DNA of 64,000 nt from Halosimplex salinum (lineage in GTDB: Archaea > Halobacteriota > Halobacteria > Halobacteriales > Haloarculaceae). Made by a program: the position numbers and the translations under genes. This document shows, in pieces, positions 1-64,000 of this stretch (the first letter of the stretch is position 1; every line of letters begins with the position of its first letter). Below the pieces are notes generated by a model, which was not told the origin of the DNA, made no database searches, and worked only from the letters and a program-made list of their open reading frames with translations. Location of the stretch: positions 1 through 64,000 of the forward strand of contig NZ_QWGG01000009.1 in assembly GCF_003730195.1 (NCBI RefSeq), written 5' to 3'.

Positions 1-40
1 CGGCGCTCGCCTCCGAACGAAATACTTCAATTGGAAACAT
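1..40 (-). CDS. possible 5' end of a gene leaving the left edge
   Basis: A minus-strand ATG (complement of 38-40) opens a frame of 13 codons (MFPIEVFRSEASA) that stays open to the window edge. The stretch is too short to recognise a family or to be sure it is coding. It starts just downstream of a perfect hairpin at 45-66. The remaining bases up to 327 show no frame I can support. Confidence 0.2.
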   Translation of the reverse strand, partial: MFPIEVFRSEASA

Positions 41-44
41 AGTC

Positions 45-89
45 GGGTGATGCTGACGCATCACCCTTGCCCGCTACGCTTTCATAGCG
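45..89. repeat. two adjacent short hairpins
   Basis: GGGTGATGC at 45-53 and GCATCACCC at 58-66 are perfect 9-bp inverted repeats with a 4-nt loop. A second, weaker stem pairs CGCTA (72-76) with TAGCG (85-89). They lie between the possible left-edge gene and a gene-free stretch, inside the integrated element. They could end a transcript or be a protein-binding palindrome; the sequence does not decide. Confidence 0.45.
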
Positions 90-327
90 CCAGCTCTGTT
101 CGACCAACAATCTGCTTCCGAAGAGCGTTGCTACCAAGATACCCGCCGAGTGACGCCGCTCCGAAGACGCCTAAGTAGAACCGACGATTCAGGCGTACCC
201 ACAGAGTGTATGATAAGGACGTCGGTGTCGTTCGCCTGCAGCACAGCAGGGGTTGTCACGTCGTATCGTAGTGATAGGGTTACTGGGCTGCCCGCGCTTG
301 ACGACTCTGCTCAACTATGAGCCGAAC

Positions 328-540
328 TTACCGACTGAGATCTTCTCGCAGTTCCTCTTCTAAGTTAGTGAGTTCTGCATCGAGTTCAGCATCATCCACC
401 TGTTCTGGTGGCTTGTCTTCTTCATCCTCGGCGTGATCATCGATTGGATGGCTGAACATCCGATCTAACTGATCGAGACTAGTGAAGAAGCGCCGGAACT
501 CTTCGTCGTCCATAATAGAAGGTGTATGCTCCATTGACAA
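328..540 (-). CDS. small acidic hypothetical protein
   Basis: This 70-residue protein has about one third Asp and Glu and no cysteine. The C-terminal half (DDAELDAELTNLEEELREDL) looks like a short amphipathic or coiled-coil helix. No domain is recognised. It lies between the left-edge hairpins and the integrase in the less GC-rich integrated segment and is transcribed in the same direction as the integrase. The acidic composition suits a haloarchaeal protein and supports real coding. It could be a small element-encoded regulator or accessory protein, but nothing in the sequence shows a function. Two Met codons compete for the start (MSMEH); the first is used here. Confidence 0.5.
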   Translation of the reverse strand: MSMEHTPSIMDDEEFRRFFTSLDQLDRMFSHPIDDHAEDEEDKPPEQVDDAELDAELTNLEEELREDLSR

Positions 541-866
541 AACTTCGATGCCGATTACGGATCGTAGCCATTGCCATGTATCACCCCCATATGTCTGTTT
601 TATTACTATCTGTGTTGGGTGGCTTGTGACCCCTCCGAAATCACAACGGGGAGTTCTGTCCGGTGGATTTGGTTGAGTCTACCAACCGCCGAAAGTCAAT
701 GAGATAGCATCCCGCCGCTGTACAGCGAATCTGAGTTGACTGAATTGGTTCGGTTGTGAGAGCTACAAATCGAAAACGAACAGGGAGCTAGTTATAACTG
801 AAAAATGAGATGAGAGAACAAGACCGAATCTAACTCTATCTTGGGACTTTACCGGAAGTGTATGTT
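541..866. other. gene-free stretch inside the integrated element
   Basis: No convincing coding frame is seen on either strand. The DNA is clearly less GC-rich than the rest of the window, with A/T runs around 595-610 and 765-800 that could hold promoters. TTATAACTG near 794 resembles a TATA element on the plus strand but no supported gene follows it. Confidence 0.4.
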
Positions 867-2126
867 CTATATTTCAAGCCCCAATGAGCGGAGTTCCTCG
901 ATCTCGCTTTGGATGCTCTTGACTCGCTCTTTCATGTTGCCATCAGCTTCCAACGCTGAGTCGAAGAGTCGTTCTTCCCGTTCTTCGAGTCGCTCGACAC
1001 CCTTCGGACTCAGAGCCTGCCCACACCACATACATTGGGCCTCTCCTCTGGGCGTATCGCGTTGACACCGCGGACACTCCACCGGCCCGATGTCCTCAAT
1101 CTCATCCTCCGAAACGTCTGCTCCGTGGGCTCGGGCAACTTCTCGTGCAGTATCCTCTCGGAACACGTTGATGTATCGGCGGGCCTCGTCGCTATTTTCG
1201 ACCCACCCATGGTGCTTTTCTATATGATTCTGTGACACGTTCTTTCGTGCGAGGTAACTTGCGGAAGATTTCCGCATCCGCGTGAATTCTATCTTCGACG
1301 GCTTTCTGAGATCGCCATTATCGACTGCTCGTTTGACGGGTGCTCGGAGCATTTTCAACTTCATGTTGTAGCTCACGTCCCGCCCGGTGTCTAAGTCCGA
1401 CCAAAGCGGTGCATCAGGCTCGTTACCCCGAGGGTGAACCTCTAACCAGCGTTTGAGGTATGGGACTGATGTGATTAATACAATCGAGCGGCGACCCCGC
1501 TTTCCATCAACGGTGATCTCCATCCCGTACTTGTGATCACTAACGTCACCAACAGTTAGTTCACGGAACTCCTCGGATCGCGTACCAGCATCCCAGCTGA
1601 CGGCGACTGCTGCCTTGTTGCGTGCGTGTTTGGCGTTATCTAGGACAGGAACGATGTGCTCGTCCCACCACCACATCTTCGTCGGGTCTGGTTTTGGGTT
1701 GTAGTCTCTGGGGAGGTCGGCCGAGATCCACTCGATACTTGATGGTTTCTCGTCCTCATAATCACCTTCTGTTATGTGCCCACCAAACACTCGAAGCGCG
1801 ACCCGATGGTCACGTTTCGATTCTTCGCTATCATAGTTTGCGTTGATCCAACTGACGTATTTCTTTGCGGCCTCTTTCTCTTTCTTTGACTCTCCGATGA
1901 TTTCTACTAAATCTGGCTCAGGTAGTTCATCTGGCGAATATTTGGACGAATCCCCAGCCATCATCGTACAGTGTTGGAGGAGCTTTGTCCATCGGCCCTC
2001 AGAGTAATTGTGGACCCCGAGTTCTGAGGAGAACTTGAGAAGGGCGTCTTTCTCCTCTGGTGACAGAGTCTCCGATTTCTCAATCCGCGTGTGGAGTGTT
2101 TCGATCTTGTCTGGCAGCTTCGGCAT
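867..2126 (-). CDS. tyrosine recombinase/integrase with C-terminal zinc ribbon
   Basis: A site-specific recombinase of the phage integrase (XerC/D-like) family, 419 residues. The N-terminal ~130 residues look like a SAM-like core-binding domain. The catalytic domain shows the first Arg in WDAGTRSEEFREL (about residue 183), an RMRKSSASYLA segment (about 283), an HHGW box (about 305) and a downstream Tyr in EARRYINVF. This fits the R..HxxR/W..Y active-site pattern, though the HxxR Arg is not obvious. A zinc ribbon follows (CPRCQRDTPRGEAQCMWCG, about 353-371), and then a coiled-coil-like tail. Such zinc-tailed integrases are common in haloarchaeal integrated elements. It starts just inside a pair of 15-bp direct repeats (2170-2184, 2291-2305), suggesting it moves this segment. 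Confidence 0.85.
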   Translation of the reverse strand: MPKLPDKIETLHTRIEKSETLSPEEKDALLKFSSELGVHNYSEGRWTKLLQHCTMMAGDSSKYSPDELPEPDLVEIIGESKKEKEAAKKYVSWINANYDSEESKRDHRVALRVFGGHITEGDYEDEKPSSIEWISADLPRDYNPKPDPTKMWWWDEHIVPVLDNAKHARNKAAVAVSWDAGTRSEEFRELTVGDVSDHKYGMEITVDGKRGRRSIVLITSVPYLKRWLEVHPRGNEPDAPLWSDLDTGRDVSYNMKLKMLRAPVKRAVDNGDLRKPSKIEFTRMRKSSASYLARKNVSQNHIEKHHGWVENSDEARRYINVFREDTAREVARAHGADVSEDEIEDIGPVECPRCQRDTPRGEAQCMWCGQALSPKGVERLEEREERLFDSALEADGNMKERVKSIQSEIEELRSLGLEI

Positions 2127-2448
2127 ACTCTAATTTAGAACGGGTAGGCATTTGAACTCTTGGTATATGTCCGGGAGGCGGCATTTTCCTGCGAACGAAG
2201 TGAGCAGTGAAAATGCTCCTGACCGCGATTTGAACCCTGGAAGTCGCAGCGTCGAGCGAAGCGAGACGACCGTCTTCCTCTGGTTCACGATCCGGGAGGC
2301 GGCATGTTTCTATCATCCCACAGTCGCCACTGAAGGGGGTATGGTGGTCCCGAAACCCGTACCTGGTAGTCGGACGTGTGGGCGTGACGGGCCTCTGTGG
2401 CGAGGGTGCCATATCGGGGTCGATCAGCGTACTGCCGTCGTGATCCGA
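2127..2448. repeat. candidate attachment region with direct repeats and tRNA-T-arm-like sequence
   Basis: TCCGGGAGGCGGCAT occurs at 2170-2184 and again, identically, at 2291-2305. Between them lies a 12-bp imperfect hairpin (2181-2192 with 2204-2216, one bulge). The minus strand also reads GGTTCAAATC (2227-2236), which resembles a tRNA T-arm, although no complete tRNA can be folded here. Haloarchaeal elements often integrate into tRNA 3' ends and leave such fragments. The position immediately upstream of the integrase start, and the step to higher GC beyond about 2.4 kb, support an attachment or boundary site. The exact crossover is not visible. Confidence 0.45.
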
Positions 2449-2834
2449 TCAGTGATGGTCGTGTCCGTCGGACGGCACGTCGGCGGCCGGTGCACGCGTC
2501 GCGAACTCTCCCGGCATCTCCACGAACGCTCGCTCGCTCGCAACTCCGCGAGCAGAAGTGATAGTCGTCCCGTCGTGGGTCGCCATCGACCCGTCCACGT
2601 CGGTCCGCATCCCGAAGACCGGATCGCGATACCGACCGGAAGCGCCGAGACCGCGTCGATACACGTAGAGGAAGAACTCCAGGAGCGTGAACGCGATCAG
2701 ATCTTTAGAGACGTACACACCTGGACGAAGCTGGTGACGATCAGCCCCAGGACGATCGCCCACGCGACCGTTCAGAGGAAGCCGACGCCGATTCGCAATG
2801 CCTCGAACATCTGGGAGAGGAGTTCCGCTTGCAT
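2449..2834 (-). pseudogene. decayed membrane permease with degenerate YHS tail
   Basis: Reading from the ATG at 2834, the product begins like a haloarchaeal permease of the DUF318/YraQ type (MQAELLSQMFEALRIGVGFL). It then hits TGA at 2772-2774 where the family has Trp, and continues in frame as TVAWAIVLGLIVTSFVQ. Two bases later the frame shifts: GTGTGTAC stands where GTGTAC is expected, and the reading continues as VYVSKDLIAF in another frame. Most transmembrane helices are missing. The tail contains DPVFGMRTDVDG and ends DGHDHH, resembling a YHS metal-binding domain (normally DPVCGM) that has lost its cysteines. A stop, a dinucleotide insertion and an internal deletion together make function very unlikely. 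The neighbours are metal-related. The family assignment is from memory of the family, not a search. Confidence 0.6.
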
Positions 2835-2843
2835 CGTTTGCTC

Positions 2844-3218
2844 CTACCGTTCAGATTCGAGCCGTTCACGACGCCGTTCGAACTCCTCGTCGTCGAGTTC
2901 CCCGCGAGCGTACGCGGAGCGCAGTTCCTCGAGGGCGGGATCGGTCGATCCGGAGGTGGACGTCATCGCTTTGTAACCGAGGTAGCCGAGACCCACGAGG
3001 AGAGCCAGGAACAGCAACTGGAGTCCCGCGCCGACGACGAACAGCCAGCCCATCGCCCCGCCGCTGGCTCCCCACATTCCGTGGCCCCAGTCGCCACCCA
3101 TCGCGGGACTCATGCCCATCACGCCGAATCCCATCGCAAACGCCGGGAGGAGGACGAGTACGGCGACGATCACGAGGACGAACCAGACGAGTTGCCGGAC
3201 GGTCGTGTCGGTAGCCAT
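2844..3218 (-). CDS. SHOCT-domain membrane protein
   Basis: A 124-residue protein with two hydrophobic spans (about residues 10-35 and 58-83) separated by a Met/Gly-rich loop. A C-terminal SHOCT motif follows (DPALEELRSAYARGELDDEEFERRRERL, quoted as the pattern LxxRYAxGEIxxEEFExR; about 95-122). SHOCT segments are thought to mediate oligomerisation or membrane-linked assembly. The ATG at 3218 is chosen over the upstream one at 3227 because it follows directly after the intergenic region and gives the usual short N-terminus. It lies 9 bases upstream of the permease pseudogene on the same strand, so the two probably formed one operon. In haloarchaea such genes often accompany copper or other metal transport genes. 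Confidence 0.75.
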   Translation of the reverse strand: MATDTTVRQLVWFVLVIVAVLVLLPAFAMGFGVMGMSPAMGGDWGHGMWGASGGAMGWLFVVGAGLQLLFLALLVGLGYLGYKAMTSTSGSTDPALEELRSAYARGELDDEEFERRRERLESER

Positions 3219-3476
3219 GGATATCATCTCCGAGTCGCGACGGAACGCGATCTCTACCTAGACAGACGAGCGCATCGTTCAATGCCGTTGCCCTTCGGAT
3301 GGCAAGCATATCTGGGCGCCGATCGTTGCGATCGAAACCGTCTCTCCCGAGGACTCAAGATTCGAGCGATGGATACGGTCTGACTGCCCTCTAAACGGCC
3401 TCCGAAGGGACCTGTCCACCACTCCGGTTTCGAAAGCGCAATCGAAAAAGTCGGCAAGGGCGTAGATGGGCCTACC

Positions 3477-3674
3477 ATGACCCGAACCCTGACCGTCGAA
3501 GGGATGACCTGTGGCCACTGTGAGCAGACCGTCGAGGCGGCGCTCGAAGGCGTCGACGGCGTGACCGACGCGACGGCCGACCGCGAGACAGAGCAGGTGA
3601 CGATAGCGGGCGACGCCGACCCGGACGCCCTCGTCGCTGCGGTCGAGGACGCGGGATACGAAGCGAGCGCCTGA
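3477..3674 (+). CDS. heavy-metal-associated (HMA) domain protein, copper-chaperone-like
   Basis: A complete 65-residue HMA domain with the ferredoxin-like beta-alpha-beta-beta-alpha-beta pattern and the metal-binding loop GMTCGHC (about residues 9-15). The family binds Cu(I), and sometimes other soft metals, with the two cysteines, and passes it to P-type ATPases or regulators. It ends with GYEAS, the normal HMA terminus. No copper ATPase lies in the window; the adjacent permease/SHOCT pair on the other strand is the only related context. The gene is single, with no overlap, and starts at the first ATG. Function as a cytosolic copper carrier is inferred from the family. Confidence 0.85.
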   Translation: MTRTLTVEGMTCGHCEQTVEAALEGVDGVTDATADRETEQVTIAGDADPDALVAAVEDAGYEASA

Positions 3675-3818
3675 CAGCGAGCGGATCGACCCCTGTTGTG
3701 GACCGATTTTCGCGCCCCGCTTACGCTGACAAACGCTCGCTGCCGCCGGACCGAGAGATGCATCCGTATTCCGAACACAACAAAAATATTATGTAGACTA
3801 TCTGTCTGTACTCGACTG

Positions 3819-3938
3819 ATGAACGTCGTGGAGATCGTCGAAGAGATGATCGAGGGGTACCTGTCGGGCGGCGCGGAGGAGGCGCTATCGGAGGGCGCCG
3901 AGGAGACAGTGGAAGGGGCGACCGGGAAAGACCTGTAG
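3819..3938 (+). CDS. very small acidic protein (39 residues), uncertain
   Basis: ATG at 3819 begins MNVVEIVEEMIEGYLSGGAE, a short acidic, amphipathic sequence rich in Glu and Gly. AAAAATATTATG around 3782-3793 is a good TATA-like box about 26 bases upstream, which would give an almost leaderless mRNA. No domain is recognised. The support is only the acidic composition and the well-placed promoter; the frame is short enough to occur by chance. Confidence 0.35.
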   Translation: MNVVEIVEEMIEGYLSGGAEEALSEGAEETVEGATGKDL

Positions 3939-4103
3939 CAGGTCACCGAGCGGACACTCGTCGCCCCGTCCCTCGGTGGCGTGAGGTTCCGCTGGACCAT
4001 AGCGGAGCGGCCGACACCGGCTGCTGCCGGTCTGTGGAGCCGAGTCCAAGTCTCTACGCTCGCACCGAACTGAAGAACAGCCGACCGAAATCGGGGCCGA
4101 TAC

Positions 4104-4427
4104 TCAGGCGGGTTTCTCGAGGCAGGCCTCGTGGACGGTCTCGTCGTTCTCGTTCGGTTTCCGCACCTGCCCGGGAACGATCGGTTCGCCGCAGGCGGCA
4201 CAGCGCAGCTCTCCGCGCTCGCGGGGCCGTTCGGTATCGACCGTCTCCGGTTCGCCGGCGGACGCGGTCGCGACCGAGTACCCGGTCACGGCCGCGAGGC
4301 CGCCGACCAGCAGGCCGCGAAGTCGGTTGCCCTTCCGGAACGACCGGATCGCGACTGCCGCCAGCGCGGCGGTGAGGAGTGTGCGAACGGTCCGGTCACG
4401 GTCGCCGAGAGTTTCCTGTAACTCCAT
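4104..4427 (-). CDS. membrane protein with C-terminal zinc-binding Cys/His motif
   Basis: A 107-residue protein starting MELQETLGDRD. A hydrophobic, Gly/Ala-rich region spans about residues 13-50 and contains RKGNRLRGLLVGG. The soluble C-terminus has CAACGEP and HEAC, spaced like a small treble-clef or zinc-ribbon site (CxxC...HxxC). An upstream in-frame ATG at 4460 exists, but 4427 gives the more natural start. The RxGxRLRG membrane motif also occurs in the protein at 47443-48498 (RRGDRLRGVGRLVAGG), so the two may be distant paralogues. Its role is unknown; zinc or redox sensing at the membrane is a guess. Confidence 0.65.
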   Translation of the reverse strand: MELQETLGDRDRTVRTLLTAALAAVAIRSFRKGNRLRGLLVGGLAAVTGYSVATASAGEPETVDTERPRERGELRCAACGEPIVPGQVRKPNENDETVHEACLEKPA

Positions 4428-4564
4428 ACCGGGGTATCGGGTTCCGTGACCTTGTATCATCCGTCCCGGCGGACGGAGTCGGTCGGACAGAGCGAGGCGG
4501 CACAGTCGCGTGCTCGATCGAAAAAACGGGCGAAAGCGGATTGCTGGGGTTCCGACGGTGGCGA

Positions 4565-6241
4565 TCAGTCGGACGGCGCGCGGGGGTCGGACCGGGCGGG
4601 CAGGATGCCGCCGTCGTCGGTGCCGCCGTCGGCGCGCTCGCCGTCGCTGGCGGTCTCGACGGCGACGAACTGGAACTCCTGCGGTTCGTCCTCGACTACC
4701 CCATCGCCCTCCGCCGTGGTCTCCGTCTCCTCGTCGGCGCCGTCGTCAGTCGGCGTCTCCTGTCCGACGTCGCCTCCGTCGTCCGTCGGCGTCTCCGCGC
4801 CGACCTCGTCTCCATCGTCGGTCGGCGTCTCGGTCTCGGTCTCGGCGCCTGCCTCGTCGGGGTCGAAGTATCCGACCGCGAAGCCACTGTAAACGGTCCC
4901 GCCTTCCAGCGAAACCTCGGCCTCTCGGACCTCCGCTTCGCCCTCCTCGTCCGGGGTGGCGGTCGGGGTCTCCTGACCGACTCCGCCACCGTCGGTTGGC
5001 GTGTCTTCCTGCTCACCACCGGTGGCCTCGGTCTGCGTCGCGGTCTCCGTCTCGTCGTCGTCACCGCCGCCGAAGAGACCGCCGCCGTCCTCGTCCTCCA
5101 TCGCGACGACGTTCACCGAATCGACGTCGGGAACCGCGTGGAACACGCGGATGCGCGACGTGTCACTGCCCTCGTCGGTCGGCGTCTCCTGTCCGCCGCC
5201 GTTTCCGCCGTCAGTCGGCGTCTCGTCGCCGTCGGTCGGCGTCTCGTCGTCGGTCGGCGTCTCGTCGCCCGGAGTTTCGGCGCCGGTCTCCTCCCCCGGC
5301 GCGGAGAGGTCGTCTTCGAGGACCTCGACCTGGAACGCGGTGTCGGTCGTCTCGGTCTCCCCGCCGCCGTCGTCTGTGGGCGTCTCGTCGTCGGTCGGCG
5401 TCTCTCCGCCGACACCACCTTCGTCTGTCGGTGTCTCGTCGTCCGGGGGTTCCGCCGTGATGGGCGTCGCCTCGTCGTCCGTCGGCGTCTCCGCGCCAGT
5501 GGTATCGTCCGTGGTCCCCTCGGCCTCGCTGATCTCGAGGGTGTAGTCCCCCGCATCGACCTCGACCGACTCGTGTTCTCCGTAGCCCAGCCCCTCGACG
5601 AGGACTTCACTGCCATCGGTGGTCCCCTCGCCGTCGGTAGGCGTCTCGGTTTCTTCGCCGACGCCGTCGTCGGTAGGCGTCTCGGTCTCTTCACCGACAC
5701 CGTCGTCTGTGGGCGTCTCGGTCTCTCCGCCGACGCCGTCGTCGGTCGGTGTCTCCGTGCCGGGTGTCGCTTCCGCTCCGAGGTCGGACTCGGCGAGCAC
5801 ACCGTACGCGACGACGGTGTAGGTCGTACCCGAGTCGAGTTCGACCTCGTCGTCGTAGATGACCTGCTCCTCCTCCTCGCCGAAGATGCCTTCGAGGAAC
5901 CCGGTGTTCTCGGTCGCGACGATACTGACCTGGTAGGTTCCCGGGTCGACCTCCTCGTAGCTGCTCACGTCACCGAACTCGAGCCCCTCGACCAACGGAC
6001 CGTCCTCCTCGTCCGTCGGCGTCTCGTCGCCGGCGTCGCCCCCGTCGTCGCCGTCGCCTTCGAGTGTCACTTCGACACTCGGCGTGTCCGGCGACGCGTG
6101 GGCGACCCGCAGCGCGGCCTGATCGTCCTGGACTGTGCGCCTGTCGCCCTCCGCCGAGACGAGCGCGTTGCCGGCCACGCCGGCGACGCCGAGCGCTCCG
6201 ACTCCCTGGATCACTTTGCGCCGTGTGATATTCGGACTCAT
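4565..6241 (-). CDS. Tat-exported DUF4397 protein riddled with ETPTD repeats
   Basis: 558 residues. It opens with a twin-arginine signal (TRRKVIQGVGALGVAGVAG), so it is likely exported folded through Tat. Two DUF4397-like beta-sandwich units are recognisable by their first strands: LRVAHASPDTPSVEV near residue 44 and IRVFHAVPDVDSVNV near 345. Both, and the linker between them, are interrupted by low-complexity insertions carrying the pentapeptide ETPTD sixteen times, usually followed by D or G. These inserts are Thr/Pro/acid-rich and probably flexible, possibly O-glycosylated. Ordinary DUF4397 proteins are far shorter. There is no C-terminal anchor. The role is unknown; an extracellular or cell-wall-associated protein is the best reading. 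The strand is certain because the opposite frames are Arg-rich shadows. Confidence 0.85.
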   Translation of the reverse strand: MSPNITRRKVIQGVGALGVAGVAGNALVSAEGDRRTVQDDQAALRVAHASPDTPSVEVTLEGDGDDGGDAGDETPTDEEDGPLVEGLEFGDVSSYEEVDPGTYQVSIVATENTGFLEGIFGEEEEQVIYDDEVELDSGTTYTVVAYGVLAESDLGAEATPGTETPTDDGVGGETETPTDDGVGEETETPTDDGVGEETETPTDGEGTTDGSEVLVEGLGYGEHESVEVDAGDYTLEISEAEGTTDDTTGAETPTDDEATPITAEPPDDETPTDEGGVGGETPTDDETPTDDGGGETETTDTAFQVEVLEDDLSAPGEETGAETPGDETPTDDETPTDGDETPTDGGNGGGQETPTDEGSDTSRIRVFHAVPDVDSVNVVAMEDEDGGGLFGGGDDDETETATQTEATGGEQEDTPTDGGGVGQETPTATPDEEGEAEVREAEVSLEGGTVYSGFAVGYFDPDEAGAETETETPTDDGDEVGAETPTDDGGDVGQETPTDDGADEETETTAEGDGVVEDEPQEFQFVAVETASDGERADGGTDDGGILPARSDPRAPSD

Positions 6242-6786
6242 GCGTTCCGAACGTGGGGCTCTGTGGCTATTGTTACTGAGACGTTCCCTGTTCCGGGCGA
6301 CATAACAGACATATATGATAAGATAAACAGACCATTTTCCCGACTATGACGGCGTTCCGACGGGAGGTAACGGGACCGAACCTCCGGTTCGGAGCCAGTA
6401 CAGACTCTCGAAGGCCTCTGAACCCGACTTTCGGGCACCTCTATCGGCCATCGCGTCGTGCGGCTACGCCCGTCGATACTGTCCGATTTCGCTCATAACC
6501 CCGAAGAGAGACGTTTCCTTCGTCGAGACTAACCGTTTCGGCCGTTTCGATGGCGCCGCGACGAGAGACGCAGTTACCTCGCTCGATCGGACGGCGCGCT
6601 GGTCGAGCGACGCAATCGTTCGCGCGGCGGCCACATCCCGGCCGGGTGGCCACACCGACCGGCTCCCGGTGAGCGCCCGGCGTCGACCGATCGTCGCATC
6701 GACTTCCGAGAACGGGATAGGGGTGGCGGGACCCCGCCTCCGGTAGGTGGGTAGTAACTACCGGGCTGGTCCGGGATAGAGTCGAT
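6242..6786. promoter_or_regulatory. 545-bp intergenic region with a TATA box for the DUF4397 gene
   Basis: No supported gene lies here. On the minus strand an AT-rich box (TTATCTTATCATATAT, complement of about 6311-6326) sits 70-85 bases upstream of the DUF4397 start. It is the only strong promoter-like element, and it would give a leader of roughly 45 bases. The remainder is GC-rich without coding character; the open frames have basic, Arg-rich translations typical of antisense noise. Confidence 0.4.
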
Positions 6787-7146
6787 ATGGCGCTCATCGA
6801 CTCGGTCATCGTATTCGTCGTCAGCCTGCTCGTCGGCGCGCTCGGTATCTACGCCGGCGCTCGTGTCGTCACCGACTACGAGGACTACACGTACGCGATC
6901 GTGACGGCGCTGATCGGCGCGATCATCTGGGGAATCGTCGGCTTCCTGTTCGGCTGGATCCCGCTGCTCGGGCCGCTCCTGGTGCTGATCGCGTACGTCG
7001 CGGTCATCCAGTTCCGGTACCCCGGCGGCTGGGGAGACGCGGTCCTCATCGCACTGATCGCGTGGATCGCGTCGCTGGTCGTCCTCTACGCGCTCGCGCT
7101 CGTCGGGATCGGCGCTCTCGAAGCTGTCGGGGTCCCCGGCGCCTGA
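6787..7146 (+). CDS. four-helix integral membrane protein
   Basis: 119 residues, almost entirely hydrophobic, with four predicted membrane spans (about residues 4-24, 34-53, 56-76 and 86-115). A charged YEDYTY loop follows the first span and RYPGGWGDA precedes the last. Haloarchaea have many such short conserved membrane proteins of unknown role. It begins at an ATG ten bases into the gene-free region's end and is followed 100 bases later by the acyl-CoA synthetase on the same strand, which has its own TATA box. It is therefore probably a single-gene unit. No charged residues suggesting transport or catalysis are seen. Confidence 0.75.
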   Translation: MALIDSVIVFVVSLLVGALGIYAGARVVTDYEDYTYAIVTALIGAIIWGIVGFLFGWIPLLGPLLVLIAYVAVIQFRYPGGWGDAVLIALIAWIASLVVLYALALVGIGALEAVGVPGA

Positions 7147-7199
7147 TCGAGGGGCCCGAGCAACCCGAGAGACCCGGGCGAATCGTTCATCATCGAACG

Positions 7200-7210
7200 T
7201 TATTTTATGT
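7200..7210 (+). promoter_or_regulatory. TATA box of the acyl-CoA synthetase gene
   Basis: TTATTTTATG at about 7200-7209 is an archaeal TATA-like element preceded by CGAACG, which could be a BRE. It lies about 38 bases before the ATG at 7247, predicting a leader of only 10-15 bases. Confidence 0.5.
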
Positions 7211-7246
7211 GAGAGTAGTCCATTGGGTCCGGTGTGATCGGTTCTC

Positions 7247-8860
7247 ATGCATAAACCACTGCTCGTGACGGACTTTCTGGACAGGGCCCGGCGACACTAC
7301 GGCGACGACGAGGCGGTCGTGGCGACCACCGGCGAGCGGTTCACGTACGACGAGCTGGGCGAGCGGGCGGACAGGTTCTCGGCGGCGCTCCGCGAGCGCG
7401 GCATCGAGAAGGGCGACCGCGTCGCCGTCCTCGACCCGAACACCCACTACCACCTCGAGGCGGCCTACGGGACCATGCAACTCGGCGCGGTCCACACGCC
7501 GCTGAACTACCGGCTGACGCCCGACGACTTCGCGTACATCCTCGACGACGCCGGCGTCGACGCTATCTACGCCGACAGCGAGTACGTCGAGAAGATCGAA
7601 CCCGTTCGTGAGGACGTCCCCACGGAGACGTTCATCACGAACGACGCGGAGTCGGTGGCGGGAGACTGGGAGTCTTTCGACGACCTCCTCGACGCGGCCG
7701 ACCCGAACTTCGAACGGCCCGAGATGCACGAGGACGAGGTGATCACGATCAACTACACCTCGGGAACGACCGGCGACCCGAAGGGCGTGATGCGGACCCA
7801 TCGCTGCGAGACGCTCCACGCCTATCTGATCTCGATCCACCAGGAGATCCGCGACGACGACGTGTACCTGTGGACGCTCCCGATGTTCCACGTCAACGGC
7901 TGGGGCCACATCTACGCGGTCACGGGGATGGGCGCGACCCACGTCTGCAGTCGCGGAATCGACGCCGAGTGGATATTCGAGACGGTCGCCGAGGAGGACG
8001 TCTCCTACCTCTGTAGCGCGCCGACGGTGCTGAACATGCTGATAGACTACTACGAGGACGAGGCCCCGGCGACGACCGGCGCGAACGACGTGCGCGTCGC
8101 GACGGCGGGGTCGGCCCCACCGGAGGCGACCATCAGGACCGTCGAGGACGACTTCGGCTGGTATCTCAAGCACGTCTACGGAGCGACCGAGACCGGCCCG
8201 CTGATCACCACCTCCGACGCTCGCAGACACTTCGACGACGACGGGTCCGCCCGCTTCGCGATCAAGAAACGGCAGGGACTCGGCTATCTCGGGACCGACG
8301 TCCGGGTCGTCGACGAACACGGCGAGGACGTGTCCAGAGACGACGGGAGCATCGGCGAGGTCGTCGTCAGGGGGAACCAGGTGATGGAGGGGTACTGGAA
8401 CAAGCCCGATGCGACCGAGGAGGCGTTCTCCGAGCGGATCGAGGGGTACTACCACACGGGCGACCTCGCGACCGTCGACGAGAACGGGATGATCGCCATC
8501 CAGGACCGGAAGAAGGACATCATCATCTCCGGCGGCGAGAACATCTCCTCGATCGAACTGGAGGACACGCTGTTCGACCACGACGCGGTCTCGAACGTCG
8601 CCGTCGTCCCGGCGCCCAGCGACCAGTGGGGAGAGACGCCGAAGGCGTTCGTCGTCCCCGCGGCGCAGACGGTCGACGACCCCGACGCGCTCGAGTCCGA
8701 ACTGATCGACTTCACTCACGAACGCCTCGCGAGTTACAAGACGATCGGGAGCGTCGAGTTCGTCGACGAACTCCCGACGACTGCCACCGGGAAGGTCCAG
8801 AAGTACGAACTCCGGGCCCGGGAGTGGGAGGACGAGGACCGGATGGTCGGCGAGGGGTGA
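7247..8860 (+). CDS. acyl-CoA synthetase (AMP-forming fatty acid-CoA ligase)
   Basis: A 537-residue member of the ANL adenylating superfamily. It shows the P-loop motif YTSGTTGDPKGV (about residue 169), the A5-type motif YGATETGP (about 313), YHTGDLATVDENGMI (about 401), DRKKDIIISGGENIS and the C-terminal catalytic Lys region TATGKVQKYELR. The enzyme activates a carboxylic acid with ATP to an acyl-adenylate and then forms the CoA thioester in the cytoplasm. The sequence resembles medium/long-chain or 3-methylmercaptopropionyl-type ligases; substrate length cannot be told. The length is normal for the family. It is monocistronic, convergent with the next gene 9 bases away. Other CoA-ester genes occur further along the window. 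Confidence 0.9.
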   Translation: MHKPLLVTDFLDRARRHYGDDEAVVATTGERFTYDELGERADRFSAALRERGIEKGDRVAVLDPNTHYHLEAAYGTMQLGAVHTPLNYRLTPDDFAYILDDAGVDAIYADSEYVEKIEPVREDVPTETFITNDAESVAGDWESFDDLLDAADPNFERPEMHEDEVITINYTSGTTGDPKGVMRTHRCETLHAYLISIHQEIRDDDVYLWTLPMFHVNGWGHIYAVTGMGATHVCSRGIDAEWIFETVAEEDVSYLCSAPTVLNMLIDYYEDEAPATTGANDVRVATAGSAPPEATIRTVEDDFGWYLKHVYGATETGPLITTSDARRHFDDDGSARFAIKKRQGLGYLGTDVRVVDEHGEDVSRDDGSIGEVVVRGNQVMEGYWNKPDATEEAFSERIEGYYHTGDLATVDENGMIAIQDRKKDIIISGGENISSIELEDTLFDHDAVSNVAVVPAPSDQWGETPKAFVVPAAQTVDDPDALESELIDFTHERLASYKTIGSVEFVDELPTTATGKVQKYELRAREWEDEDRMVGEG

Positions 8861-8869
8861 GGAAACGGC

Positions 8870-10108
8870 CTACTGCAGCCCGCTCGCGATCATGAACAGC
8901 CCGACCAGCGCGAGCAACACCCCGACGATCCTCGTGAGCGCGACGTTCCACTCCGCGGGTTCGACCTCGGAGGCGGGCGTCTTGCTCCCGATGGCGTCGA
9001 ACTGCTCGCTCAGGCGTGCGAACCCGTAGGCAAATCTGGTGCTGAGAGCGCCGAAGCCCGTCAGGAGTACGCCGAAGAAGATCGATCCATCGCCTGACCC
9101 GCCGTCTCTCCGCTCGTCGACCTCCTGCGGTCCGTCGGGGCCGCCGCCTCCCGGCCACGTTCCCGGCCCGGGCCAGGCGTCGTCGGTCGGGGACTCGGTC
9201 GCCCCGGATCCGGAGCCCTCCCGTGGGTCGTCCGCCTCGGAGACGCCGACGGCCAGTCCGTCGAGGAACGCCCGCCCGTCGAGCACGACGCGCCACTCTG
9301 CCGCTCCCGCGTCCTCGAAGCGCGCGTCCCACTCGTGGTCCCACGGATCGCCGGATTCCCAGACCGCGACCCGAACCGTGCCGTCGCTCGCGCGGCTGAC
9401 GGCGAAGTCGAAAAAGCGCCCCGACGGGAGCGTCAGGTTCTCGGAGCGGCCGCCGACCGAGACGACGGCCGTCGTCGAGAAGTCCGGCCCGTCGTTGGCG
9501 AGAATCACCCCGGACTGCGCAGCCGTGGGTCGCGTGTCAGTCGACGTTACGGTCGGCGTCATCTCCGTCGCGGACAGCGTCGTGGCGGTCACTATCGGCG
9601 TCGCCTCGCTTCTGGTCGGTCCGTCGCTTTCCGTCGCCGTCGCGGTCGTAGCCGCGCGGTCTCCGCCGGTCTCGGGTCTGGACCCGTTCGGGTCGACGAG
9701 GCGGAGCGACCCGTTCGCGCCGAGGTCGAGCGTTCCAGTGACGACGCCGGAGTCGGGTTCGACGGTGCCGTCGGGTCTGGTCAGCGTCGCCGTCTCGGAG
9801 TCGGCGACGTACAGCGAACAATCGCCGTCGGCGCCCACGGGGACGGTTCGACCGCCGCTCCAGTTGTCGAGCGAGTTCTCTCCCAGTCCGTCCTCGAAGG
9901 CCGGCGCCCAGTCGTCGTCCAGTCCGGGCGCCGAGTAGGTCTCGTACGTGCAGTCGGCCACGCCGTAGCCAGCGGCCGGCCCGCTGTCCGCCGAAACCGT
10001 CCCGAGGACGGCGCCCGACGCGACCGACACCGCACCGACAGCGACGGCCAGGAACACGACGAGAGAGACGACTCGCGGAACTACCGCGTCTGATGGAGGG
10101 CTCGACAC
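8870..10108 (-). CDS. exported, membrane-anchored protein of unknown function
   Basis: The reading frame runs to 10411, but the N-terminal part is Arg-rich and noncoding in character. A GTG at 10108 gives a protein starting with SSPPSDAVVPRV and a strong signal-like hydrophobic segment (VVSLVVFLAVAVGAVSVASG). The mature part (about 410 residues) has Asp/Thr/Gly-rich beta-type sequence with NWSGG and a DPWDHEWDARFEDAGAAEW region, then a Pro/Gly linker. A second hydrophobic helix (RIVGVLLALVGLFMIASGL) sits at the very C-terminus. It therefore looks like a cell-surface protein tethered at its C-terminus. No catalytic motif or family is recognised. An alternative GTG seven codons upstream is possible. 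It is divergent from the sulfatase gene. Confidence 0.6.
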   Translation of the reverse strand: MSSPPSDAVVPRVVSLVVFLAVAVGAVSVASGAVLGTVSADSGPAAGYGVADCTYETYSAPGLDDDWAPAFEDGLGENSLDNWSGGRTVPVGADGDCSLYVADSETATLTRPDGTVEPDSGVVTGTLDLGANGSLRLVDPNGSRPETGGDRAATTATATESDGPTRSEATPIVTATTLSATEMTPTVTSTDTRPTAAQSGVILANDGPDFSTTAVVSVGGRSENLTLPSGRFFDFAVSRASDGTVRVAVWESGDPWDHEWDARFEDAGAAEWRVVLDGRAFLDGLAVGVSEADDPREGSGSGATESPTDDAWPGPGTWPGGGGPDGPQEVDERRDGGSGDGSIFFGVLLTGFGALSTRFAYGFARLSEQFDAIGSKTPASEVEPAEWNVALTRIVGVLLALVGLFMIASGLQ

Positions 10109-10446
10109 ACGGAGACAGTCGTCGTGAACGACACTTAGTGACTTTGGAACCGCCCGACGCCGGCAACTCCGGCACACCGCCGAAGCGTAGACGACTCCGT
10201 GCGCGAATTCGGGTCGCTCCTCTCTCGTTGCCGACCGCTCACTCGGCCGAGAGGTCGGCGGCATAAGCCGGACGTACTCGCCGCTCACCGGTGTATCGGG
10301 GTGTGACCGGTCACAGCCGATGCCCCGCCGCCGGCTCCGGTAAGTCCGCCCTATCGAAACGCCCGACCGCGGGAGGAAACGAACGGCGAAAATCAGCGAG
10401 TAAGCGGTCAATTGCTATCGGTATCGGCCCCCAAGCGCAGGCGACA

Positions 10447-11904
10447 ATGGCTACTCAGCCGAACGTCGTCGTCGTCGTCGCCGATACCACGCGAGTCGAC
10501 GACGCGTACGACTCGCAAGTCGCGCCGACGATCGCGGAACTCGCTACGACGGGAACTCGGGCCACGCAGGCGGTCTCCGCCGCCCCCTGGACGCTCCCGT
10601 CCCACGCGTCGCTGCTGACCGGAACGCCGCCGTCGGAACACGGCGCTCACGCCGACCACGAGCGCCTCGACGACCGGCGGCCGCTGGTCTCGGAACAGTT
10701 CCAGGACGCCGGCTACGAGACCGTCTGCGTCTCGAACAACACCTGGCTGAGCGCCGAGTCGGGCTTCGACCGCGGCTTCGACGAGTTCCGCCAGATGTGG
10801 CAACTCGTCCAGTCCGACAACGCGCTGAGCGAGCTCGTCGACGAGACGGAAGGGAGTCGCGCCCGCCTCGTCGCCCGGAAGCTCTTCGACGGGAACCCGG
10901 TCGTCAACGCGGCCAACACGCTGTACCGGCGGCTGGTCCGCGACCGCTCCGACGACGGCGCCCAGCGCAGCACGGAGTGGATCGCCGACTGGCTCGGCGA
11001 CCGCTCGACCGACCGCCCGTTCTTCCTGCTGGCCAACTACCTCGAACCCCACCTCGATTACCGGCCGCCGAAGCGCACCACCGAGCGCCACCTCCCCGAC
11101 GACGCAACCTACGAGGAGGCGATGGCCGTCCCGCAGGAGCCCTGGGAGTACCTCGCCGGGGATCTCGAACTCTCCGACCGGGAGCTCCGACTGCTCCGCG
11201 ACCTGTACCGCGGCGAAGTCACCTACTTCGACGAGCAACTGGCCGCGCTCAGGGAGGCGCTCGTCGCCGCCGGCGAGTGGGAGAACACGATACTGGTGGT
11301 GACCGCCGACCACGGCGAGAACGTCGGCGACCACGGCCTGATGGACCACCAGTACTGCCTCTACGACACGCTCGTCCACGTCCCGCTCGTGATCCACGGC
11401 GGCGCCTTCACCGGCGGCGACGACCTCGACGACCTCGTGAGCCTGGTCGACCTCGCGCCGACGCTCCTCGACGCCGCGGGCGTCGACGCACCCGGAGCCC
11501 GCGAGGCGTTCCACGGCACTTCGTTCCACCCGGACGCCGACGCGTCTCCCCGCGAGTTCGTCGTCAGCGAGTACATGGCCCCACAGCCGTCGATGGCCGC
11601 ACTGGAGCGCAACCTCGGCGAGGTCCCCGACCACCTCACCCGCTTCGACCGGTCGCTGCGCTCGATCCGGACGGACGAGCACAAACTCGTCCGCGGGTCC
11701 GACGGCTCCGAGCGGCTCTACGACCTCGACGCCGACCCCGGAGAGACGACCGACGTGTCCGAGGCACGGCCCGAGGTCGTCACAGACCTGAGCGACGCGC
11801 TCGACGACTGGCTCGATACCGTCGACGCGGCCGGCGACCGCGGGTCCGTGTCCATCGGCGGCGAGCGCAAGGAACGGCTCGAACAACTGGGATACCTGCA
11901 GTGA
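10447..11904 (+). CDS. sulfatase / alkaline-phosphatase superfamily hydrolase
   Basis: 485 residues from the ATG at 10447; the frame extends upstream but the earlier part is poor. It has the superfamily's metal-binding opening (VVVVVADTTRVDD), then APWTLPSHASLLTG (about residue 43), VTADHGENVGDHG (about 286) and a downstream metal-site region. True sulfatases carry C/S-x-P-S/A-R for formylglycine; here the box reads T-L-P-S-H, so the Cys is Thr and the Arg is His. This substitution is common in archaeal relatives and points to a phosphoryl- or alcohol-transfer type nucleophile rather than a formylglycine sulfatase. The gene may modify surface glycans, but its substrate is not shown. No signal peptide is present, so the protein is cytoplasmic. 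Confidence 0.8.
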   Translation: MATQPNVVVVVADTTRVDDAYDSQVAPTIAELATTGTRATQAVSAAPWTLPSHASLLTGTPPSEHGAHADHERLDDRRPLVSEQFQDAGYETVCVSNNTWLSAESGFDRGFDEFRQMWQLVQSDNALSELVDETEGSRARLVARKLFDGNPVVNAANTLYRRLVRDRSDDGAQRSTEWIADWLGDRSTDRPFFLLANYLEPHLDYRPPKRTTERHLPDDATYEEAMAVPQEPWEYLAGDLELSDRELRLLRDLYRGEVTYFDEQLAALREALVAAGEWENTILVVTADHGENVGDHGLMDHQYCLYDTLVHVPLVIHGGAFTGGDDLDDLVSLVDLAPTLLDAAGVDAPGAREAFHGTSFHPDADASPREFVVSEYMAPQPSMAALERNLGEVPDHLTRFDRSLRSIRTDEHKLVRGSDGSERLYDLDADPGETTDVSEARPEVVTDLSDALDDWLDTVDAAGDRGSVSIGGERKERLEQLGYLQ

Positions 11905-11972
11905 CCGGGGCCGACGTCTCCACTCGCTGACCCGCCGGTCCGGCAGTCGTCAGGGCCGTACCGAGTGTCGTC

Positions 11973-12146
11973 TCAGGTGTCCGGCGCCATGTCGAACCCC
12001 TCGACCTCCTTGACGTCGGTCGACCCGCACTCCGGGCAGTGCTCCCGCGGCGCGTCGAACTCCGCCCCGCAACTCGTACACTGTAGGTGGACGCCTGGTT
12101 CGGTGTCGGGGACGAGCAGGTCCCTGATCGTGTCAACTATCCCCAT
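11973..12146 (-). CDS. small zinc-ribbon protein
   Basis: 57 residues starting MGIVDTIRDLLVPD. It contains CTSCGAEFDAPREHCPECG, a C2-C2 zinc ribbon of the rubredoxin or nucleic-acid-binding type, and an acidic tail. An in-frame ATG 27 bases upstream is less likely. Haloarchaeal genomes encode many such one-ribbon proteins with unproven roles, probably in transcription or translation. It lies between convergent and same-strand genes without overlap. Confidence 0.75.
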   Translation of the reverse strand: MGIVDTIRDLLVPDTEPGVHLQCTSCGAEFDAPREHCPECGSTDVKEVEGFDMAPDT

Positions 12147-12221
12147 GGGACGGGGTTGGCTGTCGACACGCAAAGGTGTTGTTCCGTGTGCGACGCGGCG
12201 CGAATCGCGAACGGTTATCGA

Positions 12222-12908
12222 CTACAGCGTGCCGTAGCGGTCCCAGACCTCGAAGACGCTGTCGCCGTCGCGGATGTCCGAGCGGACCTGGTTCTCCGTC
12301 TCTAGCTCTTCCTCGCCGCGTTCGAGCACCTCGTCGACGATGTCGGGCTCGATGACCGCGATCGACTGGTAGTCGGCGAAGATCACGTCGCCGGGCGCGA
12401 TGGTCACGTCGTGGACCTCGACGGGCACGTCCCACTCGCGGAAGCTGACGCGGCCGAACGACTCGATGGCGCTGTGGCCGTCCGACCAGACCGGGAACTC
12501 GTGCTCCTCGATCATCGTCGAGTCGCGCGTCGGGCCGTCGATGAGCGCGCCCGTCGCGCCGTTCTCCTGCACGATGGTGCTCAGGAGTTCGCCCCAGAGC
12601 CCGACTTCCGTGTCCTTCGGCGCCGCCATGACGACGAAGTCGCCCTCGTCGGTGGCCTCGAGGTACTGGAAGAAGTCGATGTCCTCGGCGTCGCGGTCCT
12701 CGTCCTCGTCGTCACCGCCCTCCTCGTAACCGATGTCGACGCGCTGTGCGGTGTGTGCCGTCCCGACGGTCGGCTCCGTCGACCAGACGGGGCGGATGCG
12801 CGTCCCAGGGATGACGTTGTCCTCGATGCCCATCTCGTCCGTGATGTCGTTGATGAGGGCGCTGTGGAGTTCCTCGAACCGCTCGCGTTTCTCCGGTGTG
12901 AGCGTCAT
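12222..12908 (-). CDS. RraA-family protein (aldolase/demethylmenaquinone methyltransferase-like)
   Basis: 228 residues from MTLTPEKRERFEEL. It shows the RraA/HMG-aldolase fold signals: an N-terminal helix with SALINDITDEMGI, the GxxxxxxxxENGATGALIDGPTRDST segment (about residues 113-135) with the conserved Gly-Ala-x-x-Asp-Gly and the Arg/Asp pair, and PGDVIFADYQSIAVI (about 173-187). The family includes oxaloacetate decarboxylases and HMG/CHA aldolases that use a divalent metal; annotations as a menaquinone methyltransferase are historical and wrong. An acidic insert (EEGGDDEDEDRDAEDID) interrupts the N-terminal part and is typical of a halophile. The substrate is unknown. The ATG at 12908 is chosen since upstream codons are not protein-like. 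Confidence 0.8.
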   Translation of the reverse strand: MTLTPEKRERFEELHSALINDITDEMGIEDNVIPGTRIRPVWSTEPTVGTAHTAQRVDIGYEEGGDDEDEDRDAEDIDFFQYLEATDEGDFVVMAAPKDTEVGLWGELLSTIVQENGATGALIDGPTRDSTMIEEHEFPVWSDGHSAIESFGRVSFREWDVPVEVHDVTIAPGDVIFADYQSIAVIEPDIVDEVLERGEEELETENQVRSDIRDGDSVFEVWDRYGTL

Positions 12909-13005
12909 TTGGGTTCTCTCCGAGCGACACGATGCGAGGGAAAAAGGGTGGCTATAGCGGCAGGCTGGACCGGCGTCGGCCGAGCGGAACACTAGATCGT
13001 CCTCG

Positions 13006-13932
13006 TCACAGCCCGGCCAGCACCTCGTCGGCGAACTGTTCGAGCACCGCGCGCTCGTCCCGGCTCGGGTCGGTCGCGCGAACGTTGATCATCACGTGGT
13101 CGACGCCCGCCTCGCGCAGGTCGCGGACGTGGTCGCCGAGCCAGTCGGTCCCCGCGGCGTACCCCTGATGTATCCGCTCGGGACCCGCCGCCGGATCCTC
13201 GGACAGCGCCACGTGGAGCACCTGCACGTACGGTTTCTCGCCGGCAGTCTCGCGCCACTCCTCGACCTGCGCGGCCACGTCCTCAACCGCGCGCTGGTAG
13301 TACACCCAGCCGTCGCCTTCCTCGCCGATCCACTCCATGGACTGGCCGGCGTGCCCGGTCACGAGCAGTGGCAGCGTCTCCGTCGTCGGCTTCGGGAGCA
13401 GGTCCAGCGAGCCGTCGAGCGTCCCGAACGACGAGTCGAGTTCGGGGTACTCCTCGCGCCAGAGCGTACGGAGCACGTCGACGCTCTCCCGGAACAACTC
13501 GCCCGCGTCGTCCTGGTCCACACCGAACGCGGGGAACTCCGGCGGCCGGTCGCCGCTGGCGACGCCGAGGACCAGTCGGCCGTCCGAGAGCCGGTCGACG
13601 GAGGCTGCGGCCTTCGCGACGTGGAGCGGGTGGCGGAGCGGCAGGACGATACTGCCGGTCGCGAGCGCCACGTCGTCGGTGTTCGCGGCGACGTGCGAGA
13701 GGAACACCCACGGGTCGTACACCTGCCCGGCGTCGTCGAACTTCGGCCAGAACAGCGGCACGTCGCGGAACCATAGCGCGTCGAACCCCAGTTTCTCGGC
13801 GACCCTCGCCAGTTCGACCTGTTCGCCCAGCGGCGGGATCGGGCCGTCTGCGGTCGTGATCGGGAAGAACAGCCCGACGGAGAAGTCGTCGCCGAAGAGC
13901 CGACGATACCCCCGGTTTTCGTGGTCGGTCAT
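13006..13932 (-). CDS. luciferase-like (LLM) F420-type oxidoreductase
   Basis: 308 residues from MTDHENRGYRRLFGDD. The TIM-barrel luciferase-like monooxygenase family is recognised by VGLFFPITTADGPIPPL, ELARVAEKLGFDALWFRDVP, the SIVLPLRHPLHVAKAAASVDRLSDGRLVLGV stretch around residues 90-120 (the key R-HP and LSxGRxxLGxG pattern), and TGHAGQS. Archaeal members usually use coenzyme F420, consistent with a haloarchaeal host; FMN use is also possible. The substrate is unknown; a TIGR03571-type subgroup is possible from the opening. The frame runs upstream to 14448 but that part lacks coding character and lies antisense to the next gene. Confidence 0.85.
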   Translation of the reverse strand: MTDHENRGYRRLFGDDFSVGLFFPITTADGPIPPLGEQVELARVAEKLGFDALWFRDVPLFWPKFDDAGQVYDPWVFLSHVAANTDDVALATGSIVLPLRHPLHVAKAAASVDRLSDGRLVLGVASGDRPPEFPAFGVDQDDAGELFRESVDVLRTLWREEYPELDSSFGTLDGSLDLLPKPTTETLPLLVTGHAGQSMEWIGEEGDGWVYYQRAVEDVAAQVEEWRETAGEKPYVQVLHVALSEDPAAGPERIHQGYAAGTDWLGDHVRDLREAGVDHVMINVRATDPSRDERAVLEQFADEVLAGL

Positions 13933-14041
13933 CGACTCCCGGTTCGGTCGACGCCGCCGAGAAACCCCCGGTCTCGGCCGCGTCCGGCTTGCACGAATGT
14001 GCCGGCCGGTCGCCCATTCGCCTGGCGGCCCGAACGACCAC

Positions 14042-14626
14042 ATGGCACTGTCCGGACAGCGCCCCGCAACGGACCCCGACTCGCCGCCGGCCGCGTCGGA
14101 CCGCGACCACTCGGCCGTGGCTCGGCCGCTCTTGCTCGCTGTCGTCGTCGCGTCGCTCGGTACCGTCGGCGTCGCGGTCGACCGGCCGGCGGACGACTCC
14201 TCGATAGCGGGCGCCAGCGCGGGCGGCGCGCTCGCGGGTGGGGCCGCAGTCGCACCGGTCGGCGGCCCGGCAGCCCTCCAGTCGAACGGGACCGAGTCGG
14301 TCGCGCTGTCGGTCGAGAACGTCGCGAACTGCGGCAGTCGCTGTCGGCTGGTGACGGCGAATCTGACCAACAACGGGACCGAGCGGCTGGAGAACGTCAC
14401 CGCGGAGACGCGGATCGCCGCCGACGACGCGCGGCTCTGGAACCGCACCTACCGGTTCGGAAACCTCTCGGTGAACGAGTCGGCCAACCGGACCGCTCGC
14501 ATCCGCCTCAGCGTCACCGAGAGCCTCCAGGTCGCCCGCAACGACGGCTGGATACGGATCAACACGACCGTCTACTGGGACGGCGGCAACGCCACCTTCA
14601 GCGAACGCCGCCGCGTCATCCGATGA
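14042..14626 (+). CDS. exported or membrane-anchored protein, DUF-like beta domain
   Basis: 194 residues starting MALSGQRPATD. One N-terminal hydrophobic segment (ARPLLLAVVVASLGTVGVAV, about 27-46) acts as signal or anchor. A Gly/Ala-rich linker follows, and then about 110 residues with beta-strand alternation and several N-glycosylation sequons (NGT, NLT, NVT, NRT, NLS, NES). CGSRC near residue 97 could form a disulfide. The domain resembles haloarchaeal secreted proteins with CARDB/FxLYD-type folds, but I do not recognise the family firmly. It is divergent from the F420-type oxidoreductase, 110 bases away. Confidence 0.65.
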   Translation: MALSGQRPATDPDSPPAASDRDHSAVARPLLLAVVVASLGTVGVAVDRPADDSSIAGASAGGALAGGAAVAPVGGPAALQSNGTESVALSVENVANCGSRCRLVTANLTNNGTERLENVTAETRIAADDARLWNRTYRFGNLSVNESANRTARIRLSVTESLQVARNDGWIRINTTVYWDGGNATFSERRRVIR

Positions 14627-14653
14627 CCGGAATCGGCTCCCGGCCGTGACCGG

Positions 14654-15151
14654 TCAGCGCCGGCTGTCGCCGTCGCTTCGCCGCTCACGTCCGACGCCGT
14701 CGAGTCCGTCCCGAGAGACCCACAGTATCGCCAGCGAACAGACCCACAGCACCGCAGTCGCCTCGGGGGAGTGGCCGCCGAGCGAGACGCCGACGTGAGT
14801 CGACCAGAACGGCGCTGCCGCGGGAATGCCGCGGGGAGTCATCGCGTCGACGATTAGCTGGGACGCGTACCCCACTCCCACGCCGCCGGCCGCAGTGTGG
14901 CTGTACCTGGCCGCCACGCCGGCCGCGACGACGGCCGCGAGCACGCTGTGGGTGAGGCCGCGGTGTGCGAGCGGCCCCCACGCCGTCGGTACGAGGAGAT
15001 CCGCGTCGGCGACGACGCCGCCGACCAGTCCGGCCCGCGGTGCGTCGAACAGCGCCGCGCCGAGCGCGTAGCCGACCAGCCCGTGCGTCGCTATCGCGAC
15101 CGCGAGGAAGAGCGCCCGACTCCCGAGATAGGCCGCCACGGTCTGTGGCAA
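14654..15151 (-). CDS. DUF457/YdjM-type membrane-bound hydrolase-like protein
   Basis: 165 residues, mostly hydrophobic, with about four to five membrane spans. The signature is an early His (ATHGLVGYALG), the acidic VVADADLLVP and the HRGLTHS motif (about residue 63). These are the conserved metal-type residues of the YdjM/DUF457 family, annotated as metal-dependent hydrolases. The family's true substrate is not established; some members are induced by DNA damage in bacteria. The C-terminus is charged and presumably cytoplasmic. It is convergent with the upstream gene and divergent from the Gln/His-rich frame. Confidence 0.75.
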   Translation of the reverse strand: MPQTVAAYLGSRALFLAVAIATHGLVGYALGAALFDAPRAGLVGGVVADADLLVPTAWGPLAHRGLTHSVLAAVVAAGVAARYSHTAAGGVGVGYASQLIVDAMTPRGIPAAAPFWSTHVGVSLGGHSPEATAVLWVCSLAILWVSRDGLDGVGRERRSDGDSRR

Positions 15152-15368
15152 TTCGGTGTGCCGACCGACCTAAACGTTCCGGCGACTCCAGCGTCGGTAC
15201 CGGCCGGTTACGCGCTCACAGGCCGACCGTACGCCCCGCGCTTCCCGGCCTATCCGCGTAAGGGACGGTTATCGAGCGGGCCGTTCGCCCCGCCCTGGTA
15301 AACGGAGTCGGTCCTATATCCCGACCGCGCCCGGAGCGATAGCACTGGGTACCGGACCCGGATTTCCT

Positions 15369-16400
15369 ATGCAAAACAGTCACCCGACCGACTCCGACCG
15401 ACACCAGCGACAGTCACACGACCGCCAGCAGCGACAGGGCCAGCACCATCGCGGCCAGCAGACCGGCCACCAGCAGACCGGCCAGCCCGATATCGGCCGC
15501 CAGCAGAGCCAGGGCCAGCACGGTCAGCATCAGGGCCAGCAGCACCAGCAGAGCCAGGGCCAGCACGGTCAGCATCAGGGTCAGCACGGTCAGCAGCACC
15601 AACAGACGCAGAGCCATCAGCAGGAGCGACAGCCCGCGGGGCAGCATCACCCGCGGAACCAGCGACAGCAACACGGTCAGCACGGCCAGCAGCACCAGAG
15701 CCACCAGCACGGGCAGCAGACTCAGGGGCAGCATACACAGTCTCAGGGGACCCGATCGGCGCCGCAGCATCACCCGCAAAACCAGCGTCCGCAGCCCCAG
15801 GGCCACCAGTCACAGGGACAGCAGAGCGGGCACGGGACACACCAGCACCAGCAGCGCGAGAACCCCCAGCAGATGGGCGCTGGTGAACGGGACAATCGAC
15901 AGCGCCACAGCACGGGCGGCCAGCACCGCCGACGAACCGACTGGGATCCGAGGGGGCAGCACCAGCAGGGTCAGCAGCACCAAGGCCACCAGCAGGGTCA
16001 GCAGCACCAGCAGGGCCAGCAACACCAGATCCCACACGGCGGGGGCAGCCAGCGACACCGTCCCCAGCAACAGGGCGGCCACCCCGGCGGACATCAGGCC
16101 TCGCAAGGCAGTCACCAGCAATCTCATCAGGGCGGCCAACAGCACCAGACGCACCAGCAGGGCGGCCAACAGCACCAGACGCACCAGCAGGGCGGCCAAC
16201 AGCACCAGCGATCTCAGCAGGGCGGCCAGCAACACCAGACTCAGCAGCACGGTCAGCAAACCCGCCACAGCGGTCAGCAGGCGAGCCAGTCGGGCGGTCA
16301 CTCCGGGTCGTGGTCGGAAGAGGGGCTGCGGTACGGTGGCGAGGCGCGCCACGACCACGACCCCTCGCACGTGGGGAGCGAACAGACGTACGGCCAGTAG
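15369..16400 (+). CDS. Gln/His-rich low-complexity protein (343 residues)
   Basis: The frame from ATG 15369 to TAG 16398 is open for 343 codons and is overwhelmingly Gln, His and Gly, with no Cys and very few hydrophobic residues. Degenerate repeats of QHQQGQ type fill the first two thirds. Near 16128-16247 four copies of a 30-base unit encode QGGQQHQTHQ-like decapeptides. The last ~30 residues (SGSWSEEGLRYGG... ending HVGSEQTYGQ) are not repetitive and are normal in composition, which favours real coding. CCTATATCC at about 15314 could be its TATA. The protein is not acidic, unlike its neighbours. A secreted or cytoplasmic metal-binding or condensate-forming role is conceivable but unproven. 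The alternative is that this is repetitive DNA that happens to lack stops. Confidence 0.5.
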   Translation: MQNSHPTDSDRHQRQSHDRQQRQGQHHRGQQTGHQQTGQPDIGRQQSQGQHGQHQGQQHQQSQGQHGQHQGQHGQQHQQTQSHQQERQPAGQHHPRNQRQQHGQHGQQHQSHQHGQQTQGQHTQSQGTRSAPQHHPQNQRPQPQGHQSQGQQSGHGTHQHQQRENPQQMGAGERDNRQRHSTGGQHRRRTDWDPRGQHQQGQQHQGHQQGQQHQQGQQHQIPHGGGSQRHRPQQQGGHPGGHQASQGSHQQSHQGGQQHQTHQQGGQQHQTHQQGGQQHQRSQQGGQQHQTQQHGQQTRHSGQQASQSGGHSGSWSEEGLRYGGEARHDHDPSHVGSEQTYGQ

Positions 16401-16590
16401 ACGGGTACCGGTCTGACGCCCCGGCGACCCGACACGCCGCCCGCCGTCGACCGCGTTCACAGGCGGTCGAGGCGGATGCCCCGACCCTCGAGGTCGTGGA
16501 GGAAGCCGACACCTGGTGCCACCAACCATACTCGATGACAGGTCTATTCCCTAATATGTTAAGTAACTACAATCGCATATGTGAACCACA

Positions 16591-17808
16591 GTGGAGGACC
16601 GTCGCACCGCCGTCATCAAACTCGACACTCCCGAAGGAGCCGATGACTCCCTTCGAGAGACTGTCGAACAGTTCAACCACTGCGCCAACACCGCGAGCGA
16701 GTGGTGCTGGCACGGCGACGACGGCTACCACGTCACCTCCAAAGCCAAAGCCGAACGCGCTCTGTACGACCGACTCCGGGACGAAACCGACCTGACCGCG
16801 AACCTCGTCCAGAAAGGGATCCGCAGGGCGGTCGAAGCCGTCAAAAGCGGCGTCGAACGCCTCAAACGTGGCGAGAACACGTCACAACCGCACTTCTCGG
16901 CAGACAGTGCGGTGTACGACAAGCGGAGCGCGACGTTCCACCGCGACCACGTTTCCCTCTCGACCGTAGACGGGCGCATAGAGTGCGACTACACCCTCCC
17001 CGACGACTCGGAGATCCCGCCGACGAAGTACGTCTCCGACGAGGATTTCGAGTTTCGGATGGCACACTTGCAGTACCGCGGCGGTGACTGGTATCTCCAC
17101 GCTTCGATGCGGAAACTCGAAGCAGACGAGGAACCGTCTGAGTCCGAGTCCAAGCACAGAACAGTCCTTGGTGTGGATTTGGGCGTGAACAACCTCGCTG
17201 TTACTTCGACGGGGCGATTCTGGTCGGCAGACGAGTTCAACCACTGGCGTCGAGAATACGAGAAGCGTCGTGCATCATTCCAGCAGTGTGGCTCTCGCCA
17301 CGCCCACGAAAACATCGAGCGTGTTGGGCAGAAAGAGTACGGACGCTTCGAGATATACCTGCACGCGGTGGCGAACGAACTTATCGAGGAGGCCGTCGAG
17401 AACGACTGCTCGCACATCGTGTTTGAGGATTTGACCCACATTCGGGAGACCATTCCCGAGGCGACGTGGCAACACGTCTGGGCGTTCCGACGCCTCTACG
17501 AGTACGTCGAATACAAGGCCGAGGAACACGGTGTCGAAGCCGTGCAGGTAGACCCGCGTAACACGTCAAAGCGGTGTTCGACGTGTGGATTTACCCACGA
17601 CGACAATCGGTCGGGTGAGTCGTTCGAGTGTCAGCAGTGCGGGTACGAGAATCACGCCGATTACAACGCGGCGAAGAACATCGGTTTGCAGTATCTCCGT
17701 CGTCGGCAAAATGCAGACGATGGAGGCGCACCCGTAGATGTGCGCTTGAATCGCGGGACGCTGAACGTGAGTGGGGAGTACGTGCCCCCTGCCTCGGCTG
17801 AGGCATAG
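16591..17808 (+). CDS. tnpB: TnpB, RNA-guided endonuclease-type transposon protein
   Basis: 405 residues beginning at GTG 16591 (EDRRTAVIKLDTPEG). An N-terminal helix-rich/wedge region is followed by the RuvC-like nuclease. All three catalytic acids are visible: Asp in VLGVDLGVNNLAV (about 195), Glu in IVFEDLTHI (about 283) and Asp in ADYNAAKNIGL (about 360). Between the last two lies the four-Cys zinc finger (CSTCG ... CQQCG, about 330-350). The length and motif order are normal, so the protein is likely active. TnpB is known to cut DNA guided by an omega-RNA made from the element's right end, which helps retain the element after excision. Expression may come from AT-rich sequence just upstream. 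No tnpA accompanies it. Confidence 0.9.
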   Translation: MEDRRTAVIKLDTPEGADDSLRETVEQFNHCANTASEWCWHGDDGYHVTSKAKAERALYDRLRDETDLTANLVQKGIRRAVEAVKSGVERLKRGENTSQPHFSADSAVYDKRSATFHRDHVSLSTVDGRIECDYTLPDDSEIPPTKYVSDEDFEFRMAHLQYRGGDWYLHASMRKLEADEEPSESESKHRTVLGVDLGVNNLAVTSTGRFWSADEFNHWRREYEKRRASFQQCGSRHAHENIERVGQKEYGRFEIYLHAVANELIEEAVENDCSHIVFEDLTHIRETIPEATWQHVWAFRRLYEYVEYKAEEHGVEAVQVDPRNTSKRCSTCGFTHDDNRSGESFECQQCGYENHADYNAAKNIGLQYLRRRQNADDGGAPVDVRLNRGTLNVSGEYVPPASAEA

Positions 17809-17905
17809 AACGGGAGTCCACGCGAAAGCCTCGGGGTCGTACGGAAATCGAAGATTTCCGTGATGACGAGAGACTCGTCTCTCGAACCACTTGACCCCGA
17901 GGCGA
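17809..17905 (+). ncRNA. probable omega-RNA scaffold at the right end of the TnpB element
   Basis: GCCTCGGGGTC (17828-17838) pairs perfectly with GACCCCGAGGC (17893-17903). Inside this 11-bp stem are two more perfect 8-bp hairpins: CGGAAATC/GATTTCCG (17842-17849 with 17853-17860, 3-nt loop) and CGAGAGAC/GTCTCTCG (17867-17874 with 17877-17884). Together they form a three-way junction. In known TnpB systems the scaffold RNA comes from the tnpB 3' end and right end, and the guide lies just beyond the right end. By that rule the guide here would start near 17904 and match the flanking gene's 3' end. The RNA's 5' boundary within tnpB is not visible. Confidence 0.65.
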
Positions 17906-17906
17906 T

Positions 17907-19262
17907 TTACTCCTTCTCGTAGACCGGCCACCGGAGACCCACGTCGGGGAGGCGCCACCGGAGTTCGAGGCCGACCCACGTCAGCGCCGAGCCGAGACCG
18001 ACGAGCGCCGCCGCGAACTCCGGGCGCCCCATCCACACCGGCGAGAGGAAGATGACGCCGTTGACGATCCGCGAGGGAACGACCGCCGTCACCAGGTCGC
18101 TGAGCAGGTCCAGCGGGTCGAACCCGCCGCCGTCCGAACCCTCGGCGGTCCGCGATTCGAGACCGAGTCGGGCCGCGCTCTCACCACCCGCGCTCTCCGG
18201 GCCCGTCTCCAGTCGCTCCACGTCGTAGGGGTGTGAGACCGGGACCGACCAGGCGATCGCCCCCTCTCGGTCGACCTCGACGACGCGCTTGCCGTGCGTG
18301 TCGGCGATCAGCGTGTGACCGTTCGGGAGGCGGTCGGCGTCGCGTGGCCACTGGATGCGAGCGTCCTGCCACTGCCAGGTCCGCTCCCAGACGCCGTCGG
18401 CTGCCGTCGTCGCCTCGCCGGAGTCGGGGTCGACGCGCTGGTACTCGACGATCCGCCCGTTCTCCGAGTCGGCGACGAGGACGGCCGGTCCGCCCCGCTC
18501 GGGCGGGATGTAGTCGGGGTTGTGCTGCTCGTAGAGCGTGTCGTAGTCGCCCTCGCTCCCGAGCGTCCACTCGTCGACGAGGCCGGTCTCGCGGTCGAGG
18601 AAGACGACCTGATCCTGGTTGCGGAGGCTGACCATCACGCGGCCGTCGTCGAGGAGCGACACGTCGTTGATGTGCGCCCAGTCTTCGGGATAGGGCCCGC
18701 CGCCTTCGACGGGGAAGTCGCTCTGGGCGTCCCAGCGCCACTCGACGAGTTCCGTCGTCGTGTTCACCAGGAACACCTGGTCGTCGACGATGTCGGCGAT
18801 CAGGATCCGTTCGTCGTCGACGCGGACGTGGTCGTGCCACTCCGCGGCGAGTTCGCGGCCGTCGTAGCGTGCGTAGACTTCGCGGGTCTCCCCGGTCGAG
18901 AGATTCACCCGTTCGATCACGTTCCGGGTGCAGGGCGGCGACTCGCAGGTAGGACCGCTGGCGTGTATCGTGTCGGTCGCGGCGTACTCGACGGTGAGCG
19001 ACTCGTTCTCGACGGGGTCGACGTCGAAGTACTTCGTGCGGTCGTCGTCGTAGTACAGGAGGCTCCCGTTCGGGCGCCACGCGACGATCGTTCCGAACTT
19101 CGCTGACTCGGTGACGACCGTGTGACCGTCGCGGGGTTCCGGTCGCGGCACGTCGTCGGCGCTGGCGGTCGTGGGCGCCGTCGCCGCGCCGTAGGCGAGG
19201 CCGGCGACCGAGACGACGAGGAGCGCCGCGAGCGCGAGTCTGAGCGTCCGGCGTGAGACCAT
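17907..19262 (-). CDS. arylsulfotransferase-like beta-propeller protein, membrane-anchored
   Basis: 451 residues. An N-terminal hydrophobic segment (LRLALAALLVVSVAGLAYG) serves as signal or anchor. About 300 residues then form propeller-like blades, including WHDHVRVDDERILIADI, AHINDVSLLDDGRVMVSLRN and WPRDADRLPNGHTLIADTHGKRVVEVD, as in the arylsulfotransferase (ASST) family. Two hydrophobic stretches follow at the C-terminus (about 385-430). ASST enzymes transfer sulfate between phenols via His, and several His are present here, but the transferase activity of archaeal members is not proven. The cysteine pair CESPPC may be a disulfide outside the cell. The TnpB element's right end touches its stop codon. 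Confidence 0.75.
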   Translation of the reverse strand: MVSRRTLRLALAALLVVSVAGLAYGAATAPTTASADDVPRPEPRDGHTVVTESAKFGTIVAWRPNGSLLYYDDDRTKYFDVDPVENESLTVEYAATDTIHASGPTCESPPCTRNVIERVNLSTGETREVYARYDGRELAAEWHDHVRVDDERILIADIVDDQVFLVNTTTELVEWRWDAQSDFPVEGGGPYPEDWAHINDVSLLDDGRVMVSLRNQDQVVFLDRETGLVDEWTLGSEGDYDTLYEQHNPDYIPPERGGPAVLVADSENGRIVEYQRVDPDSGEATTAADGVWERTWQWQDARIQWPRDADRLPNGHTLIADTHGKRVVEVDREGAIAWSVPVSHPYDVERLETGPESAGGESAARLGLESRTAEGSDGGGFDPLDLLSDLVTAVVPSRIVNGVIFLSPVWMGRPEFAAALVGLGSALTWVGLELRWRLPDVGLRWPVYEKE

Positions 19263-19409
19263 CTGGTGGGTCGGTCCTCTCGGCCGACGCTAATAAACGG
19301 TCGTCCTCTCGGGGCGGATCGACGGGTCCGAGCGGCGCGCCGTCCGGCAGGTGCCCACGGTTGCGAAGGCAGGCCGAAGGGCTACGGCTCGGTGAACCGA
19401 GCATCCGCC

Positions 19410-20213
19410 ATGAGCCAGAACGACGACTCGGGCGCGTGGCGGACGACGCGCGACCACGAGGAGATCCAGGAGTGGGCGGTCGAGCGCGACGCCGTCCCAG
19501 TCGACCGCGGCGCCAGCCAGCCGGACATCGCGTTCGAGCGCGAACCCGCGGACGCGATGCCCTGGAGCCGCTTCTTCGGTATCTTCGACAGCGAGGACCT
19601 GGTGTTCCGATACCGGCCGGACGCCGACGAGGTCGGTCCGAACCACGAGGTCGTGAGCCAGGACGCGAGCGGTGACACCGGGGCGGCGAGCGTCGAGACG
19701 CGCCGGTCCCGGACCGCGGACTCCGAACACCTGGGACAGTCGGACACCGGCGAATCGGAGCCGGCCACGCACGACGAGGCCGGGAGTGAGGACGAGTCCG
19801 CCGGGAACGCGGGCGCCGCTCAGCGGACGACGACCGCCGACCAGGCTCGCGGTCCGACGGCGGCGGCGGACCAGCTCGTCCTCGACAGCGTCCACGAACA
19901 CCGCCCCGGTCTGGGCGACTCGCAGGACGAACACGTCGCGCTCGAGAACGCCGGGGACGAACCGCTCGACCTCTCCGGGTGGCGACTCCGCAACGGCGAC
20001 GGCCGCACGTTCGAGTTCCCGCCGGCAACGACGCTCGACCCCGGTAACTCACTGCGCGTCCACAGCGGCGAGGGCCGAGACGAGGAAGCGGACTACTGGG
20101 GCGCCGACGGCGTGGTGTGGGAGGGCCGCGGTGAGACCGTGATCGTCGAGACGCCCGACGGCCGCCGCGTGCTCGAAGCGGACTACAAGAGCGGCAGTTC
20201 GGACGCGCCGTAG
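19410..20213 (+). CDS. lamin-tail-domain (LTD) protein with acidic linker
   Basis: 267 residues starting MSQNDDSGAWRTTRDHEE. The N-terminal ~75 residues are an unrecognised charged domain (DHEEIQEWAVERDAVP...). A long Ser/Thr/Asp/Glu linker follows (about 80-155). The last ~100 residues form a lamin-tail domain, shown by EHVALENAGDEPLDLSGWRLRN and a GRTFEFP... terminal strand. LTDs are immunoglobulin-like folds often found on surface or nuclease proteins in prokaryotes. No signal peptide is visible. The frame opens 48 codons earlier, but the ATG at 19410 begins the protein-like part. It is divergent from the ASST-like gene. Confidence 0.75.
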   Translation: MSQNDDSGAWRTTRDHEEIQEWAVERDAVPVDRGASQPDIAFEREPADAMPWSRFFGIFDSEDLVFRYRPDADEVGPNHEVVSQDASGDTGAASVETRRSRTADSEHLGQSDTGESEPATHDEAGSEDESAGNAGAAQRTTTADQARGPTAAADQLVLDSVHEHRPGLGDSQDEHVALENAGDEPLDLSGWRLRNGDGRTFEFPPATTLDPGNSLRVHSGEGRDEEADYWGADGVVWEGRGETVIVETPDGRRVLEADYKSGSSDAP

Positions 20214-20227
20214 CGCCTGCCCGGCGG

Positions 20228-20596
20228 TCAGCGGTCGAGCGACGCGATGCGGTCGGCGATCGGTTCGACGCGTTCGTCGGCCGCGAGCGCCTGGCAGATG
20301 GCGTCGGGGTCGGCGACGAGTCGGTAGCGCGGCCGCCCCTTGCCGGTCGCGCTGGTGTCGTCGCGCGACCCCTCGACGAGGTCCTCGGCGTCGAGTTCGT
20401 TCAGCGTCCGCGAGACCTCGGCCTCGGTCATCCGCCCGAGTACTTCGTCCGAGACGGCGTCCATGGCCTCGTTGCACGCCCCGCGGATCTCACCGGCGTG
20501 GGCGGGCGTCCGACCGCGGACCGATAGTTCGGTCACGCCCGCGAGCACGACGTGCGCGGACAGCGACGCCGAATCGAGTTCCACAGATTCGCTCAT
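20228..20596 (-). CDS. winged-helix transcriptional regulator-like protein
   Basis: 122 residues. The segment from about 50 to 95 (VLGRMTEAEVSRTLNELDAEDLVEG followed by GRPRYRLV) has the pattern of a winged helix-turn-helix: recognition helix, Leu-rich helix and a basic wing with an RYRL strand. The N-terminal part is a short helical region. No effector domain is seen, so it is a minimal DNA-binding protein, perhaps acting on its own promoter or on the divergent gene's region. It stops 15 bases after the LTD gene on the other strand (convergent). The family is not certain. Confidence 0.65.
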   Translation of the reverse strand: MSESVELDSASLSAHVVLAGVTELSVRGRTPAHAGEIRGACNEAMDAVSDEVLGRMTEAEVSRTLNELDAEDLVEGSRDDTSATGKGRPRYRLVADPDAICQALAADERVEPIADRIASLDR

Positions 20597-20664
20597 GGGT
20601 ATCTATCAACACCGACGTGTCATAATGATTGTGACAGAACCGGGCGTGGAGGCCCCGGTCCCGG

Positions 20665-21357
20665 TCACGTGGACGTCGAGGTCGTCGTGTTCCGGGAGGG
20701 GAGCTTCGGGATCAGCCACGAGAGGAACGCGTCGGGACTGCGGGTCTGGGTCCAGACGCGGCCGTCGCCCTCAAACTCGCAGACCAGTCCCTCGCCGCTG
20801 AACAGCGTCGACTTCAGGCCGCCGACCTTCCGCACGTCAAACGAGAGCGAGTCCTCGAAGGCGACGATGTGGCCGGTGTCCACGACGAACGACTCCCCGG
20901 CCGTCACGTCGTGTTCGTCGATGGCGCCGTAACTCGACAGGAACACCGGGCCGGTTCCCGACATACGGAGGAGGAAGAGCCCCTCGCCGCCGAAGAACGT
21001 CTTCGCGCCGCCGAACTCCGTGTCGACATCGACCGACGGGTCGGAAGCCAGGAACGACGACGACTGGACGTACAGCGTCTCGTCGTCGAGCCGGTGGTGT
21101 TGCACGTCACCCGACAGCGCCGGCGCGAGCTGGAGTTGTCCCGGTTCCGACGCGGTGAACGTGTTCATGAAGAACGACTCCCCGCCGAACAGCGACCGAG
21201 AGAGGGACTTCAGGACGCCGCCCTCGGCGCTCGTCGTCACGTCGATGTGGGGCGCCTTGCTCACCATCGCTCCGGCCTCAGCCCGAACCGATTCGCCCGC
21301 CTCGAGATCCAGCGTCAACTGTGCGTAGGACGGTCTGTGACCGATGTCGTACTCCAT
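20665..21357 (-). CDS. AIM24/TIGR00266 family protein
   Basis: 230 residues; begins MEYDIGHRPSYAQLTLDL. The AIM24 beta-rich fold is shown by the repeated glycine-strand motifs SESVRAEAGAMVSKAPHIDV-type opening, SRSLFGGESFFMNTF (about 52-66), GGAKTFFGGEGLFLLRMSG (about 117) and GGLKSTLFSGEGLV (about 180). This is the classical triple FGGEG-like pattern. The family is widespread in bacteria and archaea and its molecular role is unsettled, with links to membrane or mitochondrial integrity in yeast. The C-terminal tail (RNTTTSTST) is Thr/Ser-rich. It stands alone on the minus strand. Confidence 0.85.
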   Translation of the reverse strand: MEYDIGHRPSYAQLTLDLEAGESVRAEAGAMVSKAPHIDVTTSAEGGVLKSLSRSLFGGESFFMNTFTASEPGQLQLAPALSGDVQHHRLDDETLYVQSSSFLASDPSVDVDTEFGGAKTFFGGEGLFLLRMSGTGPVFLSSYGAIDEHDVTAGESFVVDTGHIVAFEDSLSFDVRKVGGLKSTLFSGEGLVCEFEGDGRVWTQTRSPDAFLSWLIPKLPSRNTTTSTST

Positions 21358-21584
21358 GTCGACCTGTACACCGGCCCCCTTCTGGTTAGTTCTTTCCGAC
21401 AGGTTGCCAGTTCCTCCGGTCGGTGCCGCTCGACGCCCGCGCGGTCAGTCGCCCGACCGGGCGACGAAGTAGATCTGTCTTACCGGATCGAGGGTGAGAC
21501 GGGTCGTTCGCGACGCCGAACCCCGGGACGGTCGCCGACCGTTTCCGCCATCATAACAATCCGTGTGGCGGTCCGGGAGGGGGT

Positions 21585-23066
21585 ATGTCGAACGACACGC
21601 CGTCGCTCCGTGCGGGAGCACTCGACAGGCGAACGCTACTGCAGGTACTCGCGGGCGCCGGCGCGCTCGGAACGGCTGCCGCCGGATCGGTCGCGGCGAC
21701 GGACGACGGAACGGGCGCCGGGAGCGAGGGGGAATCGACCGCGGGCTTCGGCCGTCGGTTCGTCTTCGAACAGGACGACGAGCGGGTTCAGGTAGAACCG
21801 CTCACCGGGTCGGAACCGGTCGAGTCGTTCTACGACCTGCGGATCCCCGAGAAGTACGAGGGCGACAACGGCGCGACGGACCCTGGCGAGAGGCCCTACT
21901 ACATGTCCGTCGGGACGCAGGATATCCAGCGGCCGTCGACCTCGCTCCTCTTCTTCTACGACGGACCGAACGGGGTGAGTCTCGTCGCCGTCCACGACGC
22001 GCAGGACGACGACGGCGGGTCCGTCACGTGGACGGTCTCGGGCGTCCCCGAAAGCGTCGACTGGCTCGTCAAAGACGACTTCTACCTGTTCGAGTCGGGG
22101 GACCGGCCCGACAGCAACTACGACAACTGGGACACCGACGGGACGACCCACGAGATAGACTGGACGTGGGGCGCGAGCAGGGGCGACGGCGGCGCGCTGG
22201 GGTATCTCGACGCCGGGACCGCCGTCGATATCGATCCGGCGTTCAACGAGGCCGCGGCGCTCTACGACGAACACTACGAGGGCGAAGTCGACGAGTGGCA
22301 GATGCTCTCGGCCGAGGAATCGGACGACGGAGATGGGGGCGGGGACGGGGACGGGAAGGAAGACGGGAACGGGATCCGCCGGATCGACCTCGACCTCGAC
22401 CAGCCCCTGACGGTCGCGGTCGAGCGGAGCATCACGGGCGAGGACTCGCCGTTCGACCTCTCCGTCGCCCCGCCCGACGGGAGCATCAACGTCGAGAGCG
22501 AGGGCCTGATACCTGTCGAGATAGACTGCCCCGACCCCTCGGCGATCGACACCGACTCGATCGGGTTCGGCGCGCCCGAGGCGGTCGACGAGGGCGACGG
22601 CGCGACGCCGGAACACGACAGCCACGGCGACGAGAAGTGCAAACTCCACTTCGACGTCGACGAGAGCGACCTCGAACCCGATATCGACACCGCGAAGATC
22701 GTCGGCGAAGTCGACTGGCTCGGCGAGGACGACGAGAGCGACGGAAACGGCGGCGACGGCGGAAACCGCGGAGACGGCGGAGACGATGAGGAGGACGGGG
22801 ACGAGGGAGACGACAACCTGATTCCGTTCTCTCTCTCCGACGCCGTCGACGTCTTCGACCCCACCGACGACGAGGACGAAGATGAAGACGAAGGCAAGGG
22901 CAAGGGCAAGGGCAAGGGCAAGGGCAAGGGCAAGGGCAAGGGCAAGGGCAAGGGCAAGGGCAAGGGCAAGGGCAAGGGCAAGGGCAAGGGCAAGGGCAAG
23001 GGCAAGGGCAAGGGCAAGGGCGAGGACAACGACGGAAACGGTCCGCCGGACCACGCCGAGAACTGA
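21585..23066 (+). CDS. exported acidic protein with (Gly-Lys)21 tract
   Basis: 493 residues. A Tat-like signal (LDRRTLLQVLAGAGALGTAAAGSVAA) precedes an acidic body of about 400 residues. That body contains a possible calcium- or carbohydrate-type domain (FYDLRIPEKY..., YNWDTDGTTHEIDW) and an ILDLDLDQP-type C-terminal half. From about 437 to 478 comes an uninterrupted Gly-Lys tract made of 21 identical GGCAAG codon pairs (22893-23018), flanked by very acidic sequence and a short EDNDGNGPPDHAEN end. The positive tract between acidic stretches is striking in a halophile. The rest of the protein is not recognised. It may bind DNA, polyanionic sugars or its own acidic flanks. There is no membrane anchor at the C-terminus. 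Confidence 0.8.
   Translation: MSNDTPSLRAGALDRRTLLQVLAGAGALGTAAAGSVAATDDGTGAGSEGESTAGFGRRFVFEQDDERVQVEPLTGSEPVESFYDLRIPEKYEGDNGATDPGERPYYMSVGTQDIQRPSTSLLFFYDGPNGVSLVAVHDAQDDDGGSVTWTVSGVPESVDWLVKDDFYLFESGDRPDSNYDNWDTDGTTHEIDWTWGASRGDGGALGYLDAGTAVDIDPAFNEAAALYDEHYEGEVDEWQMLSAEESDDGDGGGDGDGKEDGNGIRRIDLDLDQPLTVAVERSITGEDSPFDLSVAPPDGSINVESEGLIPVEIDCPDPSAIDTDSIGFGAPEAVDEGDGATPEHDSHGDEKCKLHFDVDESDLEPDIDTAKIVGEVDWLGEDDESDGNGGDGGNRGDGGDDEEDGDEGDDNLIPFSLSDAVDVFDPTDDEDEDEDEGKGKGKGKGKGKGKGKGKGKGKGKGKGKGKGKGKGKGKGKGKGEDNDGNGPPDHAEN
22893..23018 (+). repeat. perfect hexanucleotide repeat (GGCAAG)x21
   Basis: Twenty-one uninterrupted copies of GGCAAG lie inside the coding frame and encode (Gly-Lys)21; the next unit is GGCGAG. 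Slippage here would change the length by two residues without changing the frame. Such a pure tract suggests recent expansion. Confidence 0.95.
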
Positions 23067-23101
23067 GAGCCGCTCGGCGTCAGACCGCCGAGACGGCGGC
23101 C

Positions 23102-23854
23102 TTATTCGCTGTCGAGCGGCGCGTCGGCGCGATAGGTGATACCCATCGGGAGTCCCTTCGCGTCGGTCGGCGGGTCCGCCGGGAGCGTGCGGAGGGTGCC
23201 GTCACCGGGCGCGGCGGTGTAGGCCAGCGCCATCGCGTCGAGGACGTCGGCGACAGCGACTTCGTGGCCCTCGGTGGACGCAGCGGCCGCCTGCACGGCG
23301 GGCGGCGCGTCGCGGTCGTACTGCGCCAGCGTGCGCATCCGCTCCGCGTAGCCGGCCGCGTACGCCTTCGAGTGTTCGAGCGGTTCGCCGGCGAACGCCC
23401 GGAAGCAGACCTCGGGATTGGACTCGGCGAACGCCGCGTGTGCCTCCGGGACGTTCCGGAGCAGTTCGTCGACGGCGGCGATCGCGTCGCTCATCGCGAA
23501 CGCTCGCTCGGTGATCCCCCGTCCCGCCTTGCGCTCGTTGACCCGCTGAGCCGCCGGATACCGCCGCTTTCGCGTCGCCTCGCGGACCGGCGGCGTGACG
23601 ACCGTCCGGCCCATCGGACCGAGAACCTCCCGTGCGAGTTCGTCACAGCGACGCCCCTCCTCGCCCTCCTCGACGAGACCGATCGGCAGGTCGACCAGCA
23701 CGCGCTCGGCGACCTCTTCGTAGCGTACCCAGAGGTCGCCGACCTCCTCGAAGACGGCGGCGTGGTCGAACCCCGACGGGTCGAACGCCACCGCGACCCA
23801 CGACCCGCCCGACCAGTCGACGCCGACGTACAGCGGCCCCTCCGTCTCGCTCAT
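23102..23854 (-). CDS. DUF429-family protein (RNase H-like fold)
   Basis: 250 residues from MSETEGPLYVGVDWSGG. The opening YVGVDWSGGSWVAVAFD resembles the first beta-hairpin and catalytic-type Asp of the RNase H-like/DUF429 family. It is followed by VDLPIGL, PPVREATRKRRYPAAQRVNER and an AFAMSDAI...VDELL helix, then ESNPEVCFRAFAG and VLDAMALAYTA, all typical DUF429 blocks. The biochemical role of the family is unknown. The ATG at 23854 gives the canonical start; a longer frame begins at 23881. It is convergent with the (GK)n gene, 35 bases apart. Confidence 0.8.
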   Translation of the reverse strand: MSETEGPLYVGVDWSGGSWVAVAFDPSGFDHAAVFEEVGDLWVRYEEVAERVLVDLPIGLVEEGEEGRRCDELAREVLGPMGRTVVTPPVREATRKRRYPAAQRVNERKAGRGITERAFAMSDAIAAVDELLRNVPEAHAAFAESNPEVCFRAFAGEPLEHSKAYAAGYAERMRTLAQYDRDAPPAVQAAAASTEGHEVAVADVLDAMALAYTAAPGDGTLRTLPADPPTDAKGLPMGITYRADAPLDSE

Positions 23855-23993
23855 TGTCGGAATTTCAACGCCCCCGGGCAATAACCCCTTCCCCGCACGT
23901 CAGACATCTCCGACGCCTCCGTACGCCGGCGATTCCCGCGCGCCACCCTCTGAGCCCCCCGTGAAGGGTCGTGGTAACGCTTCTCTCGGAACT

Positions 23994-24000
23994 CTTATAC
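23994..24000 (+). promoter_or_regulatory. TATA box of the cold-shock triplet
   Basis: CTTATAC at 23994-24000, preceded by a GGAAC-like BRE, lies 27 bases before the ATG at 24027. Transcription would begin almost at the start codon. No other promoter is seen before the second and third copies, so one transcript probably covers all three. Confidence 0.55.
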
Positions 24001-24026
24001 ATCCCCCGCGTCTGTGTTTAGTCGCA

Positions 24027-24221
24027 ATGGCATCCGGTAAGGTTGACTTCTTCAACGACACGGGCGGTTACGGTTTCATCGAGACTGAGGACGCTGACGA
24101 CGACGTTTTCTTCCACATGGAGGACGTGGGCGGTCCGGACCTCGAAGAGGGACAGGAAGTGGAGTTCGACATCGAGCAGGCCGACAAGGGCCCGCGAGCG
24201 ACCAACCTGGAGCGCCTCTAA
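24027..24221 (+). CDS. cspA: cold-shock protein, copy 1 of a tandem triplet
   Basis: A complete 64-residue cold-shock domain: KVDFFNDTGGYGFIET carries RNP1 (GYGFI) and DVFFHMEDV carries RNP2 (VFFHM). The five-strand OB fold binds single-stranded RNA or DNA and acts as an RNA chaperone. The protein is identical to that of copy 2. The stop codon TAA shares its last base with the ATG of copy 2 (TAATG), indicating translational coupling. The family's usual length is 64-70 residues. A frame extending to 23961 is ignored because ATG 24027 lies just after a TATA box and begins the canonical domain. Confidence 0.95.
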   Translation: MASGKVDFFNDTGGYGFIETEDADDDVFFHMEDVGGPDLEEGQEVEFDIEQADKGPRATNLERL

Positions 24222-24415
24222 TGGCCTCCGGAAAGGTCGACTTCTTCAACGACACCGGCGGTTACGGTTTCATCGAGACTGAGGACGCGGACGACGACGT
24301 ATTCTTCCACATGGAAGACGTCGGCGGCCCCGACCTCGAAGAAGGTCAGGAAGTCGAGTTCGACATCGAGCAGGCCGACAAAGGCCCGCGAGCGACCAAC
24401 CTGGAGCGCCTCTAA
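24221..24415 (+). CDS. cspA: cold-shock protein, copy 2 of a tandem triplet
   Basis: It encodes exactly the same 64 residues as copy 1 while differing at synonymous positions (for example GGAAAGGTCGACTTC against GGTAAGGTTGACTTC). The start overlaps the stop of copy 1 by one base, and its own stop overlaps the start of copy 3 in the same way. The identical protein with synonymous divergence points to purifying selection or partial gene conversion rather than a very recent copy. Confidence 0.95.
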   Translation: MASGKVDFFNDTGGYGFIETEDADDDVFFHMEDVGGPDLEEGQEVEFDIEQADKGPRATNLERL

Positions 24416-24609
24416 TGGCCTCCGGCAAAGTCGACTTCTTCAACGACACGGGCGGTTACGGCTTCATCGAGACCGAGGACGCGGACGACGACGTATTCTT
24501 CCACATGGAAGACGTCGGCGGCCCCGACCTCGAAGAGGGCCAGGAAGTGGAGTTCGACATCGAGCAGGCCGACAAGGGCCCGCGCGCCACGAACCTCACG
24601 CGACAGTAA
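24415..24609 (+). CDS. cspA: cold-shock protein, copy 3 of a tandem triplet
   Basis: 64 residues, identical to copies 1 and 2 until the last three, where LERL becomes LTRQ. It starts on the last base of copy 2's stop codon and ends with TAA at 24607-24609. RNP1 and RNP2 are intact, so it should bind nucleic acid as well as the others. A 7-bp hairpin 22 bases after its stop may end the transcript. Confidence 0.95.
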   Translation: MASGKVDFFNDTGGYGFIETEDADDDVFFHMEDVGGPDLEEGQEVEFDIEQADKGPRATNLTRQ

Positions 24610-24630
24610 GTCGCACTCTCTAACTACGGC

Positions 24631-24647
24631 GTCAGCGTTCCGCTGAC
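24631..24647. terminator. hairpin downstream of the cold-shock triplet
   Basis: GTCAGCG (24631-24637) and CGCTGAC (24641-24647) form a perfect 7-bp stem with a TTC loop. No clear U-run follows, so a role as terminator or mRNA-stabilising stem is only suggested. Confidence 0.3.
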
Positions 24648-24771
24648 TCCGAATTCTACACTCTCACCCACCGAGCGACGGCGCCCGCGCCGCCGCTCGC
24701 CGTGAGACGACATCCGACACCACCGAGCGACGCGTACAGCGGTAGAAACGGGCGACAGCGCCGAGTCGCGA

Positions 24772-25638
24772 CTACTGCGCGTCGATCTCGTTCAGTTTCG
24801 CCAGGTCCTCGTCGGTCAGTTCGACCTGCGAGGCGGCGACGTTCGATTCGAGGTGGTCGACGCTCGACGTCCCCGGGATCGGCAGGGTCACGTCGGAGTG
24901 GTGGAGGAGCCACGCGAGCGCGACCTGCCGACGGCTCGCGTCGTGCGCCTCGCCCACTTCGTCGAGGACGCCCGCGACACCTTCGTCGTCGACGGTGTAC
25001 AGCGGTCCCCACGGGATGAAGCCCACGTCGTACTCCTCACAGGCCTGGAGGACGTCCTCGTCGTCGCGGTAGGCGACGTTGTACTGGTTCTGGACCGTCG
25101 CGATGTCGACGATGTCCCGCGCGGTATCCAACTGCTCGACGGAGACGTTCGAGAGGCCGACGTGGTCGACCTGGCCGGCGTCTTTCATCTCTGCGAAGGC
25201 GTGGACGGAGTCCTCGAAGTCCGTGTCAGGGTCGGGCCGGTGGAACTGGTAGAGGTCGATGCTGTCGACGCCCAGCCGGTCGCGACTGCAGAGGACCTGA
25301 TTGTGGAGGTAGTCGGGGTCGCCGTGCGGGAGCCACTCTCCGTCGCGGTGGCGGAGCAGCCCCGCCTTCGACGCGACGATCGGGTCCGAGTCGGTCTCTG
25401 CGAGCCCCTCCTTCAGGATACGCTCGCTCGTCCCGGGGCCGTACGAGTCGGCGGTGTCGATGAAGTCGACGCCCAGTTCGGTCGCGCGCTGGACGACGCT
25501 CCGCGCGTTCTCCTCGTCGTCGGGCCGGCCGATGATGTCCTCCCCGGTGAGCCGCATCGCGCCGAATCCGAGGCGGTTGACCGTCAGTTCCCCGCCGATG
25601 TCGAACGTGTCGCTCTCGTTGTATACGTCGTCAGCCAT
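24772..25638 (-). CDS. aldo/keto reductase
   Basis: 288 residues from MADDVYNESDTFDIGG. The (beta/alpha)8 aldo-keto reductase fold is recognised by LGFGAMRLTG, FIDTADSYGPGTSERILKEGL (catalytic Asp and Tyr, about 52-65), SKAGLLR (catalytic Lys, about 82), YQFHRPD (catalytic His, about 121) and VEQLDTARDI / VQNQYN. The C-terminal PIPGTSSVDHLESNVAA box is the NADP(H)-binding loop. It probably reduces an aldehyde or ketone with NADPH; the substrate is not shown. The start at 25638 is preferred to the ATG at 25662. It is divergent from the ArsN2-like gene with a 120-base gap. Confidence 0.9.
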   Translation of the reverse strand: MADDVYNESDTFDIGGELTVNRLGFGAMRLTGEDIIGRPDDEENARSVVQRATELGVDFIDTADSYGPGTSERILKEGLAETDSDPIVASKAGLLRHRDGEWLPHGDPDYLHNQVLCSRDRLGVDSIDLYQFHRPDPDTDFEDSVHAFAEMKDAGQVDHVGLSNVSVEQLDTARDIVDIATVQNQYNVAYRDDEDVLQACEEYDVGFIPWGPLYTVDDEGVAGVLDEVGEAHDASRRQVALAWLLHHSDVTLPIPGTSSVDHLESNVAASQVELTDEDLAKLNEIDAQ

Positions 25639-25758
25639 AGCGAACACTGCTGGGGCTTCCACTCACTAAGCGGTGGGGATGGCGGAACTATGGGTGGGGT
25701 TCGAGGGAGAGCGGACTCCGGGGGAAACGTAATCCCAGCGGATACTGTACGCACAGTC

Positions 25759-26202
25759 ATGACCGAGACGCCGGTCACCCTCCAGCGAGCGGACGACGAC
25801 TCGCTCCGGTACGCCGAATCGATCCTCGGCCGCGCAGGGCTCCCGACGGACGACCTCCGCACGGCACCCGTCCACGTCTACGTCGCCCGCGACGGCACCG
25901 AGAGAATCGGCGTCGGCGCCCTCGAAGTCCACGGGTCCGACGCTCTCCTCCGGTCCGTCGCGGTCGAACCCGCCGAGCGCGGGAACGGCCACGGCACGGC
26001 CATCGTCGACGCGCTCGAAACCGAGGCGAAGCGGTCCGGCGTCTCCCGCCTCTATCTCCTCACCACGACTGCGAGCGACTTCTTCGTCGCCCTCGGGTAC
26101 GACGAGATCGACCGTCCGAACGCGCCCGATTCCATCCGGGACACCACCCAGTTCACCGACCTCTGCCCGTCGTCGGCGACGTGCCTGTACAAGTCAGTGT
26201 AA
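25759..26202 (+). CDS. ArsN2-like GNAT acetyltransferase
   Basis: 147 residues: MTETPVTLQRADD... with AGLPTDDL near residue 30, the acetyl-CoA loop in LLRSVAVEPAERGNGHGTAIVDALE (about 70-95), LYLLTTTASDFFVALGYDEIDR (about 103-124) and a final LCPSSATCLYKS. The combination of the short N-terminal part, LLTTT-FF-LGY and C-terminal LCP-SA-C is the pattern of the arsenic-resistance acetyltransferase ArsN2. No arsenic genes lie nearby, so it is an orphan. The true substrate could be methionine-sulfone-like or other amines. It overlaps the small Cys-rich gene on the other strand by 9 bases (tail to tail). Confidence 0.8.
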   Translation: MTETPVTLQRADDDSLRYAESILGRAGLPTDDLRTAPVHVYVARDGTERIGVGALEVHGSDALLRSVAVEPAERGNGHGTAIVDALETEAKRSGVSRLYLLTTTASDFFVALGYDEIDRPNAPDSIRDTTQFTDLCPSSATCLYKSV

Positions 26203-26364
26203 CTCCTCACGGGCGACGAAGACGGTCTTCAGTTTCCGGCCGCAGGTCGGACAGCAGAGCGCCTGCCACTTCCGCGGATCCAGGTCGCCGTACGGTTCGC
26301 TGCGAGTGGCCGCCTCGCGCGTTACTGCGCAGTCGCAGGTGTCACAGCGGAGGTCTTCGCTCAT
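26194..26364 (-). CDS. small zinc-binding protein
   Basis: 56 residues: MSEDLRCDTCDCAVTRE... with CDTC (about 7-10) and CCPTCG (about 37-42), forming a CxxC...CxxC zinc ribbon with 26 residues between the pairs. It has a basic, charged middle and no other domain. It is probably a nucleic-acid- or protein-binding ribbon. Its 3' end overlaps the ArsN2-like gene's 3' end by nine bases, and it reads from an ATG at 26364. Confidence 0.7.
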   Translation of the reverse strand: MSEDLRCDTCDCAVTREAATRSEPYGDLDPRKWQALCCPTCGRKLKTVFVAREELH

Positions 26365-26441
26365 GCGCGAGCGCTCGGTCCCGAGCGAGATAACCGCGTC
26401 GAATGGCCGGAGGGCGGCGGAGATACCGGACGAGAGACGGA

Positions 26442-28793
<2,352 letters not shown>

Positions 28794-28821
28794 TTAATGA
28801 GTCGATACCGTACCGGCCCCC

Positions 28822-30123
28822 GTGATCGAACTCCACGTCGCCTTCGTCCTCTTGCTCGTCGGGACCGAGGCCTTCTTCACCTGGCTGGCGGCGCTCAACG
28901 TACGGTACGGCGCCCGGGCGGTCGAGCGAGAGGCGAGCTGGTTCGACGAGCGCCTCGACGTCGACGACACCGACGAACTGCTCGGGTACCAGCGGGCGAG
29001 AGCCGGCGCCTCCCAGCTGGAAGCCTGGGTCGGCCTCGGACTGCTCCTGCTGGTCCTCTACACCGGCCTCCTCGCCGACGCCGTGGCCGCCGTCGAGTCG
29101 CTCGGGCTCGGCACCGTGCCCTCGGGCGTCGTCTTCTTCCTCGGCGTCGTCGTCGCCGTCCAGCTCTCTTCGATTCCCTTCGACCTGTTCGAGACGTTCG
29201 TCGTCGAGGAGATATTCGGGTTCAACGAGCAGTCCCCGCGACTGTGGCTGCGCGACCAGGTCGTCGGACTGGCGCTCTCCCTCGTCGTCACCGGCCTGCT
29301 CGTCGCGGCGCTCATGGCCGTCGTCGAGGCGTTCCCGGGGCTGTGGTGGGTCGGCGCGTGGGCGCTGTTCGTCGCCGTCTCGCTGGCGATGATGGTCGTC
29401 TACCCGCGGGTGATCGCGCCGCTGTTCAACGACTTCGAGCCCGTCGAGGAGGGGGGTCTGTACGAGGCCGTCACGGACGTGTTCGACCGCGCCGGCTTCG
29501 AGTGCTCGCAGATCTACGTCATGGACGCCAGCAAACGGAGCGGCCACTCGAACGCCTACTTCGTCGGGTTCGGCGCGACCAAGCGCGTCGTCCTGTTCGA
29601 CACGCTGGTCGAGCAGATGGAGACCGACGAGCTCCAGGGCGTGCTCGCGCACGAGCTCGCACACTGGAAGAAAGCACATATCTGGAAGCGCATCGGGAGT
29701 TCGGCCGTCCAGATGGGGCTGTTGCTCTTCGTCGCCTACCAGCTCGTCACCGGCCCGTGGCTGTACGACATGTTCGGCCTCGCGTCGGGGTCGGGACGGC
29801 CGGTGTATGCAGGGCTGTTCCTCGCCGCGCTCGTCCTGCAACCGCTCGCCCGCCTCACGAGCCCACTGGAAAATAAGCTGTCCCTTGCACACGAGCGGGA
29901 GGCCGACGCGTTCGCGGTCGACGTGCTCGGCGACGGCGAACCGATGGTCGACGCGCTGTGTCGACTCGCCAGCGAGAACCTCTCGAACCCGTTCCCGCAC
30001 CCGCTGTACGAGACGTTCCACTACACGCATCCGCCGATCCCCGACCGGGTCCGAAACATCCGACAGCGAGCCGGGGCGAGCACGGACGACGCGGACGACA
30101 GTACGGCCACGAATACGGGGTAA
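28822..30123 (+). CDS. M48 family zinc metalloprotease (Ste24/CAAX-protease-like)
   Basis: 433 residues from GTG 28822. Several membrane spans occur in the first 200 residues and near 310-345. The catalytic HELAHWKKAHIWKR motif (HExxH, about residue 279) and the downstream third ligand Glu in HEREADAFAVD (about 360) are intact. The sequence FGATKRVVLFDTL and PHPLYETFHYTHPP match the Ste24p/CAAX prenyl protease 1 group. Ste24 cleaves C-terminal prenylated or misfolded membrane proteins; archaeal members are quality-control or HtpX-like proteases. TTTAATG near 28790 may be its TATA. otsA follows about 100 bases later on the same strand but probably has a separate promoter. Confidence 0.9.
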   Translation: MIELHVAFVLLLVGTEAFFTWLAALNVRYGARAVEREASWFDERLDVDDTDELLGYQRARAGASQLEAWVGLGLLLLVLYTGLLADAVAAVESLGLGTVPSGVVFFLGVVVAVQLSSIPFDLFETFVVEEIFGFNEQSPRLWLRDQVVGLALSLVVTGLLVAALMAVVEAFPGLWWVGAWALFVAVSLAMMVVYPRVIAPLFNDFEPVEEGGLYEAVTDVFDRAGFECSQIYVMDASKRSGHSNAYFVGFGATKRVVLFDTLVEQMETDELQGVLAHELAHWKKAHIWKRIGSSAVQMGLLLFVAYQLVTGPWLYDMFGLASGSGRPVYAGLFLAALVLQPLARLTSPLENKLSLAHEREADAFAVDVLGDGEPMVDALCRLASENLSNPFPHPLYETFHYTHPPIPDRVRNIRQRAGASTDDADDSTATNTG

Positions 30124-30229
30124 CGGCGCCGTTTCGGCGGTCGTCGAGTGGCGTGGTGTTCCGGGTGACAGCCCGCAGGTGCAAGCCGCGGCCATACCCC
30201 CCTGGCGGGGCAATCACGCGTACGACGAC

Positions 30230-31822
30230 ATGGCGAGGACACATCTGCGAGCCGACCGTGTCGAGACCGACCTCGACCGACTACTGACGACAGTGGGCGA
30301 CGACGTTGTCGTCGCCTCCAACCGACAACCGTACAGACACCGGTACGACGACGACGGCGAGGTCGTCGTCGACCGGCCGACCGGAGGACTGACGGCCGGT
30401 CTCGACGCCGTCATGCGACAGGTCGACGGGACCTGGATCGCCTGGGGGGACGGCGACGCGGACGCGACCGTCGTCGACGCGGACGACAGCGTGACCGTAC
30501 CGCCGGCCGACAGCGAGGGTAAAGGTGCGGGTGAACGCGAGACGGCCGGGGACGGCGGCACCTACACGCTCCGGCGGGTCTGGCTCGACGACGACGAGGT
30601 AGAGGGGTACTACTACGGATTCAGCAACCAGGTACTCTGGCCGCTGTGCCACGCCGCGCTGGGGACCGTCGAGAGCTCCAGGGGCGGCTGGGCGGACTAC
30701 CGCCGCGTCAACGACCAGTTCGCGGCCGCGCTGGCCGACGCGGTGGCGAGCGACGCCTTCGTCTGGCTGCAGGACTACCACCTCGCGCTCGCACCCCGGC
30801 AGGTCCGCGAACGCGAGGCCGCCGGCGGCGCGACCACCGACGCCACGCTCGCCCACACGTGGCACATCCCGTGGCCGGGCTGGGACGCCTTCCGGGCGTG
30901 TCCCAACCGCGAGGCCGTCCTCGACGGACTGCTCGGCAACGACCTCCTCCTCTTCCACGTCTCGCGCTACTGCGAGAACTTCCTGGACTGTGTCGACAGG
31001 GGGCTCTCCGACGCCGACGTCGACCACGACCGCGGCACCGTCGACTACCGGGACCGAACGACGACGGTCCGCGCGGTCCCGATGGGCGTCCCCGCCGACC
31101 GGATCCGCGAGCAGGCCGGGAGCAGGACCGCGACGGGCTTTCGCGCCGCCTTCCGCAAGAACCGCGGTATCGACCGCGACACCCGCATCGCGGTCGGCGT
31201 CGACCGGCTCGACTACACCAAGGGCATCGTCGAGCGCCTCGACGCGCTGGAGCGGCTCTTCGCCGAGCGACCGCGCTGGCGCGAGGAGCTGACGTTCGTC
31301 CAGATCGGGACCGAGAGCCGGTCGGCCATCGAGGCCTACCAGCGCTACCAGGACCGCGTCGAGGCGACCGTCGACCGGGTCAACGACCGCTTCGCCACCG
31401 ACGACTGGCGACCCGTCGTCTACACGACGGACATGATCTCCGACGAGGGACTGGCCGGGCTCTACCGAGAGGCGGACCTCGCCGTGGTGAGCCCCGTCCG
31501 CGACGGTATGAACCTCGTCGCCCAGGAGTACGTCGCCGCACAGGACGACGACCCCGGCGTGCTGGTCCTCAGCGACCAGGCCGGCGTCCACGACTGCGTC
31601 GGCGAGTGGACGACCTCCATTCGCCCGCACGACACCGAGGGGTTCGCCGCCGCGCTCGACGAGGCGCTGTCGATGCCCGACCGCGAGCGACGCCGCCGCG
31701 CGAACGCCCTGGCCGACTACGTGGCCGACAACGACATCGAGTCGTGGCTCTGTGACGTGCTCGGCGTCGCCACCGGCCTCGACTGCACCGACGGGGGTGT
31801 CCCGACCCGTGCAGACCACTGA
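30230..31822 (+). CDS. otsA: trehalose-6-phosphate synthase
   Basis: 530 residues from ATG 30230; a GT20 glycosyltransferase. Recognisable parts are VVASNRQPYRH, WLQDYHLALAPRQVR (about 177), HIPWPGWDAFR (about 204), VDRLDYTKGIVERLDALERL (about 325), SPVRDGMNLVAQEYVA (about 425) and the DPGVLVLSDQAG loop. These are the UDP/ADP-glucose- and glucose-6-phosphate-binding residues. It makes trehalose-6-phosphate from a nucleotide-glucose donor and glucose-6-phosphate. A 30-residue acidic, poorly conserved insert near residue 75-105 is likely halophile-specific. otsB overlaps its 3' end by 26 bases, so the pair forms one operon that makes the compatible solute trehalose. Confidence 0.95.
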   Translation: MARTHLRADRVETDLDRLLTTVGDDVVVASNRQPYRHRYDDDGEVVVDRPTGGLTAGLDAVMRQVDGTWIAWGDGDADATVVDADDSVTVPPADSEGKGAGERETAGDGGTYTLRRVWLDDDEVEGYYYGFSNQVLWPLCHAALGTVESSRGGWADYRRVNDQFAAALADAVASDAFVWLQDYHLALAPRQVREREAAGGATTDATLAHTWHIPWPGWDAFRACPNREAVLDGLLGNDLLLFHVSRYCENFLDCVDRGLSDADVDHDRGTVDYRDRTTTVRAVPMGVPADRIREQAGSRTATGFRAAFRKNRGIDRDTRIAVGVDRLDYTKGIVERLDALERLFAERPRWREELTFVQIGTESRSAIEAYQRYQDRVEATVDRVNDRFATDDWRPVVYTTDMISDEGLAGLYREADLAVVSPVRDGMNLVAQEYVAAQDDDPGVLVLSDQAGVHDCVGEWTTSIRPHDTEGFAAALDEALSMPDRERRRRANALADYVADNDIESWLCDVLGVATGLDCTDGGVPTRADH

Positions 31823-32627
31823 CCCGACGCCGCTGTGGCTCGCCCGCGACACCGTCGTCGACCGCCTCGCGAGGCCACCGGGCCTCGTCTGCTGTCTGGA
31901 CTTCGACGGGACGCTCGCGCCCATCGTCGACGACCCCGACGCCGCCGAGCTACCGCCGGCCGTCCGTGACCGCGTCGCCGGCCTCGCGGACTGCCCGTCC
32001 GTCGACGTGGCCGTCGTCAGCGGCCGCGAACTCTCCGACCTCCGCGACCGCGTCGGCCTCGACGGCGTCGCCTACGCCGGCAACCACGGCCTCGAACTCC
32101 GCGGAGGCGGCGAGGAGACCGTCAACCCGGTCGCTCGCCGGAGTCGAGCGGCCATCGACCGCATCTGCGACCGCCTCTCGGACTGCCTCGCGCACGTCCC
32201 CGGCGTCGAGATCGAGAACAAGGGGCTCACCGCGACGGTCCACGTCAGGAACGTCCCCGACGAGCGCGTCCCCGAGGTCGAGCGGACCGTCCGCGTCGCC
32301 GTCGAGGAGTCGCCCTCGACGAGCGGTGCGCAGTTCGAACTCCGCGACGGCAAGGCCATCCGCGAGGTTCGCCCCGCCGTCGACTGGGACAAGGGGAGGG
32401 CGGTCGAACTGCTCAGCGAGGAGGCGCCCGACGACTGGCTCCCCCTCTACGTCGGCGACGACCTGACCGACGAGGACGCGTTTCGGGTGCTCGACGACCA
32501 GCGAGGGGCGCTCGACGGGATCGGAATCCTGGTCGGCGAGCGGGAGACCGCGGCGGACTACCGACTGGAGAACCCGCGCGACGTGCGTGAGTTGCTGGAC
32601 CTGATCGAAGACGCGCAGTGTGCGTGA
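31797..32627 (+). CDS. otsB: trehalose-6-phosphate phosphatase
   Basis: 276 residues from GTG 31797 (a second GTG at 31809 is an alternative). The HAD-type motif I is CCLDFDGTLAPIVDDP, with the nucleophilic Asp at about residue 32. Motif II is VVSGRELSDL (about 75), and the C-terminal motif III/IV is KGRAVELL ... LYVGDDLTDEDAFRVL (about 205-235). It removes phosphate from trehalose-6-phosphate to give trehalose. It overlaps otsA by 26 bases in another frame, so the two genes are translationally coupled. The length is normal for the family. Confidence 0.93.
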   Translation: MSRPVQTTDPTPLWLARDTVVDRLARPPGLVCCLDFDGTLAPIVDDPDAAELPPAVRDRVAGLADCPSVDVAVVSGRELSDLRDRVGLDGVAYAGNHGLELRGGGEETVNPVARRSRAAIDRICDRLSDCLAHVPGVEIENKGLTATVHVRNVPDERVPEVERTVRVAVEESPSTSGAQFELRDGKAIREVRPAVDWDKGRAVELLSEEAPDDWLPLYVGDDLTDEDAFRVLDDQRGALDGIGILVGERETAADYRLENPRDVRELLDLIEDAQCA

Positions 32628-32955
32628 GCGGGTTCGAGAGGGTGTCGGAGAGCGTTTCAGAGCGAGTGAGTCCCGCGCTGGGTAGAGACGGACCGGCTGG
32701 TCGGGGGCTCTGTCTATCGAGTGTCGGTCGCTCTCTCAGAGTCGAGTGTGTCGAGGACACAGTGTGAATCCAGAGCGCGTATTTCGCAGACCGTACATCG
32801 GCAGTATCGTCCTGACCCACAGCGAACGATACATCGACGTGGAATCGTAAAGCCGAACTCGTCGGGATCGGACGCAGAACCCCGAGTGTAGTACGCTAAA
32901 TGCGTGCGCCTCCCGGCGCGAGAAGGGTTTTCCGCACGGATGGCGTACGACAATT
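32628..32955. other. gene-free stretch between otsB and the Lrp-type gene
   Basis: No supported gene. Minus-strand frames here are Arg/Cys-rich without family resemblance. GC content falls toward the right, where a promoter for the Lrp-type regulator is expected. Confidence 0.4.
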
Positions 32956-33444
32956 ATGGCCCCCGACGAGATCGATAACACGGACAAAGGGATCATCTAT
33001 CTGCTTCAGCAGGACGCCAGGAAACGAACGGTCGCCGACATCGGCGAACAGGTCGGCGTCTCGTCTAGCACCGTCACCAACCGAATCGACCGGCTCGAGG
33101 AACAGGGCGTCATCAAGGGCTACCATACGATCGTCGACTACACGAAAGCTGGGCTCGGTCATCATCTTCTGATCACTGCGACGGTTCCCATCTCGAAGAA
33201 GGAGGAACTGCTCGACGAGATAATGGAAGTGTCCGGTGTTGTGAGCGTTCGAGAGCTGTTGACGAACAACGATAACCTGTCGTTAGAACTGGTTGGTCGA
33301 ACTCAGGGGGACATAGAGGAGAGCCTGGAAGACCTGGATTCGCTGGGAGTCAATCTCGCACGAGTGGAGATTATGAAACAGGAACGGGCCCAGCCCTACA
33401 ATCATTTTGGTCAGGAGTTCGCTGACGAAGAGGACGTTGGATGA
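32956..33444 (+). CDS. Lrp/AsnC-family transcriptional regulator
   Basis: 162 residues. The N-terminal winged helix-turn-helix reads DKGIIYLLQQDARKRTVADIGEQVGVSSSTVTNRIDRLEEQGVIKGYHTIVDY (about 10-60), the standard AsnC DNA-binding module. The rest (LLITATVPISKKEELLDEIMEVSGVVSVRELLTNNDNL) has the RAM-type ferredoxin-like fold that in Lrp proteins senses amino acids and drives octamer formation. The ligand and targets are not visible. The gene has lower GC and more Lys/Asn than its neighbours, hinting at transfer. The HalOD1 gene follows 78 bases later. Confidence 0.9.
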   Translation: MAPDEIDNTDKGIIYLLQQDARKRTVADIGEQVGVSSSTVTNRIDRLEEQGVIKGYHTIVDYTKAGLGHHLLITATVPISKKEELLDEIMEVSGVVSVRELLTNNDNLSLELVGRTQGDIEESLEDLDSLGVNLARVEIMKQERAQPYNHFGQEFADEEDVG

Positions 33445-33490
33445 TGACCAGATCGGTTTAAGTGCCGCTGTTTAATGTCCACTACCCGAC

Positions 33491-33499
33491 ATATTTAAA
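33491..33499 (+). promoter_or_regulatory. TATA box of the HalOD1 gene
   Basis: ATATTTAAA at 33491-33499 is a strong archaeal TATA box, placed so that transcription should start within a base or two of the GTG at 33523. The mRNA is probably leaderless. Confidence 0.65.
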
Positions 33500-33522
33500 T
33501 GGAGTGAGGGCCGAATGAACAC

Positions 33523-33774
33523 GTGAATCAGGTACAGACCGACGATTCTGGAGACGGCACTATCTGCCAAAATGTTGTTGAGTCTATCGCCAAAGCGGAA
33601 GGAACGAGTCCGACCGAACTCGTTCCGTCCCTGTACGAGGTGATCGACCCCGACGCCCTGGAGAGCCTGTTCACCGACGACCAGGCACTTGGGAAGGTGA
33701 TTTTCAATTACAACGGCTACGAGGTGAGTATCTTCTCTGATGGGTACGTTTCGGTCGAATCTCACGGGGCATAA
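33523..33774 (+). CDS. HalOD1 output-domain protein
   Basis: 83 residues from GTG 33523. It consists almost entirely of the HalOD1 domain, recognised by VVESIAKAEGTSPTELVPSLYEVIDPDALESLF (about 20-50) and IFNYNGYEVSIFSDGYVSVE (about 60-80). HalOD1 is a haloarchaea-specific domain found as a stand-alone or as the C-terminal output of signal-transduction proteins; its binding partner is not known. The position straight after an Lrp-type regulator and its leaderless-type promoter suggest a signalling function, but no histidine kinase lies near. Confidence 0.85.
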   Translation: MNQVQTDDSGDGTICQNVVESIAKAEGTSPTELVPSLYEVIDPDALESLFTDDQALGKVIFNYNGYEVSIFSDGYVSVESHGA

Positions 33775-33941
33775 CCACGGTTGCTGAGAGCACAGAGGAC
33801 GCTCGAACCTCTGTAGAGAGCGCTTTGCCGTACACGTACTCTGCATCGAGCGCCAGTGAAATTCGAACACGGACACGGGAACCGCTGAACGACACTCTCA
33901 GCCACCAACTGTAATGTAATCCGACCCCGTATCGGCGGCCA

Positions 33942-34163
33942 ATGCGCGAGTTTCTCGCGGACGTGTTCGCGCCGACGCGGTACAACGTCGCGACGGCCGT
34001 CGTCGTCGCGGCGCTGCTCGTCGTCGCGTACGTCCTCGTCCCGCACCCCTACGTCCAGTACGGGGCGTGGCTCGTCATCTTCACCATCTGGATGGTGTGG
34101 TTCGTCTACGTCGGCGTCGACCGCGTGTACGGCATCGGCGCCGACTCCGACTCCGAGTCCTGA
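33942..34163 (+). CDS. small two-helix membrane protein
   Basis: 73 residues with two predicted membrane spans (about 14-35 and 42-58), an aromatic segment YVQYGAWLVIFTIWMVWFVYVGVDRVYG between them, and a short acidic tail. No family is recognised. Haloarchaeal genomes often have a similar gene beside or near thioredoxin-reductase-like genes, but the link is unproven. It is convergent with that gene, 43 bases away. Confidence 0.6.
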   Translation: MREFLADVFAPTRYNVATAVVVAALLVVAYVLVPHPYVQYGAWLVIFTIWMVWFVYVGVDRVYGIGADSDSES

Positions 34164-34206
34164 CGCCGGTCGGCTGGCGGTCGGCCAGCGAAAAATGTCC
34201 CGCCGC

Positions 34207-35289
34207 TCAGTCGTCGTCTGCGGTCTGTTCGTCGCCGCTCTCGACGTCTTCCGGTGACTCGACGCGCGGCCCGGCCGCGTGCCCTTCGTGGGCGACCGCG
34301 TTCGCGAGCAGTTCCTGCGAGACGGCCGGCACCTCGCCGGAGGAGACCGGGCCGAGTTCGTCGATGCCAGCCGTCGAGCGCGGGAACGGGCGCAGGTCCA
34401 TGTGGATGGCGATACCCGCCTTCGCGCCCTGGCCCATCGCGACGGGGATCTGGTTGTGGCCGGGGGTCACGTCGCCGACGGCGTAGACGCCGTCGACGCT
34501 GGTGCGACCGTGGTCGTCCACGTCGACCGTCCCGTCGTCGGTCAGCTCACAGCCGAGCGACTCGTGCAGGTCCGTGTTGTACTGCGACCCGTACATCGGG
34601 AAGCCGCCCTTGTACTCCCGTTCCGTCCCGTCCTCGAACTCGAAGGATTCGAGCCACCCACCGTCGTCGCGGTTGGCGGCGGCGATCTCCTCGTGGACCA
34701 CGTCGACGGGGTGGTTGCGGAGCATCTCGTCGGTGTCCGCGCTCCACTCGGGGTCGTCGCCGCGGGTCAGCAGGTCCACGTCGTCGGTGAAGTTCAGCAT
34801 GATCATCGCGACGTAGGCCGCCGAGTCGCCCGTCCCCATCACGTAGACGGGTTCGTCGACGAACATGTAGGCGTCGCAGTGCAGACAGTAGTGCAGGCCG
34901 CGACCCGTCGGCGGGAGCGGCGGGTCGGGATGGACGTCCGAGAAGCCGGTCGCGAGGACGACCCGGCGAGCCTCGTACTCGGCGTTCTCGGTCTGGAGTC
35001 GGAAGCGCGGTTCGTCCCCGTCGTCGACGCGTTCGACCTCGCCGACGAAGGCTCGATGCACGTCGGCGCCGTAGGACTCGACCTGTTCGGTCGCGGTCTG
35101 GAGGAACTCCCCGCCGCTGACCTCCTCGGTGACGCCGATGACGTTGTGCGTGTCCTGCATCATCGCCGCGCGACCGCCGCCCCGGTCGACGAGTGCCGTG
35201 TCCAGTCCGAGCCGCGTGGTGTACAGCGCGGCCGTCAGTCCGGCCGGCCCGCCGCCGACCACGACGACGTCGTACTCGCTATCGGTCAT
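34207..35289 (-). CDS. thioredoxin-reductase-like FAD/NAD(P) oxidoreductase
   Basis: 360 residues. The N-terminal FAD site is VVVVGGGPAGLTAALYTTRLGLDTALVD (GxGxxG, about 8-14). The CxxC redox-type site reads YCLHCDAYMF (about 131-140) in place of the standard CATCDG-type motif. The NADPH-binding region is VYVMGTGDSAAYVAMIML (about 150-168), where the family normally has GGGxSA. The C-terminus contains GVYAVGDVTPGHNQIPVAMGQGAKAG (about 278-303), the second FAD-contact motif. The CLHC pair and overall fold fit a low-molecular-weight TrxR relative. Whether it reduces thioredoxin or another dithiol partner is not shown. An acidic C-terminal tail is present. Confidence 0.85.
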   Translation of the reverse strand: MTDSEYDVVVVGGGPAGLTAALYTTRLGLDTALVDRGGGRAAMMQDTHNVIGVTEEVSGGEFLQTATEQVESYGADVHRAFVGEVERVDDGDEPRFRLQTENAEYEARRVVLATGFSDVHPDPPLPPTGRGLHYCLHCDAYMFVDEPVYVMGTGDSAAYVAMIMLNFTDDVDLLTRGDDPEWSADTDEMLRNHPVDVVHEEIAAANRDDGGWLESFEFEDGTEREYKGGFPMYGSQYNTDLHESLGCELTDDGTVDVDDHGRTSVDGVYAVGDVTPGHNQIPVAMGQGAKAGIAIHMDLRPFPRSTAGIDELGPVSSGEVPAVSQELLANAVAHEGHAAGPRVESPEDVESGDEQTADDD

Positions 35290-35407
35290 GTACGAGTCGA
35301 TAACGGACGAGTCGGCTTAAACCCCGTCAAAGCGGCACGCGCGGTTACTCACGGGTAATCCCACTTCGAGACGAGATGGCCGTCGGTACGGACCCGATCC
35401 GACGCGG

Positions 35408-37219
35408 TCAGCGGCTCTCCGAGCGGGTTGGGTCTGTGAGCGTCCCGTTCCCGCACTCGCCGGTCCGCTCAAGAACGATCGTGTACTGGTCGACGCCCAT
35501 GTCCTGTGGGTCGCCGTACTGCATCGTCCGCGGACGGATCCCCGCGCGGAGGAGCCGCTGCCACGTCGGCGGGCGCCCCTCGTTCTCGAGGAATCGGGGT
35601 CGTCGGCCGAATTCGCCGGCGATCTCGTAGGGATACGTGTCCTGAGCGAGCAGGTCGAGGACGTGCCCCTCGACGCGGGGGTCCGAGAGCTGTTCGGCCC
35701 GCTTGCCCCAGTCGTCGGGCGCGAGATAGAGGATCGACTTGTGGTAGTTGAGGACGACGAACGCCGGACAGCGGTCGGTGAACGAGCCGACGCCGTAGCC
35801 GGGCTGCTGGTCGACGCGGTCGCTGTACGGCACGGCCGCGTCCTGCGGGTCGATGGGGTAGGTTTCGATGGTGTCGTCCGGCCCGCCGTTGCGTTCGAGA
35901 TACGAGACGGCCTGGTCGCGCGGCTGGGAGGCGTAGGCGAGGGTCCCGGCCCCGGCGTAGACGGCGCTGGTCACCAGCAACAGCGCGACCGCCGCCCGAC
36001 CGACGGCGGGCCGGCGCTCGCGCAGTCGGACGAGGCCGACAGCGAGGACGAGCGCGAGCAGGGCGAACGTCGGCAAGAGGTGGTGGGTTCGGACGTACTG
36101 CCACGTGCTGAAGACCACGAGATACGTGGTCACGCCGACCAGCGCGAGCCTGATCCCGTCGGCGGTCAGCGACCGCTCGCGCAGTCGGGGGAATGCGGCG
36201 GCCGCCCCGCCGAGGAACCCGACGAACAGCGGGAGCCCCGCCCCGTGGAGGTACCCCCGCAGGATCCACCACCAGCTCGGGCGGACGAGCCAGCCGTGGG
36301 AGTCCGACTTCGCGCCGAACGCCCGGGCGATCCGGCCGCCGAACTCCTCCGGTGCGCCCAGAAGGAGCGACGGGAAGCCCAAAGCGATGGTCACGAGGGC
36401 GACGAGGATGCCCGTCCCCAGGAACTTCGGCCGGAGCGCCCCCGACACGAGGCCCTCCTCCGAACGGCGGGCCCGCTGGAGGTGTGCGACGCCGAGCATC
36501 ACCGCGCTCACACCACCCGAGAACTTGAACGCGATGGCGACGCCGCCGAACAGACACCCCCAGTAGAACAGGCGGTCGGCGCCCGACTCGACGTAGCGAA
36601 GCGCGAAGTACAGCGACAGGAGCAGGAAAAACAGCGAGGGGATGTCCTCGCCGCCCTCGTGGGCGAGGATCAGGAATCCCCAGGTGACGGTCAGCAGCGC
36701 CGCGGCCAGCCGACCGGTCGCGCGGTCGTGCATCGTCGTCCCGATCCGGTAGGTGACGTAGACGCTCCCGACGGCCATCGCGACGTTCGCGAGGCGCACC
36801 GGGAGCACGCTCCACGTCCAGATCCAGGCCGGCGTGTCGAACCAGTGGCTCCAGAACCCGATATCGACGTGTCGGCCCATGTTCGCGAACGCCGCGAGCG
36901 AGTCGGTCGCGAGGACGACGACGAACACCGGGACCAGAGCGAACGCGGAGAGATGCATCGCCGCGCCGTACGTCCGCCAGTAGGCGACGCCCTCCGATAT
37001 CGACCCCAGTCGGGGGTCGTCGAGATACGCGGCGACGACTTCGACGGGATCGACGACCCGCCAGCGCTCGTCCCGGGTCGCGAAGTTGGGCAGTCGGTGC
37101 CAGATCCAGAACGACGACAGGAGGAGGGCGGCGACGAGGATGTACGGCAGATACGGGTCGGCGCGGAGGTCGTCCGCGACCTGCCGTTTCGCCCGCTGGA
37201 GGGGGTCGGGGAGGGCCAT
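35408..37219 (-). CDS. GT39-like integral membrane glycosyltransferase
   Basis: 603 residues with about 11-13 hydrophobic spans. An acidic DERWRVVDPVEV region lies in the first luminal loop (about residue 54), where the GT-C superfamily keeps its catalytic Asp. The hydrophobic core is followed by a soluble C-terminal domain (about 430-603) with ETYPIDPQDAAVPYSD, GYGVGSFTDRCPAFVVLNYHK and a DDWGKR segment. The overall plan matches the dolichyl-phosphate-mannose/ArnT/PMT-type (GT39) family, which moves a sugar from a lipid carrier to an acceptor outside the membrane. It may take part in S-layer or lipid glycosylation. It is divergent from the dehydrogenase gene. Confidence 0.75.
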   Translation of the reverse strand: MALPDPLQRAKRQVADDLRADPYLPYILVAALLLSSFWIWHRLPNFATRDERWRVVDPVEVVAAYLDDPRLGSISEGVAYWRTYGAAMHLSAFALVPVFVVVLATDSLAAFANMGRHVDIGFWSHWFDTPAWIWTWSVLPVRLANVAMAVGSVYVTYRIGTTMHDRATGRLAAALLTVTWGFLILAHEGGEDIPSLFFLLLSLYFALRYVESGADRLFYWGCLFGGVAIAFKFSGGVSAVMLGVAHLQRARRSEEGLVSGALRPKFLGTGILVALVTIALGFPSLLLGAPEEFGGRIARAFGAKSDSHGWLVRPSWWWILRGYLHGAGLPLFVGFLGGAAAAFPRLRERSLTADGIRLALVGVTTYLVVFSTWQYVRTHHLLPTFALLALVLAVGLVRLRERRPAVGRAAVALLLVTSAVYAGAGTLAYASQPRDQAVSYLERNGGPDDTIETYPIDPQDAAVPYSDRVDQQPGYGVGSFTDRCPAFVVLNYHKSILYLAPDDWGKRAEQLSDPRVEGHVLDLLAQDTYPYEIAGEFGRRPRFLENEGRPPTWQRLLRAGIRPRTMQYGDPQDMGVDQYTIVLERTGECGNGTLTDPTRSESR

Positions 37220-37369
37220 CGGTACGTTTCAGTCGACCGATGCGAGCGGTAAAAACGCCCCGCCTTCGGACGAGAGCGGGCGACGGTGGGAGCGCCCGAG
37301 GCGAGCGGTGGAGGCGGGGTTCGCCCCCTCGGTCAGCTTTTAGTCACGGGGTCGTGAACCCGGCGCTAC

Positions 37370-38476
37370 ATGACCGACCGAATCGCGATCGCCGGGATCG
37401 GAGCAGTCGCGCGGATGCACGCCGAGTCGATCGCCGACATCGAGGACGCGACGGTCGTCGCCGGGTCCTGTCGCACCGAGTCGCGCGGCCGCGAGTTCGC
37501 CGGCGAGTACGACTGCGCGTGGTACGACGACACCGAGACCATGCTCGACGAAGAAGACGTGGACGTGCTCACCGTCTGCACCCCCAGCGGCGCCCACCTC
37601 GAACCGACCCTCGCCGCCGCGGAACGGGGCGTCGACGTGCTCTGCGAGAAACCCCTGGAGATCACGACCGACCGCATCGACGAGATGGTCGACGCGGCCG
37701 AAGCGGCCGGGATCAGGCTCGGCGGCATCTTCAACCAGCGCTACAACCCCGTCGTCCGACAGCTTCACGAGGCCGCCGGCGAGGGGCGCTTCGACGGCCT
37801 CTCGGTCGCCAGCGCCTACGTACCGTGGTGGCGCGACGACGACTATTACGACGGCGCGTGGCAGGGCACGCGGGACCTCGACGGCGGCGGCGCGTTGATG
37901 AACCAGTCGATCCACGGCATCGACGCGATACAGTGGCTGGCGAGCGCGGCCGGAGCGGGCGGGGACGGTGTCGGCGAGGAGGACGACGGAAGCGGTGACG
38001 GAGTGAATCCCGTCGAAGAGGTGTTCGCCTACACGGACCGGCGCGCCCACGACGACGATATCATGGAGGTGGAGGACACGGCGGTCGCCGTCCTCCGGTA
38101 TCGCGACGGCACGCTCGGCCAGATCCTGGGAGCCACCTCGATGTATCCGGGGTCGCTCAAGCGCCTCCAGTTAGCAGGCAGAGGCGGCACCGCCGAGATA
38201 CTGGAGGACGAACTCGTCACCTGGCAGTTCCGCGAGGAGCGCGACGACGACCCGGCGATCCGCGAGGAGTTCGGCGAGACCGACTCCGGTGGGGGCGCGG
38301 CCGACCCGATGAGCATCGACTACGAGAACCACCGGCGCAACATCGCCGACTTCCTCGACGCCCGCGCCGACGACGAGCCCTACATGCTCGACGCGAGCGA
38401 GGCCCGGAAAGCCGTCGAGATCATCGAAGCCATCTACGAGTCCGCCGAGCGGGGCGAGCCTGTGCGGATCGAGTGA
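37370..38476 (+). CDS. Gfo/Idh/MocA-family sugar dehydrogenase
   Basis: 368 residues with the N-terminal Rossmann fold (IAIAGIGAVARMHAESIADIEDA, GxGxxxxxH) and the CEKPLEIT motif (about residue 86), where the conserved Lys-Pro of the family occurs. The C-terminal alpha/beta domain begins near 135 with FNQRYNP and holds YDGAWQGTRDLDGGGALMNQSIHGIDA, including the catalytic-type His near residue 183. It should oxidise or reduce a sugar or cyclitol with NAD(P). An acidic insert (GVGEEDDGSGDGVN) is halophile-type. It ends in ESAERGEPVRIE. The same final segment, ending one residue earlier, occurs again downstream of the HEPN/MNT genes (39238-39269). Confidence 0.9.
   Translation: MTDRIAIAGIGAVARMHAESIADIEDATVVAGSCRTESRGREFAGEYDCAWYDDTETMLDEEDVDVLTVCTPSGAHLEPTLAAAERGVDVLCEKPLEITTDRIDEMVDAAEAAGIRLGGIFNQRYNPVVRQLHEAAGEGRFDGLSVASAYVPWWRDDDYYDGAWQGTRDLDGGGALMNQSIHGIDAIQWLASAAGAGGDGVGEEDDGSGDGVNPVEEVFAYTDRRAHDDDIMEVEDTAVAVLRYRDGTLGQILGATSMYPGSLKRLQLAGRGGTAEILEDELVTWQFREERDDDPAIREEFGETDSGGGAADPMSIDYENHRRNIADFLDARADDEPYMLDASEARKAVEIIEAIYESAERGEPVRIE
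38439..38470. repeat. left copy of a 32-bp direct repeat (dehydrogenase 3' end)
   Basis: This is the last coding part of the Gfo/Idh gene (SAERGEPVRI). It matches 39238-39269 at 30 of 32 positions. Here it is followed by GAG (Glu) and then the stop. Confidence 0.9.
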
Positions 38477-38480
38477 CGAG

Positions 38481-38873
38481 TCAGTTCCCGGCGTCGGCGT
38501 TCAGTAGGTCGCCGACGACTTCGACGAAGTCGTGTGTCCGCTCACGTAACGCTTCGACGTCTTCGTCGATAGGAGCGTAGCCGTAATCCGCCTGTTGACG
38601 GAGGTCGGCGAGTGTCGTGAGCAGTCGGCCATGATCACGTGATACGCATCCGTCGACGACGAGATGTTCACCGAATCGGTTTCGAACTGCACCGTGTGAG
38701 GAAGGGTCGACACTGCGGTCGTACAGCGCTGCCTGTGCCGCGTGGAAACACGCGTAGTAGAGCCGATTCACGACGCCGGCGTCGCTTCCGCCGCTCGCAG
38801 CGAGCGATTCTGCGTCGGCGAGTGCCTCGCGGGCTTTCGAGAACTCTTCCTCGACGTACTCCCGGTCAGCCAT
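38481..38873 (-). CDS. HEPN-domain toxin-like protein (with MNT partner)
   Basis: 130 residues, a four-helix HEPN domain. The pattern includes AREALADAESLAASG (helix 1), VVNRLYYACFHAAQAALYDRSVDP (helix 2), then the RNRFGEH segment (about 68-74). That segment holds the Arg/His pair of the RxxxxH-type active site in the family's RNase members. A C-terminal helix ends FVEVVGDLL. HEPN toxins of the MNT/HEPN type are RNases or targets of AMPylation by their antitoxin. The gene lies downstream of the MNT gene and overlaps it by eight bases, so they are co-transcribed. The first residues MADREYVEEEFSKA start at ATG 38873. Confidence 0.85.
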   Translation of the reverse strand: MADREYVEEEFSKAREALADAESLAASGGSDAGVVNRLYYACFHAAQAALYDRSVDPSSHGAVRNRFGEHLVVDGCVSRDHGRLLTTLADLRQQADYGYAPIDEDVEALRERTHDFVEVVGDLLNADAGN

Positions 38874-39204
38874 AGATCGGGCGTCCCTCGTCGAGCGCAG
38901 TCCGGAAAAACGGGTGGTCGGCCCGCGCCTCGACCGTCGACTCCGTTACCGCGTGGATGCTGAAGGCTGGACCGCCTTCGAGCATCACGTCGTAGGCGAG
39001 GTCACGGAGCCGCTCCTCGACTGCCGAGACGTCGGCTCCGTCGTCGAGAACGGCGAAGATGTCGACATCTGAGTCGGGGCGCTGGGTCCCGCGAGCGACG
39101 CTCCCGAAGAGGTACAGTCGCTGAATGGCGTCGAAATCTCCGTCCTCGACTCGCTCGACGAACGCGTCGACGGCCTCCCGGTGTGGGAGCGTCGATTCGG
39201 CCAT
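38866..39204 (-). CDS. MNT nucleotidyltransferase, antitoxin-like
   Basis: 112 residues. The minimal nucleotidyltransferase signature LYLFGSVARGTQRPDSDVDIFAVL (GSxxRG-x8-DxDxD, about 30-53) is complete, with both catalytic Asp residues and the third acid probably in the FSIHAVTE region. MNT proteins partner HEPN toxins and neutralise them, in several known systems by transferring AMP to the toxin. It is the first gene of the pair. A TATA box (ATTTAAATA, minus strand, about 39226-39234) lies about 22 bases upstream, giving a nearly leaderless mRNA. Confidence 0.88.
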   Translation of the reverse strand: MAESTLPHREAVDAFVERVEDGDFDAIQRLYLFGSVARGTQRPDSDVDIFAVLDDGADVSAVEERLRDLAYDVMLEGGPAFSIHAVTESTVEARADHPFFRTALDEGRPIYG

Positions 39205-39225
39205 ACCGGATGTTGCTCGCCACCG

Positions 39226-39236
39226 TATTTAAATTC
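39226..39236 (-). promoter_or_regulatory. TATA box of the MNT/HEPN operon
   Basis: TTTAAATAC on the minus strand, close to 39226-39236, is a good archaeal TATA box 22-30 bases before the MNT start. It lies inside the segment bracketed by the 32-bp direct repeats, so the cassette carries its own promoter. Confidence 0.6.
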
Positions 39237-39237
39237 C

Positions 39238-39269
39238 AGTCCGCCGAGCGGGGCGAACCGGTGCGGATC
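39238..39269. repeat. right copy of a 32-bp direct repeat (dehydrogenase 3' end remnant)
   Basis: Read on the plus strand it encodes SAERGEPVRI and then TGA, like the end of a Gfo/Idh-type dehydrogenase gene without the rest of that gene. It matches 38439-38470 at 30 of 32 positions. The cassette holding the HEPN/MNT genes and their promoter lies exactly between the two copies. Confidence 0.85.
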
Positions 39270-39309
39270 TGACGACCGCGCCGACTCGACGGTAGCACCA
39301 CCCGCCCAC

Positions 39310-40047
39310 TCAGAGGTCCTTCCCGCCGTTGACGTCGATGATCTCGCCGGTGATGAACGACGAGCGGTCGCTGGCGAGGAAACAGACGACCTCCGCGACC
39401 TCGCGGACGTCTCCGAGTCGGTTCAGCGGCGTGTCCTCGCGGATCTCGGCTTTGATTCGGTCGGGGAGGTCTTCGACCATCCGGGTCGAGATGAACCCGG
39501 GCGCGACGCAGTTCGACGTCGACCCCTCGCGTGCGAGTTCGAGCGCGAGCGTCCGCGTGAACCCGAAGATACCCGCCTTGGCGGTCGCGTAGTTGGCCTG
39601 GCCGAAGTTGCCGCCCTTCCCGACGATGCTGGAGATGTTGATCAGTCGGCCCTGCTCGGACGCGGCGATGTCGTCGTAGAACGCCTGCGTGCAGTGGAAC
39701 GCGCCGTCGAGGTGGACGTCGAGGACGGTGTCCCACTCCTCGTGAGTCATCGCCTCGAACTTCACGTCCTGGTTGATCCCCGCGTTGTTGATCAGCACGT
39801 CAGCCTGCCCGAAGGCGTCGTGGACTTCGTCGCGCATGGCCTCGACTGCATCCAGATCCGTGACGTCGGCCCGGACCGCGATGGCCGTCCCGCCCGCGTC
39901 CTCGACTCGCTCGACCGTCTCGTGGGCCGCCTCCTCCGACCCGCGGTAGTTCACGGCGACCTGGCACTCGTTCTCCCCGAGGCGCTCGGCGATGCCGCGA
40001 CCGATCCCGGTAGACGATCCCGTGACGACGCACGTCTTTCCCTGCAT
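39310..40047 (-). CDS. short-chain dehydrogenase/reductase, acetoacetyl-CoA-reductase-like
   Basis: 245 residues from MQGKTCVVTGSSTGIGRGIAERL (GxxxGIG, about 10-17). The NNAG motif is INNAGINQ (about 90), the catalytic Ser lies in ISSIVGKGG (about 139), and the Tyr-x-x-x-Lys is YATAKAG (about 154-158). The C-terminus has PLNRLGDVREVAEVVCFLASDRSSFITGEIIDVNGG. It resembles PhaB/FabG enzymes that reduce 3-ketoacyl-CoA with NADPH. In haloarchaea such enzymes supply polyhydroxyalkanoate synthesis, but no PHA synthase is in view. It is convergent with the TA cassette's right repeat and divergent from the sugar isomerase. Confidence 0.9.
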   Translation of the reverse strand: MQGKTCVVTGSSTGIGRGIAERLGENECQVAVNYRGSEEAAHETVERVEDAGGTAIAVRADVTDLDAVEAMRDEVHDAFGQADVLINNAGINQDVKFEAMTHEEWDTVLDVHLDGAFHCTQAFYDDIAASEQGRLINISSIVGKGGNFGQANYATAKAGIFGFTRTLALELAREGSTSNCVAPGFISTRMVEDLPDRIKAEIREDTPLNRLGDVREVAEVVCFLASDRSSFITGEIIDVNGGKDL

Positions 40048-40182
40048 AACGGTAACATTACTCAGTGGCGCGTGAAAAGTGCTCGCCACGGGGGTCGCGG
40101 TCGGTGTCGACCCGACGGAGAGTCCCGGCGGTGCCCGCCGCGAGAGCAAGACCTACGGACCAGTGGCGCGACCCCGGAGACG

Positions 40183-41025
40183 ATGACCGACCCCGCCGTC
40201 CACATCAGCGGTTTCGCCGACGAGATCGCCGACGACCTGGACGACCAGCTATCCGTCCTCGAATCACTCGATATCAACCACCTCGACCTGCGAGGTGTGT
40301 GGTCGGAGAACGTCCTCGATCTCTCGGAGGACCGACTGGACGAACTAGCGGCGACCCTCGACGAGCGTGGATTCTCCGTGACATCCATCGGCTCGCCGAT
40401 CGGCAAGATCGGTATCGAGGACGAGTTCGAGCCACATATGGAGCGCCTCGACCGGGCGCTCGACGTCGCGAACCGCTTCGACACCGAGTACGTCCGCGTG
40501 TTCTCCTACTACATCCCGGAGGGCGACGACCCCGCCGACCACCGCGAGGAGGTGCTCCGGCGGACCCGCGTCGCCGTCGAGAAGGCCGAGGAGGCGGACG
40601 TGACGCTCGCGCTGGAGAACGAGAAGGACATCTACGGCGACACGCCCGGCCGGATGCGAGACCTGCTGACGACCGTCGATTCGCCCCACCTCCGTGCCGT
40701 CTTCGACCCCGCGAACTATCTGGAGATCGGCGTGCGGCCGTACCCCGACGCGCTCCTGCAGGTCGTCGAGTACGTCGAGCAGGTCCACGTCAAGGACGCC
40801 GAATACGGCGAGCGCGGTGAGATCCGACCCGCCGGCGAGGGCGACGGCCGGATCGGCGAGACCGTCGCGGCGCTCCGGGACAGGGGGTTCGAGGGCGCCC
40901 TCTCGCTGGAACCGCACCTGTCGTTCGCCGGGTCGGCGTACGGCTACAGCGGTCCCGAAGGGTTCGAGGCGGCCGCCGAGTCGCTGAAAGCGGTCCTCGA
41001 CGAGGAGGGCGTGCGGCACGGGTGA
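40183..41025 (+). CDS. sugar phosphate isomerase/epimerase (xylose-isomerase-like TIM barrel)
   Basis: 280 residues. It starts MTDPAVHISGFADEIADDL, and carries the metal and substrate positions of the family: ALENEKDIYGDT (catalytic Glu, about 147), AVFDPANYLEIG (Asp, about 183) and VHVKDAEYGERGEIRPAGEGDG (His and Asp, about 207), then GALSLEPHL (Glu, about 243). The substrate is unknown; relatives act on myo-inositol or sugar acids. It lies divergent from the SDR and near the Gfo/Idh dehydrogenase, which is a common partner in inositol or sugar degradation, though on separate promoters. The frame extends to 39181 but that part is not protein-like. Confidence 0.85.
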   Translation: MTDPAVHISGFADEIADDLDDQLSVLESLDINHLDLRGVWSENVLDLSEDRLDELAATLDERGFSVTSIGSPIGKIGIEDEFEPHMERLDRALDVANRFDTEYVRVFSYYIPEGDDPADHREEVLRRTRVAVEKAEEADVTLALENEKDIYGDTPGRMRDLLTTVDSPHLRAVFDPANYLEIGVRPYPDALLQVVEYVEQVHVKDAEYGERGEIRPAGEGDGRIGETVAALRDRGFEGALSLEPHLSFAGSAYGYSGPEGFEAAAESLKAVLDEEGVRHG

Positions 41026-41097
41026 GTCCCGATTCGAACTCGGAACCGGAACCAGAACCGGAACGACTAATTCGCCGAGTGACATGATATCGCACTC

Positions 41098-41817
41098 ATG
41101 TCGCCCGAAGAGAGTCCGTCCGTAGGAGACGCGTACGACAGGCTGGCGGAAACGTACGAGACCCAGGAAGCGGACCCGTACTGCGCGGACTTCGAATTTC
41201 CCGCGACGACAGACCTCATTCCAGACGTGGCGGGCAAACGAGTCCTCGACGCTGGTTGTGGGCACGGCCGGTACGCGGAGTGGTTGCTCGAGCGGGGAGC
41301 GGACGTCGTCGCCGTCGACGAGAACGCCGAGATGCTCGACCGGGCGAGACGACGACTCGGGGACCGAGCAGCCCTCCACCGGGGCGACATCACGGAGCCG
41401 CTCGAGTTCGCCGACGACGGCGAGTTCGACGGCGTCGTCTGCGGCCTCTCGCTCCACTACGTCGAGGACTGGCGAGAGGCGTTCGCGGAGTTCGCTCGGG
41501 TCCTCCGACCGGGCGGCTTCCTCGTGTTCTCGGCGCAGCACCCGGTCGACGAGTACGTCGCGTTCGACGCCGAGGACTACTTCGCGGTCGAGCGGGAGAC
41601 GATGACGTGGTCGGCCGACGGCGAGGACATCGACGTCCCGTTCTATCGCCGACCGTTCTCCGAGGTCGTCAACCCCCTCCTCGAAACCGGGTTCCGGCTC
41701 GACGAACTGGTCGAACCGAAGCCGAGGGAGTCCTTCGCGGAGCAGAAGCCCGAGTCCTACGAGAAGCGGGTGACGTACCCAACGTTCCTCTGTGTTCGAG
41801 CGTCGAAATCCGAGTAG
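41098..41817 (+). CDS. class I SAM-dependent methyltransferase
   Basis: 239 residues. The Rossmann-like fold is identified by motif I VLDAGCGHGRYAEWLLERGADVVAVDENAEML (about 48-75), FDGVVCGLSLHYVEDW (motif IV, about 113) and LRPGGFLVFSAQHP (motif V, about 139). The substrate is not indicated; small-molecule methylation is likely. It stands 73 bases after the isomerase on the same strand and 120 bases before mutS, with no overlap. Codon use matches its neighbours. Confidence 0.9.
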   Translation: MSPEESPSVGDAYDRLAETYETQEADPYCADFEFPATTDLIPDVAGKRVLDAGCGHGRYAEWLLERGADVVAVDENAEMLDRARRRLGDRAALHRGDITEPLEFADDGEFDGVVCGLSLHYVEDWREAFAEFARVLRPGGFLVFSAQHPVDEYVAFDAEDYFAVERETMTWSADGEDIDVPFYRRPFSEVVNPLLETGFRLDELVEPKPRESFAEQKPESYEKRVTYPTFLCVRASKSE

Positions 41818-41937
41818 CGGCGGAGTGTCGCGGCGATCGAACCGAGACGAGTCCGTTCGGTCACGCCGGCCGAGCGGTCGGACCACTTCCGCCGCGGACC
41901 CGTAGCCTTTTACCCGACTTCGGTCACACCTCAGGGT

Positions 41938-44667
41938 ATGACCGAGGCGACGGGTATCGTCGGGGAGTTCCTCGCGCTCAAGGAGGGGACCGACGCCGAC
42001 ATTCTGGCGATGCAGTGCGGCGACTTCTACGAGTTCTTCGCCGAGGACGCCGAGATCGTCGCCGACGAACTCGATCTCAAAGTCTCGCAGAAGGGGTCCC
42101 ACGGCTCCTCGTACCCGATGGCGGGCGTGCCGCTCGACGACCTGACGCCGTATCTCTCCGCGCTCGTCGAGCGCGGCTATCGCGTGGCCGTCGCGGACCA
42201 GTACGAGACTGACGACGGCCACGCCCGCGAGATCTCGCGAGTCGTCACGCCGGGAACCCACCTCGAGACCACCGACGACGACGCGCAGTACCTCGCCGCG
42301 GTGGTCCGGGAAGGCGGCGGCACGGACGGTGAGCGCTTCGACGACAGCGACGCCACCTACGGTATCGCGGTGGCGGACGTGACGACGGGGCAGTTCCTCG
42401 TCACCGAGCAGTCGGGGGCGGACGCGACCGCCGCGGCGCTCACGGAACTGTACAAGTTCGACCCCGCGGAGGTGTTGCCGGGACCGGACATCCGCTCGGA
42501 CGACGCGTTCCTCGACGAGGTACGCGAGCGCACCGACGCGTCGCTCTCCCTGCACACGACGGAGGCGTTCGCACCGGGACGCGCGCGCCACCGAGTGCGC
42601 GAGCAGTTCGGCGACGAGACCCTGGAGAGCGTCGGGATCGCGGACGACGACGCCGCCGTTCGAGCGGCCGGCGCCGTGATATCGTACGTCGACGAGACCG
42701 GCGCGGGCGTGCTGGCGTCGATGACGCGCCTGCAGTCGTTCGACGAGTCGGCGTACGTCGACCTCGACGCGACGACCCAGCGCAACCTCGAACTCACGGA
42801 GACGATGCAGGGCGACCGGGACGGCTCGCTCTTCTCGACGGTCGACCACACCGTCACGAGCGCCGGCGGGCGACTCCTCCGGGAGTGGCTCCAGCGCCCG
42901 CGCCGCTCGCGCGGCGAACTGGTCCGGCGCCAGTCCGCCGTGGCGGCACTCGCCGAGGCCGCGATGGCCCGCGACCAGTTGCGCGAGACGCTCGGCGATG
43001 CCTACGACCTCGAACGACTGGCCTCGAAGGCCGCCTCGGGGAGCGCCGACGCCCGCGATCTGCGGGCGGTACAGGAGACGCTCGCGCTCCTCCCCGTGGT
43101 CGGGGAGATCGTCGCGGAGACCGACCGACTGGCCGACTCGCCGCTCGCGGAGACGCTGGAGCGGCCGGACCGCGCGGCGACCGCCGAACTGGCCGCCGAC
43201 CTCGACGAGGCGCTCGTCGAAGACCCACCGGGGACGGTCACCCAGGGCGGACTGATCCGGCAGGGGTTCGACGCGGACCTCGACGAGATAATCGGTGCGC
43301 ACGAGTCGGCGCTGGCGTGGATCGAGAACCTCCCAGAGCGGGAGAAGCGGAAGACGGGAATCACCCACCTCTCGGTCGACCGGAACAAGACCGACGGCTA
43401 CTACATCCAGGTCGGCAACAGCGAGACGGACGAGGTGCCCGAGCGCTACGACCAGATCAAGACGCTCAAGAACTCCGAGCGGTACACGATCCCGGAGTTA
43501 GAGGAGAAAGAACGGGAGATCCTCCGTCTGGAGGAGCGCCGTCACGAGATGGAACGCGAGATCTTCGAGCGGTTGCGAGATCGGGTGGCCGCTCGGGCCG
43601 CGGTGCTGCAGGAGACCGGGCGGGCGCTCGCCGAGTGCGACGCGCTCGCGAGTCTGGCCGTCCACGCCGTCCGCAACGACTGGACCCGCCCCGAACTGAC
43701 CGACGGGCGCGAGCTGGCCGTCGAACAGGGTCGTCACCCGGTCGTCGAGCAGACGACGCAGTTCGTGCCGAACGACCTGCGGATGGACGAGGACCGGCAG
43801 TTCCTGATCGTGACCGGGCCGAACATGAGCGGGAAGTCGACGTACATGCGGCAGGCCGCACTCATCACGCTGCTCGCGCAGGTCGGGAGCTTCGTCCCGG
43901 CGCGGTCGGCGCGCGTGGGGCTCGTCGACGGCATCTACACCCGCGTCGGCGCCCTCGACGAACTCGCGCAGGGCCGCTCTACGTTCATGGTCGAGATGCA
44001 GGAGCTCTCCAACATCCTCCACTCCGCGACGGCGGACTCGCTGGTGATTCTGGACGAGGTGGGGCGCGGGACCGCGACGTACGACGGCATCTCTATCGCC
44101 TGGGCCGCGACGGAGTACATCGCCAACCGGATCCAGGCGAAGACGCTGTTCGCGACCCACTATCACGAACTCACGGCGCTCGGCGAGGAGCTCCCGGCGG
44201 TGGAGAACGTCCACGTCGCCGCGGACGAGTCCGACGGAGAGGTGACCTTCCTGCGGACGGTCCGTGACGGGCCGACGAATCGGTCCTACGGGGTTCACGT
44301 CGCAGACCTCGCCGGCGTCCCCGACCCGGTCGTCGACCGCTCTCGGGACGTCCTCGACAGACTCCGCGAGGAGAAAGCGATCGAGGTACAGGGGAGCGAG
44401 GGAGCCGACGGCGGGGGCACCGAACAGGTCGTCTTCGACCTCGGGTCGGGCGAACTGGTCTCCGAAGAGACGAGCGGGTCTCAGCGACAGGTCGCGACCG
44501 ACGGGAGTCAGACCGAAGCGCCCGCGAGTGAATCGAGCGGTGGGTCGCTCGACCCGGAGACCGAAGCCGTCCTCGACGAACTCGGCGACGTCGACGTCAA
44601 CGAAACGCCCCCGGTAGAACTGATGGCGAAGGTACAGCAGTGGCAGGAGCAGTTAGACGAGGAGTGA
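41938..44667 (+). CDS. mutS: DNA mismatch repair protein MutS
   Basis: 909 residues, slightly longer than bacterial MutS. The N-terminal mismatch-recognition motif is GDFYEFFAEDA (Phe-x-Glu, about 23-33). The core domains include QRNLELTETMQGDRDGSLFSTVDHTVTS and RLLREWLQRP, where MutS clamps meet. The ATPase at the C-terminus has the P-loop TGPNMSGKSTYMRQ (about 625-638), Walker B LVILDEVGRGTATYDG (about 700), and TLFATHYHELTAL (signature/H loop). It binds mismatches and loops and recruits a repair partner. The final ~70 residues are low-complexity, Glu/Ser-rich and probably halophile-specific. A MutL gene is not in the window. CCTTTTACC about 32 bases before the ATG may be its TATA. Confidence 0.97.
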   Translation: MTEATGIVGEFLALKEGTDADILAMQCGDFYEFFAEDAEIVADELDLKVSQKGSHGSSYPMAGVPLDDLTPYLSALVERGYRVAVADQYETDDGHAREISRVVTPGTHLETTDDDAQYLAAVVREGGGTDGERFDDSDATYGIAVADVTTGQFLVTEQSGADATAAALTELYKFDPAEVLPGPDIRSDDAFLDEVRERTDASLSLHTTEAFAPGRARHRVREQFGDETLESVGIADDDAAVRAAGAVISYVDETGAGVLASMTRLQSFDESAYVDLDATTQRNLELTETMQGDRDGSLFSTVDHTVTSAGGRLLREWLQRPRRSRGELVRRQSAVAALAEAAMARDQLRETLGDAYDLERLASKAASGSADARDLRAVQETLALLPVVGEIVAETDRLADSPLAETLERPDRAATAELAADLDEALVEDPPGTVTQGGLIRQGFDADLDEIIGAHESALAWIENLPEREKRKTGITHLSVDRNKTDGYYIQVGNSETDEVPERYDQIKTLKNSERYTIPELEEKEREILRLEERRHEMEREIFERLRDRVAARAAVLQETGRALAECDALASLAVHAVRNDWTRPELTDGRELAVEQGRHPVVEQTTQFVPNDLRMDEDRQFLIVTGPNMSGKSTYMRQAALITLLAQVGSFVPARSARVGLVDGIYTRVGALDELAQGRSTFMVEMQELSNILHSATADSLVILDEVGRGTATYDGISIAWAATEYIANRIQAKTLFATHYHELTALGEELPAVENVHVAADESDGEVTFLRTVRDGPTNRSYGVHVADLAGVPDPVVDRSRDVLDRLREEKAIEVQGSEGADGGGTEQVVFDLGSGELVSEETSGSQRQVATDGSQTEAPASESSGGSLDPETEAVLDELGDVDVNETPPVELMAKVQQWQEQLDEE

Positions 44668-44681
44668 GTCGCTGACTCCAG

Positions 44682-45932
44682 TTACTGGTCGACGTCGACC
44701 TGTGCGGGGTCGGGGTCCATCCTGAACACGACGCTGGGCTCCCAGAGCAGGCGGTGTTCCTTGTAGGTCCCCTTCCCCATCCCGCCGTGTTCCTGGTTCG
44801 ACTCCGTGACTTCGAGGAAGGCGAGTTCGCTGAGCAGGCCGCGGATCGAGTCCGTCGTCAGGTCGTCGGCTCCCTCCGCCGCGCAGACCTTCTCGTACAC
44901 GTCGTAGATGACCGTCGTCCGGAACCAGTCGCGCTCCTCGTCCGTGTTCGCGGTCAGGTTGGCGAGCGCGTAGAGGACGTACTTGCTGTGGGGCGGGAGC
45001 CCGGCGATCAGCTCCTTCAGCCGCTCGACCTCGGCCTGTTCCTGGGCGCGTTCGAGATGGGCTTCGGTTACCTCGCCGAGACCGTTGTTCTTCGCGTAGT
45101 CGCCCGCGTGGCGGAGGAGGCGGATGGCCTTGCGAGCGTCGCCGTGGCGCTGGGCCGCGAGCGCGGCCGTCTTGGGGATGACGCCGCTGTGGAGGACGCC
45201 GTCGCGGAACGCGTCACGCCGGTTCTCGAGTATCTGGCGGAGCTGTTCCCCGTCGTAAGGGTCGAAGATGAACTCGTTGTGGCCGAGGCTGCTCTTGACC
45301 CGCTCGGTCATCTGCTCCCGGAAGTTCACCTTGTTCGAGATGGAGATGATGCCGATGGGGACGTCCACCTTGCCGGCTTCGCGGGCGCGGGAGAGCAACA
45401 TGAGGACGTTGTCGTCGCCCAGTCGGTCGACCTCGTCGAGCGTGATGAGCGCGGCGTCGTACTGCCGGTCGAGGACCTCCCAGAGCCGGTTGTAGTACTC
45501 GTTGGTCGAGATCCCTCGGGTCGGTATCTGGACGCCCGACCCGGGGACGTTGATGCCGTCGGCGATGGTCTGGATGGTGTCGGCTTCCCCCTTCGCCTGC
45601 GCGCAGTCGACGGTCACCGTCGCCAGCCGGTTGTCGCGTCGCTCCGCCTCGCCGCGCGCCCGTTCCATGACGTGGTTCGCGACGAGCGACTTCCCCGACC
45701 CCGTCTTCCCGTAGAGGATCACCGAGTTCGGCGGCGACCCGGTGACGGCCGGACCGACCTCGTTGGCGAGGTCGCGGATGTGTTCGTCGCGGCCGACGAT
45801 GCGCGTCTCGTCCGGCACGTGGTCGATGTTGAGTAACTCCCGATTCGCGAATATCGTGTCGTCACCGCCCTCGTCGACGGACTGAAACAGCTCGTCGCCC
45901 TCCGTCGCCGACCCGTCGCTACGCTCCTGCAT
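44682..45932 (-). CDS. orc1: Orc1/Cdc6 replication initiator
   Basis: 416 residues from MQERSDGSATEGDELFQ. It contains an AAA+ ATPase with Walker A SVILYGKTGSGKSLV (about 65-79), Walker B ALITLDEVDRLGDD (about 150) and sensor regions (ISISNKVNF, GDARKAIRLLRHAGDYA near 270). A C-terminal winged helix domain follows (RLKELIAGLPPHSKYVLYALA, about 300). Archaeal Orc1/Cdc6 binds repeats at oriC, opens DNA and loads MCM. The gene reads away from the repeat-rich gene-free region on its upstream side. That is the typical arrangement of a haloarchaeal origin with its cognate initiator. The frame goes 13 codons further up, but ATG 45932 is better placed. It is probably autoregulated by the repeats. Confidence 0.95.
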   Translation of the reverse strand: MQERSDGSATEGDELFQSVDEGGDDTIFANRELLNIDHVPDETRIVGRDEHIRDLANEVGPAVTGSPPNSVILYGKTGSGKSLVANHVMERARGEAERRDNRLATVTVDCAQAKGEADTIQTIADGINVPGSGVQIPTRGISTNEYYNRLWEVLDRQYDAALITLDEVDRLGDDNVLMLLSRAREAGKVDVPIGIISISNKVNFREQMTERVKSSLGHNEFIFDPYDGEQLRQILENRRDAFRDGVLHSGVIPKTAALAAQRHGDARKAIRLLRHAGDYAKNNGLGEVTEAHLERAQEQAEVERLKELIAGLPPHSKYVLYALANLTANTDEERDWFRTTVIYDVYEKVCAAEGADDLTTDSIRGLLSELAFLEVTESNQEHGGMGKGTYKEHRLLWEPSVVFRMDPDPAQVDVDQ

Positions 45933-46747
45933 TGCTCGTCTGTTCACAGGGCCGCTGAAAAACGTTTCCACTACACTCCGAGTTAGTTACTGTGTCTCAC
46001 CTGTCAGAGACCCACCGAGCGGCGCTTTGGATGTAACTCCGAACCCAGTCAGACCCCACTGCATTCCGAGTTAGCGGTGCGCGGCGGGACGCCGACCGGG
46101 TGTCGAAGTGACACACCCGATTCCGAGTTAGTTCACGGACGACCCGTCGAACCCGAGACGGACCTGTCCGGGACGCCACTCCACAGCGCTGATCGGGGTC
46201 CCACAGTGGGGTCGATACCTCCGTGACGGACGACAGGACACCCGATTCCGAGTTAGTTTCGGTGGCCGTGAACGGGGACGGCAGTCAGCAAGTCGGCGGA
46301 CACCTCGTTCCGAGTTAGTCGCGACTCTCTCGCCCACACACACCGGATTCCGAGTTAGTCCGTCGAGATCGGTCCGTCACCGAACGACGGAGACGCCCCC
46401 GCGCGGTCCCTCGGTTTCGTTCGTCGTCCGACAGTTGTCCTGCTGCCGTTCACTCCGTTGGTCTGCTTCCGCGTCCGTCGGCTTCCGCGCTCGCTTGCTT
46501 CCCCGCTCGTCCGCTTCCCGCTTCTCGTTTCTCTTTCTCTTCTTCTTCACTTCTGTTTCTAGTACCTAGTACTAGAGAGAACACACCGGATTCCGAGTTA
46601 GTTCACCGGCCACGAACGCACTCGCCCCCCGCCAACCCCCCACTAACTCGGAATCCGGTGTGTGTCCCCGGACGGAGTTCGGCCGGCGTTCCCAGCGACT
46701 GAGAGACCGGTCCCCTCCTTAACCCCGGTCGAAACAGACACTCGGGC
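45933..46747. other. probable replication origin with eight ORB-like repeats
   Basis: A gene-free 815-bp region holds one repeat eight times: at 45976-45987 (CTCCGAGTTAGT), 46063-46074 (GC...TTAGC form), 46120-46132, 46245-46257, 46307-46319 (GTTCC form), 46347-46359 and 46590-46602, all in the same orientation, and inverted at 46642-46654. The core is ATTCCGAGTTAGT. The three longest copies (about 46338, 46580 and 46642) also share CACACCGG before the core. A pyrimidine-rich tract (about 46437-46558) and an inverted repeat CTAGTAC-CTA-GTACTAG (46559-46575) lie inside, and AT-rich melting could begin there. The nearby orc1 and an opposing single inverted copy are what an archaeal origin would show. 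The direction of the copies may fix the unwinding direction. Confidence 0.8.
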
Positions 46748-47377
46748 ATGAGCGACGAGTCGTGTTCGCACTGGGAGCCGGAGAACTGTGAAGGGTCGAT
46801 CCACTGCCCGCCGCGGTGTCCGCGGTTCGTCGACCGAACGGGCGAGCCCTGGGTCGTCCGCCCGCCGACCGCCGAGGACCGGGAAGCGCTCGTCGACATG
46901 TACGACGACTTCGCGCTGGGGCAGCAGGCACAGGGGTTGCCGCCGCGGACACGCCCCCGAATCGAGGGATGGCTCGACGACGTCCTGACCGAGGGGTGTA
47001 ACTTCGTCGTCGCCGGCGACGACCGCCTGGTCGGCCACGCGCTGTACACACCGACCGACGAGGCCGAACCGGAGTTCGCGGTGTTCGTCCATCAGGACTA
47101 CCAGAGCCGCGGGATCGGGACGGAAGTGAGCAAACACGTCGTCGCCGCGGCGGCCGCCGGCGACCGCGAGGCCCTCACACTCGTCGTCGAACCGGACAAC
47201 CGCGCCGCTCGCCGACTGTACGACCGACTGGGGTTCGAGACCGTCGAGCAGTTGTCCTACGGCCAGGGGGGGATCCAGACCGGGATCGTTCGGATGCGTC
47301 GCGAGTTCGGCCCCGCTGCCGCGGCGGAGTTCCGCTGTCCGCCCGTCGTCCGAAATCGACCGAGCCCGGCGGACTGA
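46748..47377 (+). CDS. GNAT acetyltransferase with Cys-rich N-terminus
   Basis: 209 residues. The N-terminal 30 residues contain four Cys in CSHWEPENCEGSIHCPPRC, a pattern that could bind zinc. The GNAT domain follows (about 38-190): VRPPTAEDREALVDMYDDFA, the acetyl-CoA loop in VHQDYQSRGIGTEVSKHVVA (about 118-137) and VEPDNRAARRLYDRLGFETVEQLSYG (about 150-175). It begins 94 bases after the last origin repeat and reads away from the origin. The acceptor is unknown. Fusion of a Cys cluster to GNAT is a known haloarchaeal variant but its role is unproven. Confidence 0.85.
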   Translation: MSDESCSHWEPENCEGSIHCPPRCPRFVDRTGEPWVVRPPTAEDREALVDMYDDFALGQQAQGLPPRTRPRIEGWLDDVLTEGCNFVVAGDDRLVGHALYTPTDEAEPEFAVFVHQDYQSRGIGTEVSKHVVAAAAAGDREALTLVVEPDNRAARRLYDRLGFETVEQLSYGQGGIQTGIVRMRREFGPAAAAEFRCPPVVRNRPSPAD

Positions 47378-47442
47378 CAGGCCCCCGCGCCGCCGGCGCT
47401 CGCCGGCCGCACGGCTTTACGGTCGCCGACCCAACCGCGGAC

Positions 47443-48498
47443 ATGAGCTACGGAGAGACCGGTCACGACACCGCCGACAGCGGGCGGTCGGATCACGCGA
47501 CGGAACAGGACGGCGACGAGCGGACCGGGCTCGTCGGCCGGGTCAGGAACACGGCGCGTTCGGGCGCGCTGGCCGGGTTCGGTGGCGGCGTCACGGTTCT
47601 CCGCGGTCTGCAGTCGATCCGTCGGGGCGACCGTCTCCGTGGCGTCGGCCGTCTCGTCGCCGGCGGCGCGTTGCTCGCTTTCGCGGCCCGCCAGCGACGG
47701 CGGGCGGAGCGCGGCGCCGAGCGGATCGACATCGACCAGTCGGACGTCGTCGACACCAGCCCCGACATCGAGAGCGCCGCCGAGGGAACTGCCGCGCGAG
47801 AAGACCACGCCAGCGGCGACGAAGCGGAGACGGTCGTCGACACCGGGCCAGACCTCGGCGACGCCGTCTCACCGAGCGAGGCAGGCGGGGCCGAAGCAGA
47901 AACCACGGGAGAAGGAGACGTGGCCGACGCGACCGATTCGGCCGATACGACCTATTCGGCCGATACCACCGATTCGACAGACGCGACCGGGACAGCCGAC
48001 GCGACCGGGACAGCCGACGCGACCGGGACAGCCGACGCGACAGGCGTTGCCACCGAGGAATCGACGGAGGAGATAGCCGACGAAGCGTCGACCGAGCCGC
48101 GCGAAGCGTACGACCGGCTCGGGGAAGCGGCGCTCGACGGTGAGAGCAACGAAGTCCCGGCCCCGCAGCGAGCGTTCAACCAGGGCTTCCTCGCGATCGA
48201 TGCCGAGGCAGTCTGGGGGATCCGCGACGACGACAGCGTCGTCGTCTCCCAGCAGTACGACCCGATCGACGAGGCCGAGGACGCCCGATACGTCGCGAGT
48301 ACACAGGTCGGCGAGGACCGCGTCGTGACGATCCCCGCCGAGATACTCGACCACTGGGACGACGTCTCCGGCGGTCCCACTGCCGTCGAAGGCGGCGACG
48401 ACGTCGTGTTCGCGACGAGCGACGAACTCGAAGCCGTCGACCAACTCGTCGTCGTCCCCGCGGCGTGGGCGGACGACGTGCTCGGCGAATCCGAATAG
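47443..48498 (+). CDS. hypothetical protein with membrane-like N-terminus, ATGTAD repeats and a DUF-type C-domain
   Basis: 351 residues. Residues ~30-85 hold a Gly/Ala-rich hydrophobic segment with RRGDRLRGVGRLVAGG, resembling the protein at 4104-4427. A long acidic Ser/Thr linker follows, with three perfect 18-base repeats (47980-48033, DATGTA units). The C-terminal ~115 residues (VPAPQRAFNQGFLAIDAEAVWGIRDDDSVVVSQQ ... VVVPAAWADDVLGES) form an unrecognised mixed domain. That domain might have an AbrB-like or related beta fold, since it contains RVVTIPAEILDHW, a pattern like PAxLxxxW. The function is unknown. The TGT ADA repeat number may vary between strains. Confidence 0.6.
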   Translation: MSYGETGHDTADSGRSDHATEQDGDERTGLVGRVRNTARSGALAGFGGGVTVLRGLQSIRRGDRLRGVGRLVAGGALLAFAARQRRRAERGAERIDIDQSDVVDTSPDIESAAEGTAAREDHASGDEAETVVDTGPDLGDAVSPSEAGGAEAETTGEGDVADATDSADTTYSADTTDSTDATGTADATGTADATGTADATGVATEESTEEIADEASTEPREAYDRLGEAALDGESNEVPAPQRAFNQGFLAIDAEAVWGIRDDDSVVVSQQYDPIDEAEDARYVASTQVGEDRVVTIPAEILDHWDDVSGGPTAVEGGDDVVFATSDELEAVDQLVVVPAAWADDVLGESE

Positions 48499-49258
48499 CG
48501 GCTCGACGGGTCACCCCACTCCGACCCGGCGCGCTCTGTCGCGGACCTCCGACCGTCGGATACCCGATACATACAGAGCTCATTATAAACGAAATCTTTA
48601 GATGTTCGGCGATCCGCTCCTGGAACGACCGACCACCCGGCGGGCGAGAGAAGCGCCTGTATCAGGAACTAACGGGCTATAGTCTCCGATATCCCGCACC
48701 AGTGGGGCCGATCTCGACCGTGCCAGAATCCGTCGAAGCGTGTCGGCTGTGAGACTGAGATTCGGCGCTACCGGGTGCCTGTCGCGAATATATCGCCGAA
48801 TTTGTAGCGGTTCGATTCGAGCGAGTCCGTATCGTCGGATACATACCAGGTACGTTAGAAATATACTGACGTACTATCTCACGTATGCTTGCCGGACAGT
48901 GTGACGACGAGTCCTCCCCGAGTTCGACCGCGTTCGGTCCGGGTGATCGCCTGTCGGGACCATTGGTATCGCGGGGTCGCGCTCCAGGTCGGCGACGAGC
49001 GCGAGGGCGCGCCGACCCCTTTCGACGCGGTCGATTACCACTCGCGTCACCCACTCGCTGCAACACTCGCGACACCCGCTCGATTCACCACCCGATACAC
49101 CCGCTCGATACACCTGCTTCACCCCGGTTCTCAGACGCTCTAGGCCGACCGTCCGCGACAGTCAGATCGCCGAATTTCGGCCGGTAGCATCCACGTCACC
49201 CGCTGTCTCGAGTGTCACCGTTCCAAACATACTTGTCCGTTTCGCCGTATGATACTGT
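48499..49258. other. 760-bp gene-free region
   Basis: No supported gene. Open frames here (for example 48885-49187 and 49122-48874) have composition unlike haloarchaeal proteins and no recognisable domain. The middle (about 48555-48600 and 48840-48885) is AT-rich with ATTATAAAC and AAATATACTG elements, which look like promoters, and short degenerate CGATACACC repeats occur near 49080-49115. A small RNA cannot be excluded. TACTTG-like and TATACT elements before 49259 may serve the aldehyde dehydrogenase gene. Confidence 0.4.
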
Positions 49259-50758
49259 ATGGCTCAGGAAGGTCTCTCACGATACAGTATCGACGCCGAC
49301 TGGAGCGAACTCTACGTCGGCGGCGAGTGGCGAGCGGGCGCGAGCGGCGAGACTATCGACGTCGAAGATCCGTCGACGCGAACGGTCGTGACCGAGGTCC
49401 CGCGCGGGACCGAGGCGGACGTCGACGCCGCGTACGAGGCGGCCGAGGCGGCCCAGGACGAGTGGGCGGCGACGCCGCCGGCCCGCCGCGAGGAACTCGT
49501 CCGCAACCTCCTCCAGTTGATGGACGAGCGGAGCGACGAGATCGTCGAACTGCTCGCCTCCGAGGCCGGCCAGATGGAGGGGATCGGCGAGACTTCCGTC
49601 CAGCTCGCGACGGACCAGGTCGCCGAGGCCGCCACGTACCCGCGGCGGATGAAAGGCGAGACCGCGGCGTCGAACGTCCCGGGCAAGGAGAACGTCGTCG
49701 AGCGCGAGCCCCAGGGCACCGTCACGGTCATCTCGCCGTGGAACTTCCCACTCAACCTCTCGGGCCGGGCGGTCGTCCCGGCCGTCGCCGCCGGGAACAC
49801 CGTCGTGCTCAAGCCCGCGACGAACACGCCGATCACCGGCGGCCTCCTCTTCGCCCGACTGTTCGAGGAGGCGGGGTTCCCCGACGGCGTCCTCAACGTC
49901 GTCACCGGCCGCGGGTCCGACGTCGGCGACGCCGTCGCCAGCCACGACGTGAGCGACGTAGTCGCCTTCACCGGGTCGACGCCGGTCGGCCGCCGGGTCG
50001 CCGCGGCCGCGGGCGAGAACCTCGCCGAGGCCGCGATGGAACTGGGCGGCAACAACGCCCACGTCGTCACCGCCGACGCGGATCTCGACCAGGCCGTCGA
50101 CGCCGGCGTCTTCGGGTCGTTCGCCCACCAGGGACAGGTGTGTATCTCCATCAACCGCCACATCGTCCACGAGGACGTCTACGACGAGTACGTCGAGCGA
50201 CTCACCGAGCGAGCGGAGAACCTCCCCGTCGGAAGCGCACACGACCACGTCGTCATCGGCCCGATCATCGACGAGTCCCAGCGCGACCAGATGCTGGAGT
50301 ACGTCGAGGAGACCGTCGAAGCCGGTGCAACCCTCGAGACGGGCGGCGAGACGGCCGAGGTCGAGGGCGTCGACGACTCGCTCGTCGTGAAGCCCACCGT
50401 GCTCTCGGACGTGACCAACGACATGTCCGCGGCCTGCTTCGAGCACTTCGGCCCCATCGCGCCGGTCATCCCGTTCTCGGACGTGGACGAAGCCGTCGAA
50501 CTCGCCAACGACACCGAGTACGGCCTCTCGGGCTCCGTCCACGCCGGCGACGTGGGGAGGGGCAAGCGCATCGCCCAGCGCATGGAGACCGGGATGGTCC
50601 ACGTCAACGACCAGCCGATCAACGACGAGGCCCACGTCCCCTTCAGCGGCACGAAGGCCTCCGGCACTGGCGGCTACAACTCCGACGACTTCCTCGACGA
50701 GGTCACCGAGAAGAAGTGGATCTCGCTGCAACACGAGCCCCGCGAATTCCCCTTCTAA
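49259..50758 (+). CDS. aldehyde dehydrogenase (NAD(P)+-dependent)
   Basis: 499 residues. The aldehyde dehydrogenase fold shows the NAD(P) site and oxyanion regions: VISPWNFPLNLSGRAVVPAVAAGNTVVLKPA (about 157-187), FTGSTPVGRRVAAAAGENL (about 240), the catalytic Glu in AMELGGNNAHVV (about 261-266), and the catalytic Cys in HQGQVCISINRHIV (about 290-300). The C-terminus is complete (AHVPFSGTKASGTGG). It oxidises an aldehyde to an acid using NAD(P)+. The substrate is unknown, possibly an aliphatic or succinate-type semialdehyde. The 3' end is the first unit of a 39-base tandem repeat. A thioesterase follows on the opposite strand, not in an operon. Confidence 0.92.
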   Translation: MAQEGLSRYSIDADWSELYVGGEWRAGASGETIDVEDPSTRTVVTEVPRGTEADVDAAYEAAEAAQDEWAATPPARREELVRNLLQLMDERSDEIVELLASEAGQMEGIGETSVQLATDQVAEAATYPRRMKGETAASNVPGKENVVEREPQGTVTVISPWNFPLNLSGRAVVPAVAAGNTVVLKPATNTPITGGLLFARLFEEAGFPDGVLNVVTGRGSDVGDAVASHDVSDVVAFTGSTPVGRRVAAAAGENLAEAAMELGGNNAHVVTADADLDQAVDAGVFGSFAHQGQVCISINRHIVHEDVYDEYVERLTERAENLPVGSAHDHVVIGPIIDESQRDQMLEYVEETVEAGATLETGGETAEVEGVDDSLVVKPTVLSDVTNDMSAACFEHFGPIAPVIPFSDVDEAVELANDTEYGLSGSVHAGDVGRGKRIAQRMETGMVHVNDQPINDEAHVPFSGTKASGTGGYNSDDFLDEVTEKKWISLQHEPREFPF

Positions 50759-50837
50759 CCACGAGTTCGCGTTTCGGCCCGCGAATCCCCGTTCTGACCA
50801 CGAGTTCGCGCTTCGGCCCGCGAATCTCCGTTCTGAT
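50739..50837 (+). repeat. 39-bp tandem repeat of the aldehyde dehydrogenase 3' end (2.5 copies)
   Basis: Unit 1 (50739-50777) contains the final codons and TAA stop. Unit 2 (50778-50816) and partial unit 3 (50817-50837) repeat it with substitutions, and at the same position each encodes R-E-S-P-F followed by TGA. The repeats look like a stuttered copy of the gene's end. Confidence 0.85.
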
Positions 50838-50849
50838 CGGCGACCGCAC

Positions 50850-51248
50850 TCACTCCTCGGCGTACTCCGCCAGCGCCGCGCGGAGGTCGGCGGGCAATTC
50901 CCGCGTGTCGCCGTCGCGCTCGACGCAGACCCGCTGTTCGAACCCGGAGAAGGCGACCTCCCCCTCGTGGCGGGCGACGTAGTCGAACCGCACGCTCCGG
51001 TCGCTCGGGACCGGTGTCAGTTCGAGTATCACGTCGTCGCCCGCCTCGACCGGCGACTCGAACGTGAAGTTCATCTCCACCAGCGGGAGGCCGAAGCCGT
51101 GCTCCGCGACGATCTCCCAGTACGGCCAGCCCAGTTCCTGCATGAACATGTCGGAGGTCTCGTGGATCGCGTCCACGATCCGCGGGTAGTGGGCGATACC
51201 GAACGGGTCGGCGTCGGAGAATCGGACTGTCCAGACGCGCTCGTACAT
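50850..51248 (-). CDS. hot-dog-fold acyl-CoA thioesterase (4HBT-like)
   Basis: 132 residues from ATG 51248. The 4-hydroxybenzoyl-CoA thioesterase-type motif is VRFSDADPFGIAHYPRIVDAIHETSDMFMQELG, with the catalytic-type Asp in ADPFGIAHYPR (about 12-22). ALVEMNFTFESPVEAGDDV and RFDYVARHEGE follow as core strands. The enzyme hydrolyses aryl- or acyl-CoA thioesters; which one is not shown. An upstream in-frame GTG at 51251 is possible. It is convergent with the aldehyde dehydrogenase, with the tandem repeat in between. Confidence 0.85.
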   Translation of the reverse strand: MYERVWTVRFSDADPFGIAHYPRIVDAIHETSDMFMQELGWPYWEIVAEHGFGLPLVEMNFTFESPVEAGDDVILELTPVPSDRSVRFDYVARHEGEVAFSGFEQRVCVERDGDTRELPADLRAALAEYAEE

Positions 51249-51478
51249 CACTCGCCCTCCGAGACGGTGAGCGGGTCGGCGACCACGGTGGCCGTCTGGT
51301 CGAACGTGTGTTCGAACGTCACGGCCGGACGTAGACAGAACTGTACAATATCGTTTTCCCCTCCCCTCTCCTCTCTTCCCCTCAACTCACCGACCACAGC
51401 CTGATCGGCTCGCTCTCCGGCGCGTCGGGGGGACCGACAGTATCTTTGTGATCGCTACTCTCGCGGGTACTAGTCACC

Positions 51479-52888
51479 ATGACAGAGAAGCGAGGGAGAC
51501 GCGGGTTCGGCGGCTTCGGTGCCGACCCCGCGTGGCTCTCGGTGCCGGCGGGCCTGCTGGCGGCCGGCCTGATCCTGGGAACGGCGCCGCTCGCGACCGA
51601 CGCCAACCGGATCCTCGCGATAACGCTCTTCTGCATCGCGCTCTGGGTCGGTTCTCCCGTCGAACCGTGGTTCACCGCGGTCCTCGGTATCGGTCTGATC
51701 GGCGTCGCGTTCTCGACGGAACTGGCGCTGACGGGGTTCCAGTCGCCGGCGACGTGGCTCGTCGTCGTCGGCATCCTCGTGGGCGAGGCCGCCCGAGAGA
51801 GCGGGCTCGCGGGACTCGTCGAGCGCCTCTCGCTGTCGCGACTCCCGGCCCGTGCCGCCGGGGACGCCCTCGTCACCTACCGCTACCTCCTCGTCCTCCT
51901 CTCGTTCGGCAGTCTCGCTCTCGCGGTGCTCGTCCCCTCTGCGCTCGTTCGGGTGCTCGTCCTCGCCCCGATCCTCCGGTCACTCGGCGACCTGTTCGAT
52001 GAGCGCCGCGCGAAGGTCGGGATCTTCCTCGGCCCCCTGTTCGCCACGTTCTACGGCGCCTCGGGGGTCCTGACGGGATCGCTCGCGAACATCATCGTCA
52101 CCGGGCTCGTCGAGTCCAGCGGTGGCCCGTCGATCACCTGGACGGAGTGGGCGCTGTGGCTCGGTCCGGTGATGGGGATCGGTCGCGTCGCGCTCGTCGT
52201 CGCCATCGCGTACGTCCTCTACCGACCGCGGGACCGGGACGGTGTGACCTCGCCCGAGCGGACCGGGTCCGTCTCGACGACACCCGCCGAGCGGCGGATG
52301 CTCCTCTTCCTCCTGCTCGGCGTCGCCGTCTGGGCGACCGACGCGATCCACGGGCTCCACCCGCTGTTCGGCGCGATCCTCGTCGCGCTCCTGGCGTTCG
52401 CGCCGCGGATCGGCGTCGTCGGTCCCGACGCGGTCGGGGAGGCCGACTTCTCGATCGTCTTCTTCCTCGGCGCGATCTTCGCCATCGCCGAGGGCCTACG
52501 ACGGACCGATTTCACCGATCTGGCGGCGAACACGCTCCTCTCCTCGTTGCCGGCGGACCCCTCGCTCCCCGTGGTCCTCGCGTTCGTCGTGGTCCTCTCG
52601 CTCGCGCTGACGCTGGTGATGGAGGGACTGGCGGTGGCGAGCGTGCTGACGCCGGTGCTCGTCTCCTTCGCCGCGAGCACGGGCGTCCCGCTGGTCCCCG
52701 TCGCGATGATCGAGGCCGTCGCGCTCAACGCCTACTTCTTCCCCTACCAGTCGGCGGTGCTGGTCGCGATCCTCGGCTTCGACGTCGTCGACTCCCTCGA
52801 ACTGACGCGGATGGCCAGCGTCTGCTCGGTCGCCACGCTCCTCCTGCTCGTCCCGATCCAGATCGGTCTCTTCGCATTCCTGTTCTGA
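51479..52888 (+). CDS. SLC13/DASS-type anion transporter
   Basis: 469 residues with about 11-12 membrane spans. The family signature is suggested by FQSPATWLVVVGILVGEAARESGLA, SALVRVLVLAPILRSLGDLF, GVLTGSLANIIVTGLVESSGG (first helical hairpin, about 200) and the C-terminal LFGAILVALLAFAPR ... FFLGAIFAIAEGLR region with FASSTGVPLVPVAMIEAVALNAYFFPYQ. Members carry di- or tricarboxylates, sulfate or other anions with Na+. A hydrophilic loop near 255 holds RPRDRDGVTSPERTG. The substrate is not evident. It is monocistronic. Confidence 0.8.
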   Translation: MTEKRGRRGFGGFGADPAWLSVPAGLLAAGLILGTAPLATDANRILAITLFCIALWVGSPVEPWFTAVLGIGLIGVAFSTELALTGFQSPATWLVVVGILVGEAARESGLAGLVERLSLSRLPARAAGDALVTYRYLLVLLSFGSLALAVLVPSALVRVLVLAPILRSLGDLFDERRAKVGIFLGPLFATFYGASGVLTGSLANIIVTGLVESSGGPSITWTEWALWLGPVMGIGRVALVVAIAYVLYRPRDRDGVTSPERTGSVSTTPAERRMLLFLLLGVAVWATDAIHGLHPLFGAILVALLAFAPRIGVVGPDAVGEADFSIVFFLGAIFAIAEGLRRTDFTDLAANTLLSSLPADPSLPVVLAFVVVLSLALTLVMEGLAVASVLTPVLVSFAASTGVPLVPVAMIEAVALNAYFFPYQSAVLVAILGFDVVDSLELTRMASVCSVATLLLLVPIQIGLFAFLF

Positions 52889-53029
52889 TTGACCCTCTGC
52901 CCCCGAAATAGCCACCGTATGGCCCCACAGGCCGCGATCTGGGCAGTTATTACAGTCGTAGGACTGTTATGATTTCCGAGTTCGCGCCCGTAAATCCGCC
53001 GTTCGCGATCGGGCGCGTTTCGGTCGTCT

Positions 53030-53548
53030 TCAGTCGTCGGGTGGGTCGGACCGACCGAGGCCCGCCTGTCTGAATCGCTCGCCGAGGTCGACGTACGTGT
53101 CCCGGATGCCGTCTATCTCCGCGAGCTGGTCGTCGGTCAGGGGGGCGGTCTCGGCGGGGACGCCGTAGGCCAGGTGGCCCGACGGGACCGTCTGGTCGTA
53201 GCGCACGACCGCGTTGGCGGCGACGACGGCGCCTTCCTCGACGGTCGCGCCTCGCATCACGGCGCTCCCGATGCCGACGAGCGAGCGGTCGCCGACGTCG
53301 GCGTAGTCGACGACGGCCCCGTGGCCGACGGTGACCCCGTCGCCGAGCGTCGCGCCGTGGAGCATCGCGAACTCCTGGACGTTGGTCTCCTCCCCGACTT
53401 CGACGGGCGTGCCGTGGCCGCGCAGGCAGACGAACGGCCAGACGCTCGCCCGGTCCGCCACGGACACGTCGCCGACGAGATACGCCATCTCCGAGACGAA
53501 CGCCGACGGCGCGACGGCGGGCGCGTCGCCCTCGAACTCCCGTTGCAT
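53030..53548 (-). CDS. gamma-carbonic-anhydrase-like hexapeptide protein
   Basis: 172 residues. Left-handed beta-helix repeats run through most of it (for example GDVSVADRASVWPFV, VGEETNVQEFAMLHGATLGDGVTVGHGAVVDYADVGDRSLVGIG, about 28-110). The family uses three His to bind zinc or iron: here the first two are in LHG (about 70) and VGHGA (about 79). The third, normally in a GHGAxxHG pattern, is Asp in GAVVDYAD. The catalytic activity may therefore be altered or absent. Relatives include the YrdA/PaaY proteins, many of which are not confirmed carbonic anhydrases. It starts MQREFEGDAPAVAPS; the C-terminus is acidic. Confidence 0.8.
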   Translation of the reverse strand: MQREFEGDAPAVAPSAFVSEMAYLVGDVSVADRASVWPFVCLRGHGTPVEVGEETNVQEFAMLHGATLGDGVTVGHGAVVDYADVGDRSLVGIGSAVMRGATVEEGAVVAANAVVRYDQTVPSGHLAYGVPAETAPLTDDQLAEIDGIRDTYVDLGERFRQAGLGRSDPPDD

Positions 53549-53643
53549 ACTCGAATCACCACGGCGACGAACATAAAGCCGCCCGGCCGGAAACCGCGTC
53601 TCTCCGCGCCGTGAGCGCCCACGAACGGGGGGTACACGCAGTA

Positions 53644-53652
53644 GTTATAAGA
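53644..53652 (+). promoter_or_regulatory. TATA box of the universal stress protein gene
   Basis: AGTTATAAG near 53644-53652 is a good TATA box about 24-32 bases upstream of the ATG at 53676. It implies transcription starting close to or at the start codon. Confidence 0.5.
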
Positions 53653-53675
53653 CCGACTAGAATCAATTCGAGGGT

Positions 53676-54083
53676 ATGGTTCGATTCCTGATGGCGCTGG
53701 ACGACCGCCTCCCTGCGGCCCAGGCACAGACTGACGCGATCGAAGACGTGGTCGACGCCGCCGGCGGCGCCGACGACGTGGAAGTGTACATCCTGCACGT
53801 CTTCGGTGACAACCCCGCAGGCGCGTCGGTCCACCAGATAGAGCCCGTGCGGCGAACGCAGGACCGACTGGAGGAACTCGGCGTCACGGTCGAACTACTC
53901 GAGACCAGCGGCGACCCCGGCGGAGAGATCCTGAGACACGCCGACGAGTACGACGCCGACCAGATCGTCGTCGGCGGCCGCAAGCGTACCCCGGCCGGCA
54001 AGGCCCTGTTCGGGAGCGTCACCCAGACCGTGATCCTCGGCACCGACCGGCCGGTCCTCGTCTGCGGCAGTCAGGAAGAGTAG
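53676..54083 (+). CDS. universal stress protein (UspA family)
   Basis: 135 residues. The ATP-binding type motif is VVGGRKRTPAGKALFGSVTQTVI (G-x2-G-x9-G-S, about 104-126), and the opening is FLMALDDRL. The fold gives a nucleotide-binding alpha/beta dimer. Usp proteins respond to stress and starvation; their direct target is often unknown. The spacing to its promoter suggests a single gene under its own control. The neighbours on the other strand are the gamma-CA-like and MaoC genes. Confidence 0.9.
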   Translation: MVRFLMALDDRLPAAQAQTDAIEDVVDAAGGADDVEVYILHVFGDNPAGASVHQIEPVRRTQDRLEELGVTVELLETSGDPGGEILRHADEYDADQIVVGGRKRTPAGKALFGSVTQTVILGTDRPVLVCGSQEE

Positions 54084-54118
54084 CGACGCCGGGCCGCCGA
54101 CGTCTGGGTCCGTCGCTG

Positions 54119-54571
54119 CTACTCCGGTCGCCGGGCGAACAGCGCGGTCGCGTCGAAGGAGATGACCACCTCGTCGTCCTGGTTTCTCCCCTCCATGCGC
54201 GTCGTCACGTAGCCGCGGTCGTCGCGACTCTCGGAGGGGCGCTTCCCGGTGACTTCCGTCCGGAGCCGGAGCGTATCGCCGGGCGTCACCGGTCGTTCCC
54301 ACCGCAGGTCGTCGAGCCCGACGCCGGCGAGCACGGCCTCGTCATCGAGTCGGTCGACGTTCAGCCGCATGCAGATCGACCCGACGTGCCACCCCGAGGC
54401 GACGAGTTCGCCGAACACGGAGTCGGCGGCCGACTCCTCGTCGAGGTGGAACGGCTGGGGGTCGTACCTCGAAGCGAACTCCTTGATCTCCGCGGCCGTC
54501 ACCTCGTAGTCGCCGACCGTCTCCGTCTCGCCCACGTCGATGTCCTCGAAGTATCGCACGGGGGAGTACAC
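54119..54571 (-). CDS. MaoC-family hydratase/dehydratase
   Basis: 150 residues of hot-dog fold. The hydratase 2 motif is EFASRYDPQPFHLDEESAADSVFG (about 30-53) with the catalytic Asp (in RYDPQPFH) and His. The opening is VRYFEDIDVGETETVGDYEVTAAE and the terminal strand DDEVVISFDATALFARR. MaoC/R-hydratases convert (R)-3-hydroxyacyl-CoA to enoyl-CoA or the reverse; single-domain archaeal members vary in substrate. In haloarchaea such proteins can supply monomers for PHA, but no synthase is present here. It is convergent with the Usp gene. Confidence 0.85.
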   Translation of the reverse strand: MYSPVRYFEDIDVGETETVGDYEVTAAEIKEFASRYDPQPFHLDEESAADSVFGELVASGWHVGSICMRLNVDRLDDEAVLAGVGLDDLRWERPVTPGDTLRLRTEVTGKRPSESRDDRGYVTTRMEGRNQDDEVVISFDATALFARRPE

Positions 54572-54643
54572 GCCACGGACCGTCGAAAAGGCTTCGCCGC
54601 TCCAGGGCTCGGAACCGGGCGGCCAGCAGGCACGGGCGGGCGG

Positions 54644-55066
54644 TCAGTTCTGTCGGAAGTCGGCGCCGGTGGCGGGTTCGGGCCCCGTCGCGTCGACCCA
54701 GTTGGACTCGTCGAGGACCGTCCGGGAGAGGAGGGCGGCGACTGACCGAGCGGTGGCTTCGCGTTCGAACAGCGAGACGCTCCCGAGCGACTCGCCGACG
54801 GTCTTGCTCACTTCCGTCACCGGGCGGTCGGGGTCGCCGACGACCCGCTCCAGTTCGCGCGTGAGCCGTTCGTTCAGTTCCTTTCGCGCGGGTTTGGCGA
54901 GTTCCTTCCCCGCGGGGAGGAGGTCGTAGGTGACGGCGTACCCCTCGTCGTAGCGCTCGACCGCGAAGAACGGCGTCGACTCGCGCTCGGCGCTCTCGTA
55001 GGCCGCGTCCCGCGCGGCCAGGTCCTCGTACAGCGGCACGTCCGACGGCGCGTATCCCTCGGTCAC
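54644..55066 (-). CDS. hypothetical acidic protein, haloarchaeal
   Basis: 140 residues from GTG 55066 (TEGYAPSDVPLYEDL). A mixed helix-strand pattern with RYDEGYAVTYDLLPAG, then a helix-rich half AKPARKELNERLTRELERVVGD and a C-terminal VGESLGSVSLFEREATARSVAALLSRTVL. No cysteine is present and no motif is recognised. The frame extends upstream to 55165, but that part is Arg-rich and unlikely. It lies between MaoC (same strand, 72 bases) and the divergent surface protein. Confidence 0.55.
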   Translation of the reverse strand: MTEGYAPSDVPLYEDLAARDAAYESAERESTPFFAVERYDEGYAVTYDLLPAGKELAKPARKELNERLTRELERVVGDPDRPVTEVSKTVGESLGSVSLFEREATARSVAALLSRTVLDESNWVDATGPEPATGADFRQN

Positions 55067-55201
55067 GAGTCGAACTACGCACCTCCCCGATATAAATCTC
55101 GCGCGCCGACGGGGCAGAGAGGGGGTGTGACGCAGTGTCACTGAAACCGCTATTTGAGTAAGCAAAACCTACTCTATACTGCCGGGTATCACTCCGACTG
55201 C

Positions 55202-57760
55202 ATGAACAGAACGGAACCCGCCGTGGCCTGCTGGCTGGCCGCCTTAGTCCTCGTCGGCACCCTCGCCGCAGTGGTGCCGGCCGGGGCGACAGCCACAGCG
55301 CCCTCCTCCCCGTCGGCCGTCGCGGCCGACGCGCAGACGAACAGCCCGTACGGAACGACCGCACCGCTCGCGTTCGCGGAGTCGGACGACGCGACTCTCG
55401 TCGGCGGTGTGGAGATCCCCGAGAACTACAGCGTCCGTTCCTCCCCGTCGACGCTGAACGGCACGCTGGCCCGGGTCGAAGACGACTCGGTCGTCTGGCG
55501 ACAGTCGTTCTCGACGGAGAACGCGACGACGCAGGTCACCGACGTGGCGCTCGGCCCCGGCGGTGACGCCTACGCCCTCGTCACGACTCGCTCCACCGAC
55601 GTCACCTCGTACCCGCCCGAGACGACCGTCGAAGTCGTCCACACGACCAGCGACGGCGACGTCACCTGGCGCTACGAACTCGACGCCGACACGACGTCTG
55701 CGCTCGCGTCGGGTGGTGACACCCTGAGAGCCACCGACCAGGGCGTCGCCGTCACGCACGCCCTCCCCGACGACGAGGGCGTCCACCTCGCCGAACTCAC
55801 CGGGGGCTCCCCCATCTGGAACAAGACCTACGAGGTGAACGCCGTGCCGAACACGCTCAGGACGACCGACGACGGCTACCTCGTCGCCGGCACTGTCGGG
55901 TTCGAGGACCCGTGGGTGCTCCGAACCGGTCAGTCCGGTCAGGTCGAGTTCAACCGAACGATCGACGGCGCCCACCAGCGCGTCGCCGGGGCCGTCCCGA
56001 CCGACGACGGCGGGGCGCTCCTCGCCGGCTCGCAGTCGAGCTTCGGTGGCACCACGAACACGTGGGTGAACCGCGTCGACGACGACGGCATCACCCGATG
56101 GAGTCACGTCTACGGCGTCGACAACGAGAGCCGCGTGCAGAACGTCTTCGCCCACCGGAACGGGCTGTTGCTCGTCGAACAGGGCCGGTACAGCCAGGCC
56201 GAGTCGACCGTGCGACTCCGTGGCGTCGGCGACGACGGCGCGCAGACGTTCGCCGAGTCCCTCCAGTTCGACGGGTCGCTGACCGCGAGCGGCCTCGCCG
56301 ACGGCGAAGTCCGGTTTGCAGGCGTCACCGGCGTCCTCGAAGGGAACCTCACGACGACCACGTCGACGACCGACGTGCCCCACGGTGTCGCCGCGGGCGA
56401 TGTGACGCTCGACGCGGACACCGGCGCCACCTCCAACGAGACGGTGTATCGCGGACAGAACGTCCGCTTCGCGGACGTCGGAGTCCGCGGCGAGACGTAC
56501 GAACTCGTCCGCCTCTTCGGCGAGTACGACGGGCACCGCCAACAGGGCGACGAGCACCGCCAACAGGGCGACGAGCACCGCCAACAGGACGACGTCGAAC
56601 CCGAAGTCGTCCGCCGCGTCGACTTCGACGACGGCGAGGCCGTCATCGAGTCGGCGACGCTCCCCGAGGGCGAGTACGTCCTCCGTAACGCCGACGGCGA
56701 GGCGGTCGTCCTCGACGACGGCCGCGTGGTCGACACCGGCGACCAGTCGGAGGCCGCCTTCGACGTGACGAGTCAGGACTTCTTCCGCCTCGAGACCAGT
56801 CAGACCTTCGTGAACGCGGGGGCGGGCGAGGACCGCGTCTCGCTCTCAGCCGACTCCGACCGCTCCGACTACACCGTCCACGTCAGCGTCGAGGACAGCG
56901 ACGGCGAGTCGGTGTCCGAGGAGGAACTCGGCGACGCGTTCGGCGACGCAGACGACTTCGACCGCGTCGAGACGGTTCGCGGCCAGCCCGTCGCGGCCTT
57001 CGACGTCGACGAGGGTATCGACGTGAACGTCTCCGCCGCCGCGTTCGACGCCGGCCTCTACGAGGTCACCGTCAGCGCCGTCGACACCCGCGACGCCGGC
57101 GCGTCGGCGACCGCCCGCCTCGTCGTCGCACAGGACACCGACCGCGAGGTCGACGTGTCGCTGAACCGCACGAACCTGACCGTCCCCGTCGACAGCGAAG
57201 CACAGGCGAACGTCACGCTGTCGGGCGTCGACAACGGCATCTCGGCGCTGTCGCTGTCGGCGAATCGGACCGGTGAACCCGCCGTCCGGCCGGATCTCGA
57301 GGTCCGCATCAACGCCTCGTACCTCTCCGCCGGTGCCGGCTTCGGTAGCGGCGAAGCGACCGCCTCCGCGAGCGCCTTCGACGGTTCGACCGGCAACGGC
57401 ACCGTCACCGTCGGCACCGTCGGCGTCGAGACCGAGACGTACGGCGGCGAATCGATCGCGACCGGTAACAACACGGTCACGTTCCGCGTCGAGTGGGTCG
57501 TGGACCAGGACGGCGTCCCCTACGCCGTCCCCGACCCGATCACCGTCCCGTTCGAAGTCGTCGAGTCCGTCGACGAGTCCGACGGCGAACAGGACGAGGG
57601 CGGCGTCGGCGCAGGCGGTTCCGGTGGCGAGAGCGACTCCGAGAGCGGCAGTGATTCCGAGAGCGACGGAGACTCCGAGAGCGGCAGTGAGTCGGACGAG
57701 AACAGCGACTCCGCGAGCGACGGAGACTCCGACGAATCCAGCGACTCCGCGGACGAATAG
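55202..57760 (+). CDS. large exported surface protein with propeller and BGTF-like region
   Basis: 852 residues. A signal peptide (about 12-32, AVACWLAALVLVGTLAAVVPAGA) leads a propeller-like half with DGGALLAGSQSSFGGTTNTWV, VDDDGITRWSHVYG and similar blade ends (about 60-410). Three tandem HRQQGDE heptapeptides (56534-56596) sit near residue 445. A region from about 520 (TSQDFFRLETSQTFVNAGAGEDRVSLSADSDRSDYTVHV) resembles the BGTF surface-protein domain, followed by a cohesin-type beta domain (DVSLNRTNLTVPVDSEAQANVTLSGVDNG...). The last 60 residues are Ser/Asp/Glu repeats. There is no C-terminal PGF-CTERM or transmembrane segment, so it may be secreted. Many NxS/T sequons suggest glycosylation. 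Confidence 0.75.
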   Translation: MNRTEPAVACWLAALVLVGTLAAVVPAGATATAPSSPSAVAADAQTNSPYGTTAPLAFAESDDATLVGGVEIPENYSVRSSPSTLNGTLARVEDDSVVWRQSFSTENATTQVTDVALGPGGDAYALVTTRSTDVTSYPPETTVEVVHTTSDGDVTWRYELDADTTSALASGGDTLRATDQGVAVTHALPDDEGVHLAELTGGSPIWNKTYEVNAVPNTLRTTDDGYLVAGTVGFEDPWVLRTGQSGQVEFNRTIDGAHQRVAGAVPTDDGGALLAGSQSSFGGTTNTWVNRVDDDGITRWSHVYGVDNESRVQNVFAHRNGLLLVEQGRYSQAESTVRLRGVGDDGAQTFAESLQFDGSLTASGLADGEVRFAGVTGVLEGNLTTTTSTTDVPHGVAAGDVTLDADTGATSNETVYRGQNVRFADVGVRGETYELVRLFGEYDGHRQQGDEHRQQGDEHRQQDDVEPEVVRRVDFDDGEAVIESATLPEGEYVLRNADGEAVVLDDGRVVDTGDQSEAAFDVTSQDFFRLETSQTFVNAGAGEDRVSLSADSDRSDYTVHVSVEDSDGESVSEEELGDAFGDADDFDRVETVRGQPVAAFDVDEGIDVNVSAAAFDAGLYEVTVSAVDTRDAGASATARLVVAQDTDREVDVSLNRTNLTVPVDSEAQANVTLSGVDNGISALSLSANRTGEPAVRPDLEVRINASYLSAGAGFGSGEATASASAFDGSTGNGTVTVGTVGVETETYGGESIATGNNTVTFRVEWVVDQDGVPYAVPDPITVPFEVVESVDESDGEQDEGGVGAGGSGGESDSESGSDSESDGDSESGSESDENSDSASDGDSDESSDSADE

Positions 57761-57839
57761 CGTCTCTGCGGGCGAATAGCGACTCCGCGGCATCGCGTCG
57801 CGTCTCGCGGTGCAGTTCCCGTTTTTCGGTTTCGGCCGA

Positions 57840-58721
57840 CTACTCGTCCCGCCAGCTGTGCTCGGGCTCCCAGTCCAGCAGTTCGCGGGCTTTGTCGACG
57901 CTGACGAGCGACTCGTGGCCGTCGAGCGGTCTCCGACGCTCGGCGTCGGGGAAGAACTCGGCGGCGAGCGTCTCGGAGCGGACGTCGGCGTTCGTGTCGG
58001 CGGCGACCGCCCAGAACGGTTCGTGCCCGTCGAAATCGGCCTCGACGGCGCGGCGAGCGATCGACGCGGCGTCGGCGAGGTGGAGGTAGGAGAACAGCGT
58101 CGAGCGGCTGCGACCGCTGGCGCGGAGGGCCGCGAGCGACCGATCGCGCTCGGCGTACTTCTCGCGGAGTTGGGCCCCGGTACCGACCCAGGGATACCGC
58201 AGCGAGGCGACCTGCGGCGCGTCGGGGCGGCGTCCGAATCCGTCACCGAGGACTTCCGTCGTGTGCTTCCCGAGCGCGTAGGGGTCCCGAGGAGTGAGCG
58301 GGTGGTCCTCGTCGACGGGGAGCGAGCGCACGTCGGTCGGGGCGTCCTGATAGTCCGCGCCCATCACGTTGATGCTGGAGGGGAGGACGACCGCTTCGAG
58401 GCCGAGTTCCGTCGCCGCTTCGAGGACGTGGTATGCCGACATCGCGTTGCTCTCGAAGGTGACGTGTTCGGGATTGCGAACCGGTGATGGGATCGTTCCC
58501 ATGTGAACGACCGCGTCGACGTCGGTGGACGCGAGCGCGCCGTAGGTCTCGCCGGCGTCGAGCAGGTCGGTGGTGCAGTAGCGGTCGGCGACGTCCTCGC
58601 GGCGCTTCCCGCGGGCGACGTTCACGGTCTCGTAGCCGCGCTCGGCGAACTCCCCGAGGATGGCCTCGCCGATCTTCCCGTTGCCCCCCGTCACCGCCAC
58701 GCGGTCGATGCTCGTGGTCAT
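57840..58721 (-). CDS. NAD-dependent epimerase/dehydratase
   Basis: 293 residues. The extended SDR fold is shown by VAVTGGNGKIGEAILGEFAERGYETVNVA (GxxGxxG, about 10-16), DAVVHMGTIPSPV (about 70), VVLPSSINVMGADY (about 112-125) and YALGKHTTEV (the Tyr-x-x-x-Lys, about 152-156). It probably acts on a nucleotide sugar or similar substrate with NAD(H). A C-terminal helical tail ends WEPEHSWRDE. It is divergent from the surface protein's end only in being convergent to it, with 80 bases between the stops. Confidence 0.88.
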   Translation of the reverse strand: MTTSIDRVAVTGGNGKIGEAILGEFAERGYETVNVARGKRREDVADRYCTTDLLDAGETYGALASTDVDAVVHMGTIPSPVRNPEHVTFESNAMSAYHVLEAATELGLEAVVLPSSINVMGADYQDAPTDVRSLPVDEDHPLTPRDPYALGKHTTEVLGDGFGRRPDAPQVASLRYPWVGTGAQLREKYAERDRSLAALRASGRSRSTLFSYLHLADAASIARRAVEADFDGHEPFWAVAADTNADVRSETLAAEFFPDAERRRPLDGHESLVSVDKARELLDWEPEHSWRDE

Positions 58722-58809
58722 GGACCGGCTTTGACGGACCGGTGAAAATAGCTACCGGACGGGGAAATTCGAGCCTCGACCGCGGTGTGAGCGGCCGAGC
58801 GGCCGGCGC

Positions 58810-59790
58810 TCAGTACCGCTGTAGGAGGTCGAGCATCGCCCGGTCGAGGTCGTGGCCGTGCCAGTCCTCGTACTCGACGTCGTCGCGCTCGCTGTCGAGA
58901 ATCCCGAAGGGGCCACGGAAGTTCCACAGCGCCCAGCCCCAGCCCGCCGCCTCCCAGAGCCGGAGCACGTCCTCCATCCAGTCGAGCGCCACGTCGTGGG
59001 GCGTGTGGTTGTAGACGCCCCACTCCCCGACGTGGACGCCGACGCCCTGTGATTCGAGCCGTTCCCACGGGGCGATCCGGGACGCGCGCAGCCAGTCGCG
59101 GTCCTGAATCTTGCCCTCGTCGGTCGCGTAGGGCCAGGACGGCGGCTCGTCCAGGTCCACGTCGGTCCACTCGGCCTCGTGGTGGGTCAGCGGGAACGGG
59201 TCGTACCCGCGGGTCGACTGCGCACAGTCCACGTCGGCGAGTTCGAACACCGGTTCCCGCCCGTAGCGCATCCCGTCGGCGACGACGAGTCTGTCCGGGT
59301 CGACCTCGTGGATCGCGTCGACCGTCTCGCGGACGACGCTCGCGTATCTACCGTGGCTCGTCTCGGCTGGCTCGTTGATCAGGTCGAAGCTCAGTTCCTC
59401 GCTCGGGATCCCCTCGTAGCGTTCGGCGAACCGCGTCCAGTGTTCGGCGAACACCGATTGCGTCTCCGCATCGGTCCAGAGGTCGGTCTCCTCGGGCGGG
59501 TCGGCGACGGTGAACCCCGGTCCGCGGTGGAAGTTCAGGTTGACGTGGACGCCGTGTTTCCTGCCGTACTCGACCGCCTCGTCGACTTCTTCGAGCGCGT
59601 CCTCGTCGAAGTCGCACCAGTCCTCGCCCGTCCAGCACCGGTAGTCCATCGGCAGGCGGGCGAAGTCGAACCCCCACTCGGCCATCCACTCGAAATCCTC
59701 TTCGCGGAACCGCTCCTCGTCGTCCGCCACGAACTTCGCCTGCAAGTTGAACCCGCGCCACCGCGGCAGCGAACTCGCACTCGGTCCCAT
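58810..59790 (-). CDS. GH5-family glycoside hydrolase (cellulase-like)
   Basis: 326 residues, TIM-barrel GH5 pattern. The acid/base Glu is in SFDLINEPAETSHGRY (about 138), in the standard NEP signature. The nucleophile Glu is in GVHVGEWGVYNHTP (about 251). FDFARLPMDYRCW and HVNLNFHRGPGF (about 82) are the usual strand-end residues, including the Arg and His of the active site. No signal peptide is seen, so the protein may be cytoplasmic or exported by another route. Substrate candidates are beta-glucans, mannans or glycosylceramides. The frame begins MGPSASSLPRWRGFNLQ. It is on the same strand as the epimerase gene, 88 bases upstream of it. Confidence 0.88.
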   Translation of the reverse strand: MGPSASSLPRWRGFNLQAKFVADDEERFREEDFEWMAEWGFDFARLPMDYRCWTGEDWCDFDEDALEEVDEAVEYGRKHGVHVNLNFHRGPGFTVADPPEETDLWTDAETQSVFAEHWTRFAERYEGIPSEELSFDLINEPAETSHGRYASVVRETVDAIHEVDPDRLVVADGMRYGREPVFELADVDCAQSTRGYDPFPLTHHEAEWTDVDLDEPPSWPYATDEGKIQDRDWLRASRIAPWERLESQGVGVHVGEWGVYNHTPHDVALDWMEDVLRLWEAAGWGWALWNFRGPFGILDSERDDVEYEDWHGHDLDRAMLDLLQRY

Positions 59791-60274
59791 GCCTCCCTGC
59801 CCGGCCGGTCGTCACTTAAACGCGCGTCTCGGGGAAGACGACGCCTGTTTTCGACGAAAACAATATTTTCTAATACATAAACTAATTCTGATAATAATAG
59901 CTACCCCTATCGAACAATCTCGGAATCGATTCGAAACAATATCAGCCTGCAGGGGCTAAATCACTCATTATTGATGAGTATCTGTGCCAGGCCGACCGAC
60001 ATCGCGGTTGAGCTGTCGTTCACCTCAAAAACGAGCCAAAAATCGGTTTCAACCGGTTATTTACCAGTTCTCTACACTCGTCGGGACTCGATGAGAGGCC
60101 TGGATCGTAATTCAGATACACAACAGTTGTAAAAAACAGTCAGAAAATATATGATATAGTGTTTCGAAACGTCACAGCCCGGTTGCTACCGACCGTTCAC
60201 AACTGTGCGACAGATCGCACGCCGAACCGCCCGACCGAACCGCTCGGCCGAACCGCCCGGTCGAACCGCTCCGA
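59791..60274. other. AT-rich intergenic island (about 480 bp)
   Basis: No gene is supported. From about 59840 to 60175 the sequence is strikingly AT-rich in a GC-rich genome (for example AATATTTTCTAATACATAAA near 59860 and AAAAATATATGATATAG-like sequence near 60145). TATA-like elements for divergent transcription are plausible on both sides: for the GH5 gene on the left and for unknown transcripts on the right. An ATTATTGATGAGTA segment near 59965 and a CTGCAGGGGCTAAATC segment stand out. It may be a relic of a mobile element or a regulatory region. Confidence 0.45.
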
Positions 60275-60691
60275 TCACGGCTCGGGGCGGAACTTCGCGC
60301 CGTAGCGGACGATCCCTTCCTGCTCGTAGATCCGGCGGACGACGCTTTCGACGCGGTCGCCGCGCGCGACCTCGCGCGGGTCGCAGTCGGTCAACATCCC
60401 GGGGACGCGGGCGCCCTCGTCGAGTTCGACGAGGACGACGCCGATTGCGCCCTGGGCGTCGAGCAGGGCCGCGAACTCCGGCGGCGCGCCGCTCTCGATG
60501 ACGGTCTGAGCGACGACCTCCCCGGTTCCCGCGGGTTCGACCGGTTCGAGCGTCCCGACGGCGTTGCACTCGACGCAGGCGCCCTCGGGCGGGAACGTGT
60601 AGCCGCCACACTCCGTGCACTCCCCGAGAACGAAGCGGTATCGGCTGTCGAGGTTGCGAACCCACGACGGGACGCTGAGGTACGCGCCCAT
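60275..60691 (-). CDS. DUF35 OB-fold protein with zinc ribbon (thiolase partner)
   Basis: 138 residues. The rubredoxin-like zinc ribbon CTECGGYTFPPEGACVECNAVG (CxxC...CxxC, about 25-46) is followed by an OB-fold half with VVAQTVIESGAPPEFAALLDAQGAIGVVLVELDEGARVPGMLTDC. DUF35 proteins bridge thiolase and HMG-CoA-synthase-like partners in an acetoacetyl-CoA/HMG-CoA complex in archaea. Its ATG overlaps the stop of the HMGS-like gene (60691 shared), and that gene overlaps the thiolase. All three are therefore one operon reading leftward. Confidence 0.9.
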   Translation of the reverse strand: MGAYLSVPSWVRNLDSRYRFVLGECTECGGYTFPPEGACVECNAVGTLEPVEPAGTGEVVAQTVIESGAPPEFAALLDAQGAIGVVLVELDEGARVPGMLTDCDPREVARGDRVESVVRRIYEQEGIVRYGAKFRPEP

Positions 60692-61680
60692 CAGTCCTCA
60701 CCTCCGACGTGGCCGCGCTGGCGCAAGTACTGGGGATAGGTTATTTCGACGGACGGCCACGCCGTCTTCACGGGAATCGACCCCCGGATCGCGAGAGCGT
60801 CCGCGCTGGCGCCGTCGCCGTAGCCGACGACCGCCACCGACTCCGACCCGGCGTCCCAGGCCGCGACGAGCCCGAACAGCGGACTGGCCGCGCCCGTGTC
60901 GCCGAGTTCGCCAGCCAACTGGAACACCTCGCTCCCCTCGACGGCGCGGCCGGCGCGTCCGGGGCGACTCCCGTCGGGGGCCGTGGGCGCCAGCGCCTCG
61001 AAATCCGCGTCCAGCGCGTCGACGGCTTCGGTGACGGTGGTGGTGTACGCCTCCCGCTCGTAGGTCGTCGCGCCGTAGGTCTCCACTTCGTCGTTCCCGC
61101 GCCGACGGAAGCGCGTGCCGGGGAACTCCCGGGTGTAGGTCGCGTGGTCGGTGACAGCGGCGTCGCCGTCGTCCGCCACGACGAGCGCGACCGCACCCGC
61201 GCCGGCCGCGTGGTCCACTGCGTCGTCCGGCGACCCGCGAGGGGCGTCCGCGGCGACGACGAGCGCCGGCGTCCCCGACCGGAGTCCGTCGACGACTGCG
61301 CGCGTCCCCGCCCGGGTCGACTGGGAGTGGACGGAGACCTCCGTTCCCTCGCCGAGACCGACGACCTCGGCGACCGTCGCGCCGATGTCGCCCTCGTCGA
61401 CCGGCGGCGTGGTCGTCCCGAGCGCGAGCGTCTCCACGTCGTCACGGTTGTGTTCCGAGTCGTCGAGCGCGTTCCGGGCGGCCGCGACCGCCATCGTCAC
61501 CGCGTCCTCGTCGGCAGCGGGGACGCGTTTCTCGGAGACGCCGCGGGCGTGGAACCCGTCCCACGCCTCCCGAACTGTCTCGGCCGAGATGGTCGAGCGC
61601 GGGACGTACGTACCGACGCTCTCTACGGCACCGAGTGCGCCGTCGTGACCCTCGGCGGACTCGGTCCCAGTCACGCCCAC
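60691..61680 (-). CDS. HMG-CoA-synthase/KAS-III-like protein lacking the catalytic Cys
   Basis: 329 residues of thiolase fold, beginning MGVTGTESAEGHDGALGAVESVGTYVPRSTI. VETLALGTTTPPVDEGDIG and VVAADAPRGSPDDAVDHAAGAGAVALVVADDG follow the HMGS/KAS-III pattern. Where archaeal HMG-CoA synthases have a FACLAGT-type segment with the nucleophilic Cys, this protein reads SQSTRAGTRAVV (about 122-133), with Thr in the Cys position. The downstream His/Asn residues are not obvious either. It may have lost condensing activity and act as a structural partner for the thiolase and DUF35 proteins. It overlaps the thiolase stop by 10 bases and the DUF35 start by 1 base. Confidence 0.8.
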   Translation of the reverse strand: MGVTGTESAEGHDGALGAVESVGTYVPRSTISAETVREAWDGFHARGVSEKRVPAADEDAVTMAVAAARNALDDSEHNRDDVETLALGTTTPPVDEGDIGATVAEVVGLGEGTEVSVHSQSTRAGTRAVVDGLRSGTPALVVAADAPRGSPDDAVDHAAGAGAVALVVADDGDAAVTDHATYTREFPGTRFRRRGNDEVETYGATTYEREAYTTTVTEAVDALDADFEALAPTAPDGSRPGRAGRAVEGSEVFQLAGELGDTGAASPLFGLVAAWDAGSESVAVVGYGDGASADALAIRGSIPVKTAWPSVEITYPQYLRQRGHVGGED

Positions 61681-62840
61681 CCCTCCTCGAAGACGTGGAC
61701 GGCGACGGCACCGCCCGACCCGCCGACGTTGTGGGTCAGCCCGCGATGCAGGCCGTCGACCTGCCGCTCGCCCGCCTCACCGCGGAGCTGCTTGTACACC
61801 TCGGCGATCTGTCCGGTCCCGGTGGCACCGATCGGATGTCCCTTCGACTTCAGCCCGCCCGAGAGGTTGACCGGGCGCTCGCCGTCGGGTTCCGTCGCGC
61901 CGCTCAGGACGTACTCGCCCGCTTCGCCCGCGTCGCAGAAGCCCAGGTCCTCACAGGCGACCAGCTCCGCGATGGAGAAGCAGTCGTGGACCTCCGCGAA
62001 GTCGACGTCCTCCGGGCCGACGCCCGCCTCGTCGTAGGCCTGGTCGGCGGCGTCGCCCGTGGCGGGGATCGACGTGAGCGACGGTCGCTGGAAGAGGCCG
62101 ACGCGACTGCTGGCCTGTCCGCTCCCCGTAACTCGGATCGGGTCGTCGGTGAGTTCCTCTGCGGTCTCGCGACTGGCGAGCAGGGCGACGCTCGCGCCGT
62201 CCGAGGTGGGACAGCAGTCGAAGAGGTTCAGCGGGTCGGCGACGGTCGCCGCGTCCATCGCGTCGTCCAGCGTGGTCTCGAACTGCAGGTGCGCGTCGGG
62301 GTTGTTCGCGCCGTTGGCGTGGTTCTTGACCGCGACCGAGGACAGGTGTTCGCGCGTCGTCCCGTGTTCGGCCATGTGCGCGTCGGCCATGTGGGCGTAG
62401 ACGCCGGCGAAGGTGGTGCCGGCCATCCGCTCCCACTCGGTCTCGCCGGAGACGCCGAGCCACTCGCGCGTGCGCTCGCCGCTCGTGTCGGTCATCACCT
62501 CGACGCCGCCCGCGAGCGCGAGGTCAGCGGCGCCCGCCCTGACGGCGAGGACGCCCTGTCTGAACGCCGACCCGCTGGCCGCGCAGGCGTTCTCGATGCG
62601 GGTACACGAGGTCCCGTCGAGGCCGACGTGCTCGGTGACGGCCGGGCCGCTGAGGCCGAGCTGGCGGCCGCCGACCCCCAGCGAGCCGACGTACGCCTCG
62701 TCGATACTGGTCCGGTCCACGTCGCCGTCGACCGAGTCGAGCGCGCGCTCGAACGCCGCGGCGAACAGCGACCGGTAGGATTCGTCGGGGAACGAGCCGA
62801 AGGCTGACTGGGCGGCCCCGACCAGGTACACCTCTCGCAT
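61671..62840 (-). CDS. thiolase (acetyl-CoA acetyltransferase, SCPx-like archaeal type)
   Basis: 389 residues. The nucleophilic Cys is in TRIENACAASGSAF (about 86), and FAEVHDCFSIAELVACEDLGF (His, about 279) and SKGHPIGATGTGQ (His, about 334) are the other catalytic regions. The C-terminal HNVGGSGGAVAVHVFEE lacks the second Cys of biosynthetic thiolases, as in SCP-2/archaeal types. It joins or splits acetyl-CoA units in acetoacetyl-CoA formation. It is the first gene of a three-gene overlapping set with the HMGS-like and DUF35 proteins. Since DUF35 links the two thiolase-fold enzymes in archaea, a multienzyme complex is probable. Confidence 0.92.
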   Translation of the reverse strand: MREVYLVGAAQSAFGSFPDESYRSLFAAAFERALDSVDGDVDRTSIDEAYVGSLGVGGRQLGLSGPAVTEHVGLDGTSCTRIENACAASGSAFRQGVLAVRAGAADLALAGGVEVMTDTSGERTREWLGVSGETEWERMAGTTFAGVYAHMADAHMAEHGTTREHLSSVAVKNHANGANNPDAHLQFETTLDDAMDAATVADPLNLFDCCPTSDGASVALLASRETAEELTDDPIRVTGSGQASSRVGLFQRPSLTSIPATGDAADQAYDEAGVGPEDVDFAEVHDCFSIAELVACEDLGFCDAGEAGEYVLSGATEPDGERPVNLSGGLKSKGHPIGATGTGQIAEVYKQLRGEAGERQVDGLHRGLTHNVGGSGGAVAVHVFEEGWA

Positions 62841-62917
62841 ACGCCCACCGACGGCTTGCTCACACCTAAGCGTTCCCTCGCTCGGACCGAACGCGTCCGC
62901 TCACCGCGCTCCCTCGG

Positions 62918-64000
62918 TCACCACGCGGCTTCGAGCACGCCCACGATGTCCTCGGCCGTCGGGTCGAGACCCTCCGGCGCCGCGCCCATCAGCCCGTCGT
63001 CCCTGATCTCCTCGGCGACGTCGGGGAAGTCCGCCTGCGTGAGCCCGTCGATCTCTCGCAGGTTCGAGGGGAGGCCGAGGTCGTCGCTGACGCCGGCGAC
63101 CGCGTCGATCACGTTCTCGGCGAGTTCCTCGTCGGTGGCGCCGTCGTCGGCGACGCCGAAGGCCTCGGCCAGCAGGTCCCGCCGACCGTCCACCTCGTCG
63201 AAGACGTACCGGAGGACGTGCGGGGCGAGGATGCCGTGAACCGTCCCCTGGTGGGCCTCGTAGTCGTGGGAGAAGCCGTGCCCGAACGCGTGTACGATCG
63301 AGGCGCGATAGGTCCCGGGCGTCGAGATGCCGTACTGCGCGAGGACGATACCCGCGACCGCGTCGTAGAGCTGCTCCTCGTCCATCTCCGCGTCGGGAAG
63401 CGTCTCGAAGCCCGACTGCATGAGAGCCAGCGCCCGCATCGCCGTCCCGTCGGTGATCGGCGTGCTGTACGGCGAGTAGAGGCACTCGACGGCCTTGTCG
63501 AAGCCGTTCATCGCCGACGCGCAGAGGACGCCCTTGGGCGTCGTCTCGAACAGCGCGAGGTCGTACACCAGTGCGGTCGGCATCAGTCGCCGGTCGCTGA
63601 CCGACCCGTTCGGGATCTCGCGCTCGGGCACGCCCTCGGGAGACAGCGAGAGGCTGACGCCCGCGATAACCGAGAGGTCAGCGCCCGCCAGCGTCGTCGG
63701 CACTGCCACGATAGGGGCCGGGTCGCGGTCGGATCCGACGGGAACGCCCCCCTCGTCGATGGAGCGCTCGGCCGCCGCGTCGAGGTCGTCGTGACTCGAG
63801 AGCGCACTGATCACCTTCGCCACGTCGAGACTGCTCCCGCTCCCGACCGCGACGACGGCGTCGATACCCTCCTCGCGGACCCGCCGTGCGCCCGCGAGTC
63901 CGGTCTTCAGGTACTTTTCGGGTGTGGTCTCGTCGAAGACGCCGGCGAGTCGGTCGCCCAGACCCGCCTCGACGGGGTCCATCACGTCGCGGTTCGCGCC
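62918..64000 (-). CDS. iron-type alcohol dehydrogenase, 5' end beyond the window
   Basis: The frame is open to the right edge, so the N-terminus is missing; 361 residues are visible. The group III Fe-ADH motifs are AVVAVGSGSSLDVAKVISAL (GGGSxxD-type NAD site), IVAVPTTLAGADLS, AMNGFDKAVECLYSPY and HAFGHGFSHDYEAHQGTVHGI (metal His residues). The family reduces or oxidises primary alcohols, lactaldehyde or glycerol with a divalent iron; some members prefer other alcohols. The family usually has about 380 residues, so only a short piece is lost. It lies 77 bases upstream of the thiolase start on the same strand and could be linked with that operon. Confidence 0.9.
   Translation of the reverse strand, partial: GANRDVMDPVEAGLGDRLAGVFDETTPEKYLKTGLAGARRVREEGIDAVVAVGSGSSLDVAKVISALSSHDDLDAAAERSIDEGGVPVGSDRDPAPIVAVPTTLAGADLSVIAGVSLSLSPEGVPEREIPNGSVSDRRLMPTALVYDLALFETTPKGVLCASAMNGFDKAVECLYSPYSTPITDGTAMRALALMQSGFETLPDAEMDEEQLYDAVAGIVLAQYGISTPGTYRASIVHAFGHGFSHDYEAHQGTVHGILAPHVLRYVFDEVDGRRDLLAEAFGVADDGATDEELAENVIDAVAGVSDDLGLPSNLREIDGLTQADFPDVAEEIRDDGLMGAAPEGLDPTAEDIVGVLEAAW

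Follow-up and report, generated by a model that had tools for sequence, protein, structure and literature searches.

A candidate Orc1/Cdc6-dependent replication origin with a divergent ORB in Halosimplex salinum

A box array beside an orc1/cdc6 gene

Is the repeat-rich stretch beside an orc1/cdc6 gene of Halosimplex salinum a replication origin, and is the adjacent gene its initiator? The stretch (815 bp) lies in a 64,000-nucleotide segment of contig NZ_QWGG01000009.1, the window analysed here, and had been described as a repeat-dense origin in an initial annotation made from the DNA letters. As described there, it contained no genes, extending from the orc start codon at 45932 (− strand) to the ATG at 46748 of the next gene. 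The identification of the neighbouring gene as Orc1/Cdc6 was upheld by matches to Pfam PF22703 and PF09079, to NCBIfam TIGR02928 and to solved structures, the closest being Aeropyrum and Sulfolobus Orc1/Cdc6 (PDB 2v1u and 2qby). The gene (44682..45932, − strand) encodes an initiator of 416 aa with an AAA+ domain, a Cdc6 lid and a C-terminal winged helix, and its ATG start is consistent with orthologues of 416 aa. The genome contained 12 Cdc6-lid matches, 11 of them above the cut-off, and the window Orc is one of 11–12 paralogues. The oriC1-type Orc is a separate gene (locus L066), 32% identical to the window Orc. No phage record matched the window Orc, and no viral contig encoded a relative of it. 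A motif match in one viral contig (L086) lay inside coding sequence and was dismissed as chance.

Both the boxes and the promoter lie upstream of orc. The search recovered eight copies of ATTCCGAGTTAGT with no more than one mismatch apiece, seven on the + strand and the most distal one inverted, in agreement with the count first given. The 13-base box was exact in five of the eight copies and one base off in the other three. Box 1 (45975..45987, +, one mismatch) lies some 43 bp away from the start codon of orc and abuts GAAACGTTTTT, which is situated approximately 25–30 bp upstream of the start codon, at what we take to be the BRE/TATA place of a leaderless haloarchaeal promoter. It is followed by box 2 (46063..46075, +, one mismatch), box 3 (46120..46132, +, exact core with an ACACCCG flank), box 4 (46245..46257, +, exact core), box 5 (46307..46319, +, one mismatch) and box 6 (46347..46359, +, exact core with a CACACACCGG flank). 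Beyond these were the previously noted pyrimidine-rich tract (about 46400..46560), the distal part of which is a candidate unwinding element, and the CTAGTAC inverted repeat (CTAGTACCTAGTACTAG) at 46559–46575. Box 7 (46590..46602, +, exact) and the sole inverted copy, box 8 (46642..46654, −, exact), form a convergent pair, 52 bp apart start-to-start and separated by a 39-nt spacer (46603..46641). The CACACCGG flank occurred in exactly three boxes (46347, 46590 and the inverted copy), again as reported. Between boxes 6 and 8 the GC content showed a modest dip, with a 40-bp minimum of 35% compared with 61% over the intergenic stretch.

Across the whole window the 11-base core had 10 matches, against 0.55 expected, and none of the shuffled sequences reached 10. 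With up to one mismatch, the 12-base core TTCCGAGTTAGT matched 14 times in the 5.07-Mb genome, and eight of these matches were in the 815-bp stretch, where 0.001 would be expected at the background rate (Poisson probability approximately 2e-29). Wide scattering of the repeat without relation to orc had been named as evidence that would speak against an origin; the genome search returned a single such cluster in 5.07 Mb. No boxes were found downstream of orc in the window.

ORB sequence and linkage to the Orc clade

The core had been said not to match the best-known haloarchaeal origin recognition box (ORB), which did not hold: from the CA/C string onwards, TTYCGAGT is common to the repeat and to the oriC1 ORB of the same genome. 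In the orientation of an ORB, the repeat can be recognised as a divergent ORB, with a CA/GT string at the position of the halophile "G-string" and a TTCCGAGT core that is close to TTTCGAGT of oriC1. The same grammar of a C/CA string, a short spacer and a core was observed in other origins of this genome. In string-first orientation, the ORBs read CCCCCACCCCTTTGTTTCGAGTGGAA at oriC1, ACACACACCACGTTTCCGGTGAAAC at the origin on contig C27 and ACACACACCGG-ATTCCGAGTTAGT in the window. The G-string position of the window ORB is filled by GGTGTGTGT, not by a G run; next to the inverted box, a clear run of G was present in some Halosimplex only, the window and H. aquaticum among them, and was not kept in other genera. 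No description of the box sequence was found in the accessible literature.

Among related loci, the core shifted stepwise with the Orc clade while ACACACC remained constant. The core was GTTTCGAGTTAAG at L049 (Orc 61% identical to the window Orc), ATTTTGAGTAAGG in the pNG100 group (56–57%), ACTCCGTGTTAAG at L060 (55%) and GTCCCAAGTTATA at L059 (51%). The region of the recognition helix and wing in the winged-helix domain was conserved inside the window Orc clade and different between clades. A stepwise change of the core with the Orc clade is expected for cognate pairs of initiator and box. Upstream of the orc paralogue at 3839 of another locus (L069, G000:C24), several near-identical 34-bp tandem repeats were observed that do not resemble the ORBs found at other origins.

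A search for the core next to orc homologues in other haloarchaea, which had been proposed as a check, showed that the array adjoins the orthologous orc in every relative in which the upstream region is present. Among 146 family genomes, with orthologues defined by about 74% identity or more, the exact core was present in 15 of the 16 genomes with an orthologous Orc and in 6 of the 130 without one (Fisher p = 8e-15). In the sixteenth genome the core was absent and the contig starts right at orc. In a class-wide sample of 391 genomes, none from outside the family Haloarculaceae contained the flanked motif. Exact single 13-mers in two genomes (G024 and G067) had no CACACC flank and were set aside as chance matches. 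The array was tabulated upstream of the orthologous orc at 17 loci, in Halosimplex, on Halocatena plasmids, on a Haloarcula marina plasmid and elsewhere. In the consensus of 129 box copies, CACACACCYGATTCCGAGTTAGT, the CACC string and the TTCCGAGTTAG core each contained positions that never or hardly ever varied.

Two loci with boxes of the window type stood apart. The first (L076, G028:C7:41150-41632) is an orphan cluster of four boxes, three direct and one inverted. No orc lay within 5 kb of it, and the closest Orc detected on that contig was approximately 58 kb away. The second (L079, G062:C1, 822000-836000) has three boxes near a distantly related Orc (31% identity), with a fragment of a second Orc also nearby.

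An origin unrelated to replication for the repeats, as transposon ends, a CRISPR-like array or chance, would fit their location in a gene-free stretch. Their irregular spacing, the strict tie to one Orc clade and the lack of other genomic copies leave this explanation with a negligible probability.

Layout of the array and the CTAG cluster

The order of elements outward from orc was conserved: boxes 1 and 2, a variable number of direct boxes, a low-GC or pyrimidine stretch, CTAG sites and the convergent pair. In nearly all orthologues box 1 lies approximately 43 bp and box 2 approximately 130 bp from the start codon, and in all genomes retaining both, boxes 1 and 2 are 86–88 bp apart. The convergent pair measured 52 bp start-to-start in 13 of the 17 loci, 51 and 53 bp in two, and approximately 100 bp in two Haloarcula loci. 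The length of the 39-nt spacer was constant between genera, whereas its sequence was not kept (mostly 13–46% identity). At the two Haloarcula loci the CTAG element is on the other side of the pair and an extra inverted box lies further out, beyond the CTAG element, so that opposed boxes still flank it. The seven-to-one orientation of the boxes had been called unusual, yet a similar pattern was found in other Orc clades, with ratios of 3–6:1 in relatives such as the pNG100 Orc. Most related Orc clades pair several direct boxes with a single distal inverted one, so this arrangement is typical of the group.

The position of box 1 beside the orc promoter, fixed across orthologues, would also suit an array that only binds Orc, autorepressing orc and storing the protein without initiating replication. 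Such a role has a precedent in the ORB-rich region by H. hispanica cdc6E, which titrates initiator and has no origin activity (PMC3936714), and boxes occur downstream of orc as well in the Haloarcula relatives L029 and L083. We consider this reading very doubtful: an operator at the promoter leaves the convergent pair, the low-GC element and the CTAG cluster, 600–700 bp away, unexplained, and the genome has no second array of the window ORB that could serve as the real origin.

The segment at 46559–46575 was the sole dense CTAG cluster in the window, with CTAG at 46559, 46566 and 46572, at distances of 31, 24 and 18 bp to the box 7 core; the frequency of CTAG is low (0.24 per kb). Across loci, CTAG sites were found at positions −32, −25, −18 and often −13 relative to the convergent pair. 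In a 1.65-Mb sample of the genome G092, which consists of a single contig, a cluster of at least three CTAG within 25 bp (or of four within 60 bp) occurred only at this origin, and one of at least five within 120 bp only inside oriC1, between the oriC1 ORBs. These dense clusters are at G092:C1:135072 (this origin) and 1978130 (oriC1). Blow et al. (PMC4752239) described clusters of CTAG upstream of orc1/cdc6 genes and proposed that CTAG methylation acts at archaeal origins, and Ouellette et al. (PMC5867850) found CTAG enrichment at just one H. volcanii origin. What is new here is the fixed distance of the CTAG sites from a convergent ORB pair. A PF01555 enzyme is encoded and is a candidate for the methyltransferase acting on CTAG; its NCBIfam and structure matches pointed to no one specificity.

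Predicted origin function and relation to known origins

The stretch is very probably an Orc1/Cdc6-dependent replication origin, or replicator, with the adjacent orc as its dedicated initiator. A supporting observation is that a clade-specific ORB repeat is nearly confined to the flank of the orthologous orc. Dependence of a haloarchaeal origin specifically on the co-located cdc6 has been demonstrated experimentally in H. hispanica (PMC3936714). A point against is that predicted ORBs were found near only two-thirds of the orc genes in 15 genomes (PMC3528665). The earlier suggestion of a less common initiator-origin pair was sustained in one part, as the linkage to orc and the architecture shared across genera indicate an origin-type array with its own initiator, and failed in the other, as the core does show a relation to known ORBs.

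Inference from Haloarcula (PMC3936714) and Saccharolobus (PMC12141716) suggests how binding, loading, titration and control by methylation could work at this origin. Orc would bind the boxes with its winged helix on the core and its AAA+ domain on the CA/GT string, the strings pointing outward on both sides. Opposed boxes around the low-GC element would load MCM and melt the element for bidirectional replication. Box 1, which abuts the orc promoter, would likely mediate autorepression of orc, and the surplus direct boxes would titrate Orc. The CTAG cluster may be the target of the widespread haloarchaeal m4C methyltransferase and modulate re-initiation. A more specific version, which we judge quite unlikely, would unite the convergent pair, with its 39-nt spacer and about five helical turns start-to-start, and the phased CTAG sites in one initiation-and-licensing module. 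There, m4C methylation or hemimethylation of CTAG would gate Orc and MCM as an archaeal counterpart of Dam/SeqA, and the outlying boxes would only titrate Orc.

The haloarchaeal orc/cdc6-adjacent origins of Wu et al. (PMC3528665) likewise combine an Orc/Cdc6 gene with adjoining ORBs in both orientations, with ORBs specific to Orc families and movement between plasmid and chromosome. Three features by which that study recognised origins were found at the window locus: an adjoining Orc/Cdc6 gene of >300 aa with AAA+ and winged-helix domains, repeated ORBs with an inverted copy, and an ORB sequence tied to the Orc clade. That study also looks for a G-string at the end of the ORB and for an AT-rich element, available for unwinding, between opposed ORBs; at these places the window has the GGTGTGTGT string and the 35% GC minimum between boxes 6 and 8. 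The window ORB differs from those origins in its core ATTCCGAGTTAGT with a CA/GT string, and except for the orthologues found here, the window Orc was <80% identical to every named Orc compared, 80% being the origin-family cut-off in that study. The oriC1 of the same genome (L066) shares the C-string and TTYCGAGT core, the outward strings and a CTAG cluster between inverted ORBs. In contrast to the window array, oriC1 lacks both a direct array and a close convergent pair, its few ORBs being placed around a wide element, and the Orc identity of 32% places the window locus outside the oriC1 family.

The plasmid origins of pHTUR04, pNMAG01 and contig C27, assigned to the oriCb type by inference from the description in that paper, share the ACACACC string. 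Their Orcs are 50–52% identical to the window Orc, below the 80% cut-off, and their core is different (GTTTCCGGTGAAA), so the window locus also falls outside this family. No plasmid Orc with 60–80% identity to the window Orc was found. The origin region of Haloarcula marismortui pNG100 resembles the window in its direct boxes, single inverted box and CTAG sites, and the only Orc match on pNG100 is the 56–57% identical one; it differs in the core (ATTTTGAGTAAGG), the ratio of three direct boxes to one inverted and the pair spacing of 73 bp. Origins of the H. hispanica oriC2 type have an ORB cluster downstream of orc as well, unlike the window. In the Saccharolobus oriC1 (PMC12141716), inverted ORBs similarly surround an unwinding element, inside which there is an additional short motif; there the motif is ucm, bound by UBP, whereas in the window it is CTAG. 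Most likely, the array represents a further haloarchaeal orc/cdc6-linked origin with a newly found box sequence.

The surroundings of the orc-ORB unit were variable. When the Halosimplex clade that includes the window was compared with the other Halosimplex, nucleotide similarity was limited to orc and boxes 1–2 (window about 44678–46077), and the flanks differed between the two Halosimplex groups, each of which has its own location for the unit. In the window the unit lies between mutS and a GNAT acetyltransferase gene (41938–47377), and in G092 these two genes lie approximately 110 bp apart without orc (G092:C1:2893894-2897385). A conserved linkage to mutS was considered and rejected, given that mutS is adjacent in the window strain, 1.7 kb off in H. 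aquaticum and distant in other single-contig Halosimplex. The Haloarcula locus L077 (G009:C14:137000-148000) was 93–97% identical to the H. sebkhae locus L029 on both flanks, whereas the orc and origin type differed: the L077 orc is 47% identical to the window orc, and two boxes of the old type persist downstream of the new orc. The difference between these loci is best read as an in-place swap of initiator and origin. Together with the differing surroundings, it suggests that the orc-ORB unit behaves as an exchangeable cassette, as previously proposed for other haloarchaeal origins (PMC3528665, PMC4441112). Low-GC islands (42–62%) were observed near this origin at G092:C1:125000-133000 and 160000-168000; CTAG counts were elevated in the 20-kb samples that contain them, and this would be expected if plasmid DNA had been captured there.

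The origin could also be a dormant one or a relic, a plasmid replicator captured by the chromosome, silent while oriC1 works and kept mainly with orc. Orthologous loci are indeed carried by plasmids or megaplasmids in Halocatena marina (317 kb) and Haloarcula marina (187 kb), the cassette occupies different chromosomal sites within Halosimplex, and some orc-linked origins of H. hispanica and H. mediterranei are dormant (PMC4441112, PMC4595724). In a 40% sample of G092, oriC1 and this origin agreed in the sign of the GC skew, which was outstanding at neither. However, the box number, box phasing, spacer length and CTAG phasing were kept in all seven Halosimplex examined while the surrounding bases diverged, which argues for continuing selection; dormancy is the less probable case. 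We predict instead that the origin is probably active in growing wild-type cells. In four Halosimplex chromosomes its distance from oriC1 was 28, 42, 44 and 50% of the chromosome.

The window locus extends the set of haloarchaeal origins by an initiator-box pair whose motif is sharply defined. The graded series of cores, TTCCGAGTTAG, TTTCGAGTTAA, TTTTGAGTAAG, TCCCAAGTTAT and others, that the window locus forms with relatives at 50–60% Orc identity could reveal a recognition code of the winged helix. Dense CTAG clusters may offer a simple finder for haloarchaeal origins, and the conserved geometry of the box pair, with its adjoining CTAG cluster, makes a compact substrate on which the proposal of Blow et al. 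(PMC4752239) can be tested.
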